From Verrucomicrobiales bacterium (GTDB taxonomy: Bacteria > Verrucomicrobiota > Verrucomicrobiia > Limisphaerales > UBA1100): 59,460 nucleotides of DNA. The DNA lies in NCBI GenBank assembly GCA_005809105.1, contig SYLI01000026.1, forward strand, positions 1-59,460. The letters run 5' to 3'. Shown piece after piece: positions 1 through 59,460 of the stretch (the stretch's first letter is position 1; every line of letters begins with the position of its first letter). The position numbers were made by a program, and so were the translations under genes. The notes under the pieces were generated by a model. It searched no databases, was not told where the DNA came from, and worked only from the letters and a program-made list of their open reading frames with translations.

Positions 1-273
1 CACGTAGTCGGCGTGGCCCGGGCAGTCCACGTGGGCATAGTGGCGGTTGTCGCTCTCGTATTCCACGTGCGAGGCGGCGATCGTCACCGTCTTGGTCTCG
101 TCACGCACCGTGCCACCCTTGGTGATCTCAGCGTAGGAGATGGGAGTGGCCATTCCCTTCTTGGCCTGCACCGCCACCAGCGCGGCAGCGAGCGTGGACT
201 TGCCGTGGTCCACGTGGCCGATGGTGCCGATGTTGACGTGCGGTTTCTTCCGTTCAAACGCTTCTTTTGCCAT
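1..273 (-). CDS. tuf: Elongation factor Tu, N-terminal part (cut by window edge)
   Basis: Translational GTPase that delivers aminoacyl-tRNA to the ribosome. The 91 visible residues begin [20 protein letters not shown] and contain the G1/P-loop GHVDHGKST at residues 19-27, the switch I region [10 protein letters not shown] and the G3 motif DCPGH near the window edge, all typical of EF-Tu. The ATG at 273 is the family's usual start, and GGA lies about 9 nt upstream of it. A tRNA-Thr gene ends 39 nt upstream on the same strand, the common bacterial tRNA-tuf arrangement, so the two are probably co-transcribed. The rest of the gene lies outside the window. Identity is very secure. Confidence 0.97.
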
Positions 274-312
274 GACGTGCTATCCAGTTTTAGTTTTTCT
301 CGAGCTCACTTC

Positions 313-388
313 TGGAGCCCATGATCGGGCTTGAACCGATGACCTCGTCCTTACCAAGGACGTGCTCTACCAACTGAGCTACATGGGC
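313..388 (-). tRNA. tRNA-Thr (anticodon GGT)
   Basis: A 76-nt cloverleaf on the minus strand. The acceptor arms GCCCATG and CATGGGC pair perfectly, the D-arm is GCTC...GAGC, the anticodon stem CGTCC/GGACG encloses loop TTGGTAA with anticodon GGT, and the T-arm carries GGTTCAAGCCC. The 3' CCA is encoded. It stands directly upstream of tuf. Confidence 0.96.
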
Positions 389-597
389 GCCCCAAAAAAC
401 GCCCTTTCCAAATTCTCAACGCCCCCACGGGTTTCGTCTCTGCCAAAAATGACAACAAGACCCCGCTCCATATTTCCTTTCCAAGGAATAATACGGCCGG
501 GTTTACTGCGTGTTTTTTCTACTTTTGCCTCTGGCAGTCCTTGTGGGGGCGACCAGCGACGGGGCGAGAAAGTACCCTTCCGGCGTTCATGGTCAAC

Positions 598-622
598 CCT
601 TTTTTGGGAAATCCCAAAAAAA
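598..622 (-). terminator. Probable intrinsic terminator after rnhC
   Basis: Perfect 9-bp stem TTTTTTGGG / CCCAAAAAA with a 4-nt loop, beginning 5 nt after the stop codon of the RNase HIII gene. On the minus strand the hairpin is followed by AAAGGG, but its own arms supply the T-run, so it could work in both directions. The core has only three G:C pairs, so strength is uncertain. The rest of 389-627 shows no gene. Confidence 0.55.
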
Positions 623-627
623 GTTGT

Positions 628-1623
628 TCACGGCCCTCCCCCGCCCGTCTTTGCCCGCCATGGAATCTTGGGCGGCTCGGGCAATCCCTGCGCCCGATAG
701 GACGTGCGAAAGTGCATCTTGGCGACCTTGCTCAACCCGGCCAGTCCTTGATTCTGAAAGAGATCCACGGCAGCCGCATCCACCGCCGCACTGGCTCCCT
801 TGGGAAGTTTCACACCCGCCTGCTGCTCCAACGCTGCCAGCCGGCTGACAAACTCGTGCCGAGCCAGAATGGACGCCGCCGCGACGGCGATGTCCGCCTC
901 GGCCTTGTGTCGCTGCACCAGCTCAATCTGCCTTCCCATCTCCATGAGGGCGCGCGCCACGGTGGCTTTGTCCGACGCGAACTGGTCGCTGATGGCGCGG
1001 ATGGGGGGCGGAATCATGCGGTGCTTCTGGCCCATGAGATTCTCAATCACCCGCGCGTGGCCCCAAGCCAGGATCCGGTTGACGCTTCCCAGTTTCGCAT
1101 GCAGGCGGTTGTACGCCTCGTTGCCGATGGCCACGACGCTCTGCACACAACCCGGCGTGCCGGAAATCAACGCCGCCAGACGGGCGATCACCTTGTCGCT
1201 GGAGATGTGCTTGGAATCACGGACGCCCGAATCCTTCCACGCCTCCACCACCGCGCCGTTGACGTACACGCCGGCGACGCAAAGCGGCCCGAAGAAGTCG
1301 CCCTTGCCTGATTCATCCACGCCCAGCCGTGCGTCGAGCCATCCTGGATTCACCTGCGCCTCGTAGCCCATTCGCGCCTGCATCAAAACCACCGGCTCCA
1401 TGGTGAATTCCCAAAACTCCGGCGCGCCCTTGCCCTGCGCCACGAGCTTGCCGCTGGTGTAAAGCACCACATTCACGGAGGGGCTGGCGGCGGCGAATCG
1501 CGCGTGCGGCACCTTGCGAAATTCCCAGCCGCGCTCGCGCAGCAGCGCTTCAAGGCGCGCGGCTTGCTCGTCGTCGAGCGCGCAGGTGTAGGTCGAGGTT
1601 GGCTTCAATGTTGGCACCAGCAT
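628..1623 (-). CDS. rnhC: Ribonuclease HIII
   Basis: Endonuclease that cleaves RNA in RNA-DNA hybrids. The 331-residue protein has the HIII layout: an N-terminal TBP-like substrate-binding domain (about 1-90, DUF3378 type) followed by an RNase HII-like catalytic domain that begins with DESGKGD at residues 103-109, giving the first Asp-Glu pair. RDSK and DQF motifs follow. The frame stays open to 1731, but I chose the ATG at 1623 because AGAAGG lies 8 nt upstream and the family N-terminus aligns there. This also avoids overlap with the divergent mutY. The order D-E at the active site separates HIII from HII. High confidence. Confidence 0.93.
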   Translation of the reverse strand: MLVPTLKPTSTYTCALDDEQAARLEALLRERGWEFRKVPHARFAAASPSVNVVLYTSGKLVAQGKGAPEFWEFTMEPVVLMQARMGYEAQVNPGWLDARLGVDESGKGDFFGPLCVAGVYVNGAVVEAWKDSGVRDSKHISSDKVIARLAALISGTPGCVQSVVAIGNEAYNRLHAKLGSVNRILAWGHARVIENLMGQKHRMIPPPIRAISDQFASDKATVARALMEMGRQIELVQRHKAEADIAVAAASILARHEFVSRLAALEQQAGVKLPKGASAAVDAAAVDLFQNQGLAGLSKVAKMHFRTSYRAQGLPEPPKIPWRAKTGGGGP

Positions 1624-1723
1624 CGGGCAAACCTTCTGCGCGCAGCAAGCCTCCAGTACCCCAAGGGAGAATTGCGCTTCCCCGGCAGGGCCCCACCGGA
1701 GTACACGTTGCCCCCCGCACCGC

Positions 1724-2818
1724 ATGCCCAAGTCCGACTTCCAAACGCAGGCTGCGCGCCGAACCGCCCGCGCTCTGCTTGCCTGGTATCAGCGCCATGC
1801 TCGCGACCTCCCATGGCGGCACACGAGCGACCCTTACGCCATCTGGGTGGCTGAGGTCATGCTGCAGCAAACGCAAGTGGCAACGGTCGTTTCCTACTGG
1901 AGGCGTTGGATGTCGGAGCTGCCTGACGTTGCTTCGCTGGCAGCCGCCCCGATGGACCGCATTCTAAGGCTCTGGGAAGGACTGGGCTACTACCGTCGTG
2001 CACGCCATCTGCATGAGGCGGCAGCGCATATCCTCGCCCACCATCGCGGTCGGTTTCCAAAGCAGTTCGAGGATATTTTGGCACTTCCGGGAGTGGGGCG
2101 TTACACCGCCGGCGCCATTTCCAGCATCGCCTTCGATCAGCCCTCGCCCGTTCTGGATGGCAATGTCATCCGTGTGCTGGCTCGTTTCTGCGGCATTGCA
2201 GGCGACCCGCGTCGCAGCGCAACCAACCAGACCCTCTGGGGCATTTCGGCGGCGCTCGTTTCTGCCGCCCACGCGATGGGCGAACATTGCGGCGCACTCA
2301 ATCAATCACTGATGGAGCTGGGTGCGACCACCTGCACGGCGCGCAACGCCGCATGCAGCCTGTGCCCCGTGCGACGCGCCTGCGTGGCCCGCCGGGAGAA
2401 TCGCGTGGAAAGCCTGCCGGCCCTGCCCAAGCGAGCGCGCCCCACGCAAGTGCGTGAGGTGGCGTTTGTCTTGCAACGCCAGGGGCGTGTCCTGATGCGG
2501 CGGCGTCCCAAGGCGGGGATCAACGCCGGACTGTGGGAATTCCCCACCTCCCCATTGCCGCATGGTGCGACTGCCACGGCAGCCGCTCGCGCACAGTTTG
2601 GCGCACAGGCACACATCACTCCCCTCATGGTGGTTCGCCACAGCATTACCACGCGGCGCATCAGCCTGATCGGCGTGCGTGTGGAGGCGCCGCGCGGCCT
2701 GTCTGCGGCACCCCTTCTTCGCGGGGGACGGTGGTGTGGCCCGGAAGTGCTGGCGGCTCTGCCGCTGGCAAGGGCGCACCGGCGACTGGCACAGGGCCTG
2801 TCAGCAACTCGGTCTTGA
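1724..2818 (+). CDS. mutY: A/G-specific adenine DNA glycosylase
   Basis: Base-excision repair enzyme that removes adenine mispaired with 8-oxoguanine. The 364 residues hold the HhH-GPD fold with catalytic Glu44 in EVMLQQTQ, the helix-hairpin-helix LPGVGRYTAG (121-130) and catalytic Asp145 in LDGNVIRVL. A 4Fe-4S cluster loop follows as C204-X6-C211-X2-C214-X5-C220. The C-terminal part (about 245-355) is the NUDIX-like domain that reads 8-oxoG, with NAGLWEFP visible. Length is normal for MutY. The start ATG at 1724 lies 100 nt from the divergent rnhC start. A membrane protein gene follows 31 nt after the stop and may be co-transcribed. Confidence 0.96.
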   Translation: MPKSDFQTQAARRTARALLAWYQRHARDLPWRHTSDPYAIWVAEVMLQQTQVATVVSYWRRWMSELPDVASLAAAPMDRILRLWEGLGYYRRARHLHEAAAHILAHHRGRFPKQFEDILALPGVGRYTAGAISSIAFDQPSPVLDGNVIRVLARFCGIAGDPRRSATNQTLWGISAALVSAAHAMGEHCGALNQSLMELGATTCTARNAACSLCPVRRACVARRENRVESLPALPKRARPTQVREVAFVLQRQGRVLMRRRPKAGINAGLWEFPTSPLPHGATATAAARAQFGAQAHITPLMVVRHSITTRRISLIGVRVEAPRGLSAAPLLRGGRWCGPEVLAALPLARAHRRLAQGLSATRS

Positions 2819-2849
2819 GCCGGGGCGTTCCGCGCGCATGCTGGGAGGC

Positions 2850-3377
2850 ATGCAGGATTTGCTGGAGCGAATTCTTTATCACGGCCGGTGGCTGCTCGCA
2901 CCCTTGTATCTGGGGTTGCTGCTGGCGTTGGTCATGCTGGGCTTCAAGTTTGGCCAGGAGTTCTGGCACATCATCCACGGTTGGGAGTTCATCAACATGA
3001 AAGGCCCGGCGCTCACGCTGGCTGTGCTGGAGTTGGTGGACCTGCTGCTGGTGGCCAATCTGCTCATGATGATCATCTTTAGCGGCTACGAGAATTTCGT
3101 GTCCAAGATTGACGCCGCGAAGAATCACGAGGACCGGCCCGAATGGATGGGCACGATCGACTACAGCGGCTTGAAGCTCAAGATCATCGGCTCCATTGTC
3201 GCCATCTCCTCCATCCAGCTGCTCAAGTACTTCATCGAATTCAAGGAGGAGGAATGGAAGAAGGTGGCGTGGATGATTGGGCTGCACATGACCTTCGTGA
3301 TTTCAGGCGTGCTCTTTGCGCTCATGGAGCGCATCTCCCACTCGCCGCCCCAATCGTCAAAATCCCACGGGCACTGA
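2850..3377 (+). CDS. UPF0114 (YqhA-like) inner-membrane protein
   Basis: Integral membrane protein of unknown role, 175 residues. It matches the UPF0114/YqhA family along its length: RWLLAPLYLGLLLALV near the N-terminus, the hallmark FSGYENFVS in the middle, then SIVAISSIQLL and a last hydrophobic segment near GLHMTFVISGVLFALMER. About four membrane helices are predicted by eye. ATG 2850 aligns with the family N-terminus; ATG 2838 is an in-frame alternative, and the GGGAGG just before 2850 is too close to serve it well. The C-terminus is His/Ser rich. It follows mutY in the same direction. Confidence 0.88.
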   Translation: MQDLLERILYHGRWLLAPLYLGLLLALVMLGFKFGQEFWHIIHGWEFINMKGPALTLAVLELVDLLLVANLLMMIIFSGYENFVSKIDAAKNHEDRPEWMGTIDYSGLKLKIIGSIVAISSIQLLKYFIEFKEEEWKKVAWMIGLHMTFVISGVLFALMERISHSPPQSSKSHGH

Positions 3378-3411
3378 CGTGAGTTTGCGCGCATCCCCCG
3401 CGCGGGTGCGC

Positions 3412-3441
3412 TTGCCGAACAAGGGCTGGCCCTGCTAGTGT
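3412..3441 (+). promoter_or_regulatory. Promoter-like pair ahead of a leaderless GTG start
   Basis: TTGCCG (3412-3417), 18-nt spacer, TAGTGT (3436-3441). The GTG at 3449 follows after 7 nt, where transcription would be expected to begin. It is one of several similarly spaced pairs in the window. Confidence 0.5.
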
Positions 3442-3448
3442 GGAGCGC

Positions 3449-4519
3449 GTGTCCGCTCCCTCAGCCCAAGCCGCTGCGAACCTTGGCGACGAATCGCCCC
3501 AGAGCAATCTGCTGCCACTCTGGATTGGGTTGGGAGTGCTCGGCTTGCTCATCATCGGGGCCGTGTTGATTTTCTTCTTTGGCGGTGGCAAGGACTCCGG
3601 TTTTCGCCTCCCTGAACTTTCCAAGGACGAGGTGGAGTGGGTCATTGAGGGAGGGTCGATCGGGGGGGTGAAACAGGCGGACATCAAGCACACCGGCCCT
3701 CTGCGTGAGCTCTTCTTTTCCATACGTCTGGACAAGATGGCGGGCGGCGGCGCCGGGGGCGGTGACAAGGAGGTTTCCGTGGCCTTTGCCTCCTGCCGTT
3801 TGGGCTGGCCCACCAATGATATCATGCGCGTGGTGGCCAGGGACCTCAACGGCACGGCGGTGACGGCGCGGGTGGTGGAATGGGATGCGGAAAAGAAGCG
3901 CAAGCTGGCCGAGGTGATCGTGGTGAAGGGCAAGCTCAAGGGGCCCGCGTATGCCTGGGATGCCGAGGGGCGGCTTCTGCACCAGATGGACTTTGACAAC
4001 GACTTCCCGATCGGAAAGTCCACCACCATCGAGCGCGACGCCGAGGGCAAGGAGGTGCGCCGCCGCCTGCTCTGGTGGGACAAGGATCGCTTTAGCACCG
4101 AGCAGGTGTATCTCATGGCCTCCAACCGCATCGACTGGATTGCGGAGTATGAGAACAGCCGCTTGAAAGTGCTGCGCCGTTGGGTCAACAAGAGCTACGA
4201 GCCCTTCACCGACCCCGGCTCGGGCGAGCTCAAGCGCGTGGACAAGAAAATCGTGTTCCAAGTGGTGCCCGGCCGGCGGTTTCAGAAGATCATGCTCAGC
4301 AGCTTTGACGTCTTTGGAATGCCCAAGGAGGCCGGCGGCTTTGTGGACATGGAAGGCAACACGGCCAAGAACCCCACCTTTGGCGACATGAAAGAGACCA
4401 CCAAGGACACGCCTTGGGAACAGGAGATTGGCGCGCTCTTTACGGGCAAGACCGGGGATTTGAGCAAGTCGCGATTTGACAAGGAGGAACAGCCCGGCGG
4501 CAGGGGCGGCCGACGCTGA
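3449..4519 (+). CDS. Membrane-anchored hypothetical protein
   Basis: I do not recognise this 356-residue protein. A short polar N-terminus is followed by one strong membrane segment (about residues 22-44, LWIGLGVLGLLIIGAVLIFF) and a large soluble part rich in charged beta-strand-like stretches, ending in a Gly/Arg tail. The soluble part would face outside if the segment is an uncleaved signal anchor. GTG 3449 is preferred over GTG 3440 because a promoter-like TAGTGT ends 7 nt before it and no Shine-Dalgarno is visible. The downstream gene is convergent. Function unknown. Confidence 0.78.
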   Translation: MSAPSAQAAANLGDESPQSNLLPLWIGLGVLGLLIIGAVLIFFFGGGKDSGFRLPELSKDEVEWVIEGGSIGGVKQADIKHTGPLRELFFSIRLDKMAGGGAGGGDKEVSVAFASCRLGWPTNDIMRVVARDLNGTAVTARVVEWDAEKKRKLAEVIVVKGKLKGPAYAWDAEGRLLHQMDFDNDFPIGKSTTIERDAEGKEVRRRLLWWDKDRFSTEQVYLMASNRIDWIAEYENSRLKVLRRWVNKSYEPFTDPGSGELKRVDKKIVFQVVPGRRFQKIMLSSFDVFGMPKEAGGFVDMEGNTAKNPTFGDMKETTKDTPWEQEIGALFTGKTGDLSKSRFDKEEQPGGRGGRR

Positions 4520-4536
4520 CGCCGCAGAGCAGGTTC

Positions 4537-5862
4537 TTACGCCGTCTGATAGGAGGACATGATCATCTGGAACGCCCCCAGAATGATCGAGAGAACGAAC
4601 CCGGCTGCACCCGCCAGGAACATGTAGATGAGCCACTGGGGCACGTCCTCCATCTTGCGGGCCTTGGAGCAGTATTCCTCGTACACCACTGCGAAGGACG
4701 ACGCGGACACCGCCATGGCGAACACCACCGCCACCGCGCCCACCACGATCAGGAGAATGCCCCCCACCATCGCACCGGTGTCGCCGGTGGAAAGCACGCG
4801 CCCCATGCCCATCAGCGCCACTCCCAGCAGCACAAACAAAATTACCAGCCCCACGTAGAAGGCCATCCCCATTACGTCCTTCTTCGTCACGTCCCGGCTC
4901 AGTTCCATCGCCTCCCAAAAGCCCATCTTGTAATGGGCCACGAGCGGCACGGCGAACATCCAGCACAACGTGAGGTAGATCGGCGGCACCACGATCAGCG
5001 CCGTGCCCAGAAAGAGGCTGAGCTTGGCGAGGAAGGACATCGTTCCCAGCGTGGTGAAGAATGCCGAAAGCTGCGCCACCCCCGTCCACAGGGCCGCCTG
5101 AATCATGGCCCACGCGTCGTCCAGCGACTTGGGTTCCGTCACAACCGCCATCGCCGAACCGGCGACAATGGACAGGGCATCCCACACACCGGAGAGTTCC
5201 GCGCCCACCACGTAGAGATCGAAACGGTACACCCCGCCCCAGATGAGCAGGATTCCCGGCACCACCGACACCAACGCGATGGCCCACGGGACAACCCACG
5301 CCAGCATCAACTGGGGGAACCGGGCGCCAAACCCCATGAAAATCAGCCCGACGCCTCCCTTGCGCGAGCGTTTTTTCTGCAAAAAGAACATGAAGGCGCC
5401 TCCCAGGAACGGTCCCGCCGGCACCACCAGCAAGGCGGAGATCAAACCCAGGGGCAGGAGGATCAACGCCGCCAGCAGCATGGCCCAAGGATGCAACTGG
5501 AAGAAAATCCAGCCGTTGTAGAGACAGGTGTCCGCCTCCATCTCATGGGGCCGCTTGCGGATGTCCTCGGGCAACTCCTCCACCTTGCGCACGGGTTCGG
5601 CCTCGCCACCAGGTTGTGCGCCGGCGCCATGACCCTGGGGGGCCGGGGCCGCACGAGGCGCGGGAGGTGGAGGTTTCGCCGGGGGGGCGGCAGGGTTGCC
5701 GAGGTTGACACCGGGCACGGCATCCAATGTCACCCATCCGCTGCAGCCCTCGTACCAAGCCATGTCGGTTGGCAGCACCGAGCCTTCCGCAAGGTAGGCA
5801 TTGAGCTGGTCGACCGTGTAGGGGCCAAATTGCTGGCCCGCTCGTTCCAGATGCACGATCAT
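4537..5862 (-). CDS. GYF-domain polytopic membrane protein
   Basis: A 441-residue membrane protein of unknown role. The N-terminal 50 residues form a GYF_2 (DUF4339) domain: QFGPYTVDQLNAYL, then MAWYEGCSGWVTL. A Pro/Ala-rich linker (about 58-100) leads to a membrane region with roughly seven or eight hydrophobic segments. This GYF-plus-membrane layout is frequent in Verrucomicrobiota and Planctomycetota, where the GYF domain is thought to bind proline-rich partners. ATG 5862 begins exactly at the GYF domain, so the longer open frame up to 5997 was rejected. It is transcribed away from the small lipoprotein gene at 5958. Confidence 0.85.
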   Translation of the reverse strand: MIVHLERAGQQFGPYTVDQLNAYLAEGSVLPTDMAWYEGCSGWVTLDAVPGVNLGNPAAPPAKPPPPAPRAAPAPQGHGAGAQPGGEAEPVRKVEELPEDIRKRPHEMEADTCLYNGWIFFQLHPWAMLLAALILLPLGLISALLVVPAGPFLGGAFMFFLQKKRSRKGGVGLIFMGFGARFPQLMLAWVVPWAIALVSVVPGILLIWGGVYRFDLYVVGAELSGVWDALSIVAGSAMAVVTEPKSLDDAWAMIQAALWTGVAQLSAFFTTLGTMSFLAKLSLFLGTALIVVPPIYLTLCWMFAVPLVAHYKMGFWEAMELSRDVTKKDVMGMAFYVGLVILFVLLGVALMGMGRVLSTGDTGAMVGGILLIVVGAVAVVFAMAVSASSFAVVYEEYCSKARKMEDVPQWLIYMFLAGAAGFVLSIILGAFQMIMSSYQTA

Positions 5863-5878
5863 GACTTTGAGAGAGAGG

Positions 5879-5908
5879 ATTGAACCATGACGGCGGCCAG
5901 CCCGGCAA
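5879..5908 (-). promoter_or_regulatory. Candidate promoter for the GYF-domain gene
   Basis: On the minus strand TTGCCG (5903-5908), 18-nt spacer, TTCAAT (5879-5884), 16 nt before the ATG at 5862. The -10 match is only moderate. Confidence 0.35.
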
Positions 5909-5921
5909 GCGCTGGCGTGAG

Positions 5922-5950
5922 TTGCCTTTGAGGCACTGACCAAATAATGT
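5922..5950 (+). promoter_or_regulatory. Promoter-like pair ahead of a leaderless ATG start
   Basis: TTGCCT (5922-5927), 17-nt spacer, TAATGT (5945-5950), then 7 nt to ATG 5958. The spacing is optimal for a housekeeping sigma factor and leaves no room for a ribosome binding site. Confidence 0.55.
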
Positions 5951-5957
5951 GCCCCGC

Positions 5958-6338
5958 ATGTGGACGGGTTGGATGGCTGCGGGTTGTCTTGCGACACTCC
6001 TTATGGGGTGCGGCGAGCGCCCGGCTGTGCCAAGCCAAACACCCCAGAGCCGTTCCGTTGTCGCGATTGCCGGCAACGCCACGGCACCCGCGGATGCCAA
6101 CGCCACGGTTTCACGCGGCGTCGTCGCCCATGTCCCTGCCGCGTTGGGTGTGTGTGTGGTGGAGTTTCACGAACCGGCACTGCCCTCAGCAGGCAGCGCG
6201 TTGTGGGTTTACCGTGCCGACCAGCGCGTGGCGGAACTGGTGGTTCAGGAGGGTCGCGAGCAGGGCTTTGTGCTGGCGGAAATCAGAACCGGCGAGCCTC
6301 AGGCGGGAGACGAAGTGCGGGTCGCCTCCCGGAAATGA
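5958..6338 (+). CDS. Small lipoprotein, unknown function
   Basis: A 126-residue protein with a lipoprotein signal: MWTGWMAAGCLATL followed by lipobox LLMGC, with Cys18 as the lipid attachment site. The mature part is a Ser/Ala-rich linker and one compact beta-rich domain (about 45-126) that includes GSALWVYRADQRVAELVV and ends QAGDEVRVASRK. This is reminiscent of a small barrel of the kind used in secretion or efflux adaptor proteins, but no family was recognised. ATG 5958 is chosen over GTG 5949 because the likely -10 element overlaps the GTG. Confidence 0.72.
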   Translation: MWTGWMAAGCLATLLMGCGERPAVPSQTPQSRSVVAIAGNATAPADANATVSRGVVAHVPAALGVCVVEFHEPALPSAGSALWVYRADQRVAELVVQEGREQGFVLAEIRTGEPQAGDEVRVASRK

Positions 6339-6401
6339 ACCCTGGGAGACCGGGCCTAGACTGAGGCTTTGAAAGCGCGGCTATTCTACGCTGCCGCCTT
6401 A

Positions 6402-8180
6402 TCAGCGCTTTTCGCCGGGCTTGTCGGTGGGAGTCGCCTCGGCGGCATTAGCCCGAATGGCCAAATCCGCCCGACCAACACGCGCGCGGCCTTCCACGCG
6501 CGATTGCATCAAGGATTGCTGGGAGGGCGGCGCACTCAACCGACGCACGGTGGATTCTGCTTTCCCGCCCGCAGGCCCTGCACCACCGGCACCACCTCCG
6601 CCAAAGCCGCCCCCGGCTGTGGCCATCACACGAGGTGCCAGCGGCGAGGATCCTTCCCCCGCGGAGTATCCCGAAAACTCCACGCGCTGCTGCGTGGAAC
6701 GGTTAGTGCCTGCAACTTGGAAATAAAACGCGCTGGGCTCGGTCGAAAGCGCCGCGATGGCGGGGCCGGTCTTGTTCGAGTCTTGGCGCACCATGAGATG
6801 AATCTTGCCATTGGCGCCGCCCACGCCGTCCACCGCGATGAGATAGCGCCCGTTGGTCACTCCCTGAAAGCGCAACTCGCTCGAGGGCCCGTCGGGCACG
6901 TTGTCGTTCCACACAAGCCCGCTCCCCTGGCCAGCGGCGTCGGTGTAAACCAACGGGCGCACCGCCGCGCCAGCCGGAACGAACACCCCAAGCGTGGTGT
7001 CAAAATTGCTGCCGCGCGTTGAAACCGTCACCTCGCCGTTGTAGGCGGTGGTGGCGGTCCACCAAACCGAGCGGCCACGAAAATTAGGAAGCCCTTGCTC
7101 GACGCCTGCTTCAGGCGTCGCACGAAGATTGTGGCCGATCACCATCTGGCCCAGTTCTTGGATGGCAATGCTGTTAGCCACGTTGTCATTGGGCAGCACC
7201 ACGGGCGCCTCTGGCACGGTGGGAACAGCCGGCGGCACCGCGCCAATAACCGGACGCACTCCCCCCGCGGGCGGCGGAGCCACAGGCGCCTGCGGAGCCG
7301 GCCCCACGGCGCCACCCAGGCCTTTTTTCGGGCCGGCGGGCAGCGCCCCCACCAACGCCGAGCGGCTCACCCCCACTGCTGCCAGTGGCAACCCCTGCAA
7401 CCCCTCGGGCGCATTGGCAAAAAGCACCTTCCCAGAATAGACCGATCCGTCACGATCGCGAAGCTGCACCGTGTCGCCTTCGCGTTGCAGCACAAATTCT
7501 GCAAGCACCTGCGTGGCCCAGTCCTTTGAAGCGGTGACATCCGCTTTGGCCTGCTGTTCGTTTCGGTATAACTGCTGGTACTGTTGTCGCGACTTTTGGG
7601 AGGAGATTCCCTGCTCGTGAGCATCAGCAAGGCTGACCCCTTCGCCAGTTCTGGCGCTGGAGCGACGGTCTGCGCCGTCTTGCTTGGACGCCTCTTTCGC
7701 CGCGGCAGCCATATCTCCTTTGGCTGCGGTAGAGAGAACATGAGCCTTTCGTGCAGAGTCAACCTCCGCCCGTCCCCCAACTCGTTGAGCTTCCAAATCT
7801 GCAGCTGCAGTGCCGCCAGTGACAGTAATGCTGTTCTTGTCGGGATGCGCTGCGGATGGCTGTGGCGCCGGAGAGTTCTTGGCAACGTTACCCGAGGTGC
7901 CGCCGGGATGCTGGCGAGGGCCAAACCAGGAGAGGGTGGCGGCGATGACAATGACGGCCGCCACGGCGCTGCCCAGTGACCAACGCCAAAGGATGGCGCC
8001 CCAATCGGCTGGAGCGGCCGAAGCGGCGTCCGTGGTTGCGCGCCAGTGGAGGGCCGCTTCCGACTGCAATACGCGCCGGGTGGCAGGGTGCAATTGCGGC
8101 AGCGGGCCTTGCTCTTCCCGGCGCTTCCGGGAATAAGCCTTAAGCCACTGCTCGGCTTGGTTGTCTGCGTCGTTTGACAT
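6402..8180 (-). CDS. One-pass membrane protein with PPC-like domain, putative anti-sigma partner
   Basis: A 592-residue protein whose start lies 7 nt after the ECF sigma factor stop. Residues 1-62 are a hydrophilic, probably cytoplasmic segment. A single membrane helix follows (about 66-86, SLGSAVAAVIVIAATLSW). The exported part has an Ala/Lys-rich and coiled-coil-prone stretch (about 90-220), a Pro/Ala-rich linker, and a PPC-like beta-sandwich (about 350-470) marked by SVWWTATT, SNFDTTLGVF and YLIAVDGVGG. The tail is Gly-rich. Position and topology suggest it controls the sigma factor, but no HxxxCxxC zinc anti-sigma motif is seen, so the role is inferred. Confidence 0.8.
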   Translation of the reverse strand: MSNDADNQAEQWLKAYSRKRREEQGPLPQLHPATRRVLQSEAALHWRATTDAASAAPADWGAILWRWSLGSAVAAVIVIAATLSWFGPRQHPGGTSGNVAKNSPAPQPSAAHPDKNSITVTGGTAAADLEAQRVGGRAEVDSARKAHVLSTAAKGDMAAAAKEASKQDGADRRSSARTGEGVSLADAHEQGISSQKSRQQYQQLYRNEQQAKADVTASKDWATQVLAEFVLQREGDTVQLRDRDGSVYSGKVLFANAPEGLQGLPLAAVGVSRSALVGALPAGPKKGLGGAVGPAPQAPVAPPPAGGVRPVIGAVPPAVPTVPEAPVVLPNDNVANSIAIQELGQMVIGHNLRATPEAGVEQGLPNFRGRSVWWTATTAYNGEVTVSTRGSNFDTTLGVFVPAGAAVRPLVYTDAAGQGSGLVWNDNVPDGPSSELRFQGVTNGRYLIAVDGVGGANGKIHLMVRQDSNKTGPAIAALSTEPSAFYFQVAGTNRSTQQRVEFSGYSAGEGSSPLAPRVMATAGGGFGGGGAGGAGPAGGKAESTVRRLSAPPSQQSLMQSRVEGRARVGRADLAIRANAAEATPTDKPGEKR

Positions 8181-8187
8181 TGGCCAC

Positions 8188-8814
8188 CTATTTCTTAGAC
8201 GGTAGCACGCCGAGATTCTCCTGCGAAAAAACGGCGCGCAGGGTTCGCTCGAATTTGTCGCGGCATTTGCTCAGCCTCGAACTCACGGTCTTTTCATTCA
8301 AATCGAGCGCCTCGGCGATTTCTGCATACTGCAAATCGGCAAAGTAACGCAATTCAAGAATCTCCTGGCAGGGCCCGCCCATGCGCTCGAGAGCAAGGCT
8401 GACCTGCCGCCAGCGCTCGTCCCGTATCAGCTCCAGATCGGGGGCCGGCAACGGGCTTACAGGATCGACCAGTCGGTGGCCCGCGTCATCCACCGCGTCG
8501 ATGGAGACGGGCAACATGCCACCCCCGCGCTTGGCGGCCATCTGCTTGGCGCGATAATCGCGAGCCTTGTTGGCGGCAATGCGGAAAATCCATGTCTGCA
8601 TCGCGCTCTCGCCATTGAAGCTTCCGAGGTTTCGAACAACCGAAAGAAACGATTCCTGACACACCTCCTCGCAGTCCTCCTGCGTGAAGTCGCCGCAGAG
8701 CTGGAACACGAACCGGCCCGTGGCTGCGTAGTGAAGGTCAAACACCTCATCCCATGCCGAAGGGTCGCCTTGCCGGCAGCGTGAGATGAGTTGACGCTCC
8801 GCCCCGCGGTCCAT
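8188..8814 (-). CDS. ECF-type RNA polymerase sigma factor
   Basis: A 208-residue sigma-70 family protein with region 2 (about 20-95; EEVCQESFLSVVRNL and MQTWIFRIAANKARD, the core-binding and -10 recognition part) and region 4 (about 145-200; LELRYFADLQYAEIAEAL followed by the helix-turn-helix NEKTVSSRLSKCRDKF). Regions 1.1 and 3 are absent, as in ECF factors. ATG 8814 is chosen; an in-frame ATG at 8865 would add 17 unlikely residues. TATCCT lies 6 nt upstream of the ATG, so the message may be leaderless. It is coupled to the membrane protein downstream and diverges from the giant gene at 9050. Confidence 0.93.
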   Translation of the reverse strand: MDRGAERQLISRCRQGDPSAWDEVFDLHYAATGRFVFQLCGDFTQEDCEEVCQESFLSVVRNLGSFNGESAMQTWIFRIAANKARDYRAKQMAAKRGGGMLPVSIDAVDDAGHRLVDPVSPLPAPDLELIRDERWRQVSLALERMGGPCQEILELRYFADLQYAEIAEALDLNEKTVSSRLSKCRDKFERTLRAVFSQENLGVLPSKK

Positions 8815-8966
8815 CCGGGGAGGATAGCCGCGCGCTTCTGAATTGCCAGAATTTCCCAAGACCACAGGCGGGGAGTACCGGGCTGATGCAATCCGTCTGT
8901 AGAAGAAGAGCGTTCCCGGCCGCAGGCTTTGTCTTTCTGCGAACAGATTTGTGTTGGACAGGCAAG

Positions 8967-9002
8967 CCAGTTGCCGGAAACTGGGCTTGTACTGGGCAAC
9001 TG
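8967..9002. promoter_or_regulatory. Repeat-dense operator-like sequence between the sigma factor and the giant gene
   Basis: Three overlapping symmetries lie in 36 nt. CCAGTT-N6-AACTGG spans 8967-8984. CAGTTGCC (8968-8975) is the exact reverse complement of GGCAACTG (8995-9002). ACTGGGC is repeated directly at 8980-8986 and 8991-8997, an 11-bp step. The cluster covers a possible -35 element of the giant gene. Binding protein unknown. Confidence 0.45.
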
Positions 9003-9013
9003 CGCTTTAGAAA
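8987..9013 (+). promoter_or_regulatory. Weak promoter candidate for the giant gene
   Basis: TTGTAC (8987-8992), 15-nt spacer, TAGAAA (9008-9013), 36 nt before ATG 9050. The spacer is short, so this is tentative. A short leader with GAGG at 9041-9044 would follow. Confidence 0.3.
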
Positions 9014-9049
9014 TGGCGCGCTGCGGCTCCCGCTATGATTGAGGCAATT

Positions 9050-12000
9050 ATGCGCATGACATCCTTCGTTCCCCTTTGCTGGGTTCTGGCCACGCTGACC
9101 CTGTCGGCCCAGGAACCGCCCGCATCCGCCTTGGGCGCGGCCGCCCCCAACCCGCCCCAGCGCGGCCCGGTCACCATTCACAAGCTCCAATACACCGGCA
9201 CCGTCTCGGAGAAGGAGGCGCGCTTCACTGCCTCGATTCAGGTGGAATGCACCAACAAGGTGGAAACGGTGCTGCCGCTCTTCAGCGGCGACATCGCCGT
9301 TTTGGGGAAAGACCTTCCGGCGGGGTTGCGTCTGGACCGGGCTGGCAAAGGCTACCTGCTGGCGGTGACGCAGCCGGGCGAGTATCAGGTCGAACTGGAA
9401 ATCCTGGCCCGCATCAAGGAGACCGACCCCTTGCGCGAGGTGGAGTTTGGCGGCCCCGTGGCCACCATCAGCACGCTGCAGGCCCAGGTGGCCGGCAACG
9501 GATTGGAACTGGAGATGCTCTCGGGCACCGCGCAACCGCGCGAAGGTGCCGACAAGTCCAAGGTTTCCGGCGTGGTGGGGGCCGACAAGCGCGTGGCGCT
9601 GCGCTGGCAAAGCAAGACCACGCGGCAGGAACGCCCCGCATTGCTCACGGCCAACACGGCCAGCACCATCCTCATCACCCCGACCGTCATCAAGTACTCC
9701 AGTGTGTACAACTACGAGATCCTGCAGGGCAAACCCACCAATGTGGTGCTGACCTTCCCGGCGGGGCAGACGCTGACATCGCTCAAGACCGATATGCCCA
9801 TCCGCGACCGGCGCATCGACGTGGCGGGTGGGCGGCAGACGCTGACACTGGACTTCATCAAGCCCATGGAGCGCGCGGCGCAGGTCACGCTGCTCACCGA
9901 GCAGCCGGCCGAGAGCAACGCCACCGTTCTGGTGCCGCCGCAGCCCGAAGGTGTGGAGCGCGAGCAGGGTCAGGTTTCCGTGCAAGCCGAGGACGTGAAG
10001 GTGGAAACCACCGCACTCGTGGGCCTGCGGCAGGTAGACACGGCCGCCGGCATGGTGGGCGCCTGGCAATTCTTCAGCCGCAACCCCTTCACGCTGGGCG
10101 TCAGCCTCACCCGCATCGCGCCGGTCATCAACGTGCATGACACCGTGAACGTGTCGGTGGAGGAGAAGCGCACGGTGATCACCCACACGGTTGACCTCAA
10201 CGTGGAGAAGGCGGGGATTTACGCGCTGGAGCTCGCCCACGCAGCCGACCTGCGCATCACCCAGCTCAGTGGCAATGGTGTGGCCGACTGGAAGCTCGAG
10301 GCCGGCAAGGTGCAGGTGAAATTCGCCACGCGGGTGCGCGGCGCCCAGCAGTTCACCGTGTTGCTGGAGCGCATGTCCGACAAGGCGCCCGAGCGCGTGG
10401 CCATCGCACCCCTGCGCGTCACCGGTGCCGCGCGGCAGACGGCCGACATCTCCGTGTCGGCCACGCGCGGCTTTGAAATCAAAACCGGCGCGCTGACCGG
10501 GCTGCGCGAGTCGCCCGCCAGCGGAGCCCTGGCTTATTCGTCTATCGCGGCGGATTGGGATCTGGCCGTCACGCTGCGCCGCCTCTCGGCGCGCATTGTC
10601 GCGTCGGTCGCCAACGGCGTGGTCATCGGGGAAAACCGCATTACAGGCTTCGCGAAAATCTACTACGCCATCAGCGACCAGGGCGTGCAGCAGTTTCAGG
10701 TGCGCGTGCCCGCGGCGTGGGAGAATGTGCAGCTGGTGGGCAACAAGAAGCGGCGCGAGATCGCCCGGGAGCCGGTCGAGGGCGGCAACGCCACGCTCTT
10801 CACCTTCATCCTGCAGGAGGAGGTGTGGAACCAGTTCACCCTCCAGGTCAGCTACGACATGCCCATGTCAGCCCAACTTTCCCTGCGCGGAGCCCACCCC
10901 TTGAGCGTGGAGCGCGAGTCGGGCCTGTTGATGATTCACAGCGCCGCCAACGTGGGCGTGCAGACCAAGGCGACCTTGGGGCTGACTCGAATTGACCAGT
11001 CGGAACTCGACGAGGCCGAGCGCGCGCGCATCAGCCATCCCCTGCTCTACGCCTTCAAGTATGAGACGGCCAAGAACATCCAGGTTGATGTCAGCATCGA
11101 CCCGCACCGCGAGGAGTCGATGCAAAACGCCGTGGCGGACTATACGGCGCTCACCACCATCGTCACCAGCACCGGCGAGCGCGCCACGGCCGCGTCGCTC
11201 TCGGTGAAGAAAACCGACAAGGAAAACCCGCGCTTTCGGCTCCCGCCAGGAGCCCAGTTCAAGTCCGCCAAGGTGGACGACCGGCTCGTCACCCCCAGCA
11301 TCGAGGGCGACACCTACATCATCCCGCTTCCGGAGGATGCGGGGGTGAGCCAGACCTTTCAGGTGCTGATCAGCTACACCGAGGCGGGACCCGCGCTCAA
11401 ACACACCGGTCTGGCGGGCCTGCAGGAGAATGAGCTGTTCCTTCAGGGGCCCACGTCCACCAACATCCCCAACACGTTCAGCCGATGGACGGTGTACGTG
11501 CCGCAGACGCACGAGATGTACGAATTTGACGGCAGCATGGTGCCTGCGCAGAAACCCGCCTACACATGGACGCTGGTGCTCGAAAAGCTCCTTGGTCGGT
11601 TCCGGGGGGTGGCATGGGGCGGGGTGGTGCTTGTCGCCGCCGCGGCGGTCGTCCTGCTGCTGATTCTCAACGTCTTCCTTCGGCGCGGCTGGCGCAGTGG
11701 CCTCTTGGCCACCGGCGCCGTGGCGGGCACCCTCGCGCTGCTCTTTGCCATCACTCAACTCACGCTCGGCGGCAAATCCACTAGGGGAGATTACGCCGTC
11801 GGCTGGGCCTACCCGGCTGCGAAGGAAGTGGCGGAGAAATCGAAAATGGCCACACCCACGGACGACATGGGGCCCGATTCCTCTGGAGGCTCGGGCCGGC
11901 GGCAGAATGATCTGTCCAAGGACGCCAAGAGCGACGAGCAGCTCGACAGAACGGCCCAGTACAAGTCGCGCGAGCCCAGCCAGTCCAAGTCCGAAGGCCC

Positions 12001-15000
12001 CTCAGCCCAGCCCAAGACGCCGCCGCCGGTCCTGACTCCTAGTCCTGCCAATCCGCCGCCCGCACGGGATTTACCCGTCGCAGGCAACAAGCCCAAGGGC
12101 GGCCCCGGTGGCGGTGGATTTGGCGGCGGGGGGGGAATGGGGGGGGTACCCGGAACCGGGTTGCCCGGAAGAACGACGGTATCGCGGGCCGGCGAGAATC
12201 CCGCCGATCCCAATATGCCGGCGCCGGAGCAAGGCCAGCCGAGTGAACGCACCGAAATCTTGGTGGCGGGAATTCTCCCCACGGACTTTGAAATCCCCAC
12301 CGACGGCCGCGCCTACGTCTTCACCAAGGCGCTGAACAGCGACCGCGAATCGCTGTCCATCAAGGCGCGCATCATGAACACAGACCAGCTTCGCACGCGC
12401 CGCTCGCTGCTCCACCTGCTGCTGGTGGCCGGCGGCCTGGTGGTTCTGATTTTGGAACTGCGGCGGCACGAGCGCAATTCGCTCTGGATCACCGGCGGGC
12501 TTGCGTTGGCACTGGGGGGCGTGGGCGCGCACAGCTTCGCCCGCGGCACGCTGCACGACGTGCTCTTTACCATCCCGTGGGTTCTGGCCGTGTGCGTGTT
12601 TGTCTGGGCGGCGTGGTACTACTGGCCGCCCCGTCGCATCGCGCCCCCGCCATCGCCCGCTCCCCCCGCCCCCTTGGCGGGTGGTTCCACGGCAGGGGCC
12701 GCCACGGTGGCCGCGCTCTTGCTGAGCCTGGGACTGGGTGGCGCGGCTTGGGCACAGCCGGCTCCGGCGCTGCCGACCGACGCCAAGGCGTGGGAAAACC
12801 TGCAGCACCTGCTGCGCCTCTTGGCCGACCCGGACATCCTGCTGCAACGGCCCGGCGGCCCGCGGGTCATCCGTGAATCACAGTTGCAGGATCGCAACGG
12901 CACCGCGCACGAAATGAACCAGGACGAGCCCTACACCGGTGTCGTGGTCGGGTTCTATCAGAACCAGCAGAAGCGCATTGAATCCCATTATCAGGCCGGC
13001 CATCTGCATGGCACGGAGACCACGTGGTTCGAGCACGGCCAGCGGCAGCGGCAGACTCCGTGGCAGCAGGGCAGGATTCAGGGCGAGCAAACGACGTGGC
13101 ATCGCAACGGCCAGAAGGAATCCACAGCCGACTACGCGCAGGGCCGGCGCCACGGCCTCTACCGCGCGTGGCACCCCGATGGCAAGCTGCGCGAGGAGAC
13201 GCCCCATCAGGAGGGCGAGGCCCACGGCCTCTCCCGCCACTGGCACCCCAATGGCAAGATTGCCCGCGAGGTGCGCTGGGAATCGGGCCGGCAGCTTTCG
13301 TTTGACACCTGGACGGCCGAGGGCGTGCGCTTTGGCGAGGGCACCAACACCGTGACGCTGACGGCCGCCAACTACAAAATCACGGTGCACCGCGAGGTGG
13401 CGCTGGTGACGGCCGAATTGAAACTGACGGTGCGCGCGCCCAAGCAAAAATTCCCGCTCTTTAACGAGCTCATGGCCGTGGACGAGTTCAACTCCACTCA
13501 GCCGGGGGTGCGGCTGCTGCGGGAGGGTGCGGGCATGGTGCTGCTGCTGCCGGAGGCGGGCGCCGCCGGGGTCAGGCTCAAGTTCCTCGTGCGCCACGAC
13601 GGCGACGCCACCCGGCGCACGCTGGGTTTTGCCATTCCCTCGGCGCTGGTGAGCGACGTGGACGCCGTGCTCACCGAGGCCGACTCGGAAGTGGAGATGC
13701 CCACGGCCGTGAAGCTGGAGACCAGCTCCGGCGGCAACCAGACGCTGGTGGACGCCATCATCGGCGCGAGCGACCGGCTGGAGCTCTCGTGGAAACCGCG
13801 CGTGAAGAAGGCCAAAGAAATCGCCGCGTCAGTGTTTGTGGAAAACGCCAGCCTCGTCACCTTTGGCAACGGCGTTGTGCAGACGCGCACCACCCTTCAC
13901 TACCAGGTTTCCGAGGGCGAACTGCGCACGGCGCAGGCCGCGCTGCCCGCGGGCTGGAAGCTCATGCAGGTCAACGGCGGCAAGTCGCTGCGCAATTACT
14001 TTGTGGAAACGGTGGACGGCAAATCCATCCTCACCGTCGAACTCACCACGGGCGTCACGGGCACGTATTCCATCGAGCTCGCACTCGAACAGCCGATGCC
14101 CGCGCCGCCCGCCAGCGTGCCCTTGGCTTTCGCGCATGCCCATAACGTCAAGCGCGAGATCGGCATGGTGGGGGTGCAGTCGTTCGATGAACTCGGCCTC
14201 ACCTTCACGGCCGCCGACAGGCTAATCCAAGTGGACGCGGCGGAGTTTGCGCGCGAGGCCAAGCTGGCCACCTCCGGCCGAGTCACGACCTGGCGGTTTC
14301 TGCAGCCGGTGTTCACGCTGGTCGCCCGGCTGGAGACCATCCTGCCGGAACTGGAGGCCACGGCGCGCCACGTCACCGCCATTTATGAGGACCGGTTGCA
14401 AGTCTCCTCGCAGGTGGACTACCAGATTAAGCGCGCCGGCGTGTTCCAGTTCCGCCTGCGCCTGCCCGACGACGCCAAATACCGCGTGGACCGCGTGTCC
14501 GGCCCCAACAACCCGCAGTGGGAGGAGCGCGTGGAGAGCAACGCGCGACTGCTCCTGGTCACGCTCAGCCAGCGCACGCTGGGTGCTTATCCGCTGCGTG
14601 TGGATCTCTCCCAGCAGATGGCGGGCCTGCCTGAAAACGTGGCGGCCAGCGGCGTCCATCCCCTGGGCTTGAAGAAGCTGACCACCTACGTCGGCATCTT
14701 CGCCGAGCCGGGCGTGGAGGTGCAGGAAAAGGCTGCCAAGGAACTCAACAAGTGGACGGCGGCGCTCTTTGCGGGTGCACCCAATGCCGCCGAGGGCGGG
14801 CCGACCATCCCGGCCAGCGCCAATCCGCTGGCCTATCGCAACCTCACCGATGCGCCGGGCGCGCAGCCCTCGTGGAGCCTCTCAGTCGCCACCCGGGCGC
14901 TGGATCCGTGGGTGCGCACGGCCCAAGTGGTGAGCTGGGTGCGCGTGGGCCAGACGCGCGTGCATGGCCGCTCGCAGGTGCGTTACCCGGTGGAACACGC

Positions 15001-16762
15001 CCCCACAAGACGCTTCATGGTGCGCGTGCCCAAGCTCTTCAACAACACGACGCTCAATGTCACCGGTGCGGGCATCCGCCGCAAGGATTCCAACACCACC
15101 GACGCGGGCCATGTCTGGACGATTGAGCTGCAGAACAAGGTGCCCGTCGGCCAGACCTTCGTGCTCAACCTGGAATGGGAATATGTGCAATGGAGCACGG
15201 ACAAGAACCAGCCGCTGGAATTCTCCGGGCCGACGGCCCAGGGCAAGAATCTGCATCCCGGCCAGGTGGCCGTCGACCCCCAGGTGGAGGGCGAGGAAGG
15301 CTGGGTGATCGTGGGCGACGACGCCCGCGCCAAGCTCAACATCCAGGCCCAGTCAGTCGAGAATCTGGACAAGAAATCCTCGGCGGACCTGCCCGAGTGG
15401 ACGCTGGACGCCGCCAACCAGAGCGCCCGGCTCGTGTACTACTACCGGCTGGCCGGCCACACACTGATGATGAGCGTCAAACCACTGGCGTCTGCTTCGG
15501 TCGAGCAGGCCCGCGTGCGCCGCGCCGAGCTCGCCAGCGTCGTCACCGCCGACGGGCAGATGATGACCCGCATGGAATTGGAGATCGACAACACCAGCAA
15601 GCAGTTCCTGGCGCTGACGCTTCCCAAGGACGCCAAGGCCGTGGTGTGGTCGGTGTTTGTGAACGGCCAGGCCCGGCGGCCCACCAAGGACTCGTCGGGG
15701 TCGTTTCTCATCCCGCTGGATCCCTGCGGCGACATGGGCTCGGTGCCGGTGGACGTGGTGTACACCAGCCGCATCGGGTTCCCCAGCAGCAGCGGGCGGG
15801 TGCACATCGCCGCCCCCAAACTGGACATCCAGCTCTCCAACGCGCAGTGGCGCTTTTACCTGCCCGAAGACTTCGCGTACTCCAGGTTCACCGGCTCGAT
15901 GGATAACAAGCCGCAGCAGTCGCGCATAAGAAAGTACGCCGAAGGTGGCGAATCCTCGCACCGCGTGCACGCCAACGCGCCGGAGGGAGGCGATACCGAC
16001 GGCCTGACGATCGTCACCGCCACGACGGTCGCCTCCGGCAAGTCGGACACGTACTCCTACTCGCGCCAGCAGTATGCGCAGCAGGAGTCCGACAACGCCA
16101 AGAAGCTGCTCGAGAACGTGGAGAAGCAGCAGCTGCAGGCCGACCAGAATCTCCAAACCGGCAAGCTCTCCTCAGTGAACCAGTTCGCCGGCCAGGCCTC
16201 CCGGTCGCTCAATGACCTGCGCAACTCCGTCGACGCGCGCGATGCGGAGTATAACGGGCGCCTGATGAAGCTGGAGGCAGCCCAGAAGGAGTTCGACAAG
16301 AAACGGCGCGAAGCACAGGTGCAGCGCGAGCAGAGCGCCGCCGAGGCCTTCAGCAACCGGCGCAACCCCGGGAACAACGAATCGGGCTTCGGAGCGAACC
16401 AGCCCCCCCAGAACCCCTCGGAAGGCCAGCCGCAAGGGCAGGCTGCCGCCGTCGCACCGGCCACCTTTGACGCCGAGGAAGCCCTGCGCCAGGTGGACGA
16501 GATTGAACGCATCCAGCAACGGGTCAGCGCCAGGGTGGTCGTGCCCCTGCGAATCAACCTTCCACAGCAGGGCCGTGTCGAGGACTTCATGCAGCCGCTC
16601 AACAACAACATCAATGAAGCCATGACGGTGGAGTTCCATGCCTTGAACACCGAGCGACCCGACTGGATCACGGCCGCGCTGTGCGTGGCGGGGGTGCTGG
16701 CGGGGATCTTCTGCCTGGTCAACCTTGCGCGCCGCGGGCTGCGCAGGCCCGCCCGAGTCTAG
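9050..16762 (+). CDS. Giant multi-domain envelope protein with MORN-like repeats
   Basis: About 2,570 residues; I recognise no full-length family. A signal peptide (MRMTSFVPLCWVLATLTLSAQ) precedes a long beta-rich exported region (about 30-850). Two membrane helices follow (about 855-915), then a Pro/Gly-rich linker, three more helices (about 1117-1195) and a second signal-peptide-like stretch at about 1212-1236 ending AWAQ. Next come five 24-residue MORN_2-type repeats (about 1297-1415, pattern HG....W...G......G), another long beta-rich region with motifs resembling the first half, a coiled coil (about 2345-2445) and one C-terminal helix. ATG 9050 is chosen for GAGG 5 nt upstream; ATG 9035 and 9056 are possible. 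Divergent from the ECF sigma factor. Confidence 0.82.
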   Translation: MRMTSFVPLCWVLATLTLSAQEPPASALGAAAPNPPQRGPVTIHKLQYTGTVSEKEARFTASIQVECTNKVETVLPLFSGDIAVLGKDLPAGLRLDRAGKGYLLAVTQPGEYQVELEILARIKETDPLREVEFGGPVATISTLQAQVAGNGLELEMLSGTAQPREGADKSKVSGVVGADKRVALRWQSKTTRQERPALLTANTASTILITPTVIKYSSVYNYEILQGKPTNVVLTFPAGQTLTSLKTDMPIRDRRIDVAGGRQTLTLDFIKPMERAAQVTLLTEQPAESNATVLVPPQPEGVEREQGQVSVQAEDVKVETTALVGLRQVDTAAGMVGAWQFFSRNPFTLGVSLTRIAPVINVHDTVNVSVEEKRTVITHTVDLNVEKAGIYALELAHAADLRITQLSGNGVADWKLEAGKVQVKFATRVRGAQQFTVLLERMSDKAPERVAIAPLRVTGAARQTADISVSATRGFEIKTGALTGLRESPASGALAYSSIAADWDLAVTLRRLSARIVASVANGVVIGENRITGFAKIYYAISDQGVQQFQVRVPAAWENVQLVGNKKRREIAREPVEGGNATLFTFILQEEVWNQFTLQVSYDMPMSAQLSLRGAHPLSVERESGLLMIHSAANVGVQTKATLGLTRIDQSELDEAERARISHPLLYAFKYETAKNIQVDVSIDPHREESMQNAVADYTALTTIVTSTGERATAASLSVKKTDKENPRFRLPPGAQFKSAKVDDRLVTPSIEGDTYIIPLPEDAGVSQTFQVLISYTEAGPALKHTGLAGLQENELFLQGPTSTNIPNTFSRWTVYVPQTHEMYEFDGSMVPAQKPAYTWTLVLEKLLGRFRGVAWGGVVLVAAAAVVLLLILNVFLRRGWRSGLLATGAVAGTLALLFAITQLTLGGKSTRGDYAVGWAYPAAKEVAEKSKMATPTDDMGPDSSGGSGRRQNDLSKDAKSDEQLDRTAQYKSREPSQSKSEGPSAQPKTPPPVLTPSPANPPPARDLPVAGNKPKGGPGGGGFGGGGGMGGVPGTGLPGRTTVSRAGENPADPNMPAPEQGQPSERTEILVAGILPTDFEIPTDGRAYVFTKALNSDRESLSIKARIMNTDQLRTRRSLLHLLLVAGGLVVLILELRRHERNSLWITGGLALALGGVGAHSFARGTLHDVLFTIPWVLAVCVFVWAAWYYWPPRRIAPPPSPAPPAPLAGGSTAGAATVAALLLSLGLGGAAWAQPAPALPTDAKAWENLQHLLRLLADPDILLQRPGGPRVIRESQLQDRNGTAHEMNQDEPYTGVVVGFYQNQQKRIESHYQAGHLHGTETTWFEHGQRQRQTPWQQGRIQGEQTTWHRNGQKESTADYAQGRRHGLYRAWHPDGKLREETPHQEGEAHGLSRHWHPNGKIAREVRWESGRQLSFDTWTAEGVRFGEGTNTVTLTAANYKITVHREVALVTAELKLTVRAPKQKFPLFNELMAVDEFNSTQPGVRLLREGAGMVLLLPEAGAAGVRLKFLVRHDGDATRRTLGFAIPSALVSDVDAVLTEADSEVEMPTAVKLETSSGGNQTLVDAIIGASDRLELSWKPRVKKAKEIAASVFVENASLVTFGNGVVQTRTTLHYQVSEGELRTAQAALPAGWKLMQVNGGKSLRNYFVETVDGKSILTVELTTGVTGTYSIELALEQPMPAPPASVPLAFAHAHNVKREIGMVGVQSFDELGLTFTAADRLIQVDAAEFAREAKLATSGRVTTWRFLQPVFTLVARLETILPELEATARHVTAIYEDRLQVSSQVDYQIKRAGVFQFRLRLPDDAKYRVDRVSGPNNPQWEERVESNARLLLVTLSQRTLGAYPLRVDLSQQMAGLPENVAASGVHPLGLKKLTTYVGIFAEPGVEVQEKAAKELNKWTAALFAGAPNAAEGGPTIPASANPLAYRNLTDAPGAQPSWSLSVATRALDPWVRTAQVVSWVRVGQTRVHGRSQVRYPVEHAPTRRFMVRVPKLFNNTTLNVTGAGIRRKDSNTTDAGHVWTIELQNKVPVGQTFVLNLEWEYVQWSTDKNQPLEFSGPTAQGKNLHPGQVAVDPQVEGEEGWVIVGDDARAKLNIQAQSVENLDKKSSADLPEWTLDAANQSARLVYYYRLAGHTLMMSVKPLASASVEQARVRRAELASVVTADGQMMTRMELEIDNTSKQFLALTLPKDAKAVVWSVFVNGQARRPTKDSSGSFLIPLDPCGDMGSVPVDVVYTSRIGFPSSSGRVHIAAPKLDIQLSNAQWRFYLPEDFAYSRFTGSMDNKPQQSRIRKYAEGGESSHRVHANAPEGGDTDGLTIVTATTVASGKSDTYSYSRQQYAQQESDNAKKLLENVEKQQLQADQNLQTGKLSSVNQFAGQASRSLNDLRNSVDARDAEYNGRLMKLEAAQKEFDKKRREAQVQREQSAAEAFSNRRNPGNNESGFGANQPPQNPSEGQPQGQAAAVAPATFDAEEALRQVDEIERIQQRVSARVVVPLRINLPQQGRVEDFMQPLNNNINEAMTVEFHALNTERPDWITAALCVAGVLAGIFCLVNLARRGLRRPARV

Positions 16763-16782
16763 CTCGCGAAGGGAAAACCCGG

Positions 16783-16806
16783 GCAGTACGGGATTAGCGG
16801 TACTGC
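16783..16806. terminator. Stem-loop at a convergent gene junction
   Basis: GCAGTAC (16783-16789) and GTACTGC (16800-16806) form a 7-bp stem with a 10-nt loop that includes the stop codon of the minus-strand protease gene. There is no T-run, so intrinsic termination is uncertain. Confidence 0.3.
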
Positions 16807-18419
16807 GACACCGGCCCTGCGGTGGCCCCAAAGGTGCGCGCGTTGTCGGCTTTCTGGGCGTCGCCCGTCGCGGCGCCCTGATGCTTCACCGCGGGGTTGG
16901 AAAACTGCCCGGTGCGCATGTCGCCGTCCTTCGAGTAGGACATGATGCTGCGATAATTCTTGCCGTCGGTGCCCGTCCACCGGTGGCCGTGGGAATGCCC
17001 GAACACGCCATCGCCCCCCTGATCCCAGCAGTGGTTGCTTCCCAGATTGTGCCCCAGCTCATGGGCCAGCGTGTGATTGGTGAGCACATGCTTGTACACC
17101 ACCACACTGCAATAGGCGGCCGGATTCCCCTCGGCAGACAGGAGCAACGCGCCCACACCCGCCGCGCCGCTGTCGGGCCCATCCACCAGAAGCGAGACCA
17201 GGTCCGCCTTCTTCTGGTCGCGCAATGACTTCACGGCCTCATCCCCGTTGAACTTGCCCAGATCCGCCCCCAGATCGGCCGCCTCGGTGTGCTGGTAAAG
17301 CTGCACTCCCACCAGATTGAGCTTGGCCTTGATGCCGCTGTTGGCAAACGCCTCGTTGACATCCGCCACGCCCGAGGCGGCAAAGGCCTTGGCCCCGGAA
17401 TCGCCTCCCTTGGCCTTCGCCACGGCCGGGGTGTAAAACATGTAGATGTCAATCGAAGCGCCTGCTCCTGAAGTGCTGCCGCCAGCCTTCGGGGCGCCCC
17501 CTGCAGTGCTGGGGGTCTTGGTCACGCCGCCCTTGGGGACGCTTGCAGCAGTGGACGTGGTATTGGTGGTGCTGGTAATGCCCGCGCCCGGCAACGGATT
17601 GCCGCCGGGCGAACTGGTTCCACCCTTTGCGGTTCCAGACCCTTTCTTCGAGGAAACGCTCTTGCCGCTGGCGGGACGGTTTGTCGGGGAGCTTCCCCCC
17701 TGCTGGCCGCGCTGGGTGCCCCGCAGTGCCGCCCGGTTGGCCGGCCCACTGCTCGCGGCCAGCACCGGCAAAGCCAGCAGGCGCGCGCGGTCGGCCAGAG
17801 AGCGCCAGCGCGCCAATTGGTAGGCCACCGGCACCGCGTTGCCTTTCTCGTCCCGGATGCTGGCGGGCTGCTTCCCCGCAGGAGGTTCGCATGCCATGTC
17901 CACCAGCGCGCGGTCCACCTCGAAGATGCAATGGACTCCGTCGGGAGTGGGCGTGATTTGAAAGAGCGATCCATCTGCCAGCAGGACGCGGCCGGAGAGT
18001 TTGTCGTCCACGGTGGTGAGGGTCACCCGGCTCTCAGGCAATCCCTCCAGCGTGCCATGCGTGATGGTGGCCACCGGGTTCTCTTCGCGGCTTGTGAGGA
18101 CGAGGGTGAACAGCCCGCGGCCGGGCAACGCGAGGGTCACGCGGCCATTGCCATGCGACAGGGTGTTCAGGGCCTCCGCATGAAGGTCCACGAACTGGTG
18201 ACGCTTGGAAAATGCCTGCTCGGCAAACGTCGCCGTGGAAATGTGATCCTGAAACAAAGGCGGCGCGGAGGGAGCCTGGCGAGGGGAGGCAGCCGCAGTG
18301 GTTTCAGGCGCTTGCGGGGAACAGCTGGAGGTGATGAGCGCCAGCAATGCCAAAGCCCACGCTGCCAGCCCCGCGCGTCCCGCCACCCATCGTGCGCCGT
18401 TACCCACCGTGGTGCCCAT
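16794..18419 (-). CDS. Metzincin-type zinc metalloprotease lipoprotein
   Basis: A 541-residue exported protein. The signal region ends in a lipobox-like ALITSSC, with Cys33 as probable lipid site. A propeptide-like region (about 50-230) and a low-complexity Ser/Gly/Thr/Ala/Pro linker (about 235-315) precede the protease domain, which opens with ASIDIYMFYTPAVA. The zinc motif HELGHNLGSNH is at residues 453-463 (His453, Glu454, His457, His463), and the Met-turn SIMSYS has Met493, 30 residues on; both are diagnostic of metzincins of the reprolysin (M12B) type. Cys residues around the motif may form a disulfide. A TTGCGC/TAGTCC pair ends 6 nt before the ATG. Confidence 0.9.
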   Translation of the reverse strand: MGTTVGNGARWVAGRAGLAAWALALLALITSSCSPQAPETTAAASPRQAPSAPPLFQDHISTATFAEQAFSKRHQFVDLHAEALNTLSHGNGRVTLALPGRGLFTLVLTSREENPVATITHGTLEGLPESRVTLTTVDDKLSGRVLLADGSLFQITPTPDGVHCIFEVDRALVDMACEPPAGKQPASIRDEKGNAVPVAYQLARWRSLADRARLLALPVLAASSGPANRAALRGTQRGQQGGSSPTNRPASGKSVSSKKGSGTAKGGTSSPGGNPLPGAGITSTTNTTSTAASVPKGGVTKTPSTAGGAPKAGGSTSGAGASIDIYMFYTPAVAKAKGGDSGAKAFAASGVADVNEAFANSGIKAKLNLVGVQLYQHTEAADLGADLGKFNGDEAVKSLRDQKKADLVSLLVDGPDSGAAGVGALLLSAEGNPAAYCSVVVYKHVLTNHTLAHELGHNLGSNHCWDQGGDGVFGHSHGHRWTGTDGKNYRSIMSYSKDGDMRTGQFSNPAVKHQGAATGDAQKADNARTFGATAGPVSQYR

Positions 18420-18425
18420 GCATTG

Positions 18426-18455
18426 GGACTATCGCCCTCCAAGCCTTGGGCGCAA
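18426..18455 (-). promoter_or_regulatory. Promoter-like pair ahead of a leaderless ATG start (protease gene)
   Basis: On the minus strand TTGCGC (18450-18455), 18-nt spacer, TAGTCC (18426-18431), then 6 nt to ATG 18419. It lies in the same 122-nt gap as the oppositely directed promoter at 18506-18534. Confidence 0.5.
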
Positions 18456-18505
18456 GTCCATTTCCCAAAACCAGACTCGCTTGCCCGGCCGATGGTTTCA
18501 AATTC

Positions 18506-18534
18506 TTGCGGGGGCGCAGGGCGAAGGTTAGATT
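18506..18534 (+). promoter_or_regulatory. Promoter-like pair ahead of a leaderless ATG start (PSCyt gene)
   Basis: TTGCGG (18506-18511), 17-nt spacer, TAGATT (18529-18534), then 7 nt to ATG 18542. No Shine-Dalgarno fits between. Confidence 0.5.
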
Positions 18535-18541
18535 CCGCGCC

Positions 18542-21487
18542 ATGCAATGGAGCGCACATGGGGTCGTGGCCGCGATGGTGTGGGGATTGGCGCATCCGCT
18601 GGGAGCCGCCGTGTCGCTGGAGCGGCAGGCGCAGGCCATTTTGGCCGCGCATTGCTACCAGTGCCACGGGCCTGACGAGTCTTCGCGCAAGGCCAAGTTG
18701 CGGCTGGACACTCGCGAGGGCGCGCTGGCCTCGGGCAAGATCCTCATTGCGCGGGCACCCCAATCGAGCGAGCTCTTCCGCCGCATCACCCACGCCGACG
18801 CCGCCCAACGGATGCCGCCCGCCAAGGCAGGCAAACCGCTCTCAGGACAGCAAATCGAGGTGCTGCGCCAGTGGATTGCCGCGGGTGCGTTGTGGGAGGA
18901 TTCCTGGGCCACGCGCCCCCTGCGTCGCCCGCCGCTGCCAACGCTGCCCGAGTCGGAGGCTCGGTGGGCCGCCCATCCCATCGACCGGTTTGTCCGCGCC
19001 GCCCAACTCGCGGTGTCGTTGCCGGCCTCGCCCGAAGCCGACCGGCGGACGCTGCTGCGCAGGCTTTGCTATGACCTCACGGGGCTGCCCCCCACTCCAG
19101 AGCAGGCGGATGCATTCATCCTGAACGCCGACCCAACGGCGTACGAGAAACTCACCCAGACTCTGCTCGCCTCGCCGCGATATGGCGAGCGGTGGGCGCG
19201 GCATTGGCTGGACGTGGTGCACTACGCCGAGTCACACGGATACGACAAGGACAAGCTGCGGCCCAATGCCTGGCCGTACCGGGACTACGTCATCCGCGCG
19301 TTCAACGAGGACAAGCCCTGGGCGCGGTTCGTGCAGGAGCAGGTGGCGGGCGACGTGCTTTTTCCGGGAACGCGTGACGGGATGGAGGCACTGGGATTCC
19401 TCTCCGCCGGCCCGTGGGATTTCATTGGCCACGCCGAACTGCCCGAGACCAAGATCGACGGCAAGATTGCCCGCCACATGGATCGCGACGACATGGTGTG
19501 CAACACCCTGGTGAGTTTTAACAGCATCACGATCGGCTGCGCCCAGTGCCACGATCATAAGTTTGACCCCGTCACCCAGGAGGATTACTACAGCCTTCAG
19601 GCCGTCTTCGCGGCGATTGACCGCACCGACAAGCGGTACGACGCCGACGGGGCTGTGGCAGCGCAGCGCGCCCGGATTGAGGCGCGGCTTGGGGCGCTGG
19701 ATCGGCGCCGGCAACAACTCGAGTCGGCGTTGGCGCAGCGGGGCGGCAAAGAACTGGCCGACCTTGACGCGCGCATCGCCGCCCAGAAAAAACCCGGCGC
19801 GCCCATCCCGCCGCAGCACGGCTACCACAGCGCCATCGAGGCGTCGCCCGACAAGCCCAAGTGGGTGCAGGTGGACTTGGGCCGCACCGCCGAGGTGGAT
19901 CGCGTAGTGCTGCTGGGATGCCATGACGACTTCAACGGCATTGGCGCGGGCTTCGGCTTTCCCGTGAGGTTCAGAATTGAAGGCGGCGACGACGCCGACT
20001 TTAAGTCCGGCAACCTGTTGCTGGCCGACCACACCGGCGCGGACTTCCCCAATCCGGGCACCCGGGCGGTCGTGTTTGCCACGAGTGGAAAAAAGTGCCG
20101 CTACATCCGCGTCACCGCCACACGGCTGGCGCCGCGGCAGAACGATTTTATCCTGGCCCTTTCCGAATTGCAGGCGTTCGACGCCAAAGGCGGCAACCTC
20201 GCGCGCAAGGGGGGCGTGCGCGCACTCGATTCCATCGAGGCGCCCATTCGCTGGTCGAGGCAGAACCTGACTGACGGCATCTTTCCCGGCGACGCCAGCG
20301 ATCCGGCCGCCCTGGCTTCTCTGGAAAAGCAACGCCGCGAACTGCTGGATCGGGTGGCCGATCCGGCCACGCGCGCCGAGGCCGACGCGTTGCCGCGCGA
20401 ACGATCCGGGCTTTCGGCCGCGCTGGAGAAGCTGCCCGCGCCCCAGTGGGTGTACGCCGGCGCCGTGCACCAGGGCTCCGGATCCTTCGCCGGCACCGGC
20501 TCCCTCGGCGGTGCGCCGCGTGCCATCCACCTGTTGCACCGCGGGGACGTCAGACAGCCTCGCGCGGAGGTGGCGCCCGGCGCACTCTCAGCCCTGACGC
20601 ACGCCCCATCACGCTTCGCCCTGCCGGCGGGCCATGCCGAAGGTGCGCGCCGTGCGGCGCTCGCGCAATGGCTGGCGCATCCTGACAATCCGCTCACCTG
20701 GCGGAGCATCGCCAACCGCGTGTGGCAGCACCATTTCGGGCGCGGACTGGTGGAAACCCCGAATGACTTCGGGCGCATGGGCGCGGCGCCGACGCACCCG
20801 GAGCTCCTGGACTGGTTGGCGGTGGAGCTTCGGGATGGCGGCGGATCTCTTAAACACCTGCACCGGCTCATCGTGACGAGCGCCACGTACCGGCAGGCGT
20901 CGGCCGTGAATGCGCGCGGCGTGGCGGTTGACGAGTCCAACCGGCTGTTGTGGCGGCAGAACCCCCGGAAGCTGGAGGCCGAGGCCTTGCGCGATGGCGT
21001 GCTTCTGGTGAGCGGCAAGCTCGATCTCAGGATGGGAGGCCCCGGCTACCGCGACTTTGTGGTGACCCACCCCGAGCACTCGCCGCATTATGAGTATCAC
21101 CTGCACGACCCGGACGATCCCGCGTCGCACCGGCGCTCGGTGTACCGCATGGTCGTGCGCTCGCAGTTGCAGCCCTTCATGACCACGCTGGACTGTGCCG
21201 ATCCCTCCATCCAAGTGGGCCGCCGTAATGAGAGCCTCTCGCCGCTGCAGGCGCTGGCACTGCTCAACAACGGACTCATGCTCACGATGTCCAGACACTT
21301 TGCTGCGAAGCAGGACGCGGGAGAGGGCGACTTGCCCGCCAAGGTGGATCGCGCCTTTCGCGAGGCGCTGGCGCGCGCACCCACGCCCAAGGAGCACGAC
21401 GCGCTCGTGGACTTGGGCCGGAGGCACGGGCTGGCCAATGTCTGCCGCGTTCTCTTTAACCTTAATGAATTCGCGTTTGTAGACTGA
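18542..21487 (+). CDS. Secreted PSCyt1 / DUF1549 / F5-8C-like / DUF1553 protein
   Basis: A 981-residue exported protein of the planctomycete cytochrome family. A signal peptide (about 1-23) is followed by a cytochrome-like domain with heme motif CYQCH (Cys38, Cys41, His42) and the family signature RRITHADAAQRMPP. DUF1549 (about 130-340) contains [19 protein letters not shown] discoidin-like beta-sandwich (about 430-560) has WVQVDLGRTAEVDRVVLLG. DUF1553 (about 690-960) has NRVWQHHFGRGLVETPNDFG. Such proteins are usually paired with DUF1501 partners and are linked by inference to polysaccharide or organic sulfate breakdown. ATG 18542 is chosen because it opens the signal peptide. The partner DUF1501 gene lies about 1.4 kb downstream. 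Confidence 0.93.
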   Translation: MQWSAHGVVAAMVWGLAHPLGAAVSLERQAQAILAAHCYQCHGPDESSRKAKLRLDTREGALASGKILIARAPQSSELFRRITHADAAQRMPPAKAGKPLSGQQIEVLRQWIAAGALWEDSWATRPLRRPPLPTLPESEARWAAHPIDRFVRAAQLAVSLPASPEADRRTLLRRLCYDLTGLPPTPEQADAFILNADPTAYEKLTQTLLASPRYGERWARHWLDVVHYAESHGYDKDKLRPNAWPYRDYVIRAFNEDKPWARFVQEQVAGDVLFPGTRDGMEALGFLSAGPWDFIGHAELPETKIDGKIARHMDRDDMVCNTLVSFNSITIGCAQCHDHKFDPVTQEDYYSLQAVFAAIDRTDKRYDADGAVAAQRARIEARLGALDRRRQQLESALAQRGGKELADLDARIAAQKKPGAPIPPQHGYHSAIEASPDKPKWVQVDLGRTAEVDRVVLLGCHDDFNGIGAGFGFPVRFRIEGGDDADFKSGNLLLADHTGADFPNPGTRAVVFATSGKKCRYIRVTATRLAPRQNDFILALSELQAFDAKGGNLARKGGVRALDSIEAPIRWSRQNLTDGIFPGDASDPAALASLEKQRRELLDRVADPATRAEADALPRERSGLSAALEKLPAPQWVYAGAVHQGSGSFAGTGSLGGAPRAIHLLHRGDVRQPRAEVAPGALSALTHAPSRFALPAGHAEGARRAALAQWLAHPDNPLTWRSIANRVWQHHFGRGLVETPNDFGRMGAAPTHPELLDWLAVELRDGGGSLKHLHRLIVTSATYRQASAVNARGVAVDESNRLLWRQNPRKLEAEALRDGVLLVSGKLDLRMGGPGYRDFVVTHPEHSPHYEYHLHDPDDPASHRRSVYRMVVRSQLQPFMTTLDCADPSIQVGRRNESLSPLQALALLNNGLMLTMSRHFAAKQDAGEGDLPAKVDRAFREALARAPTPKEHDALVDLGRRHGLANVCRVLFNLNEFAFVD

Positions 21488-21534
21488 CCCTCCCACCCTT
21501 CGATGCCCGATGCTGCTGCATCGAACCCGGTACG

Positions 21535-21986
21535 ATGAATGAGCTCTTCCACGGATATTACGCCACGCGCATCTATCTGCCCTTCTCCGATCTCTCGCGA
21601 CGTTGGCGCAGGTTCATGGAGCGCCTTCGGGGGAAACCCAGCCGGTTCACCCAGACCACGCATCTGCCCGGAACCTCGTGGAGGCGCTGCACCCAGGTGC
21701 GCTCCATCCGCATCTGGGAGCCTGAGAAGAAGAATGGGAACGTGCGGCCCAGTGAACTGGGCGTGCTCTCTGCCTTGGCCGCCGAATGTGGCGTCGAGAC
21801 GAATCTCTACGCGCTCTCCGACACCCGGCCGCACTGCAGATGGTCTGCAAGGGTGGCGTTGTGGTCTGGCACGATTACGGAATCTGGGAGGGAGTGACGA
21901 AGGCACTAGAGGAAATGGAGCAGAGGGAAAGATTGGGCCTGACACACATTCGCGGCACTAGTCTTGTGTATTGGAAACGAGGATGA
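21535..21986 (+). pseudogene. Remnant of a class I SAM methyltransferase, core deleted
   Basis: This stretch between the PSCyt gene and the esterase holds two out-of-phase pieces of one protein. The first, from ATG 21535, reads through RSIRIWEPEKKNGNVRPSEL and LGVLSALAAECGVETNLY, typical of the region just before the SAM-binding loop. After about 21815 the match moves to another frame, which reads MVCKGGVVVWHDYG, WEGVTKALEEME and HIRGTSLVYWKRG, typical of the C-terminal end of the same family. The roughly 100 residues between, including the SAM-binding glycine loop, are missing. The TGA at 21984 overlaps the start of the next gene. Family assignment is from memory of conserved motifs. Confidence 0.65.
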
Positions 21987-22915
21987 GAATTTCAGTTGTG
22001 ATCGTCCCGGCCGTTGCTTGCGCGCTCCTCGTACTGACCCAGCTCCTCTCACAGGGCGCAACCCCAATCTCAAGGCCGAAGGCCTTGCCGGATCTCAAGT
22101 CCATGCCCGCTGATTTGCGAGTGCCTGTGATGGAAGCGGGCGCGCCAGCAGCAGGCAAGCGAGTGAAACAAACGACTCCCGGCTGGCAGGCGTCGCAAGT
22201 CCACCACTCGCTCTATCTTCCGCCGGACTGGAAGAGCGGCGGCAAGTATCCGATGCTGGTCGAGTATCCCGGCAATGGCGGCTACACGAACCACTTTGGC
22301 GATGTTTGCAACGGCACTGTGGAAGGGTGCAATCTTGGCTATGGGATCTGTGGCGGACGCGATTACCTCTGGGTCTGCCTGCCGTTCATTGAGGATGCTC
22401 CCACGGGCAAGCGCAACGCCCGCAACTGGTGGGGCGATGCGGACAAGACAGCCGACTATTGTGTCGCCACGGTGCAGTGGCTGGCGAAGGAATTTGGTGC
22501 GGACACCAAAGCGCTTGTCCTGTGCGGCTTTTCGCGCGGTGCCATTGCCTGCAATTATGTGGGCCTGCGCCAGGATGCCATCGCGCCGCTCTGGCGGGCC
22601 TTCATCTGCCACAGCCATTACGACGGCGTGAATACGAAATGGCCGTACGCGGACGCCGACCGCACTGCCGCCCTGGCCCGGCTCAATCGCCTCGCAAACC
22701 GGCCTCAGTTCATCAGCCACGAAGGATCCACCGAAGCCACCCGCGCCTATCTGAACCAGACCGGCGTTCGTGCGCCCTTCACATTCGCCGACATCCCATT
22801 TCGTAATCACTCCGATGAGTGGGTGCTGCGTGACTGTGAGCCAAGGCGCCAAGTGCGCACGTGGCTGGGTTCGCTTGGCTTGCCTGCGCCGCCCACCAAG
22901 GAACCCCAGCTATGA
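21983..22915 (+). CDS. Secreted alpha/beta hydrolase (esterase-like)
   Basis: A 310-residue exported protein. A signal peptide (MRISVVIVPAVACALLVLTQ) is followed by an alpha/beta-hydrolase fold: YPMLVEYPGNGG on the oxyanion-hole strand and the nucleophile elbow GFSRG at 182-186 with Ser184. A candidate catalytic His occurs late, in FRNHSDEWVLRD. The substrate is not evident; carbohydrate esterase activity would suit the PSCyt/DUF1501 neighbours. ATG 21983 is chosen over the upstream in-frame ATG 21971 because it opens the signal peptide and forms ATGA with the end of the methyltransferase remnant. Its own stop overlaps the DUF1501 start as ATGA, so the two are coupled. Confidence 0.82.
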   Translation: MRISVVIVPAVACALLVLTQLLSQGATPISRPKALPDLKSMPADLRVPVMEAGAPAAGKRVKQTTPGWQASQVHHSLYLPPDWKSGGKYPMLVEYPGNGGYTNHFGDVCNGTVEGCNLGYGICGGRDYLWVCLPFIEDAPTGKRNARNWWGDADKTADYCVATVQWLAKEFGADTKALVLCGFSRGAIACNYVGLRQDAIAPLWRAFICHSHYDGVNTKWPYADADRTAALARLNRLANRPQFISHEGSTEATRAYLNQTGVRAPFTFADIPFRNHSDEWVLRDCEPRRQVRTWLGSLGLPAPPTKEPQL

Positions 22916-24423
22916 GTGCCAGTCTCTCACCTTTCCACCGGCAACCAACCCCTTCACTGCCCACGAGTCGCCGTGAATTCCTCTGGCAGAGCGGCGGTGG
23001 TCTGGGTGGCATTGCGCTGGCGCAGATGCTGGCTGCGGACACGGCAAAGAACCCCGCGCCATCGCGGACTGCGGGTCTCCCCACTCCTCATTTTCCAGCG
23101 AAGGCCAAGCGTGTTGTACAGCTCTTCATGGCGGGTGCGGCGAGCCATGTCGATTTGTTTGACTTCAAGCCCGAGCTGGTCCGGCGTCACGGCGAACCCA
23201 GCGACTTTGGCGAGCCGGTCGAGGCGTTTCAAAACGGCCTCGGCCCCTGGCTGCGGCCAGTCTGGCCGTTCCGGCCCCATGGCCAATGCGGGAAAATGTT
23301 GAGCGAACCGGTGGCCGATCTGGGCCGCGTGGCCGATGAACTGGCGTTCATCCACAACCTCACCGGCAAGACCGGCGTGCATTCGCAGGCGACGCTCCTG
23401 CAGGCGACGGGCTTTAATCTGCCGGGCTTTCCTGGCATGGGCTGTTGGGTGAGCTACGGATTGGGCAGCGAAAACGAAAACCTGCCGACGTTCGTCGTGC
23501 TGCCGGACCATCGGGGATTCGCGTCGAACGGCTCGAAAAACTGGGACGCCGCATTCCTGCCCTCGCACCACTCGGGCACCGTGATTCATCCAGGCACGGA
23601 GGCCCCCATCGCGGATTTGTTCGCGCACAGGAAGGGCGACTTCATCACACGCGCGGGCGAGCAGGCGGCGCATGAGACGCTGGCCGGGTTGAATGGCGTG
23701 CACGCCGCCGGGCGCGCCGGCGACCCGCGCTTGGAGGGGCGCATCCGCAGCTACGAGCTGGCGGCGCGCATGCAGCTCGCCGCGCCCGAGGCGCTCGACA
23801 TCTCGAAGGAATCCGACGGCATGCTGGCCCTCTACGGCGTGAAGCGCAACCCGCCGGCGTGGCCCAAGGAAATCAATGCGGACGAGGAACGCGATTATTT
23901 TGGGCGCAAGTGCCTCGTCGCCCGGCGGCTTCTGGAGCGCGGCGTGCGATTCGTGCAGATCTGGAGCGGCAACGACAATGGCTTTCCGAGGCGCAACTGG
24001 GATTCTCACGAGGATATTGAGCGCGACCACGGGCCGCTGGCGATGGGCTTTGCACGCGGCGCCTCCGCGCTCATCCTCGACCTCAAGCAACGCGGCCTGC
24101 TCGATGACACGATCATCCTCTGGACCACTGAGTTTGGCCGCATGCCCAGCTCGCAGGGCGGCAGGGGGCGCGACCACAATCCCTTCTGCTTCACCAACTG
24201 GCTCTGCGGCGGCGGCATCAAGCCGGGCATCACCCACGGCGAGAGCGACCCCTGGGGCTACAAGCCCGCCGACCGCAACCACCCCACGACCGTGTACGAC
24301 ATTCACGCCACCGTGCTTCACCTGCTGGGCTTGGACCACAAGCGGCTCACCGTCCGGAACAACGGCATCGACCGGCGCCTGACGGACGTGCATGGCGAGG
24401 TGATTGCGGGCCTGCTCTCCTGA
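22912..24423 (+). CDS. Tat-exported DUF1501 protein
   Basis: A 503-residue protein of the DUF1501 family, related to the alkaline phosphatase/sulfatase fold. The N-terminus has a twin-arginine signal (TSRREFLWQSGGG, then a hydrophobic run), so it is exported folded. Family landmarks are visible: LFMAGAASHVDLFDFKPEL, FNLPGFPGMGCWVSYGLGSE, LLERGVRFVQIWSG, TEFGRMPSSQGGRGRDHNP and the closing RRLTDVHGEVIAGLL. It overlaps the esterase gene as ATGA and belongs with the PSCyt protein at 18542. Enzymatic activity of the family is not established. The next gene is convergent. Confidence 0.92.
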   Translation: MSASLSPFHRQPTPSLPTSRREFLWQSGGGLGGIALAQMLAADTAKNPAPSRTAGLPTPHFPAKAKRVVQLFMAGAASHVDLFDFKPELVRRHGEPSDFGEPVEAFQNGLGPWLRPVWPFRPHGQCGKMLSEPVADLGRVADELAFIHNLTGKTGVHSQATLLQATGFNLPGFPGMGCWVSYGLGSENENLPTFVVLPDHRGFASNGSKNWDAAFLPSHHSGTVIHPGTEAPIADLFAHRKGDFITRAGEQAAHETLAGLNGVHAAGRAGDPRLEGRIRSYELAARMQLAAPEALDISKESDGMLALYGVKRNPPAWPKEINADEERDYFGRKCLVARRLLERGVRFVQIWSGNDNGFPRRNWDSHEDIERDHGPLAMGFARGASALILDLKQRGLLDDTIILWTTEFGRMPSSQGGRGRDHNPFCFTNWLCGGGIKPGITHGESDPWGYKPADRNHPTTVYDIHATVLHLLGLDHKRLTVRNNGIDRRLTDVHGEVIAGLLS

Positions 24424-24442
24424 CGAGCGCGCGGACTCGTCA
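24421..24442. terminator. Stem-loop built from two convergent stop codons
   Basis: TGACGAG (24421-24427) and CTCGTCA (24436-24442) form a 7-bp stem with an 8-nt loop. The arms contain the stop codons of both converging genes. There is no T-run. Confidence 0.35.
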
Positions 24443-26221
24443 GTACACGTCGCGCTGGTATCTCCTGGCCTTTTTTAGGGCCGCCACATATCCGGCGGAT
24501 TGCTCCGGCGACATGCCGCCGGCGGTGCCGACCAGTTCGTGCAGTGCCGCGTCCACATCCTTGGCCATGCGGCTTGCGTCGCCGCAAACGTAGAAGGCGG
24601 CCCCCTCCTCAAGCCACTCAAAGATCTCCCGCGCATATTCCCGCATCCGGTCCTGCACGTACACCTTCGCCGCCTGATCCCGGCTGAAGGCAACGTCCAT
24701 CCTCGAGAGCACGCCTTCGCGCTGCATCGCCTCGAGTTCCTCGCGGAATAGAAAGTCCGTTGCCGCGCGTTGGTCGCCGAAGAAGAGCCAGTTGGCCCCC
24801 CCCGCCCCGACAGTGCGGCGCTCCTCAAGAAAGGCACGGAAGGGCGCGATGCCTGTGCCCGGCCCGACCATGATGATCGGCGTGTCGGGGTCGGGCGGCA
24901 GCCGGAAATTCTTGTTCTGATGCACAAACACCGGCACGGCGGCGCGGTCAGGCACGCGGTCGGAAAGGTAGGTTGAGCACACCCCCTGGCGCGGACGGCC
25001 CAGTGATTCGTAGCGAACCACCCCCACGCACAGGTGAACCTCGCCGGGATGCGCCTTGAGGCTGGACGCGATGGAATAGAGGCGCGGCTGGAGTTTTCTT
25101 AAAAGCGCTACGAAAGGGCGCGGCGCGAAGCTCACGCTTGGATGTGACCCGAGGAGGTCCACAATCTCGCGGCCGTGCAGGTACTTTGCCAGCTCACCGT
25201 TGGTGCCCGGCGCAAGGAGCCCTTGCAACGCCTTGTCGCCGGACTGGTCCGCCACGGACTGCAGCAGAGCCTGCGGGATGCGTGTGAGTTCGTAATCGCG
25301 CACCAGTGCTTCGCGCAATGTCGTCTCCGCGCCGTCCCGTCCGGGAACCGGCTCGTCGCCCGAACAGTGCAGTGCGGTGGTGACTTCATCCGCCAGTCGC
25401 GGGCAGTTTGTCGGACGCACACCCAGGGCGTCACCCGCCTCGTACGCAAGCCCGGAATCGGCGAGGCCGAAGGCCAGGTGTCGCGTGTCCTTCGCAGAGC
25501 CTTCGCCATTGAGGCGGCGGTTGAAAAGCAGCGGCGCCGGAAACGGATGGGCGCGCGAGTAGGTGCCTGTCTTGGCTGTCGGGATTGTTGTGGGAGGCGT
25601 CGTTGCGGTGAATGGGACTGCACGGGGTGCGTCAGCCGTGGCCAGTGCCGACAGCGCGCCCTCCAGCCATGCCGCGAAGGGCGTTTCAAAGTCCACGTCA
25701 CAATCGGCACGTGGATGCACCCGCAGGCCACCCAACTTTTGAAGGCGTTCGTCAGCGCGTTTTCCGAACTCGCAAAAGCGCGGGTAGGTCGAATCGCCCA
25801 ACGCGCACACGGAAAACCGCAGCTCTGCCAATCCCGGCGCGGAGCCGCCTTTCAGGGCTTCCCAAAATGCCTTGGCGTTGTCGGGTGGGTCGCCGTCGCC
25901 AAACGTACTGGTGATCAGCAGCAGCGCACGTTCCCCCGCAAGCTGATGGAGTGCGTACTTTCCCAGATCGTGAATGGTGGGAGCGAAGGCGCGTTTGCCG
26001 GCCTCCTTGGCGATGCGCCGGGCCAAAGTCTCTGCGTTGCCGGTCTGCGACCCGAATAGAATGGTGAGCGGCACGAGCGCCGGAAGGGGGGCGTCCTGCG
26101 GCGATCCCTGCGGGGCCGCAGAGCGGGAATACAGCCCGGCAAAAAAGCCGTTCAGATAGGCACGCTGCTCACGAGTGAACGGCGCCGTGTCGGGCAGGAT
26201 GGGAATCAACGGCTCGTTCAT
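24440..26221 (-). CDS. CysJ-like FMN/FAD/NADPH flavoprotein reductase, probable NirA partner
   Basis: A diflavin reductase of 593 residues that would carry electrons from NADPH through FAD and FMN to a hemoprotein. Domains in order: an N-terminal helical tag (FTREQRAYLNGFFAG, 15-29); a flavodoxin domain opening GSQTGNAETLA with STFGDGDPPDNA and LGDSTYPRFCEFG; an FAD-binding domain with RLYSIASS; and an NADPH-binding domain with GPGTGIAPFRAFL. It ends in an aromatic Tyr that could stack on FAD, as in CysJ and P450 reductase. The start overlaps the NirA stop as ATGA. In sulfate assimilation the partner is CysI; here the neighbour is a nitrite reductase, so a nitrite role is inferred. Confidence 0.88.
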   Translation of the reverse strand: MNEPLIPILPDTAPFTREQRAYLNGFFAGLYSRSAAPQGSPQDAPLPALVPLTILFGSQTGNAETLARRIAKEAGKRAFAPTIHDLGKYALHQLAGERALLLITSTFGDGDPPDNAKAFWEALKGGSAPGLAELRFSVCALGDSTYPRFCEFGKRADERLQKLGGLRVHPRADCDVDFETPFAAWLEGALSALATADAPRAVPFTATTPPTTIPTAKTGTYSRAHPFPAPLLFNRRLNGEGSAKDTRHLAFGLADSGLAYEAGDALGVRPTNCPRLADEVTTALHCSGDEPVPGRDGAETTLREALVRDYELTRIPQALLQSVADQSGDKALQGLLAPGTNGELAKYLHGREIVDLLGSHPSVSFAPRPFVALLRKLQPRLYSIASSLKAHPGEVHLCVGVVRYESLGRPRQGVCSTYLSDRVPDRAAVPVFVHQNKNFRLPPDPDTPIIMVGPGTGIAPFRAFLEERRTVGAGGANWLFFGDQRAATDFLFREELEAMQREGVLSRMDVAFSRDQAAKVYVQDRMREYAREIFEWLEEGAAFYVCGDASRMAKDVDAALHELVGTAGGMSPEQSAGYVAALKKARRYQRDVY

Positions 26222-28023
26222 TCTGAGAACATCTCCTGCAACTGCCGCACGTCGTGTCGGCGCGTGAATGCGGCGAACGATTCCCCCGCCTGCCGCCGCT
26301 CGAGGTACGTCTTGAGCACGCGTTCCAATAGTGCGGGGATTTCACCGAAGGCGATGCCAGTAAAAACCTGCCGGCCGATCGCCGCATCGGCACCCGTGCC
26401 GCCGCCAAAGACGATGTGGTAGCCTTCTCCGCCGTGGCCCACCTTCACGCCCTGCAGGCCGATGTCGCCGACGTAATGTTGCGCACAGGAATGCGGGCAG
26501 CCGGTCAGGTGGATGTTGAGAGGCTGATCCAGACGCACGCGCTGGTCCAAGTGCCTGCCCAGTGCAAGCGCCTGCCCCTTGGTGTCAGTCGCCGCCCACT
26601 TGCAACCAGTGTTTCCGGTGCAGGCCACCAGCCCACCCATGATGTGGGTGGATTCGTGGTGCAATCCCGCGCGCACGATCTGGCGTTTGGTCACCTCAAC
26701 GAACGCATCAGGCACATCGGGGATGAGCAGATTTTGCCACGGCGTCAGCCGCAGCGAACCCGAACCGTAATTGGCCGCCAGGTCCGCAATGCGGCGCATC
26801 TGCCGCGCCGTCAGGATGCCAACGGGCACGACGACGCCGATGTAGTTGCGGCCCTTCTGCGCCTGGCGAAAGACGCCAATGTGGCCGTGCTTCACCGCCG
26901 CCGGGCGCCTCGCGCACCGTTCCAGAGGCAGTCGCACCAGACTGAATGCGAGCTTCTGCTGCACGGCGGAGAGGAATTTCTCCACGCCCCATTTATCGAT
27001 GAGGTATTTGAGCCGGGCCTTCTTCCGGTCGGTGCGGTCGCCATGTTCGAGAAAGACTCGAATGATGGCCGCCGCAACCGCCAGCGCCTCGGCGGGCTTC
27101 ACCAGGATGCCGCTATCGCTCGCCAACTGCCTGTGGCCGGTGATGCCCGCCAGTTCGACACGAAAGTACACTCCCCCCGGCAATGCGACGGCCCTTCCGT
27201 CCTGCCACGCCAAACCCGTGTCAGGATCACGCAAGGTCACGGCCATGAATCCGATGTCGTTGGTGTCGGCCACGGTGTCGACGGTGCCACCTCCCTCGAA
27301 GGCGACATTGAACTTGCGCGGCAGGTTGTAGAATTCGCGGTGGTTGAGAATGTAGTGGTGCAGCGCGTGCGCAAAGGGCCTGGTATCCAGCAATTCTTGC
27401 GGGTCAATGCCCGCCGTGGGCGACGCGGTGATGTTGCGGATGTTGTCCACGCCGCTGCCCTTCGCCGTAAGGCCCAGCGATTGCAGGCGCGTGAGCACGT
27501 TGACGAGATTCGCCGGCTGGATTTCGCGGATCTGCAAATTAGACCGCGTGGTGATGGCGGCCTTGCCGTTTCCAAAGTCGTCCGCGATGCCCGCCAGTCC
27601 TGACAGTTGCGCCGACGTGAGTTCGCCTGCGGGAATGCGGCAGCGCAGCATGAAGCTGCGTTGCACGGGCGAAACATGGAACAACCCAAAATTGCGGAAG
27701 CGAAACGTGTCCTCCTCGTCCGGCAATTTCCCCTGCTCGGCGTGCGCCATAATGCGATCCCAACCATCCAGCGGATGCTCCTCGTGCTTCCAGCGCTCCT
27801 GCTTGGTGAGATCCGCCAGCGGCGTGCCCATGACGAGCTCTGCGGCGAGGTTGGGGCCGCCGCGCTTGGGATCGCCAGTGATCTGTCCGTCTGCCGTCGT
27901 GCCGACATAGGGCGGCAATCCGCGCCCTGCCACTCCCGCCATGAACCCGGCGAGGAATTCCTTCTGCTCGGCCGTGAAGGCTGCGTCGGCGGAAGACTTG
28001 ATCTCGTTCACAGTGGCATTCAT
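26218..28023 (-). CDS. nirA: NirA-type siroheme/4Fe-4S nitrite reductase
   Basis: A 601-residue enzyme for six-electron reduction of nitrite to ammonia. Two ferredoxin-like half-domains and two siroheme domains are recognisable. The cluster ligands are Cys468, Cys474 (C-X5-C), Cys509 and Cys513 (C-X3-C, in TGCPHSCAQHY). The segment FHVSPVQRSFMLRCRIPAG is typical of the N-terminal substrate-binding half. A tag FTAEQKEFLAGFMAG (16-30) resembles that of the flavoprotein encoded next. ATG 28023 is chosen; the frame stays open further upstream but overlaps the Rieske gene with unrelated sequence. Sulfite reductase activity cannot be ruled out from sequence alone, but the nitrate operon favours nitrite. 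Confidence 0.9.
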   Translation of the reverse strand: MNATVNEIKSSADAAFTAEQKEFLAGFMAGVAGRGLPPYVGTTADGQITGDPKRGGPNLAAELVMGTPLADLTKQERWKHEEHPLDGWDRIMAHAEQGKLPDEEDTFRFRNFGLFHVSPVQRSFMLRCRIPAGELTSAQLSGLAGIADDFGNGKAAITTRSNLQIREIQPANLVNVLTRLQSLGLTAKGSGVDNIRNITASPTAGIDPQELLDTRPFAHALHHYILNHREFYNLPRKFNVAFEGGGTVDTVADTNDIGFMAVTLRDPDTGLAWQDGRAVALPGGVYFRVELAGITGHRQLASDSGILVKPAEALAVAAAIIRVFLEHGDRTDRKKARLKYLIDKWGVEKFLSAVQQKLAFSLVRLPLERCARRPAAVKHGHIGVFRQAQKGRNYIGVVVPVGILTARQMRRIADLAANYGSGSLRLTPWQNLLIPDVPDAFVEVTKRQIVRAGLHHESTHIMGGLVACTGNTGCKWAATDTKGQALALGRHLDQRVRLDQPLNIHLTGCPHSCAQHYVGDIGLQGVKVGHGGEGYHIVFGGGTGADAAIGRQVFTGIAFGEIPALLERVLKTYLERRQAGESFAAFTRRHDVRQLQEMFSE

Positions 28024-28033
28024 CGGGACAGGC

Positions 28034-28537
28034 TCAATTCGCAGCCAGAAGTGCAGGCAGAACCCAGATTTGGCCGTCACGAATCTCGATCGGATAACGC
28101 GGCAGCGGGCGCGGTGGTGGACCGGCCAGAACGCGACCGTCCTCCGCGCTGAAGAAGCCCTCGTGGCACGGGCAGTAAAACTGTTTTGCGTCGTGCTGAT
28201 AGTGGACGGGGCATTGCAGATGCGTGCAGCTCTGGCTGTAGGCGGCGAACTCGAGTTCAGCGAGCCGCACGAGGATGCACGGATGATGCTCTGTCGGGTA
28301 ACTGAAGAGCTTGTAGCCGCCGACTGGGATTTCTTGGGCTTGCGCGACGAGCATGGGCGCGGTGGCGCGCGGCGGCGCAAGCCACCTGTCCTTGGCCACC
28401 CAGCCCGCGCCAAGAGCGACGGCCGAACCGCAGGCGAACTTTGCAAACTGCCGGCGCGTGAGCCGGTGTTCCTCCGATTGCCCAATCGGGTAGTCGCTGC
28501 GCCACTCGGATGTTGGGTTGGCGGTGAGGTTGCTCAT
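28034..28537 (-). CDS. Tat-exported Rieske 2Fe-2S protein
   Basis: A 167-residue electron carrier. Residues 26-45 form a twin-arginine signal ([12 protein letters not shown], then an Ala/Gly-rich hydrophobic run). The Rieske ligands are Cys104-Thr-His106 and Cys122-X2-His125, and Cys109 with Cys124 are placed to form the disulfide found in high-potential Rieske proteins of bc1/b6f complexes. An exported, probably membrane-anchored protein in an assimilatory nitrate operon is unexpected. It may link the quinol-side cytochrome b to the nitrate reductase, or protect the chain. ATG 28537 overlaps the preceding gene's stop as ATGA. Confidence 0.9.
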
Positions 28538-29223
28538 TCGCAAATCAATTCCAATTCAGCCTTCGGGTCGTGCAACTCGTGCCACACAGCCGCATCGGCA
28601 ACATCGGGCGCGCCTGCGCGAGCGAGCGCGAGCGGGTCTTCATCGAGCGCTTCGAACGGAAGGAAGTCCGCCACGTCGAAGGGCAGCGCCTTCACGCCGG
28701 GTGCCGTCATCATGTTCACCTTGGTGCGCACGGTCTGGGCGCCAAATTGAAACTCATTCACCGGCTGCTCGCGGCGGAACTTCTCCACGTAGTCGCGCGG
28801 CCCGTAGAAGAGCGCGCCGCTCGGGCACACCGTGGCGCACATGGGCTTCCTGCCGATGCTCGTGCGGTCGTAGCACATGTCGCACTTCATCATGAGGTCG
28901 AAGCTCGTCTGCATCTTTGGCACGCCAAACGGACAGGCGAGGACGCAGTTGGAACACGCCACGCAGCGGGGCTTGGCGGCGCTCAAGACCACGCCCTGCT
29001 CGTCCTGCTTGATGGCATCGGCGGGGCAGACCTTCGCGCACGTCGGGTCTTCGCAGTGCATGCAGACGACCGGGGTGGTCTGCACGCCCGTCGGCCGGTG
29101 CACGTAATCGAGGTGGATCATCGCCGTGCCGCGGTGGGTGTCGCACTCGCCGCACGCCTGCACGCACGCCTGACAGCCGATGCAGCGCGAGGGATCGATG
29201 AAGAATTCCAAGGCGTCGTTCAT
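28534..29223 (-). CDS. Four-cluster 4Fe-4S electron transfer subunit (NrfC/DmsB-like)
   Basis: A 229-residue ferredoxin-type subunit of molybdopterin oxidoreductases. Four Cys groups are visible: [11 protein letters not shown] (Cys14, 17, 20, 24), [26 protein letters not shown] and CDMCYDRTS...CATVCP, enough for four 4Fe-4S clusters. The C-terminal 60 residues have no cluster motif. It has no signal peptide, so if it works with an exported partner it would be carried across by that partner. It starts inside the nitrate reductase stop codon (ATGA overlap at 29220-29223). Such a subunit is normal in respiratory Nrf/Dms/Psr enzymes and unusual beside an assimilatory nitrate reductase. Confidence 0.92.
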
Positions 29224-31448
29224 CGCGTCGATGCGGCACGTTGTGATCGCGCTGGAAACTGGCGCGCGGGCTGGGCGGGTGCGTCGGCCACCTTCTCCAC
29301 CTTGCAGGCGCAGACTTTGAACTCGGGAATTTTCGAGATGGGATCGAGCGCGCGGTTCGTGAGCAGGTTGGCCGACTTCCTTCCCGGCCAATGATACGGG
29401 ACGAACACCGTGTCGGGCCGAATGCTGGTGACGACTTGCGCCGGCACGGTGATTTCACCCCGCCTCGTGGACACACGCACGAGGTCGCGATCCTTGACGC
29501 CAAGTTTCGCGGCCAGACGCGGGTGCATTTCGCACAGCGGCTCGGGATATTGTTCCACCAACGCGCCGATGCGCCGCGTCTGCGTGCCGCTCAAGTATTG
29601 CGAGACGACACGCCCACTCGTGAAGAAGAGCGGGAACTGGGCATCTACGTCTTCCGCGGGCGGGCGATAATCAAACGCATGGAACTTCGCTCTGCCGTCG
29701 GGATGATGAAACTCCCCGCCCTCGAAGAGTCGTGGCGTGCCCGGATGCTCCGGCGCGGGGCACGGCCAGAAGATGCCGAAGTTCTGTTCGAGCCTCTCAT
29801 AGCTCATCCCGCTGTAATCAATCGGCCCGCCTTTGCTGGCCGCTGCAAGCTCGTCAAAGATTTCCTTTGGCCGCGCATAGTTGAACGCCGCCGCGTTGCC
29901 CAGCCGCGCGGCCAGGTCGCAGATGATTTGCCAGTCCACGCGGGCGTCGCCGGGCGGCGAAACGGAGTTGCGCAGGCGCACACAGCGCCCCTCGCCGGTC
30001 GTCACGGTGCCCTCGTCCTCCTCCTGCAACGAGCCGGCGAGCACGACGTCCGCGTGGCGGGCGGTCTCACTGAGGAAGAAATCGATGCAGCCCAGGAACT
30101 CGAGTTTCTCCAGCGCGGCGCGTGTTCGGCTCGCATCGGGAATGGAGACAAGTGGATTAAAGCTGATGGAGAGCAGCCCCTTGATCTCGCCGCGCTCAAT
30201 GGCGTCCATGATCTCGCATGCGGTGAGTCCCTGCTTGGGCAGCTCCGGCTCGGGCACGCCCCAGAATTTCGCGATGAACTCCCGATGCTCAGGCTTGTTG
30301 ATGTCGCGTCCGCCGGGAAGTTGGTTGCAGCGCTGGCCATGCTCGCGGCCGCCCTGTCCATTGCCCTGCCCGGTAATCGTGCCGTAGCCGCAGCCAGGCT
30401 TGCCAATGCGGCCGGTGGCCAGCACGAGGTTGATGTAGGTGAGGACGTTCTCGACGCCCTTGGTGTGGTGCTCGATGCCGCGCGCGTGCAGCAGCATTGA
30501 AGTCTCGGCTGGGCCCCAGATTTCCGCAGCCTTCACGATGCTCGCGGCGGGCACGCCCGTGATGCGCTCGGTGAGGGCCGGTGTGTATTTCGCGACGAGT
30601 GCGCGGACCTTGTCGAAGTCGTGCGTGTGCGCGGCGATGAACGCCTCGTCAATCCACCCGCGCTCGATCATCACATGCAGGATGCCGTTCGCCAGCGCGC
30701 TGTCGCGGCCGGGGCGCACGGGCAGAAAGAGGTCGGCCGTGCGCGCGATGGGTGTGATGCGCGGGTCAATCACGATGATTTTGGCACCGTGATCGCGCGC
30801 GCGCCACACATGGTCGGTGAGGATGGGAAAGCATTCGGCGATGTTGGCACCGGTGATGAGCAGCGCCTTGGCAAGCGGGATGTCGCTCCACGGATTGGCC
30901 GCGCGATCCACGCCAAAGGCCATGCGGTTAGCCGCGCCGGCGCTGACCATGCAAAGGCGGCCGTTGTAATCAATGTTCGCCGTCTGCAGCGCCAGCCGGG
31001 CAAACTTGCCATTGAGGTAGGCCTTCTCGTTCGTCATCGAAGCGCCGCCCAAGAAAGCAAACGCGTCCTTGCCGAATTTTCCTTGGATGGACTTGATGGC
31101 GGCGACGGTTTTGCTCAGCGCCTCGTCCCACGTCGCGGCGCGAAAGCCTGAATCCGTGCGCACGAGCGGCGTAAGCAGGCGGTCGGGGTGATCGTTTTGC
31201 AGGTAACGCTTTACACCCTTGGGGCAGAGCTTGCCCTGATTGACAGGAAACTCCTCCCACGGCTCGAAGCCGACGACCTTATTGTCAGAAACCTTGAGCT
31301 GAATGCCGCATTGCACGCCGCAAAAACAGCAATGCGTCTTCACGAGCTTGTCCGGCTGGCGCGAGCCCCAGCCGCCTGCGGGTGCGAAACTGAGGGTCGG
31401 GCCGAATTGCTCGGTGTAGCACGAATCGGATTGGGTGAGTGTCGCCAT
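29220..31448 (-). CDS. narB: Molybdopterin nitrate reductase, catalytic subunit (assimilatory type)
   Basis: A 742-residue bis-MGD oxidoreductase that reduces nitrate to nitrite. The N-terminal 4Fe-4S loop is Cys40-X2-Cys43-X3-Cys47-X27-Cys75, and the likely Mo ligand is Cys166 in NGRLCMVSA, as in the Nas/Nap group rather than the Asp-ligated Nar[24 protein letters not shown] is the usual Nas/NarB cofactor-binding segment (shown here in full only as a family marker by its GCGYGT and GQGNGQGG parts). There is no twin-arginine signal at the N-terminus, so it appears cytoplasmic. The C-terminal molybdopterin domain (about 610-720) is complete. Neighbours indicate assimilation, but the partner subunits are of respiratory style. 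Confidence 0.92.
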
Positions 31449-31451
31449 GAC

Positions 31452-32483
31452 TTAACGACCGACGGCACGACCTTGGTTGAGTGCCAGAAGCCTGCGCCGA
31501 CACGCGGGGCAGATGTCGGAGTAGTGGACTTCGCCGCGCGCGGTAGCGAAACGGTAATTGAAGCCGAGTTAATCGGGCACGGTCTTGAGATCGTCCACGT
31601 GCATCCGGCTTGCGAAATCCTCGCCGCAGCACATGCAATGAGCTCGCGGCCCGCGTGCGCCCGCCTTCTTGTAGAGCGACACGCACAGCGAGCAGGTGCG
31701 CTGGAACATGTGGAAGAGTTTTCCGAACGGGATGTAGAAGAGCAGTGCCAAGACGCTGACTAGATGCACCACCGCGATGAGCGAGTGGCCGCGCCCGCCG
31801 AGAAACTTGTAGCTCACCGTCAGCATGAGGCCTGTGGCGGTGACGGCGAAGATGAGCAGCAGCGGTAGAATGTCCTCCCAGAATTTCTGTGTGGCGCGTT
31901 CGCCCGCGTCGGTGAAACGCCGCACTGCTGCCATGATCAGACCGACCAGCACGATGAGCGCGGAGAGGTTCAGCAGATTGAACATCACGAATGCCTTCAC
32001 GCCGGCGACGTGAAACGAGTCCACGCCGAAGCCGAGCACCATCACCCGGTAAGTCTCCGCATCGCCCGTCAGCGGCGCGAAGTGAACCCAGCCAAAGACG
32101 AGCGGAAAGGTGATGGCAAACGCCAGCGTGCAGCCGCCAGAGAGGCAGAGATGCATCACCCAGCGATACACGCTGCGACGGCGGATGAAATTCTGGGCGA
32201 CGATCTTGTCGGCGGTTGCGAGCGCCACTGCGGGCAGGCGTCCAGTGCCGCGACGCAGCAGCAGTTCAAGGCCGCGCTTAAAATACATCCGTGACGGCGG
32301 GCGCTGCGCCCACACGGTAAAGCGATACGCCACCGCAGCCGCGGCAAGCACCGAGCCGATGGCGTAGTAGAGTAGCGCGGCGTCGAAGTGCTTGAGCCCG
32401 CGCGAGCCTGCGATCACGGCCGCGCACACGACACACGCGGCACCCACCGCGACCATCCAAGGCATGAGGCGGCGCGCACTCAT
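31452..32483 (-). CDS. NarI/DsrM-like membrane cytochrome b, interrupted by an in-frame TAA
   Basis: Integral membrane electron carrier with about seven hydrophobic segments and His residues in membrane regions (MHLCLSGGC, SFHVAGVKAFV, VVHLVSVLALLFY) able to ligate heme b. As it stands translation stops at TAA 31569-31571 after 304 residues, just after LKTVPD. Reading on in the same frame gives 38 more residues, LGFNYRFATARG...DICPACRRRLLALNQ, ending at TAA 31452, only 3 nt before the nitrate reductase start. The CMCC before the TAA and CPAC after it would make a CxxC pair, suggesting the tail belongs to the protein. A GAA-to-TAA change would explain it. The start lies 1 nt after the kinase stop. 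Confidence 0.8.
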
Positions 32484-32484
32484 A

Positions 32485-34185
32485 TCAGGGAGAGCACGCT
32501 TTCCAAATCAGGTAGAGGTTCACCGCGACACTGGCCAATAGCAGCAGCTTGAGCAGCAGCACGGGGTCGCGCTCGATGAGCGGAGCCGAGGCGCAGCGGA
32601 AGAGCTTCACCTTGGCGGGACACTCGAAATCGTACTTCATTTCGCTGTAGGCACCGTAACGTTCCCGAGGCTCCCGCGCCAGCGCGCGCAGGATGATGGC
32701 GTCCAACCACGGGGGGATGATCGGGTTGTGGCTGCTGGGCGGTTTGACCGCCCGCCATTGCGGCGTTTGAAACGGCTCGATCTCGCCATGCGGGAGCCTG
32801 CCGGTAACCGCTTCATAAAGCGTGGCACCCAACGAGAAGATTTCGGTAGACTCGCAGGTGGCCGCGTTTCGAAACCGTTCGGGCGCCAGATAGCTGGGAG
32901 TGCCGGCGCGCGAGTTCACGCTGAACACCTCAGCCACGCTGCCCAGATCGATGAGCTTAAACACCAGCGCGCCACGCTCGCCCCTCACCAGAATGTTCTC
33001 GGGCTTCAAATCGCCGTGGACAAAGTCGTGCCGCAGCAGGAACTGGCTGGCACCAAGAAGGAACAGGCCCAGCGATACCGCCTCTTCACCAGACAGTGGC
33101 CCGTGATCGGCCAGCCACTGCTTGAGAGTGGGCGCGTGGATGTATTCGAGCACGTAGTAGCGGGCCGTGGCGTCGGCCGGCGCCAATGCCGTCGGAAAAA
33201 AATCGGCCTGCAATGCCGTCGCGGTCCACACCTCGCGGATGAAGGCCGTGAGGATCGGGTCGTTCGTCTGGGCGGCCAGCGGTGCAAATTTCAGCACATG
33301 CGACCGGCCCGCCTTGGACGCCAGCCAGGTGCGGTCGCTCGTCCGAAAACTGCGCCTCAGGGTGTAGCCGTCCACCACGTCCCCGACATTGAGCCGGCCG
33401 GGGATGGGCAGCGCCTCGGGCGCATTGGCGGCCGGCGCCCCCAGTTCCAACACCTCCAACACGACTGCGGTGGTGTCGTCCATCATCTCCGGAGTGGCGC
33501 GTTCGCGGGCGATGGCGACTAAGCCCCGCGCGCCCACCCGTTCGGCGAGCAGTTCGGAAATGACGTCGTCGCCAAGCACATCGGTCAGGCCGTCGGTACA
33601 CAGCAGGATGAAATCACCGACGGCAAGATCGCTGCGGGTGCAGAAGGGCGCGACCAAATCGGCCAGCCCCATCGCCGCGCTGAGCACGTGACTCTGAGCT
33701 TGAGTGCGGTGATCCAGCGAGAGCCGCTCGAGCTTACCCGCGCGGAAACGGTACGCGCGCGAGTCGCCCACATTGAGGATGTGCAGCCGGTCGCCCTCCA
33801 GCACCGCGACGACGACCGTGGCCGCCAGCTCCGGCGATTCGTGGCGAGCAAGTCCCTCCTGATAGAGCTGGCGGTTGAGGTGTCGCGTGATTTCCTCCAG
33901 CGCCTTCCCGGTGCCCCATGCCCGGGGGCGGTTGCGGAAGTTGGCGGACACCTGCGCCACAATCTTTACCGCGGCATCCCTCCCCTGCCGCGCCGATCCC
34001 ACCCCGTCGGAGACCACGGCGAGGAAGGTTCCATCCTCCATCGCCATCGAGATGTGGGCGTCGTCACCCGGAGCGTGAGGGTCGGCAGCACGCCCGTAGC
34101 GGGTTGCATGCACGCGCAGGCGACTGTGCGGCCTTGCAGCGTCGGCCGGCATGTCCGGCCGTGGTTCATGGAGGGGGGTGTCCAT
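32485..34185 (-). CDS. PP2C phosphatase - Ser/Thr kinase fusion with C-terminal membrane anchor
   Basis: A 566-residue signalling protein. Residues about 20-240 are a PP2C phosphatase: GDDAH, VVSDGVG, LNVGDSRAYRF, LLCTDGLTD and DDTTAVVLEV supply the metal-binding Asp residues. Residues about 265-530 are a protein kinase with LKFAPL for the ATP lysine, catalytic loop HGDLKPENI (HGD in place of HRD), DLGS in place of DFG, and YLAPERF. A final membrane helix follows (VLLLKLLLLASVAVNLYLIW). ATG 34185 has AAGGA 6 nt upstream. Similar fusions sit next to nitrate assimilation genes in some proteobacteria such as Pseudomonas, which supports a role in controlling this operon; the target is unknown. 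Confidence 0.9.
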   Translation of the reverse strand: MDTPLHEPRPDMPADAARPHSRLRVHATRYGRAADPHAPGDDAHISMAMEDGTFLAVVSDGVGSARQGRDAAVKIVAQVSANFRNRPRAWGTGKALEEITRHLNRQLYQEGLARHESPELAATVVVAVLEGDRLHILNVGDSRAYRFRAGKLERLSLDHRTQAQSHVLSAAMGLADLVAPFCTRSDLAVGDFILLCTDGLTDVLGDDVISELLAERVGARGLVAIARERATPEMMDDTTAVVLEVLELGAPAANAPEALPIPGRLNVGDVVDGYTLRRSFRTSDRTWLASKAGRSHVLKFAPLAAQTNDPILTAFIREVWTATALQADFFPTALAPADATARYYVLEYIHAPTLKQWLADHGPLSGEEAVSLGLFLLGASQFLLRHDFVHGDLKPENILVRGERGALVFKLIDLGSVAEVFSVNSRAGTPSYLAPERFRNAATCESTEIFSLGATLYEAVTGRLPHGEIEPFQTPQWRAVKPPSSHNPIIPPWLDAIILRALAREPRERYGAYSEMKYDFECPAKVKLFRCASAPLIERDPVLLLKLLLLASVAVNLYLIWKACSP

Positions 34186-34201
34186 GTGATTCCTTTTCGT
34201 G

Positions 34202-35413
34202 TCAGATGCGCGCGGCGGCCACCGCACCCCACGTGGTGCGCCACCGGCGTTTCACCAGGGTCAACCCGACCAACGCCATGATGCACAACGCGGCGAAGGC
34301 AAACAGGCCGGCAAGGTAGTCGCCCGTGTGCTGCCGGCTTTGCCCCATCAACATCACCATCACAAAGCCTCCCATGCTGCCGCCCGCGCCGGCCATGCCG
34401 GTCATGAGCCCGATGTCCTTTCCGAATCGCTGCGGAAGGAGCTGGAACACCGCGCCGTTGGCCATGCCCAATGCCGCGCAGGCCACGAGCAACGCCGCAC
34501 AATTGAGCGGCAGCGAGCGCAGGAGTCCCGCAGCAACCAACGCCGCCGCGGCCGTCCCGTAGAACACATACAGCGATCGTACGCCGCCCATCCGGTCGGC
34601 TGCCGCGCCGCCCACCGGCCGGGCCAGCGCGCCCGCCCCCGCACACAGGGCCGCCAATTCGCCGGCTCCCACCGCGGACAATCTAAACTGGGTGTTGAAG
34701 TACACCGCAAACGTGCTGGCCAGTCCCACAAAGCCGCCAAAGCTCACGGTGTAAAAGAAACAGAACCAGTGCGTGTCCCCCTCGCGAAACAACTTGAGGT
34801 AATCGCCAGGCCGCTTGGGGGCCGCCCGGCCCGGCGCGTCCTTGGAGAATCCCACGTACACGCCCAATAGAATCGCGGCCGGGATCATCGCGAACCCAAA
34901 AACCGCCTGCCAGCCGTAGGCTTCGGCCAGTCGTGGCGCCAGGATCGCATCCAGCACCACGCCGATGTTGCCCGCGCCGGCAAGGCCCAGCACCAGGCCC
35001 TGCATGTGCGGCGGATACCAACGCGCCACCTGGGGCAGCGCGATGGCAAAGCTGGCTCCCGCAAAGCCCAGCGCCGCACCCAGCATCAGCAGCGCCGGGA
35101 AATCACTGACTCCAAAAATCCATGCCGCGCCGAGCGAGGCGATGACCACACTCTGTGCGATGATGCCGGTGTTCTTTGAGCCGATGCGGTCGGAGAGCAG
35201 CCCCAGCACGATGCGCAAGACCGAGTCGGAGAGGATGGGCATGGAGACCATCCATCCCACCTGCTGGGCGCTCAAGTTGAGCGATTCGGGTGCCGCAATC
35301 TGCACTGCCAGCGCCCCCAGCAGTGTCCACAACATGAAGCTGTAGTCGAAATAGAGGAAGGCGGTGACCAGTGTCGGCCAGTGTCCGGCCCTTCTTAGCT
35401 CTGACCAATTCAT
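34202..35413 (-). CDS. narK: NarK/NasA-type nitrate/nitrite MFS transporter
   Basis: A 403-residue carrier with about twelve membrane helices, first in the minus-strand nitrate operon. The nitrate signature region is seen twice: GLAGAGNIGVVLDAI in helix 5 and MAGAGGSMGGFVM in helix 11. An MFS loop, LSDRIGSKNTG, joins helices 2 and 3. ATG 35413 is chosen; the frame continues to 35446 with no further support. The kinase gene starts 16 nt downstream. Orientation away from the LysR gene suggests control from the 149-nt gap between them. It could move nitrate, nitrite or both. Confidence 0.92.
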   Translation of the reverse strand: MNWSELRRAGHWPTLVTAFLYFDYSFMLWTLLGALAVQIAAPESLNLSAQQVGWMVSMPILSDSVLRIVLGLLSDRIGSKNTGIIAQSVVIASLGAAWIFGVSDFPALLMLGAALGFAGASFAIALPQVARWYPPHMQGLVLGLAGAGNIGVVLDAILAPRLAEAYGWQAVFGFAMIPAAILLGVYVGFSKDAPGRAAPKRPGDYLKLFREGDTHWFCFFYTVSFGGFVGLASTFAVYFNTQFRLSAVGAGELAALCAGAGALARPVGGAAADRMGGVRSLYVFYGTAAAALVAAGLLRSLPLNCAALLVACAALGMANGAVFQLLPQRFGKDIGLMTGMAGAGGSMGGFVMVMLMGQSRQHTGDYLAGLFAFAALCIMALVGLTLVKRRWRTTWGAVAAARI

Positions 35414-35491
35414 ACCGAGGACGGAAGCAGCCGCGCTGCCAGCCACGGCATCAACGGCACGAGTGGCTGTGAAACTTTTTACGGCATCGCA

Positions 35492-35504
35492 TGAACGGAA
35501 TTCA
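35492..35504. promoter_or_regulatory. Small palindrome in the narK-LysR gap
   Basis: TGAA-N5-TTCA (35492-35504) lies in the 149-nt gap between the divergent transporter and LysR genes, where a LysR-family site would be expected. The symmetry is short and could be chance. No convincing core promoter was found in this gap. Confidence 0.25.
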
Positions 35505-35562
35505 CGCTTGGCCCGCGCCTTGCTCCCCCATGCATCGTGATGAAGGCCATTCTTCCGGACGC

Positions 35563-36498
35563 ATGAGCGAAACTCTGGACAGCCGGCAGCTGCGCGCGTT
35601 TGTCACGCTGGCAAACACGGGCAGTTTCAAGCGCACCGGAACGGAGCTGTGCCTGACACAGTCGGCCATCAGCCACGCCATCCGAGGCTTGGAAGCCGAT
35701 GTAGGCTGTCGCCTTTTTGACAGGGTGGGCAAAACCGCCGCCCTGACCCCCGCGGGCGAACATCTGCTGCACCACGCCAAGCGCATCCTTGGGGAGATGG
35801 CACAGGCGCGCGCCGCGCTGGAGAAGCTGGGCAAGTGGGGCCGTCCCCACCTGCGCGTGGCGACAAGCGAAGCCGTATGTGAGGCTTTGCTGCCAACGGT
35901 GCTGGAACAGCAGAAGCAGAAGTTCCCACTCTGCCAGGTCACCGTGGCTTCTGCGGATGTGCGCGAGGCGGTGGAACTGCTGCACGACGGTGTCGCGGAT
36001 CTGGTTCTAAGCCTGGAGCCGCGCCCGGATGCGGGCGTGGAGTTCATTCCGCTCTTTGAGGACGAGCTCAAGTTTCTCGTCAGCGCGCGGCATCCGTGGG
36101 CGGTGACAGGGCGGATCCTCCGCGAGCAGATTCCCACGCAGCCTTACATCCTGTACAGCCGCTCCAGCCAGACCTCGCGGCTCGTGGAACACTATTTCAA
36201 GCAGGAGGCGATGACGCTGTTGACGATGATGGAAGTGGGCAGCATGAGCGCCATCCGCGAAATGGTGTCGCGCGGGTTGGGGGTGAGCATTCTCTCGCCG
36301 TGGGTTGCTCGCGATGAAATTGCCGCGGGCCATCTGGTGGCGCTGCCGCTGGGCCGGCGCAAGCTGACGCGCCACTGGGGTGTGCTGCACCGGCGCGGCC
36401 GGAGGCTGAGCCTGCCCGAGGAACAATTTGTGGCGCTCTGCCGCAGCGAAGGCGCGAAGCTGGTGGATGCAGGCACGGCAGAGCCGCACGCGGACTGA
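35563..36498 (+). CDS. LysR-family transcriptional regulator, probable nitrate operon control
   Basis: A 311-residue regulator. The N-terminal winged helix-turn-helix covers about 6-65 (RQLRAFVTLANTGSFKRTG, LTQSAISHAIRGLEADVGC, LFDRVGKTAALTPAG), followed by a linker helix and a periplasmic-binding-protein-like effector domain (about 90-295). ATG 35563 begins 5 residues before the DNA-binding domain; the longer frame from 35491 adds unrelated residues. Its divergent placement beside narK is the classical LysR layout, so it likely controls the nitrate operon and itself. The effector is unknown; CysB- or Nac-like roles are possible. Confidence 0.9.
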   Translation: MSETLDSRQLRAFVTLANTGSFKRTGTELCLTQSAISHAIRGLEADVGCRLFDRVGKTAALTPAGEHLLHHAKRILGEMAQARAALEKLGKWGRPHLRVATSEAVCEALLPTVLEQQKQKFPLCQVTVASADVREAVELLHDGVADLVLSLEPRPDAGVEFIPLFEDELKFLVSARHPWAVTGRILREQIPTQPYILYSRSSQTSRLVEHYFKQEAMTLLTMMEVGSMSAIREMVSRGLGVSILSPWVARDEIAAGHLVALPLGRRKLTRHWGVLHRRGRRLSLPEEQFVALCRSEGAKLVDAGTAEPHAD

Positions 36499-36588
36499 GC
36501 CTCACTCGCGCGGCTGCCGGGTTTTTTATTCTCGCCACGACCCGCGCAAATGGATGGAATGCGCGCCCAGGAACCCTTTCCACTGCTG

Positions 36589-39267
36589 ATGAAGACCGGA
36601 CTTGCTTTGCTTGTGTCCTTGGGCGTTTGGGTTCACGTCATGGGCGCGCCGCCTTCCGACCACCGCTTTCAGGTGGAATCGCTCGCCGTGGGGATGCGCC
36701 AGCCGATGGAATTGGAAGTGGCTCCTGACGGCCGCATCTTTTTTAACGAGATCGAGGGGCGCCTTTGTTTTGTGCCGCCCGGGGGCGGGAAGGTCGTGGA
36801 GGCTGGCCGGATTGAGGTCTTTGCACAGCAGGAGAACGGCCTGCTGGGATTTGCACTGGATCCCGCGTTCGCGCGCAACGGCTGGATCTACCTGCTCTAT
36901 TCGCCCAAGGACTATGTCGGCCAGCGCCTGAGCCGCTTTAAGCTAACTGGCGACACGCTGGATTTGAAAAGCGAGAAGGTGCTGCTGGAATTTGCCGAGC
37001 AGCGCCGCGAATGCTGCCACCACGCGGGCTCAGTGGAATTTGGGCCCGACGGTTGCCTCTACATTTCCACCGGGGACAACACGCATCCCGGGGGCGACTC
37101 CGAGGGCTACGCTCCCATCGACGAGCGTCCCGACCGCGGGCCGTGGGACGCGCAAAAATCTTCCGCCAACACCCACGATCTGCGCGGCAAGATTCTGCGC
37201 GTCCGGCCCACGCCCGAGGGCAGGCTGGAAATTCCCGAGGGCAATCTGTTCCCCAAGGACGGCACCCAAGGGCGGCCGGAAATCTACGTGATGGGCTGCC
37301 GCAATCCATGGCGCATCAGCATTGATGAGGCTACGGGAATCCTCTACTGGGGCGAGGTTGGCCCCGATGCCGGCGGTGATGGCCCGCGCGGGCCACGTGG
37401 CTACGATGAAATCAATCAGGCGCGGCGCGCGGGAAATTTCGGCTGGCCCTACTTCGTCGGCGACAACTATGCGTACGCCGACCATGACTTCGCCCAGCGA
37501 CGGCCCGGCGTGCGGTTCGATCCGGCGCGCCCGGTCAACGTCGGTCCCAACAACACAGGCCGCAAGGATCTGCCCCCCGCGACGCCGGCGTTCATCTGGT
37601 GGCCCTACGGCGCATCGACCCAGTTCCCCGCGCTGGGACAGGGTGGGCGCACCGCCTGCGCCGGCCCCGTGTTCCATTACAAACCTTCGTTCGAGAAGAC
37701 GGGCGGCTTCCCGGCGCACTTTGATAACTGCCTTCTTTTCTATGACTGGCAACGGCCGTTCATCAAGTGGGCGCGACTGGACGCGCAGTCTCGCCTCGCC
37801 GGCATCGAGCCGTTCACGGCGGCGGTGTTTCTGTCCAACAATAAGGCCAAGCCACCGGCGGAACACGCCGACGCCTTTCCCATCCGGCGCCCCGTGGATT
37901 CCCAATTTGGGCCCGATGGCCGCCTTTACATGCTGGACTACGGCGAAACCTGGGGCGCCAACCCCGACAGCCGCCTGCTGAGAATCTCCTACCATCGCGG
38001 CCCCCTCGCGCCGCTGGCCCGCGCGAGCGCGACCAACGCCGCAGGCCGCGAGCCCCTCACCGTTTCACTCGACGGCCGCCTATCCAAGGATCTCGAAGGC
38101 CAGCCCCTCCAGTATGAATGGCGCCTGCAGCCGGGGAACAAGGTTTTCGCCCGCGAACCGGCCCCGCAACTCACCCTGCGCGAGCTGGGCAATTACGTCG
38201 CGGAACTGCGGATCACCAGTGCAGGAGGCGGCACCGCCGTCACCACGCTGCCCGTGTCGGTCGGCAACGCACCGCCACAGGTGCGGTTCCTCGCGCCTGC
38301 CGCCGGCGATTTTTACACCCCGGGCAGTGTCCTCAACTATCGCATCGGCGTGAGCGACGCGGAGGATGGTTCCTCTGACCAGAATGACGAGCTCATGGAC
38401 GCCCGCGTCTTTGTCGCCGCACGCTGGCCCGCTGACGATTCCGACGCCAGCGCCGATCCCGGAATGAAAAGGATGCGGCAGAGCGACTGTTTTAATTGCC
38501 ACGCCACAGCCGCCAAGGTTGTCGGCCCGCCGCTTCTGGAAATCGCCACGCGCTATCGAAATCAGGCAGGTGCGCTGGATGCCTCCGTAGAGCGTGTGCT
38601 CAAAGGCTCCACCGGCGTCTGGGGCCCGGTGCCCATGCTTCCCCATCCCGGCCACGACGCGGCGGAAGTGACCCAGATGGTGCAGTGGATTTTTAGCCTC
38701 AAGGCCGACCAGAACGGCTTGGCCCAGACGCGTGGACTGACCGCGCGCCTCTCACTGCCCAAGGACCGCGTGCAACCTCGGCTGCTTTTGGAGGCCACGT
38801 ACACCGACTTGGGGCGCGCGCCGGCGGGGCCATTGACCGGCCATGCTGTGATTACTTTGCGCCAGCGCCGGCTTGAGGCGGAGCAGAGCGATGGTCAGGC
38901 GGGACCGCAGACTCTCTCCGCCGACGAGTGCAGCAACCGGCAATTTGTGGGGGCCATCAACCACGGCCACACACTGCGCTTTGCAAACCTGAACCTCGCG
39001 GATACGCGCGGCGTGACTTTCCGCGTGGCGTCGGCTGGCGCTGGCGGCACCATCGAGCTGCGCGCCGGCACGGCCGATGGCCCGGTGATGGCGCGCGTCG
39101 CCGTGCAGCCCACCGGCGGCTGGAACAAGTGGGTGGAGCTTTCCGCGCCGCTCGCCCCTCCTGAGGGCCGCACCGATGTCTTCGTTCGGTTTGATCATCC
39201 CGGCAAGGGCGGGCTGATGAACCTGGACTGGCTCAACTTCACGCAGGCCCCGCCGCCACCCCAATAA
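36589..39267 (+). CDS. Secreted PQQ-type sugar dehydrogenase fused to PKD-like, cytochrome c and carbohydrate-binding-like domains
   Basis: An 892-residue exported protein. A signal peptide (MKTGLALLVSLGVWVHVMG) precedes a six-bladed beta-propeller of the glucose/sorbosone dehydrogenase family (about 25-460), with MELEVAPDGRIFF, LLGFALDP, HHAGSVEFGPDG, CRNPWRISID and QFGPDGRLYMLDYG. PKD/Ig-like modules follow (about 470-600). A cytochrome c domain has CFNCH (Cys634, Cys637, His638) with GVWGPVPMLPHP supplying a possible Met ligand. A CBM6-like beta-sandwich (about 760-885) ends the protein. Electrons from sugar oxidation could pass straight to the fused heme. ATG 36589 is chosen over ATG 36550 for the signal peptide. 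Confidence 0.9.
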   Translation: MKTGLALLVSLGVWVHVMGAPPSDHRFQVESLAVGMRQPMELEVAPDGRIFFNEIEGRLCFVPPGGGKVVEAGRIEVFAQQENGLLGFALDPAFARNGWIYLLYSPKDYVGQRLSRFKLTGDTLDLKSEKVLLEFAEQRRECCHHAGSVEFGPDGCLYISTGDNTHPGGDSEGYAPIDERPDRGPWDAQKSSANTHDLRGKILRVRPTPEGRLEIPEGNLFPKDGTQGRPEIYVMGCRNPWRISIDEATGILYWGEVGPDAGGDGPRGPRGYDEINQARRAGNFGWPYFVGDNYAYADHDFAQRRPGVRFDPARPVNVGPNNTGRKDLPPATPAFIWWPYGASTQFPALGQGGRTACAGPVFHYKPSFEKTGGFPAHFDNCLLFYDWQRPFIKWARLDAQSRLAGIEPFTAAVFLSNNKAKPPAEHADAFPIRRPVDSQFGPDGRLYMLDYGETWGANPDSRLLRISYHRGPLAPLARASATNAAGREPLTVSLDGRLSKDLEGQPLQYEWRLQPGNKVFAREPAPQLTLRELGNYVAELRITSAGGGTAVTTLPVSVGNAPPQVRFLAPAAGDFYTPGSVLNYRIGVSDAEDGSSDQNDELMDARVFVAARWPADDSDASADPGMKRMRQSDCFNCHATAAKVVGPPLLEIATRYRNQAGALDASVERVLKGSTGVWGPVPMLPHPGHDAAEVTQMVQWIFSLKADQNGLAQTRGLTARLSLPKDRVQPRLLLEATYTDLGRAPAGPLTGHAVITLRQRRLEAEQSDGQAGPQTLSADECSNRQFVGAINHGHTLRFANLNLADTRGVTFRVASAGAGGTIELRAGTADGPVMARVAVQPTGGWNKWVELSAPLAPPEGRTDVFVRFDHPGKGGLMNLDWLNFTQAPPPPQ

Positions 39268-39284
39268 CCCCCACCCCTCGCGTC

Positions 39285-40043
39285 ATGAAACTTGCCGAAC
39301 TTAAATGGCCTGACATCGCCTCGCTGGACAAGAACACGCCGGTGATCTTTCCCGTTGCCGCACTGGAGCAGCACGGCCACCACATGCCGCTCTTTACCGA
39401 CAGCCTTCTCTTGGGCGAAGTGGCCCGCCGCGCCGAGGAACAACTGGCGGGGCGCGCCTTGTTTGCGCCGCTGCAGTGGTTGGGCAACTCCGATCATCAT
39501 CTGGAATTTGCAGGCACGCTCTCCGCCAGCCCGCGCACCTATCTGGATTTGCTCAACGGGCTTTACGACAACTTCATCATGCACGGGTTCCGGCGGCTCA
39601 TTATCATCAACGGGCACGGAGGCAACCACGTTCCCGGACAGCAGGCCGTGTTTGAGACGCGGCAACGCTACCGGCAACGAAGTGACCTCTTGCTGCTCTT
39701 TGGCACCTACTGGCTTCTGGGCGGCAAGCCCGATCAGCAGGGCACGGCCATGGCGCAGCAGCAGATGGGGCACGCCTGCGAGTGGGAGACGTCGATGATG
39801 CTCGCCATCCGCCCTGAACTGGTGGGCGACTACCGCCAGGTGCGCGAAGTGCCTTGGGGCAACCCGTTCCTGCCGGCCAGCCGCGGCTGGATCACGATGG
39901 ACCGCACCGCGCCTGGCCACATCGGCCTGCCCGCGCATGCGTCGGCCGAGAAGGGCGAGCTCATTTTTAAAACCTTCACGGCGGACATCACATCTCTGAT
40001 CGAGCGTGTCATCAACTGGAACGGGCAAAGCTGGGATGGTTGA
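39285..40043 (+). CDS. Creatininase-family amidohydrolase
   Basis: A 252-residue metal-dependent amidohydrolase of the creatininase/formamide hydrolase family. Metal and active-site motifs are visible: ALEQHGHHMPLFTDS near residue 26, LGNSDHHLEFAGT, INGHGGNHVPG and HACEWETSMML. The substrate cannot be named from sequence; the family also includes mycofactocin and riboflavin pathway enzymes. The start is 17 nt after the sugar dehydrogenase stop, and its end overlaps the MFS gene by 8 nt, so all three are likely one transcript. Cytoplasmic, with no signal peptide. Confidence 0.9.
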   Translation: MKLAELKWPDIASLDKNTPVIFPVAALEQHGHHMPLFTDSLLLGEVARRAEEQLAGRALFAPLQWLGNSDHHLEFAGTLSASPRTYLDLLNGLYDNFIMHGFRRLIIINGHGGNHVPGQQAVFETRQRYRQRSDLLLLFGTYWLLGGKPDQQGTAMAQQQMGHACEWETSMMLAIRPELVGDYRQVREVPWGNPFLPASRGWITMDRTAPGHIGLPAHASAEKGELIFKTFTADITSLIERVINWNGQSWDG

Positions 40044-41505
40044 GCGCTCCGGATTATGGCGATGGTGGGTCTGCGGCCTGCTGCTGCTGGCCACCATGAT
40101 CATGTACATGGACCGGCAGACGCTGGCCAATGTCGCCGTCCGCATCCAATGGGAGTTCGGGCTGAACAATAAGCAGTACGGCACGCTAGAGTCGGCCTTC
40201 AGCATCGCGTTCGCCACCGGCGCCCTTTGCTTCGGATTTCTTGCCGACCGCGTGAGCATCTTCTGGCTCTATCCGATTGCGCTGAGTGGATGGTCATTGG
40301 CAGGCGTGGCCACGGGCCTCACCGACAGCTACGAAGGGTTGCTGGCATGTCGCACGCTGCTCGGGCTTTTCGAGGCCGGCAACTGGCCGTGCGCACTCAA
40401 GACCACCCAGTTGTTGCTGAGCCGCGCCGACCGCACCATGGGCAACAGTGTCCTGCAAAGCGGTGCGTCCATCGGTGCCGTGGCCACGCCGCTGCTGATG
40501 GTGGCGCTGCTCTCCAGTTACTCCTCCGGCGTCTGGCAGCGCATTGACACCGGCCATCGGCAGGGTGATTCGACCGCGCTCATCACAAGCGAGTCGGCCA
40601 AGGTGATTGAAAGCCAGCGCGTGCTGGGACAAGGGGTGAACCTGCCGCGGCTGGAGGAGACCGTCCACAACGCCACGCGACGACTGGCGGCCAATCCCGG
40701 AGGTTCGAGCGCGGTGCTGGCCCGGGGCACCCAGCAGGAACCCAAAGAACTCTACGTGCCCGGCGCGTGGCGCTCGCCCTTCCAGCTCATCGGCATCTTT
40801 GGCACGGGCTGGCTCCTCTTGTGGTGCCTCACCATGCGCCGGTCGGATTTCATGGTGTCGCCCCGCACCGACACACCGGCACCGGGCACGCCCCTCGCCA
40901 CGGTGCTGGCGGATCGGCGGTTCCTCATCCTCGTCTGCATGGTGGTGTGCATCAATGTTCCATGGCAGCTCATCCGGGCGTGGCTGCCCAAGTTCCTCAT
41001 GGATGGCCGCGGGTACAGCGAGACCTTCGCTCTTCAATTCAATTCGGCGTACTACATCGCCACCGATGTCGGCTGCCTGGCCGCCGGTGCCGCCAGCCTC
41101 TGGCTCGTCCGCAGGCGTGCCTGGGGGGTCCACGCCGCGCGCCAGCGCGTGTACGGAACCTGCGCGGCATTGATGGCGCTCATGTGTGTCGCGGCGCTTC
41201 TTCCCAAGGGTTGGCTTTTGCTGGGATTGCTGCTGGTCATCGCGGCCGCTTCGCTGGGCCTGCTGCCCTGTTACTACTCCTTCACCCAGGAACTGAGCCA
41301 GGAGCACCAGGGCAAGATCACCGGCATCCTGGGAGCTTCGGCATGGGTGGCCATCGCGCCGTGCCAGCCTCTCTTCGGCTGGTTCGTGGACCGGACGGGA
41401 AACTACAATCTGGGGCTGGCCATCACCTCTTGCCTGCCGCTGGTGGCGTTCGCCGTTCTGGCCTTGGGCTGGCCTGCTGAGCGCAAGGCCCGGCATGAGG
41501 TGTGA
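40036..41505 (+). CDS. MFS transporter, anion:cation symporter-like
   Basis: A 489-residue carrier with twelve likely membrane helices. The N-terminal half shows MYMDRQTLANVAVRIQWEFG and FLADRVSIFWLYP, and GLFEAGNWPCALK is characteristic of the ACS (hexuronate/glucarate) group of MFS proteins. A hydrophilic insert of roughly 90 residues lies between helices 6 and 7 (about 175-260), longer than usual. ATG 40036 overlaps the end of the creatininase-family gene. Together with the sugar dehydrogenase it suggests uptake of a sugar acid or related product, which is inference. Confidence 0.87.
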   Translation: MVERSGLWRWWVCGLLLLATMIMYMDRQTLANVAVRIQWEFGLNNKQYGTLESAFSIAFATGALCFGFLADRVSIFWLYPIALSGWSLAGVATGLTDSYEGLLACRTLLGLFEAGNWPCALKTTQLLLSRADRTMGNSVLQSGASIGAVATPLLMVALLSSYSSGVWQRIDTGHRQGDSTALITSESAKVIESQRVLGQGVNLPRLEETVHNATRRLAANPGGSSAVLARGTQQEPKELYVPGAWRSPFQLIGIFGTGWLLLWCLTMRRSDFMVSPRTDTPAPGTPLATVLADRRFLILVCMVVCINVPWQLIRAWLPKFLMDGRGYSETFALQFNSAYYIATDVGCLAAGAASLWLVRRRAWGVHAARQRVYGTCAALMALMCVAALLPKGWLLLGLLLVIAAASLGLLPCYYSFTQELSQEHQGKITGILGASAWVAIAPCQPLFGWFVDRTGNYNLGLAITSCLPLVAFAVLALGWPAERKARHEV

Positions 41506-41521
41506 GGCGGATAATTTCCCC

Positions 41522-41549
41522 TTGCCAGTGTGCCCGCGCGGCATAGATT
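41522..41549 (+). promoter_or_regulatory. Promoter-like pair ahead of the 41571 gene
   Basis: TTGCCA (41522-41527), 16-nt spacer, TAGATT (41544-41549). The ATG at 41571 is 21 nt further on, so a short leader of about 14 nt would result. A GTG at 41565 is also in frame. Confidence 0.45.
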
Positions 41550-41570
41550 GCAGTCGTCAACCCCGTGCCG

Positions 41571-41945
41571 ATGAATTACCCCAAGAAGCCCGACCTGATT
41601 CCGGTTCGGATCATCGACCGGGAGCTCAAGGACGGCATTGCCGGCAAGTTGCAGGAGGAGACGGATTCCACGCTGGACCAGTTGATGGGCGCGTACCTCA
41701 CGCGGATGGGCTTTGGCAACGCGCATTTGGGCAACATCATTGTCCACCTCCTCTTCCACGGCAAAGTGCGCGTGGACTTTGCGCTGCGCTCGGAGCGCGT
41801 GGAGCTGCTCCACATGGAGGATCGGATTTCGCAGCCGCAGGCCATGGCCTTGTTTGACGACTACATCAAGGCGATGCAGACGCCCGAGGATAAGAAGGCC
41901 AAGTCTTCCACCATGCGGATTGAAGTGCAGAAGCCCCGTCAGTAG
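41571..41945 (+). CDS. Small conserved-looking hypothetical protein
   Basis: A 124-residue soluble protein without a signal peptide or membrane segment. It is not recognised. It has alternating charged and hydrophobic stretches (ELKDGIAGKLQEETDSTLDQ, LGNIIVHLLFHGKVRVDFAL) that suggest a mixed alpha/beta fold, and a basic C-terminus. ATG 41571 is preferred; GTG 41565 would add two residues. A good promoter-like sequence precedes it and another follows it, so it is probably expressed on its own. Codon use resembles its neighbours. Confidence 0.7.
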   Translation: MNYPKKPDLIPVRIIDRELKDGIAGKLQEETDSTLDQLMGAYLTRMGFGNAHLGNIIVHLLFHGKVRVDFALRSERVELLHMEDRISQPQAMALFDDYIKAMQTPEDKKAKSSTMRIEVQKPRQ

Positions 41946-41975
41946 CAGTCCCCTCTTTGGGCAGGTTGTTCCCGC

Positions 41976-42003
41976 TTGTCGCTCACGCGGCAAACCCTAG
42001 AAT
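41976..42003 (+). promoter_or_regulatory. Promoter-like pair ahead of a leaderless GTG start
   Basis: TTGTCG (41976-41981), 16-nt spacer, TAGAAT (41998-42003), then 6 nt to GTG 42010. This is the best -10 match in the set. Confidence 0.55.
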
Positions 42004-42009
42004 GGCGCG

Positions 42010-45000
42010 GTGCGTTGCCTGCCTGTTGCGCTGTTCGTCCTGTTGGTGGGGCAATCGCTTGCTGCGGCCATCGATCCGGCCCGGTTGCCGCCACCCGCGC
42101 CACGCAAGGTGGACTTCGTCCGCGACATCCAGCCCCTTTTTCTCAAGCACTGTGTGGACTGTCACGGAGAGCGCAAGCAGCGTAGCGGGCTGCGTCTGGA
42201 TGACGCGGACGCGGCACTGCGCGGGGGCGAGATGGGCAAGGCCATCATCCCCGGCGACAGTGCCGGCAGCCCCTTGATTCATTTCGTCTCCGGGCTGGAC
42301 GAAGAAGTGGTGATGCCGCCCGAGGGCCCGCGATTGGACGCCGCGCAAGTGGGCCTGCTGCGCGCCTGGATTGATCAGGGCGCCCTCTGGCCGGCGGCCC
42401 CACCTGCGGTGCTTGTTCCCCCTGCTGCGCACTGGGCATTCAAGGCCGCGCAACGCCCCAAGCCCCCCGCCGCGGGCCATCCGGTCGATGCCTTCATCGT
42501 GGCAAAGCTCGCCGAGAAAAACCTCACGCTTTGCGCCCCTGCGGATCGGCGCACGTTGATTCGCCGGCTCTATTTCGATCTCATCGGTCTGCCGCCCACA
42601 CCTGAGGAAGCCGATGCGTTCGTCGCCGACGCAGACCCGGCTGCATACGAAATGTTGGTGGATCGTCTGCTGGCCAGCCCGCGCTACGGCGAACGCTGGG
42701 CGCGGCACTGGCTCGATGTGGTGCGCTTTGCCGAAAGCAACGGGTTTGAAACGAACGGCGAGCGCAAGAACGCGTGGCCCTACCGCGACTGGGTGATTGC
42801 GGCCCTCAACGATGACAAGCCCTACGACCGCTTCATTATGGAACAACTCGCCGGCGACACCCTTGGCGCACATGCGGCCACCGGCTTTCTGGTCGGCGGC
42901 GCCACCGACGTGGTGAAATCGCCTGACCCGGTGCTGACGGCCAATCAGCGCGCCGACGAACTGCACGACATGGTGAGCACCACGGGCAGCGCCTTTCTGG
43001 GGATCACCACCGGCTGCGCACGATGCCACGACCACAAATTTGACCCCGTCCTGACGACCGACTACTACGCGCTCGTGGCGTGCTTTGCGGGCGTGCAACA
43101 CGGTGAACGCGCAATTCAGCCGGCCCAAGGCGCCGAAGTGCAGGCCCGTACCGAACGCCTGCGGGCGCGACTCGCACCCGTCGAACTTTCGCTGGCGCAG
43201 TTCGAGCCTCTGGCGCGCGCCGCACGCACGCGCATCCTGCGCGTCGATGACCCCAAGCACACCTCGGCCTTGTTGCCCTCCAAGGGCGCGCCGGCGGTGT
43301 ATCCCGCAGGTACCGGACGAGGCGAGGCGGGCGACACCGGAAACGCCACGCGCCTTCCCACGCTGGGCACGGGCTATCTCTACTGGAACGAGGTTGCGGG
43401 AAAGGACGTGTTCGCATGGTCGCCCCGCGTGCAGGGCCGATTTCGCATCTGGCTTTCATGGGGTGCAGGCTTCGCCACTCATGCGCAAGATGCGCGTTAC
43501 CTGCTCGACCGCGATGGCGACACAACCACCACGCAAGACCAGACGGAAATGGTGCGCGTCAATCAGCAGAAGCTGGCCGATGGCAGCGGCTCCGTCCCCG
43601 GCACACGCCAGTGGAGCGGGTTTCTGGACGCGGGCGCGTACGACCTTCTGCCTGCGAGCCGGCTGGTGCTGCGAGGCGGCGCGACCACGCAATATGTCAC
43701 GGCCGACATGGTGGTATTGCAGGAGGCAACCCCGCGCGCGCCCTCCAGTCTCTCACCGCGCCTGCCTGTGACGCGCGGCCGAAATGTAGATCGGTTCGCC
43801 CCCATCGAAGCGAAGTTCCTGCGTTTTATCATCAGCGAGACCTCGCAGCTCGAGCCTTGCATTGACGAACTGGAGGTCTTTAGCGCTGGCCCATCGCCCC
43901 GCAACGTCGCGGCAACGGCCGCCGGCGCCAATGCCACCTCTTCGGGTGACTATCCGGGCAATCCCTTCCACAAGCTCGCCCATCTCAATGACGGCTTGTA
44001 TGGCAATGAACGCAGTTGGATTTCCAACGAGCGGGGCAAGGGCTGGGTTCGGATCGAGTTTGCGAAAGTGGAATTGATCGACCGCGTCGTATGGAGCCGT
44101 GACCGCGAAATGGTGCCCCGCTACAACGACCGGTTGGCCACCCACTACCGCATCGAATTCTCGCGCGATGGTATCGAGTGGAACGCGGTGGCGACGTCGG
44201 AAGATCGCCTGCCCTTTGGCACCAAGATTCCGGGAGGTGCGATCTACTCGATTGAGGCAGCGCCCCGCGAGCTTGCCGGCCAGCTTTCCAACCTGCTGGC
44301 CGAACGCACAGCGCTGAAGTTGGAACTGGAGGCGTTGACCGCCCTCCCGCAAGTGTACGCCGGCCGCATGGTGACACCGGGCGAGACCTACCGCATGAAC
44401 CGCGGCGACCCCATGCAGCCGCGCGAAGTCATCGCGCCAGGCGTCATTGCGAAAATGGGAGCGCCATTTACTTGGACTGCGGGCGCGCCCGAACCTGCGC
44501 GCCGTCTAGCGCTGGCAAAGTGGATTGCCTCTGCCGACCATCCGCTCACGGCGCGCGTCATTGTGAACCGCCTTTGGCAGCACCATTTTGGCGCCGGTAT
44601 CGTGGACACGCCCAGCGACCTTGGCCGCAATGGAGGCCGGCCGACCCATCCTGAATTGCTGGACTGGCTGGCGATCGAATTTGTCGCGCGCGGTTGGAGC
44701 CAAAAGGCGATGCACCGCCTCCTCGTGACCAGCGCGACGTACCGTCAGGGGAGCTCCGCGCACGCGGCGGGACTCACGGCCGATCGCGATGCCCGGTGGC
44801 TTTGGCGCTATCCGCCGCGCCGCGTCGAGGCGGAGGTGTTGCGCGACACGATGCTCTCGGCTAGCGGCAAGCTCGACCTTCGCATGGGTGGTCCGGGCTT
44901 TGACCTCTTTGAACCCAATGGCAACTACGTGAAGGTGTACCAGCCCCGGCGCGAATTTGGCCCGGAGACGTTTCGCCGGATGGTATACCAGTCCAAGCCG

Positions 45001-45333
45001 CGCACGGAACTCGACGACACCTTTGGTGTCTTCGATTGCCCGGATGCCGGACAGGTCTCGCCTCGGCGGACGGCAAGCATAACCCCCTTGCAGGCGTTGA
45101 GCCTCTTAAACAGTCCCTTCGCCCTCCAGCAAGCGGAATTCTTCGCAGCGCGGCTGCAGCGCGAAGCAGACGACGACCTGCCTGCGCAGGTGCGCCGGGC
45201 GTTTCTCATCGCCTTCACGCGAGAGCCCACCGCGGACGAGCGTGCCGCCGCCTTTCAGCTGGCGACCCACCATGGCCTGCCCGCGCTTTGCCGAGCGCTT
45301 TTCAACGCCGGGGAATTCCTGACCGTGCGCTGA
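42010..45333 (+). CDS. Secreted PSCyt1 / DUF1549 / F5-8C-like / DUF1553 protein, second copy
   Basis: A 1,107-residue relative of the protein at 18542. A GTG start opens a clear signal peptide ([20 protein letters not shown]). Heme motif CVDCH has Cys48, Cys51 and His52. DUF1549 (about 155-380) has [20 protein letters not shown], one insert (about 420-600) looks like a beta-sandwich, a discoidin-like part (about 600-760) includes [18 protein letters not shown], and DUF1553 (about 830-1090) has [20 protein letters not shown]. It is 126 residues longer than the first copy, mainly in the middle. The GTG fits a promoter-like TAGAAT 6 nt upstream. The paired DUF1501 gene starts 5 nt after the stop. 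Confidence 0.93.
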
Positions 45334-45338
45334 CCAAA

Positions 45339-46814
45339 ATGAGCACGCCGGACAGACACCACTGCAGCGGCCCAATAGATCGGCGCGAGTTTCTCAATTG
45401 GGGCGGCATGGGACTGGGCGCGGTGGCACTCTCCTCGCTGCTGGCCGCGCCCCACGCGCGTGCTGCCGGCGGCCCCATTCGCCCGGTGATTGATCCCGTA
45501 AGACCCTACGCGCCACGCCCGCCGCATTTTCAGCCCAAGGCCCGGCGCGTGCTCATGGTGTTCTGCACTGGCGCCCTGAGCCATCTGGACACCTTCGACT
45601 ACAAGCCCGAGCTCATCCGCCGCCACAACACACCCATGCCGGGCATGGATCGGCTCGTCACTTTTCAGGGAGAGAACGGCAATCTCATCCGGCCCCTGTG
45701 GGATTTTCGCCCGCGCGGCCAGTGCGGCAAGATGACGAGCGAACTGCTTCCCCGCATTGGCGCGCTGGCCGACGAGCTGTGTTTCGTTCACTCGATGAGG
45801 GCCAAGTCCAACACACACGGCCCCGCAGAGAGCCAGATGAGCACGGGCTTTGTGCTCGATGGATTTCCCAGCATGGGCGCATGGGTGAGCTATGCGCTGG
45901 GAAGCGAGAGCCAGAACCTTCCTGCCTTCGTGGCGATTCCCGATCCGCGCGGCGTGCCGCAGATCAGCACGCGCCAGTGGGCGTCGGGCTTCCTACCTGC
46001 GGCGTATCAGGGCACGCCATTTAGTGCGGGCAAGCCCATCGCCAATCTGAACCGGCCCGCCTCGCTCAGCGCCGCAGGCGACACCGCCACGCGCGATTTT
46101 GTCCAGTGGCTCAACGAGCGGCAACTGGCGCGGCATCCGGGCGACACCGACCTTGCGGCGCGCATCGCCAGCTATGAACTGGCGGCGCGCATGCAGTTGG
46201 CGGCGGCCGAGGTGGGCGACTTCAAAGGCGAATCGGCTGCGACACTCGAACGCTACGGATGCAACGATACGAACCGGAACAAGTCGGGCTTCGCTCGCAA
46301 CTGCGTGCTGGCGCGGCGGCTTCTGGAGCGCGGCGTGCGGTTTGTGCAGCTTTTTAACGGCGCCTATGCCATGGGCGAAGGCGTTGGCAACTGGGATGGT
46401 CACAAGACCATTTCAGAGCAGTATCCCGGGCATGCGGCCATTCTGGACCAACCCTGCGCGGCGTTGCTGCTCGACCTCAAGTCGCGCGGTCTGCTGGCTG
46501 ACACCCTCGTTGCCTTTGTCTCTGAATTTGGCCGCATGCCGACGTTTCAGAAGGGCTCCAACGGGCGTGACCACAATCCCAAGGGGTTCACCATCTGGCT
46601 TGCGGGCGCGGGCGTGAAGGCCGGCCACAGCCACGGAGCCACAGATGAGTTTGGCTATCAGGCAGTGAAGAACACTGCCACCATCTACGATTTGCACGCC
46701 ACACTCCTGCACCTACTGGGCCTGAACCACGAACATCTTAGCTTTTACCACAACGGCATCGAGCGCCGCCTGACGGATGTCCACGGCGAAGTGCTGCGCG
46801 GAGTCCTCGCGTAG
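45339..46814 (+). CDS. Tat-exported DUF1501 protein, second copy
   Basis: A 491-residue DUF1501 family protein. The twin-arginine signal is DRREFLNWGGMGLGAVALSS. Landmarks match the first copy: CTGALSHLDTFDYKPEL, LDGFPSMGAWVSYALGSES, LLERGVRFVQLFNG, SEFGRMPTFQKGSNGRDHNP and RRLTDVHGEVLRGVL. Both copies share the phosphatase/sulfatase-like scaffold but differ clearly in sequence, so they likely serve different substrates. It directly follows its PSCyt partner, separated by 5 nt, and is surely co-transcribed with it. Confidence 0.93.
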   Translation: MSTPDRHHCSGPIDRREFLNWGGMGLGAVALSSLLAAPHARAAGGPIRPVIDPVRPYAPRPPHFQPKARRVLMVFCTGALSHLDTFDYKPELIRRHNTPMPGMDRLVTFQGENGNLIRPLWDFRPRGQCGKMTSELLPRIGALADELCFVHSMRAKSNTHGPAESQMSTGFVLDGFPSMGAWVSYALGSESQNLPAFVAIPDPRGVPQISTRQWASGFLPAAYQGTPFSAGKPIANLNRPASLSAAGDTATRDFVQWLNERQLARHPGDTDLAARIASYELAARMQLAAAEVGDFKGESAATLERYGCNDTNRNKSGFARNCVLARRLLERGVRFVQLFNGAYAMGEGVGNWDGHKTISEQYPGHAAILDQPCAALLLDLKSRGLLADTLVAFVSEFGRMPTFQKGSNGRDHNPKGFTIWLAGAGVKAGHSHGATDEFGYQAVKNTATIYDLHATLLHLLGLNHEHLSFYHNGIERRLTDVHGEVLRGVLA

Positions 46815-46816
46815 GC

Positions 46817-46845
46817 TTGCCGGGTTGGAGCGTGTGGCCTAGCCT
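46817..46845 (+). promoter_or_regulatory. Promoter-like pair ahead of a leaderless GTG start
   Basis: TTGCCG (46817-46822), 17-nt spacer, TAGCCT (46840-46845), then 8 nt to GTG 46854. It sits in the 39-nt gap after the DUF1501 stop, so the beta-helix gene may have its own promoter. Confidence 0.45.
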
Positions 46846-46853
46846 TGGTCACA

Positions 46854-48176
46854 GTGTCCCACGTGAAGAATTTTGGCGCTGTCGGCGACGGTCGGCACGA
46901 TGACACCGCAGCGCTGCAGCACGCGCTGGATACCGGCGAGCGGCTGGTGGTGTTTCCCCGCGGCACCTACCGCATATTGAAGCCGCTCGTGGTGAATCTC
47001 GACCGAACCGGCCCCATTGCGCTCAGCGGCAGCGGTGGCACGGCGGCGCTTTTAATGGAGGGCGCGGGGCCGGCATTGCGGCTGCGCGGCACACACCAAG
47101 GCACCGCAGAACCTGCCTCGATTGCTGCGGGAGTTTGGGCTCAACAACGGATGCCATCGGTGAGCGGATTGGAAATTGTCGGGGCACATCCCGAGGCCTC
47201 GGGCATCGAATTGGAAGGCACCCTGCAGGCCACGCTCACGGGCCTTCTTATCCGGCAATGCCGATATGGGATTCACTTGATCGGGCGCAACCGCAATTTT
47301 CTGCTGTCGCACTCGCACATCTACCACGGACGCGGGGTGGCCATCGGTGTTTACTTGGATGGCGTCAACCTCCATCAGGCCAACATCGTGGGCTGCCATA
47401 TCAGCTACCACGGACACGCAGGCATCAAGATTGCGCGCAGCGAGGTGCGCAACTTGCAAATCACCGGCTGCGACATCGAATACAACTTCGACCCGGCCGC
47501 CGCTGACTCGGCCGATGTGTGGATTGACTCGCGCGAGGGCACGGTGCGCGAGGGCACCATCGCCTCGTGCACCATCCAGGCCAAGTACAGCCCGGGCGGC
47601 TGCAACGTGAGGATGGAAGGCGGCCGCGAAGAGGCCACCGACGCGGGGCTGTGGACCCTCACCGGCAATGTCATCCAGAGCCAGCACACCAACCTCCTGC
47701 TGCGCCGGTGCCGCGGGGTCGTGGTCACGGGCAACTCGTTCTGCTCCGCTGAATACCGCTCCATCGTGGTGGACCAGTGCCGCAACGTGGCCGTGGGCAC
47801 CAACACCATTGATTACAATCCCGACTATCCGGGCGCGCGCACCGACGGTGTGCGCGTGTCCCGCAGCGCGGGCGTGTCGCTCAACGGATTAAACCTCGAA
47901 TCCTGCCGCGCGGGCGACGCAGCCTCGGGCGCCCCCATCGAGGTGTTTGACACCGAGAACTTCCTTGTGGCGAACTGCCAGGTGCTCTCACCCCTGCACC
48001 GCGGTCTGCACCTCCGCGCCGTGCGGAACGCCGTGGTGAACGGCTGCCTTGTGCGCGGCGCACGGCAGACGCCAGCAACGCTCAGCGAATCGCTGCTGCT
48101 CACGGGCTGCGAGGGCGTGGAACTGGGTGCCAACGCGTTCGAGAAGGGGGCGCGCGGCGCGGTTCAGCGGGAGTGA
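46854..48176 (+). CDS. Right-handed beta-helix protein (pectate lyase 3-like)
   Basis: A 440-residue protein. The N-terminal NFGAVGDGRHDDTAALQHAL is the entry signature of pectate-lyase-3/glycoside hydrolase 28-like parallel beta-helices. The rest is a chain of short strands with turn repeats such as VVTGNSF, VAVGTNTI and VSLNGLNLES. There is no signal peptide, which is odd for this fold if it acts on extracellular polysaccharide. GTG 46854 is chosen for its spacing to TAGCCT; TTG 46845 is an in-frame alternative. The substrate is unknown, and a structural rather than enzymatic role is possible. Convergent with sdhB. Confidence 0.85.
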   Translation: MSHVKNFGAVGDGRHDDTAALQHALDTGERLVVFPRGTYRILKPLVVNLDRTGPIALSGSGGTAALLMEGAGPALRLRGTHQGTAEPASIAAGVWAQQRMPSVSGLEIVGAHPEASGIELEGTLQATLTGLLIRQCRYGIHLIGRNRNFLLSHSHIYHGRGVAIGVYLDGVNLHQANIVGCHISYHGHAGIKIARSEVRNLQITGCDIEYNFDPAAADSADVWIDSREGTVREGTIASCTIQAKYSPGGCNVRMEGGREEATDAGLWTLTGNVIQSQHTNLLLRRCRGVVVTGNSFCSAEYRSIVVDQCRNVAVGTNTIDYNPDYPGARTDGVRVSRSAGVSLNGLNLESCRAGDAASGAPIEVFDTENFLVANCQVLSPLHRGLHLRAVRNAVVNGCLVRGARQTPATLSESLLLTGCEGVELGANAFEKGARGAVQRE

Positions 48177-48193
48177 CGGATGCTCTTTTGCGC

Positions 48194-48973
48194 TTAGGAG
48201 GACGGCCCGCCGGAAGCCTTGTCTGTGCTGTGAAACCAGCGCCAGAGTGAGCCAAACGGGTCGTAGTGCCGGTCCACCACGCGCTCCTTGAGGGGGATGA
48301 TGGCGTTGTCGGTGATGGTGATGTGCTCCGGGCACACCTTGGTGCAGCACTTGGTGATGTTGCAGTAGCCGATGCCGTGGGCCTTGCGAAGTTCGTCGGT
48401 GCGATCCTCCACATCCAACGGGTGCATCTCCAACGCAGCGGCATACACGAGAAAACGCGGCCCGATGAACTCGTCGTGCTTGCGGTGGTCGCGCAGCACG
48501 TGGCAGACATTCTGGCACAGGAAGCACTCGATGCACTTGCGGAACTCCTGAACGCGGTCCACGTCGGATTGCGCCATCCGCCAGGTTCCGTCGGCGGCAT
48601 CGGGCTGACGCGGCCGGAAAGGTTTGATCCGCTTCTTGACCTCGAAATTCCACGACACATCCGCCACGAGGTCGCGCACTGGCACGAACGCCTGCATGGG
48701 CCGCAGCGTGACAGCCCGGCCGGGAGGCGTCTCCTTCAGCACTTCGTCCATGCGCGTCATGCACATGAGGCGCGGATGGCCGTTGACCTCCGCGCTGCAC
48801 GACCCGCACTTGCCCGCCTTGCAATTCCAGCGGCACGCCAGATCGTTCGCCGACTCCGCCTGAATCTGATGCACGGCATCGAGCACCACCATCCCCTCGG
48901 TGATCTCGGTGGCATATTCCTGAAAGCCCCCGGTCGCCGTTCCACGCCAAATCTGGAAATTCACGCGTCCCAT
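48194..48973 (-). CDS. sdhB: Succinate dehydrogenase iron-sulfur subunit
   Basis: A 259-residue subunit of complex II that passes electrons from SdhA flavin to the quinone site. The N-terminal 2Fe-2S ferredoxin domain has CRWNCKAGKCGSCSAEV and a later Cys in LMCMTR. The C-terminal domain has CIECFLCQNVCHV for the 4Fe-4S cluster and CNITKCCTKVCPE for the 3Fe-4S cluster. The ATG at 48973 abuts the SdhA stop with no gap, so translation is probably coupled. It is the last gene of the sdhCAB operon. High confidence. Confidence 0.95.
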   Translation of the reverse strand: MGRVNFQIWRGTATGGFQEYATEITEGMVVLDAVHQIQAESANDLACRWNCKAGKCGSCSAEVNGHPRLMCMTRMDEVLKETPPGRAVTLRPMQAFVPVRDLVADVSWNFEVKKRIKPFRPRQPDAADGTWRMAQSDVDRVQEFRKCIECFLCQNVCHVLRDHRKHDEFIGPRFLVYAAALEMHPLDVEDRTDELRKAHGIGYCNITKCCTKVCPEHITITDNAIIPLKERVVDRHYDPFGSLWRWFHSTDKASGGPSS

Positions 48974-50785
48974 TTACTTGTGCTCCTCGATGACCTGCTT
49001 CAATTCGTCGCGCAGGGGAACCAACGGCGTCCGCTCCACGACCATGCCGCCGTCGGTGCCGCGGCGGAAGACGAGGTTAAATTTGCCCCACTCGGCCACC
49101 TTGTCGGGGAAGTCGTCGCGCGTGTGCGCACCCCGGCTTTCCTTGCGCTCCAGTGCTGCGCGCGCAGAAATTTCGCTCACCGTGAGCAGGCACGTGAGAT
49201 CCAGAGCGGTGTGCCAGCCGGGGTTGTACTCACGGTTTCCTGGCGCACTCGCCTTCGCAGCGCGCGCCTTGAGCTTGTCCAGCTCCACGAGGGCTTCTTG
49301 CAACTCCGACTCCTGACGGACGATGCCCACCTTGGCCTGCATCATCTCCTGAAGATCCTGCTGGATTTGATAGGGGCTTTCGCCGCCAGTGCGATCCAGG
49401 GGCGCCAGCGCCTTTTGCGCCGCGGTATCCACCGCGTGAATGTCAATGGCACCTGACCCGTGCGCCTTGGCGTACTGGGCCGCATGAGCCCCCGCGCGCT
49501 TGCCAAACACGAGCAGGTCGGAGAGCGAATTGCCACCCAGTCGATTGGCCCCGTGTAATCCGGCGGCCACCTCGCCGGCCGCGAACAGACCGGGCACCGT
49601 GCTCATCTGGGTGTCGCCATTCACGCGCACGCCGCCCATCGTGTAGTGCGTGGTGGGGCCCACCTCCATCGGCTCAGCCGTGATGTCGATGTTCGCCAGC
49701 TGCATGAACTGGTGGTACATGCTGGGAAGTTTTTTGCGAATGTGATCGGGCGCGTTGGCAATGCGTTCCTTGATCCACGCGATGTCCAGATACACGCCGC
49801 CGTGCGGCGAGCCGCGCCCCTCGCGTACTTCGCGCCGGATGCAGCGCGCCACGTGGTCGCGCGTGAGCAGTTCGGGCGGACGCCGCGCGTTCTTGTCGCC
49901 GGTCACATAGCGCCAGCCTTCCTCGGGCGTGTCCGAGGTGGACTTGCGGTACGGCTCGGGGATGTCATTAAACATGAACCGCTCGCCTAGACTGTTTTTG
50001 AGCACGCCGCCTTCTCCGCGTACGCCCTCGGTGACGAGAATGCCGCGCACGCTGGGCGGCCACACCATGCCGGTGGGGTGGAATTGGATGAACTCCATGT
50101 CCATGAGGTCCGCGCCGGCGTGGTAGGCCAGCGACTGTCCATCGCCCGTGTACTCCCAGCTGTTGCTCGTGATCTTAAACGCGCGCCCGATGCCGCCGGT
50201 GGCCAGCACAATGGCCTTGGCTCGAAATATCCGGAAGCGGCCGCGTTCGCGGTCGTAGGCCAGGGCGCCCACCACGCGGCTTCCATCCTTCAAGAGCTCC
50301 ACCACCGTGCATTCCATGTGCACGTCGATTCCCTGATGGATGCCGTGATCCTGCAGCGTGCGGATCATCTCCAGGCCCGTGCGGTCGCCCACATGCGCCA
50401 GCCGGGGATACGCGTGCCCGCCAAAGTTGCGCTGCAGAATGCGGCCGTCGCGCGTGCGGTCAAAGAGCGCCCCCCACGACTCCAGCTCATGCACGCAGCC
50501 GGGCGCCTCCTGGGCGTGCAGCTCGGCCATGCGCGGGTTGTTGAGGTACTGGCCGCCGCGCATGGTGTCGGCAAAGTGGACCTTCCACGAGTCGCGCTCA
50601 TCGACATTGGCCAGCGCTGCCGCCAGCCCACCCTCGGCCATGACGGTGTGCGCCTTGCCAAGGAGCGATTTGCAAACCAAGCCGACGGAAACGCCCCCGG
50701 CCGCGGCCTCGATTGCGGCGCGCAGTCCTGCGCCGCCGGCGCCAATCACCAGTACGTCATGCTCGTGCGTCTGAAATTCTGCCAT
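48974..50785 (-). CDS. sdhA: Succinate dehydrogenase flavoprotein subunit
   Basis: A 603-residue catalytic subunit that oxidises succinate to fumarate. Visible features are the FAD-binding VLVIGAGGAGLRAAIEA near the N-terminus, AEGGLAAALANV, the flavin-attachment His in NFGGHAYPR, the active-site HPTGM with Arg in RGEGGVLKNS, and GANRLGGNSLSDLLVFGKRAG near residue 400. Length is normal. It lies 15 nt after sdhC and directly before sdhB. Fumarate reductase in reverse cannot be excluded from sequence alone, but the rest of the window suggests aerobic life. Confidence 0.96.
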   Translation of the reverse strand: MAEFQTHEHDVLVIGAGGAGLRAAIEAAAGGVSVGLVCKSLLGKAHTVMAEGGLAAALANVDERDSWKVHFADTMRGGQYLNNPRMAELHAQEAPGCVHELESWGALFDRTRDGRILQRNFGGHAYPRLAHVGDRTGLEMIRTLQDHGIHQGIDVHMECTVVELLKDGSRVVGALAYDRERGRFRIFRAKAIVLATGGIGRAFKITSNSWEYTGDGQSLAYHAGADLMDMEFIQFHPTGMVWPPSVRGILVTEGVRGEGGVLKNSLGERFMFNDIPEPYRKSTSDTPEEGWRYVTGDKNARRPPELLTRDHVARCIRREVREGRGSPHGGVYLDIAWIKERIANAPDHIRKKLPSMYHQFMQLANIDITAEPMEVGPTTHYTMGGVRVNGDTQMSTVPGLFAAGEVAAGLHGANRLGGNSLSDLLVFGKRAGAHAAQYAKAHGSGAIDIHAVDTAAQKALAPLDRTGGESPYQIQQDLQEMMQAKVGIVRQESELQEALVELDKLKARAAKASAPGNREYNPGWHTALDLTCLLTVSEISARAALERKESRGAHTRDDFPDKVAEWGKFNLVFRRGTDGGMVVERTPLVPLRDELKQVIEEHK

Positions 50786-50800
50786 GTCAGTCCTTGATGC

Positions 50801-51616
50801 CTAGAACAGGCGGATGTCTTTCCACACGCCGCTGGCGCACATCCACACATACAGGTCGGTGAAGCCCACCCAGAAGAGGCTGCACCACGCCCAGACCATG
50901 TGCCGTGAGTTGAGGCTGCTGACGCAGTTGTAGCAACCGTGGCGCCCCGGTGCCTGCGAAAGCTCGTCCATTCCGCCGCCCACCAGATGCCGCGCGGAAT
51001 GGCAGCCAAACGTGTAGCCCCCCAGGAGCAGGCAATTGATGGCCAGCACCAGCGTTCCCACGCTCATGCCAAAGTGCTCGACCCCGCCCTGCGTGCGCCA
51101 GCAGGCGAGATACGCATCATGCGCCAGAAGGCCGATGAACAACGCGGCGACGTAAAAGAAGTAACGGTGGATGTTCTGGAAGATGAGGGGCAGCGAGTGT
51201 TCACCAAGATAGGATGAGCGCGGCTCGCCCACGGCGCAGTTGATGGGGTCGGCCCAGAAGGCCTTGTAGTAGGCACCCCGATAGTAATAGCAGGTGAAGC
51301 GGAACCCCGCCGGCGCCCACAGGATGAGAAACGCCGGCGACACCCATTGGGGCATCCAGCCGGGAAACTCACCAAGCCACGCATGCACGTTGTGGGGCGC
51401 GTGCGCGAAAAGCAAGGGAGAGAAAAACGGCGAGAGAAGGAATTGGGCGTCGTCGCCCGCCACCAGAAAGTGCTTTCCATGCACGGCGCGCGCCGTGGAG
51501 TAGACGATGAAAGCCGAGAGCCCAAGGAAGGTGAGCAGCGGCTGCACCCACCAATGGTCTCGGCGCAACGTCTGGCCAAAGCGCGCCTGAGGAAAAAATG
51601 CCTGTCCGTCGGACAT
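50801..51616 (-). CDS. sdhC: Succinate dehydrogenase membrane anchor (SdhC-like cytochrome b)
   Basis: A 271-residue membrane subunit with about five to six hydrophobic segments. It resembles the large single-anchor SdhC seen in several non-proteobacterial phyla: YYYRGAYYKAFWADP, the His-bearing NIHRYFFYVAALFIGLLAHD and GGYTFGCHSARHLVGGG. The C-terminal region has an unusual Cys cluster, GCYNCVSSLNSRH. No SdhD is encoded nearby, which fits a single-subunit anchor. ATG 51616 is chosen over the open frame to 51778; GGCGGGA lies just upstream. It heads the sdhCAB operon. Confidence 0.88.
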   Translation of the reverse strand: MSDGQAFFPQARFGQTLRRDHWWVQPLLTFLGLSAFIVYSTARAVHGKHFLVAGDDAQFLLSPFFSPLLFAHAPHNVHAWLGEFPGWMPQWVSPAFLILWAPAGFRFTCYYYRGAYYKAFWADPINCAVGEPRSSYLGEHSLPLIFQNIHRYFFYVAALFIGLLAHDAYLACWRTQGGVEHFGMSVGTLVLAINCLLLGGYTFGCHSARHLVGGGMDELSQAPGRHGCYNCVSSLNSRHMVWAWCSLFWVGFTDLYVWMCASGVWKDIRLF

Positions 51617-51624
51617 ATCCCGCC

Positions 51625-51638
51625 TTGGGGTTCCCCAA
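51625..51638. repeat. Perfect 14-nt palindrome upstream of sdhC
   Basis: TTGGGG-TT-CCCCAA lies 8 nt ahead of the sdhC ATG and is flanked by an A-run on its far side. In the sdh transcript it would sit in the 5' leader beside the ribosome binding site, so it could be a regulatory hairpin or a protein site. Confidence 0.35.
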
Positions 51639-51787
51639 AAAAGCAAAAGCTCTTTACCGGGTGCGCCTTCCAGACGCAAGACCCGATTCCTCCTAATGAG
51701 TTGCATGAGTTTGCGCGCCCTTCCTGTGGCGGCGAGTGCGCACGCGCACCCGTGCTGTGGGCTTGATTGGCAGGGCACTTTTGCGCT

Positions 51788-52018
51788 ATGAATTGCCCTG
51801 TGAGGTTGGTCGCTTTGTCCCTGCTCGTGCTCTCAGCTGTGCTTCTCTTGGGAACCGGCTGCGCCGGCTGGAGTCCGTTCGTCCGGGATTCCAAGTGCCA
51901 GCGGATGTGGGGCTATCCGCCCGAGAAGCTCGCCCAGTGGCTCAACATCCCTGCGCGCGATCGGACAAGGCTGGAGGATTTCTACGGCGAAGGCGCCACC
52001 GGCACGTCCGCCCCGTAG
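51788..52018 (+). CDS. Very small lipoprotein, unknown function
   Basis: A 76-residue lipoprotein. MNCPVRLVALSLLVLSAVLL is the signal, with lipobox LGTGC and Cys25 as the lipid site. The mature 52 residues are polar (GWSPFVRDSKCQRMWGYPPE, then a charged helix) and carry one more Cys. The ATG at 51788 is used; a TTG upstream at 51767 is less likely. It is transcribed away from sdhC. The next gene, an L,D-transpeptidase, starts about 100 nt downstream in the same direction, so a cell envelope role is plausible. Confidence 0.68.
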   Translation: MNCPVRLVALSLLVLSAVLLLGTGCAGWSPFVRDSKCQRMWGYPPEKLAQWLNIPARDRTRLEDFYGEGATGTSAP

Positions 52019-52120
52019 GCCAGCTGCGCACGCCCCTTCGGGAATTCTATTCACAGAGCCATTTCGTTCTCGCCAAACCCAAGGACCTTTATTTGACTGA
52101 CCCTTATGGGAGGCAGTCCA

Positions 52121-53359
52121 GTGCATTCGTTTCCGCCACCTGCAGACAAGCGTTGGTGGCGCCATTTGCTTTGGATGCTGCCGCTGGCCGCGGTGATCGG
52201 GCTGCTGCTCTCCAAGTTGAGAGCCGATCGGCCCGCGCCGGAGCGACGCGCCGAATTGCCACCCGCTGAGCAACCCCAGCACACCAATCCGCCGCCACGC
52301 GTGTTGGACACCAACCCGCCGCCGCTGCGGCCCGCTCCGGGCCAACAGGTGTCAAACACCAACACGTCCACGTCATGGCGCGAAATCGGTCGGAGCTTCC
52401 CCTCCACCACCAACACGCCCTCGCCCACGGATCTCGCGCGCTTTCCCTCGCGCCGCATCGACTGGAGTTCGCCCAGGGAAACCAACGCGCCGCCGGCCTC
52501 GGCTCTTTCGCCGAAGGATTCCTTCGAGTTGCAGCTTGCACTGGACCGCCGCGGGTTCTCGCCCGGCAATATTGATGGCATGGCTGGCGGGCAAACCGCG
52601 GCGGCCATCCGCGCCTTTCAATCCTCCCAACGGCTCCCCCTCTCGGGTGTGCTGGATCCGGCAACGAAGGCACGGCTGACCTTCGCGCCGCCGGCTTGGA
52701 CCACGCGCACGCTCACCACCAATGATCTCGCGCGCCTTCTGCCGCTGGGAAAAACCTGGACGGAAAAATCCCTCCAGCCCCGCGTGGACTACGAAACGCT
52801 GCTGGAATTGGTGGCCGAGCAACACCACACCTCCCAGCGCCTGCTCCAGAAAGAAAATCCCGGAGTGGTTTGGGAGGGACTGGCTGCCGGTGCCGTGGTG
52901 CGCGTTCCCAATGTCGCCGCACCCGTTCCGAGCGGCCGCGCCGCGCAACTTCGCATCCGGCTTTCTCAAAACACGCTCGAGGCTCTGGACGAGGAGGGCC
53001 TTGTGATGATGCATTTCCCCTGCAGCATCGCCACCAAGGTAGAGAGGCGCCCGGTGGGTGAGCTGCACATTGTGTCCATCGCGCCCCAGCCCGACTACAC
53101 CTTTGACCCCGCCAATTTTCCTGACTCGCCCGAGGCAAAGCGCGCCAGCGGCAGGTTGATGATCAAGCCCGGTCCCAACAATCCGGTGGGCTCGGTGTGG
53201 ATCGGTCTGGACCGGCCCGGCTACGGCATCCACGGCACCCCCGATCCGGACAAAGTGGGGCGCACCACGTCGCTGGGCTGCTTCCGGCTGGCTAACTGGA
53301 ACGCGGAGCGGCTGCTGTCCGTGGTGCGCACCGGGATGCCCGTGCTGGTGGAGCCTTGA
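52121..53359 (+). CDS. L,D-transpeptidase (YkuD) with peptidoglycan-binding domain
   Basis: A 412-residue envelope enzyme that makes 3-3 crosslinks or attaches proteins to peptidoglycan. A signal-anchor helix (about 15-32) precedes a Pro/Asn/Thr-rich linker. A PG_binding_1 domain follows (about 135-190; FELQLALDRRGFSPGNIDG), then a LysM-like stretch (about 220-275) and a YkuD catalytic domain with IHGTP (His371) and TTSLGCFRL (Cys387). GTG 52121 is chosen because GGGAGG (52108-52113) lies 7 nt upstream; ATG 52106 is in frame five codons earlier. The following gene is convergent. Confidence 0.9.
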   Translation: MHSFPPPADKRWWRHLLWMLPLAAVIGLLLSKLRADRPAPERRAELPPAEQPQHTNPPPRVLDTNPPPLRPAPGQQVSNTNTSTSWREIGRSFPSTTNTPSPTDLARFPSRRIDWSSPRETNAPPASALSPKDSFELQLALDRRGFSPGNIDGMAGGQTAAAIRAFQSSQRLPLSGVLDPATKARLTFAPPAWTTRTLTTNDLARLLPLGKTWTEKSLQPRVDYETLLELVAEQHHTSQRLLQKENPGVVWEGLAAGAVVRVPNVAAPVPSGRAAQLRIRLSQNTLEALDEEGLVMMHFPCSIATKVERRPVGELHIVSIAPQPDYTFDPANFPDSPEAKRASGRLMIKPGPNNPVGSVWIGLDRPGYGIHGTPDPDKVGRTTSLGCFRLANWNAERLLSVVRTGMPVLVEP

Positions 53360-53363
53360 GGAG

Positions 53364-53389
53364 GCGCGGCGCGTCAATCGCGTCCGCGC
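53364..53389. terminator. GC-rich stem-loop at a convergent junction
   Basis: GCGCGG-CGCG (53364-53373) pairs with CGCG-T-CCGCGC (53379-53389), with a 5-nt loop holding the stop codon of the minus-strand MFS gene and one bulged T. There is no T-run. Confidence 0.3.
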
Positions 53390-54729
53390 AGGAACCGGAA
53401 GGGCGAGTTTCTAAGGAAGTCGGAGAACAAATCCTCCACGCGCCCCGCGCGGGTTTCCTCCACCCGCTGGACGAGCGCGCCCACCGCCACCATCAACCCC
53501 AGCAGCACGGCAAAGTAGAGGCTAAAGGCGTTCCATTCCACCCCCGCCCAGTGCCATGACACGTGCTGCAGCGCGTCCAGAAAGATGCCCCACGCAATGG
53601 GCGAGATGCCCATCATGAGGCTGCCCGTGACCGAGTAGATGGCAAAGAAATGACTGCGGCCCATGCGCGGCACGGTGGCCATCGTGAGCCGTGTGAGCGC
53701 CATGCCAAAGACGGCCACGGAGAATCCTAGACCCAGATGCAGGGCGGTGACGGCCGCGAAACTGCGGGGCCACACGTTACCCGCCATCAAAAGCCAGCCG
53801 GCAACCCACAGGAAACACAAGGCCAGGGCCGTGTGCATGAGTGGCCGGCTACCGAAGCGGTCGAGCCGCGAGTCGAGCAACCACAGCGTTGCCAGTCCGC
53901 CGACGAACTTGGCGGAAGTGGCCAGCATCACCTGATCGTCGGGCATCGGCAGGGCGTCGCGTTTGAGAAACTTCACCAGAAACGCCATCAGGCCGCCTGC
54001 CATCAGCGCCCAGGCTAGGTTGACCCACAACAGCTTTCGGAACGGCCCGTGACGCAGGATGGCGCCCCACGGCACGGGATGCCGCAGAGCAGCCTCGTCC
54101 TCCGCCACCGGCGCGTCGGGAACGCGGTAGAGGAACCACAGGCTCACCAGGCCTGTGACGAGGCTGAACACGAACATCACCGCGAACTGCCGGTTCTGTG
54201 GATGCGCGCCCAGATACCACGCGGCCAGAAGGCTGGCCAGCAGGCTGCCCACATTGGCGCAGGCGTTTTCGCGCAGCAGGTAGCGCCCGCGAATCTCCTC
54301 GGGCACGAGCCCCGTGATCCAAGGGAACCAGCCGCAACTGGCGATGCCCCGCACCAAGTTGTAGAAGAGCAACATCGCCAAAACAACCGCCAGCTGGCTT
54401 TGAGGATTTAACACCCCGTGCAACAGCGGCACGGCCACGAGCCCCAGCACGAATACCTGGCGCAGCGTCCAGCCCGCGCAGACAAAGCGTTTGTATCCCA
54501 CCCGATTGACGTGGTCGGCCGCGGGAAGCTGGAAGACGGCCATGAGCGGCGTCATGCCCGCGATGAGGCCCATTACCGTCGCGCTCGCGCCCAGATTCTC
54601 CGCATAGAGAAAGATCGGGCTGTCCATGATCACGATGCAGGAGGGAAAATTGAGGAAGAAGAACCAGTACAGGTGATGAATCCCCGGCGGGAATCCCTGG
54701 CTGGTGGTCGCCTTGTTCAAGCGGGGCAA
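53374..54729 (-). CDS. MFS transporter of unknown substrate
   Basis: A 451-residue carrier with about twelve membrane helices: YWFFFLNFPSCIVIMDSPIF in helix 1, GLIAGMTPLMAVFQLPAADH, NLVRGIASCGWFPWITGLVP with EEIRGRYLLRENACANVG after it, and GLGFSVAVFGMALTRLTMAT. The EEIRGRYL motif recalls a verrucomicrobial MFS group often annotated only as MFS transporter. The start appears to be TTG 54729, because no ATG or GTG lies between it and an in-frame stop upstream. It follows ccsA by 24 nt and is probably last in the rho-resB-ccsA run. No substrate can be proposed. Confidence 0.85.
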   Translation of the reverse strand: MPRLNKATTSQGFPPGIHHLYWFFFLNFPSCIVIMDSPIFLYAENLGASATVMGLIAGMTPLMAVFQLPAADHVNRVGYKRFVCAGWTLRQVFVLGLVAVPLLHGVLNPQSQLAVVLAMLLFYNLVRGIASCGWFPWITGLVPEEIRGRYLLRENACANVGSLLASLLAAWYLGAHPQNRQFAVMFVFSLVTGLVSLWFLYRVPDAPVAEDEAALRHPVPWGAILRHGPFRKLLWVNLAWALMAGGLMAFLVKFLKRDALPMPDDQVMLATSAKFVGGLATLWLLDSRLDRFGSRPLMHTALALCFLWVAGWLLMAGNVWPRSFAAVTALHLGLGFSVAVFGMALTRLTMATVPRMGRSHFFAIYSVTGSLMMGISPIAWGIFLDALQHVSWHWAGVEWNAFSLYFAVLLGLMVAVGALVQRVEETRAGRVEDLFSDFLRNSPFRFLRGRD

Positions 54730-54753
54730 GAGGAGCCGAAGCCCGTGGCAGCG

Positions 54754-57045
54754 TCAAGCCGGCGGCTTCACGACACCGAGCAGTGCGCGGCCACTGGCCC
54801 AATATTGCAGCGGCAGGCAGCCCACGCCGATCACCACCAGCTGGCTGATGCCAAACCACTGGAGCGTCTGGAATGCCTCGTCCATGAACCCGTAGCTGTG
54901 CAGCCCGATGCCCAGCATGTTCACTCCAAACCACGACCACGCCGTGACGACATTGCCAAAGACCGCCAGATTCATCAGGCCCCGGTCGCGCACGATGCCG
55001 CCCCAGCGGCAGTGGAGGATGAGGACATTCCAGATGACGATGAGCAGCGCGCCATTCTCCTTCGCGTCCCATCCCCAGAACCGCCCCCAGGATTGGTCGG
55101 CCCAGATACCCCCCAGCACCGTGCCCACAAAGCTAAAGAGGGTCGCAAAACAGATGATGCCGTAGGTCATGCGCGTGAGCGCCTGCGCTGCCGATGCCTC
55201 CAAGGTGCGCGTGAGCGTCCCGCGCAACACGTACACCAGCGCCAGAAACCCCGCCAGAAAGGTTGCGGCGTATCCCAGCGTGATGCAGGTGACGTGCGTC
55301 GCCAACCAGAAGTTGGTGTCCAACACGGCGCGCATCATCTCCATGGTGTCACCCGCAAGGGCGAGGTGGTCGGCGATGATCAGCGTGGCAAACCCGATCG
55401 CGCCGGCCGTGCAGCTGCCGATGCCGTTGCGGAACACCCGTTCCAGCACCCAGCCCAGAAGCGCCGCGCCCCAGCCGACGAAAACGGCCGACGAGTAGAG
55501 ATTCGTCACCGGCGGCCGCCCTTCCAGCAGCATGCGTGTCACAATGCCAGCCGTGTGAATGCAAAACGCCAGACCCACGAGGTAGAAGGCCGTGCGCCGA
55601 AGCCAGCCGGACATATTGAGCCACGAAAACGCCGCGAAGAGCAGCGCCACCAGATAGAGCCTCATGCTCTTGACGAAGGGCGACGCGTGATTAAACGCCT
55701 GCTCGCGACGCGCCTTATTGAGATGCGCTTCGTATTTGTTTTCCCCAAGCCAAAGGTGGTATCGCCCAAGGGCGGCGGCAAATTCCTTGGGCTTGTTAGA
55801 AACGTACGCCGAACTCATGGCGCCCAATTCACGCAGCGCCGGCGGCACTTCGCCCGATTCGGCCGCCTCCAACACCGTGGCTCCCACCTTGGCCCAGTCG
55901 GGCTGCACAGGATCGCCCGGCGGAATCAGCCGCAGGTTGGCCCGCGATTCCATCGTTTGGTAGCGGGATTGCACCGACCACAAATGACGGGCCAGCCGCG
56001 CCTGCCGGGCGGGTTCCAGCGGCAGAAACGCCGCGAAGGCCGCGTCCACCATGCGATACTGTTCGCGCTCGGGCGCGGACATTTCCTCCAGACGCGCCTG
56101 ATTGGACTGGCGCACGTCGGCAATGGCTTCGGCCAGACGGGCGGCCAGCGCGCCATCATCCGCACTCAGTGGGCCTTCGCGCAGAATGCGCTCGCCGATG
56201 TGCTGGAAGAGCGAACCAAAGAACGCCTTGTCCTGCCCAGTCTCTTCAAGGAACTTTTCCAACTCACGGCTGCCCACGCGGCCGTCTGCAGCGACGCGGG
56301 AGAGTTCCGCCGCAAAGTCCTCCACGCCGACGGGCTGCTTGGCGGCCGGGCCGTGGTCCAAATCCAGCCGATTGGGTTGCAGACTGTAGCGGAGCTGCAC
56401 GTAAAGTTCCAGCACCTGCGCCAGCTTGTACTTGGAGCGCTCGTAGGGATTGCGCTGCTCCTCGGAAATCTTGTTGATGCGCTCGCCCTCGCGGTGCAGC
56501 TCCAGCAGATAGGGGCGCAGCTGCCTGAAGGTGTAAAACCGGAGGCCCGACTGATCCACCCCAAGCTCATCAAGCCCCAGTTCGCGCAGCAGCTCGGGGT
56601 GGTGTACGCGAAAGATGTGCCGCGTGTCAGCGCGGTCAGGCACCATCAACACCTCCATGAGCCACTCGGTGGGCCGCAGTGAATGTGGACGGCGGCCAAA
56701 TTGGTGCCACTTGCGGAAGGTGAGCCCCTTGCCGTCGCCGGTCGCTTCCAACTCCGCAAAAGTTCCCCACTGGCCCTTCGGGCCATTGCCCTCCAGAGGC
56801 ACCTTCAACTGGCCAGAGATTTGGAGCAGCGACGTGCGCGCCACCGTGTCCATGGGCTTGATCCTTCCGCCCAGCTGGATGGGAAGGCGGCCGAAGGACA
56901 CGTCGTCAAACGGACCGCGCGACTTGGGCGGCACCAACGCCGAGATCGCGTACAACGCCGCCACCACCAGCAGGGCCCAAGGCAGCACGCGCTGCCAGCG
57001 CGGGCCGGGTGCCGATTCGACCGGTTTGGATCCGGGAGATTTCAT
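54754..57045 (-). CDS. ccsA: CcsA-type cytochrome c biogenesis protein with long N-terminal extension
   Basis: A 763-residue protein of cytochrome c maturation system II, which moves heme outward and attaches it to CxxCH proteins. One membrane helix near residues 18-36 is followed by an exported domain of about 420 residues without recognised motifs, then about eight helices forming the CcsA core (about 470-755). The heme-handling WWD-type motif appears as WGRFWGWDAKENGALL, with flanking His residues in HTAGIVTRM, THVTCITLGY and GLHSYGF. ATG 57045 overlaps the resB stop as ATGA. It serves the secreted cytochromes encoded elsewhere in the window. Confidence 0.92.
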   Translation of the reverse strand: MKSPGSKPVESAPGPRWQRVLPWALLVVAALYAISALVPPKSRGPFDDVSFGRLPIQLGGRIKPMDTVARTSLLQISGQLKVPLEGNGPKGQWGTFAELEATGDGKGLTFRKWHQFGRRPHSLRPTEWLMEVLMVPDRADTRHIFRVHHPELLRELGLDELGVDQSGLRFYTFRQLRPYLLELHREGERINKISEEQRNPYERSKYKLAQVLELYVQLRYSLQPNRLDLDHGPAAKQPVGVEDFAAELSRVAADGRVGSRELEKFLEETGQDKAFFGSLFQHIGERILREGPLSADDGALAARLAEAIADVRQSNQARLEEMSAPEREQYRMVDAAFAAFLPLEPARQARLARHLWSVQSRYQTMESRANLRLIPPGDPVQPDWAKVGATVLEAAESGEVPPALRELGAMSSAYVSNKPKEFAAALGRYHLWLGENKYEAHLNKARREQAFNHASPFVKSMRLYLVALLFAAFSWLNMSGWLRRTAFYLVGLAFCIHTAGIVTRMLLEGRPPVTNLYSSAVFVGWGAALLGWVLERVFRNGIGSCTAGAIGFATLIIADHLALAGDTMEMMRAVLDTNFWLATHVTCITLGYAATFLAGFLALVYVLRGTLTRTLEASAAQALTRMTYGIICFATLFSFVGTVLGGIWADQSWGRFWGWDAKENGALLIVIWNVLILHCRWGGIVRDRGLMNLAVFGNVVTAWSWFGVNMLGIGLHSYGFMDEAFQTLQWFGISQLVVIGVGCLPLQYWASGRALLGVVKPPA

Positions 57046-58628
57046 GTCTCGCCACGGCGGCGGGCAAAGCCCACCAAGTGATAAAGGAACTGGTACAGCA
57101 GACCGCTCGCCACCATCAGGCAGCCGAAATACGGTGTCAACCATCCGGGATTGCGCACCACCTGCAATACCGTCTGCGAGGTGCTGCCCAGCTGGTTCTG
57201 GTTCATCTGAAACTGGTAGTAGGTCAGGCCGCCGTGGCGCAGCGGCTGGTTCATGGAAATGCGCTTCGTGAGGCTCACCCCTTCGGCCGCATCCTTCCCT
57301 CCGGCCGGATTCTCCAGCAAAACGGTGCTCTCAAAGTTCTTGGGGATCTCGGTGCCGGGATATTTTTGGTACTGCAAGTCCACCAGCGTGAGGGTGTGAG
57401 GGGTATAGTGGCGCGTATGCCGCAGCGCCAGGTGCCACTGGCCGTCCCCAACGGGCTGGGTGAGCTCGGCCTGAGCGGACACCAGCCAAGTGGACTTGTT
57501 GCCGTCGTTGGTCGTGATCTCAATCACGGCGGCGGGAATGTTGCGCTGATCGTTGGCCAGAGCCGGCGGCAGGGGCACGACAAATTTGTAGAAGTCGCCC
57601 AGCCGCCCGGTACTCACCTCCACCTGATACTTGCCAGCCAGCGCGTCCCACTCGTCGAGCATCGCCACCAGCGCGGGCTTGAACGTGCCGGGATTGTCCC
57701 GGGGAAGCGGGGCTTCCTCCACGCGCTTCTTGAAGTCCGCCAGCAGCTGGCGCAGTTCGGCAGCCGTCTCCTTCGTGGCACGGCCCGGATAAAAGTCGCT
57801 GGCAAAAAACTGCGCGAAAAACTGGCGCTGCTGCAGCTCGGGAAGGGAACCCCGAAGCTCATCCAGTTCGAGTTTCTCACCCCCATTGAGTTCGCCGCGC
57901 CGCTCCAGCTGCACCTTACGGCGTTCCTTTCCGGTGAAACGCTCGGCCTGCTGTGCGGCAAACCAGTCGGCAAACTGCTTGGCCGATTTGGGCGCGGCAT
58001 TGGGCCAGTAGCGGCGCGGCACGATGGTGAGGCCACGCAAGTCCGCCGTGGTGATGGTGTTGGTTTGCCGGAGGAGGTTCTCGGAGAGGGCGACGACCTG
58101 GTTGGTCGCATCGGAGGTGCGGGAAAGAAACACCAGCTCGTTGTTGTCAAACGACACCGAGTAGCCCCGCCGATCGCCGCGCTCCATGTGGATGAAGCTT
58201 TCCTCAGAGAGCAGGTCGGTGAGCAGCTGGCCCAGCAGCAGCGCCAGCACGCCGGTGTGGATGAGCAGGATGCCGCCCTTCTTCCAAGAGAGTGAAAAGC
58301 GCGCCACGTAGGCGCCCCCAAGATTGGCCAGCAGCACCACGCCTAGCAGGTAGCCTCCAGGAAACACGGGCCAGCGGCGATCACCCAAGATGCGTTCGGG
58401 CGGAATGGGATCGGTGGACGCACCGAAAATCTGGGCGGTTTTATTGAGCGCCGCCTCCATCCCCACTTGGTCCACAAAGAAAGATTTGAAGAAGCGATCC
58501 ACCGCGATCTTTTGGCCGAGCGGCTCCTGCGCCAGGGTTCCCAGAAAAACGACGACCAGCGAGAGGGCCAGCGTGGCTACGGTGAGCCGAAGCGACGTCA
58601 ATACCATGATGGCTTTGGGAAGCTTCAT
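57042..58628 (-). CDS. resB: ResB-like cytochrome c biogenesis protein
   Basis: A 528-residue ResB family protein, partner of CcsA. Membrane helices appear at about 8-30, 90-108 and 118-138, then a large exported domain (about 145-495), then a final helix (GCLMVASGLLYQFLYHL). The sequence GGILLIHTGVLALLLGQL with its His and MNQPLRHGGLTYYQFQMNQN near the C-terminus are typical of ResB. ATG 58628 overlaps the lipoprotein stop as ATGA and is preferred over GTG 58634. With ccsA it makes a complete CcsBA pair encoded by separate genes. Confidence 0.92.
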   Translation of the reverse strand: MKLPKAIMVLTSLRLTVATLALSLVVVFLGTLAQEPLGQKIAVDRFFKSFFVDQVGMEAALNKTAQIFGASTDPIPPERILGDRRWPVFPGGYLLGVVLLANLGGAYVARFSLSWKKGGILLIHTGVLALLLGQLLTDLLSEESFIHMERGDRRGYSVSFDNNELVFLSRTSDATNQVVALSENLLRQTNTITTADLRGLTIVPRRYWPNAAPKSAKQFADWFAAQQAERFTGKERRKVQLERRGELNGGEKLELDELRGSLPELQQRQFFAQFFASDFYPGRATKETAAELRQLLADFKKRVEEAPLPRDNPGTFKPALVAMLDEWDALAGKYQVEVSTGRLGDFYKFVVPLPPALANDQRNIPAAVIEITTNDGNKSTWLVSAQAELTQPVGDGQWHLALRHTRHYTPHTLTLVDLQYQKYPGTEIPKNFESTVLLENPAGGKDAAEGVSLTKRISMNQPLRHGGLTYYQFQMNQNQLGSTSQTVLQVVRNPGWLTPYFGCLMVASGLLYQFLYHLVGFARRRGET

Positions 58629-59143
58629 CGCCACTGGGGTGCGAGCCGGAGGAAAGCCTCGCGCTCGCGCCGTACAATCTCGGGGTCGCCCATGAGTTTG
58701 TAGAACCAGGTGAGGGTGGCGTCGCCAGCAACCAAGCCCAAGGTGAGTGCGGGTGTGCCGTCACGAAAATCGGTGCCATTGGCCTCCATGAGGCGCGCGC
58801 TGCTTTCGCCAAAGGACACAGCGGGAACAAGCGTCTTGAGTTGATCTTCGGTGGCGGGATCCAGATTAAGCTGCTTGCGCCAGCGATTGACATTGGCCAG
58901 CAGGCCGCCGCCGTCTCCCGCGAGCACCGTGAGCGTCACGGTGGCGGTTCCGTTCTGGTCGCGAATGAGATAACGCTGCTTTTCAGGGCCTGCCGAGGCG
59001 GCCAGACGCCAGTGTTCCGGCGGTTCGGTGTCGCGCGGGATGGAGTAGACGACCACCTGCGGCGGCCGGCATGACGCCGCCAGGATCGTCAGGCACATCG
59101 CCGCAAGCACGCCTGCGCCTGCAAACATCCAACGGCTCCTCAT
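58625..59143 (-). CDS. Lipoprotein linked to the cytochrome c biogenesis genes
   Basis: A 172-residue lipoprotein. MRSRWMFAGAGVLAAMC leads to lipobox LAASC with Cys25. The mature part has one domain with NGTATVTLTVLAGDGGGLLANVNRWR, LNLDPATEDQLKTLV and DGTPALTLGLVAGD, a compact alpha/beta pattern. I do not know its family name. It overlaps resB as ATGA and follows rho, so it is likely expressed with the heme-attachment genes and may act as an envelope accessory factor. AAGG lies directly before the ATG. Confidence 0.8.
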   Translation of the reverse strand: MRSRWMFAGAGVLAAMCLTILAASCRPPQVVVYSIPRDTEPPEHWRLAASAGPEKQRYLIRDQNGTATVTLTVLAGDGGGLLANVNRWRKQLNLDPATEDQLKTLVPAVSFGESSARLMEANGTDFRDGTPALTLGLVAGDATLTWFYKLMGDPEIVRREREAFLRLAPQWR

Positions 59144-59186
59144 CCTTGGGTTGAATCGATCACGTGAAAACCTGCCTGGAATTTGA

Positions 59187-59200
59187 CGGGGGAACCCCCG
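59187..59200 (-). terminator. Short GC hairpin after rho
   Basis: CGGGG-GAAC-CCCCG begins just after the rho stop codon. On the minus strand it is followed by only a weak T-rich stretch, so it may be an attenuator or pause site between rho and the lipoprotein gene rather than a full terminator. Confidence 0.3.
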
Positions 59201-59206
59201 GCAGAT

Positions 59207-59460
59207 TCACCGCTTCATCTCCATCGACATGAGGAAGGTGATGTTGTTGGAGGTGTTCTTGAGCTTGTTGAGCAGCAGCTCCATCGCCTCCACGGGGGGC
59301 ACATCGGTGAGCGCGCGCCGCAGCATGGACACCTTGTCAAACTCGGCAGGGTGGTAGAGCAGCTCCTCCTTGCGCGTGCCGGACATGGCGATGTTGATGG
59401 ACGGGAAGATGCGCCGGTCCACCAGCCCGCGGTCCAGATGCACCTCCATGTTGCCGGTGC
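59207..59460 (-). CDS. rho: Transcription termination factor Rho, C-terminal part (cut by window edge)
   Basis: RNA-dependent ATPase that ends transcription. The last 84 codons are visible: [20 protein letters not shown] at the edge, then [20 protein letters not shown] and [18 protein letters not shown], matching the R-loop/C-terminal region of bacterial Rho almost residue for residue. The N-terminal RNA-binding domain and the Walker motifs lie outside the window. The stop is at 59207; a lipoprotein gene starts 63 nt downstream on the same strand, so rho may lead the cytochrome c biogenesis operon. Confidence 0.96.

What the first reader, a model, noticed from the sequence alone, without database searches (positions are those of the whole stretch)
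6402..16762. Possible undescribed envelope module: ECF sigma factor, PPC-domain membrane protein and a divergent giant protein
Seen: a 208-residue ECF sigma factor and a 592-residue one-pass membrane protein are separated by 7 nt, and a protein of about 2,570 residues is transcribed in the other direction from a 235-nt gap filled with repeats. The membrane protein has a short cytoplasmic head, one helix, a coiled-coil-like stalk and an exported PPC-like domain. Known: ECF factors are usually held by a membrane anti-sigma factor encoded next to them. Inference: the PPC protein senses the envelope or an external ligand and frees the sigma factor to express the giant surface protein. The head lacks the usual zinc anti-sigma motif, so it may be a new anti-sigma class.
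Basis: partly seen in the sequence, partly recalled or inferred. Interest (0 to 1): 0.7.

Follow-up and report, generated by a model that had tools for sequence, protein, structure and literature searches.

The report
Sigma-factor switch for giant envelope protein
In a poorly known group of environmental bacteria, an alternative sigma factor and its membrane partner sit beside a giant envelope-protein gene, and a shared promoter sequence suggests that they switch on that gene together with distant genes for other large exported proteins resembling animal protease-trap and inter-alpha-inhibitor proteins.

Summary
In 80 relatives the sigma gene is followed by the membrane-protein gene in 78. All 22 loci with the divergent giant gene carry an ECF-type promoter (consensus GGGAG[C/T]-N16-17-CGTCT[A/G]) pointing at it; in this window it is at 8871-8899. 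An order-wide search with the motif alone gave 36 hits in 34 of 320 genomes and none for the reversed control. Genes just downstream include giants, VIT-VWA (inter-alpha-trypsin-like) proteins, alpha-2-macroglobulins and DUF4139 proteins. The window's own genome has it 6 nt before an unlinked VIT-VWA gene. 32 of the 34 motif genomes carry this sigma factor (143 of 320 overall; p=1.6e-10). The membrane protein has a zinc-free two-helix head, one membrane helix and a conserved beta ectodomain; PPC is an insertion found in two genera only. Most likely: a membrane-anchored anti-sigma/ECF pair controlling a regulon of large exported proteins. That this sigma reads the motif, and that the head binds it, is inferred. 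Known kind of switch, undescribed family and regulon.

The parts
8188..8814 (-). ECF sigma factor, 208 aa (regions 2 and 4), start ATG at 8814
   Evidence: TIGR02937 E 1.6e-25, PF04542/PF08281/PF07638; relatives start at the same residue
6402..8180 (-). membrane partner (candidate anti-sigma factor), 592 aa: head 1-~45, membrane helix 62-80, low-complexity stretch, conserved DGSVY segment, PPC-like insert ~330-465, conserved FxVxGTN beta segment
9035..16762 (+). giant exported membrane protein, 2,575 aa: signal peptide, ectodomain A (~45-840), internal membrane helices 864-1238, MORN_2-like repeats about 1290-1440, ectodomain B (~1440-2290, 24% identical to A), C-terminal helix 2544-2562
   Evidence: AlphaFold model of residues 26-862
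8871..8899 (+). ECF-type promoter directed at the giant gene: GGGAGT-N17-CGTCTG
   Evidence: boxes kept in the sister species G001 while the spacer differs
8821..8849 (-). promoter-like element of the sigma gene: CTGGCAATT...TATCCT, -10 box 6 nt before the ATG (predicted leaderless mRNA)
16794..18419 (-). M12B-type metalloprotease gene, convergent with the giant gene; conserved neighbour in the family
   Evidence: PF13688 E 4e-15; same place in G001, G005, G007, G011, G013

Best explanation
This is an ECF sigma factor with a co-transcribed, membrane-anchored anti-sigma factor, and the divergent giant gene is one of its direct targets. The sigma gene is read from its own conserved promoter, which yields an almost leaderless mRNA (inferred). 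The membrane protein holds the sigma factor with a short two-helix cytoplasmic head (inferred) and senses the envelope with a beta-rich ectodomain (inferred). When a signal breaks that hold, presumably by proteolysis as in known systems (inferred), the sigma factor directs RNA polymerase to promoters GGGAG[C/T]-N16-17-CGTCT[A/G]. These lie in front of the giant gene and in front of unlinked genes for VIT-VWA proteins, alpha-2-macroglobulins and DUF4139 proteins (the motif and its location are shown; that this sigma reads it is inferred). The output looks like an envelope-protection programme of very large exported beta-sandwich proteins (inferred).
For: Membrane partner directly downstream in 78 of 80 sigma loci (one further locus ends at a contig end). 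Divergent giant in at least 22 of 80 and in G001, G005, G007, G011, G013, G026, G033 among near relatives. Motif directed at the giant in 22/22 such loci, including two where the giant lies 1.5 and 5 kb from sigma. Order-wide motif-only search: 36 hits in 34/320 genomes, 0 reversed-control hits; outside the order 4 hits against 2 control hits. Downstream genes fall mainly into four exported families. 31 of 37 VIT-VWA orthologues have the motif in strict form, mostly 6-7 nt before the start. Motif genomes carry this sigma in 32/34 cases against 143/320 overall, p=1.6e-10; unlinked hits alone 24/26, p=2.4e-7; within one genus 8/8, p=1.2e-5. An A2M gene lies next to this sigma in G003, G009, G019 and L113. 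Predicted sigma+head: head helices at high confidence; full-length matches are SigW with RsiW and CnrH with CnrY.
Against: Several motif-bearing VIT-VWA genes lie in genomes where this sigma was not found (G004, G012, G017, G045, G056; G004 is 95% complete), and G032 has a giant without it, so another ECF factor could read the motif. Near-clade giants with an N-terminal extension (L056-L058, L060, L061, L063, L065, L066) lack the motif although most of those genomes have the sigma. Most sigma loci are not next to a giant, and in G010/G014 the giant is gone while sigma and partner remain. The head has no sequence match to any solved anti-sigma factor. The sigma gene itself is mostly preceded by a different promoter, so autoregulation, common for ECF factors, is not evident outside one genus.
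Confidence: 0.72

Rival explanations
1. The promoter motif and its regulon are real, but another ECF sigma factor of the same genomes reads it; the sigma gene next to the giant is a neighbour with other targets.
For: Motif-bearing VIT-VWA genes in genomes without a detected copy of this sigma; the sigma gene has a different promoter; these genomes hold several ECF factors.
Against: 32 of 34 motif genomes carry this sigma (p=1.6e-10) and the association holds for unlinked targets and within one genus; both the giant and A2M, two motif-bearing families, are found physically next to it. Most sigma-negative cases are incomplete assemblies.
Confidence: 0.18
2. The membrane protein is not an anti-sigma factor but a positive co-factor, or an unrelated envelope protein that is only co-transcribed with the sigma factor.
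For: No sequence match to known anti-sigma domains; binding not tested; G013 keeps the sigma without an intact partner.
Against: Pairing in 78 of 80 loci over an order, conserved head/helix/ectodomain layout, and single-pass membrane partners next to ECF genes are the classic anti-sigma layout (review PMC8103513).
Confidence: 0.12
3. The three genes are neighbours by chance or shared descent with no regulatory link.
For: Most sigma loci lack an adjacent giant.
Against: The promoter motif stays with the giant even when sigma is 1.5-5 kb away, boxes are kept while spacers change, and the same motif is in front of unlinked exported-protein genes.
Confidence: 0.04

Closest known systems
ECF sigma / class II anti-sigma pairs (CnrH-CnrY-CnrX; EcfG-NepR)
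   Same: ECF sigma with a short, zinc-free, two-helix cytoplasmic inhibitor; CnrY is membrane-anchored; the sigma in the model matches CnrH as bound to CnrY (Z 13.1, rmsd 3.8 A, 153 residues)
   Different: No sequence similarity to CnrY or NepR found; ectodomain, targets and phylum differ; no CnrX-like sensor gene noticed
RpoE-RseA and SigW-RsiW (class I anti-sigma, regulated proteolysis)
   Same: Operon of ECF sigma plus single-pass membrane inhibitor controlling envelope genes; top full-length structural match is SigW bound to RsiW (Z 14.5, rmsd 4.5 A, 157 residues)
   Different: Head is two helices, not the longer class I domain; HxxxCxxC absent in 72 of 72 heads
Inter-alpha-trypsin inhibitor heavy chains / bacterial VIT-VWA proteins
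   Same: The own-genome regulon member at G000:C45 has a VIT and a VWA domain (VIT E 1e-27, VWA E 1e-26)
   Different: Bacterial, signal peptide plus proline-rich N-terminus; function unknown
Bacterial alpha-2-macroglobulins
   Same: Motif-bearing genes in G029 and G042 have MG2 and A2M domains (G029 also the bait region and thioester domains); another A2M lies next to the sigma gene in G003
   Different: Here tied to a specific ECF promoter; not checked for the common pairing with a PBP1C gene
Ribophorin I (OST1) and M1 aminopeptidase N-terminal domains
   Same: Two tandem beta domains of the giant's ectodomain, residues 176-492 of the model, match ribophorin I (Z about 15 over ~310 residues, with high global rmsd of ~20 A) and each single domain matches M1 peptidases (Z about 12, rmsd 3-4 A)
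   Different: No peptidase domain, no oligosaccharyltransferase context; resemblance of fold only

Membership tests
ECF sigma-70 factor | sigma regions 2 and 4 without region 3, about 200 aa | tested here: met
   TIGR02937 E 1.6e-25 above its cut-off; PF04542 and PF08281 above cut-off
Membrane-anchored anti-sigma factor | encoded next to and co-directional with its ECF gene, conserved over relatives | tested here: met
   7 nt here; 78 of 80 loci
Membrane-anchored anti-sigma factor | short N-terminal cytoplasmic domain and a single membrane helix | tested here: met
   hydropathy: helix 62-80 only; basic head conserved
Membrane-anchored anti-sigma factor | binds and inhibits the cognate sigma factor | not testable with these tools
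   only a monomer prediction of a natural read-through fusion was possible; interface not visible
Zinc anti-sigma (ZAS) family | HxxxCxxC motif in the head | tested here: not met
   0 of 72 heads
Class II anti-sigma domain (CnrY/NepR) | two-helix anti-sigma domain | tested here: inconclusive
   model shows two helices, 219-235 and 243-260, block pLDDT 81-94; profile search finds neither CnrY nor NepR
PPC domain (PF04151) | match to the Pfam profile | tested here: inconclusive
   no match up to E 0.1 in the window protein; E 1e-4 to 0.07 in homologous segments, below cut-off
ECF-type promoter | conserved -35 and -10 boxes with fixed 16-17 nt spacing, distinct from TTGACA/TATAAT | tested here: met
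Ribophorin I / M1 peptidase family | sequence membership (Pfam) and, for M1, a catalytic domain | tested here: not met
   only MORN_2 hits the giant in Pfam; fold resemblance only

The most novel reading that the evidence does not exclude
A previously undescribed ECF/anti-sigma family of Limisphaerales-type Verrucomicrobiota, with a zinc-free two-helix anti-sigma head unrelated in sequence to known ones, runs a dedicated regulon of very large exported proteins (alpha-2-macroglobulin, inter-alpha-trypsin-like VIT-VWA, ribophorin-like giant, DUF4139): a bacterial envelope-protection programme built from the same domain types as animal protease-trap and inter-alpha-inhibitor proteins.
Probability: 0.45. 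Interest if true: 0.75.

Novelty: new variant of a known kind. Interest (0 to 1): 0.62.

Why it matters
Verrucomicrobiota are abundant and barely studied genetically, and for almost none of their ECF factors are targets known. Here a promoter found by comparing one locus predicts a regulon across many genera and ties four families of large exported proteins, with little known about their roles in these bacteria, into one controlled response. That gives a handle on what bacterial A2M, VIT-VWA and DUF4139 proteins do together and makes the question testable with one deletion and one transcriptome.

Tried and rejected
Repeats in the gap: not found. A zinc anti-sigma head: rejected. PPC as the general sensor: rejected, lineage-specific insertion. 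CTGG-type boxes as a shared promoter of sigma and giant: first suspected, then dropped, since the sigma-side boxes were not found on the giant side. Head profile against solved structures: only unrelated hits. Whole giant as one genome-search query failed, so its first half was used. The loose motif in the own genome is not enriched over its reversed control (7 against 17), so the claim rests on position, conservation and the tighter order-wide pattern. No paper describing this family or regulon was found in the held open-access library, which is not proof of absence.

Full report
What is there. The window lies on contig C8 of a 2.99-Mb assembly whose nearest named relative is 'Pedosphaera sp. 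Baikal-deep-G217' (sigma 80% identical), a Limisphaerales-type verrucomicrobial lineage. The sigma gene (8188-8814, minus, 208 aa) is a clear ECF factor. Seven nt later begins the 592-aa membrane protein (6402-8180, minus). The giant ORF (9035-16762, plus) is transcribed the other way. The gap is not full of repeats.

Conservation. In genomes of the same family and order the trio recurs in the same divergent layout (G001, G005, G007, G011, G026, G033; in G013 without an intact membrane partner; G002 and G008 cut by contig ends). A separate scan for the sigma factor gave 80 loci from named genomes: 78 have the membrane protein directly downstream, usually within -4 to +13 nt, and at least 22 have the giant upstream. 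In three related genomes an alpha-2-macroglobulin gene sits there instead. In G010 and G014 the giant is missing and its neighbour, the M12B protease gene, now adjoins the sigma gene; a box pointing away from sigma remains in the G014 locus (L103).

The membrane protein. Its family has one layout: a basic two-helix head (consensus IExxLxAYAxKRRxxAGxPxELHPATRRLLQxEVAR), one membrane helix, a low-complexity stretch, then conserved segments around DGSVY and FxVxGTNRTL. The zinc motif is absent in all 72 heads tested. In many relatives a pseudopilin-like segment follows the helix, and the same segment occurs between the membrane helices of a giant of this family, a second link between the two proteins. 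The PPC-like domain of the window protein is an insertion between the two conserved ectodomain segments, found only in this genus and in G003. Where the partner gene follows in frame after the sigma stop codon, the natural read-through reading could be folded with 21 paired sequences: mean pLDDT 78.9, pTM 0.74, head helices at 219-235 and 243-260 with block values 81-94. The sigma part matches, over its full length, SigW bound to RsiW (Z 14.5, rmsd 4.5 A, 157 residues), CnrH bound to CnrY (Z 13.1, rmsd 3.8 A, 153 residues) and other anti-sigma-bound factors. The interface itself could not be inspected, so binding stays inferred.

The giant. It has a signal peptide, two homologous ectodomains of about 800 residues (24% identical over 864 positions, E 6.5e-39), a membrane block between them, MORN_2-like repeats and a C-terminal helix. 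Ectodomain A, modelled with 45 sequences (pLDDT 85.6, pTM 0.50), is all beta. Its middle part resembles ribophorin I of the oligosaccharyltransferase (Z about 15, high global rmsd) and, domain by domain, the N-terminal beta domain of M1 aminopeptidases (Z about 12, rmsd 3-4 A), without a catalytic domain. It is probably a non-catalytic, membrane-anchored scaffold or binding protein (inference).

The promoter. Reading the gap of many loci side by side showed GGGAG[C/T]-N16-17-CGTCT[A/G] directed at the giant. In a slightly relaxed form it is present in 22 of 22 loci with a giant, also in two where the giant lies 1.5 and 5 kb from the sigma gene, and is rare otherwise (38 hits in 1.1 Mb, 19 in the reversed control). 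It is also in front of the giants L055 and L064, which have no adjacent sigma. In the window it is at 8871-8899; the sister species keeps both boxes with a different spacer. In the window and the sister species the box lies about 135-155 nt before the start codon, farther than the 7 nt usual elsewhere.

The regulon. A tight form of the motif searched in 320 genomes of the order gave 36 hits in 34 genomes and none for the reversed pattern. Outside the order 4 hits stood against 2 control hits. The genes just downstream, mostly 7 nt from the motif, are giants, VIT-VWA proteins, alpha-2-macroglobulins, DUF4139 proteins and a few small, mostly secreted proteins. The window's own genome has a looser form of the motif 6 nt before a 797-aa VIT-VWA gene on contig C45 and 7 nt before a 180-aa exported protein on C31. 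Of 37 VIT-VWA orthologues in relatives, 31 have the strict motif and two more a relaxed one. Motif genomes carry this sigma in 32 of 34 cases against 143 of 320 overall (p=1.6e-10); for hits unlinked to the giant 24 of 26 (p=2.4e-7); within one genus 8 of 8 with 15 of 50 carrying the sigma (p=1.2e-5) (relatedness of the genomes is only controlled by the last figure, and there the giant and sigma genes are linked).

The sigma gene's own promoter. A -10 box TANNNT ends 5-10 nt before the start codon in 65 of 80 loci against 19 of 384 control genes, with a -35 box of CTGG, CTGTTCAA or CTCGCCAA type in 40 of 80 against 2 of 384. This predicts an almost leaderless mRNA and a promoter unlike that of the targets. 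In the G005/G011 genus the target-type box is palindromic and points at both genes.

A parallel system. A second, distant clade of giants (about 24% identical) is encoded in another arrangement: a different ECF gene, a VWA/YfbK-type protein with its own cytoplasmic head and membrane helix, and the giant, all in one operon, with a different conserved sequence upstream. So coupling of an ECF factor and a membrane regulator to this giant family exists in at least two arrangements.

Judgement. What is shown: the conserved neighbourhood, the motif, the genes that follow it and its association with this sigma factor. What is inferred: that this sigma reads the promoter, that the head inhibits it, what the ectodomain senses, and that the output protects the envelope. 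ECF/anti-sigma switches are a known kind; this family and its regulon were not found described in the literature searched.

Noticed in passing
L069-L087 (distant giants), e.g. L069:1619-11794, L080:917-11866: Operon of a different ECF sigma gene, a VWA/YfbK-domain membrane protein with a cytoplasmic head, and a distant giant; upstream of sigma a conserved CGTCTAAKAAA...GTGTCATAC-like sequence.
   Followed up: partly
L102/L067 (G003), L091 (G019), L094 (G009), L113: An alpha-2-macroglobulin gene takes the place of the giant next to the sigma gene; in G003 its protein starts with a cytoplasmic head and a membrane helix.
   Followed up: partly
L234, L235, L242, L243, L266 and other VIT-VWA upstream regions of the window's family: A second conserved element, GGTCAAGC...CAAAAGRCGTGAC, a short way upstream of the -35 box, possibly a regulator site or second promoter.
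   Followed up: no
L116, L141, L151, L169, L175, L178, L180 (membrane proteins) and L057 giant residues 1186-1317: A pseudopilin-like segment (NLRQIGxAAQ...NNGKLP...LADG) is shared by the membrane partner and by the giant's inter-helix region.
   Followed up: partly
L053/L110 (G013): Sigma gene without an intact membrane-partner gene downstream; the following 890 nt hold no long frame, so the sigma may be orphaned there.
   Followed up: partly
L056, L057, L058, L060-L063, L065, L066: Giants with an N-terminal extension (LINVDFG...NDFWN type) mostly lack the ECF-type promoter motif although nearly all their genomes carry the sigma factor.
   Followed up: partly
window 4537-5862 (-): Membrane protein with an N-terminal GYF_2 domain and a weak match to the GPDPase membrane domain, near the module.
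   Followed up: no
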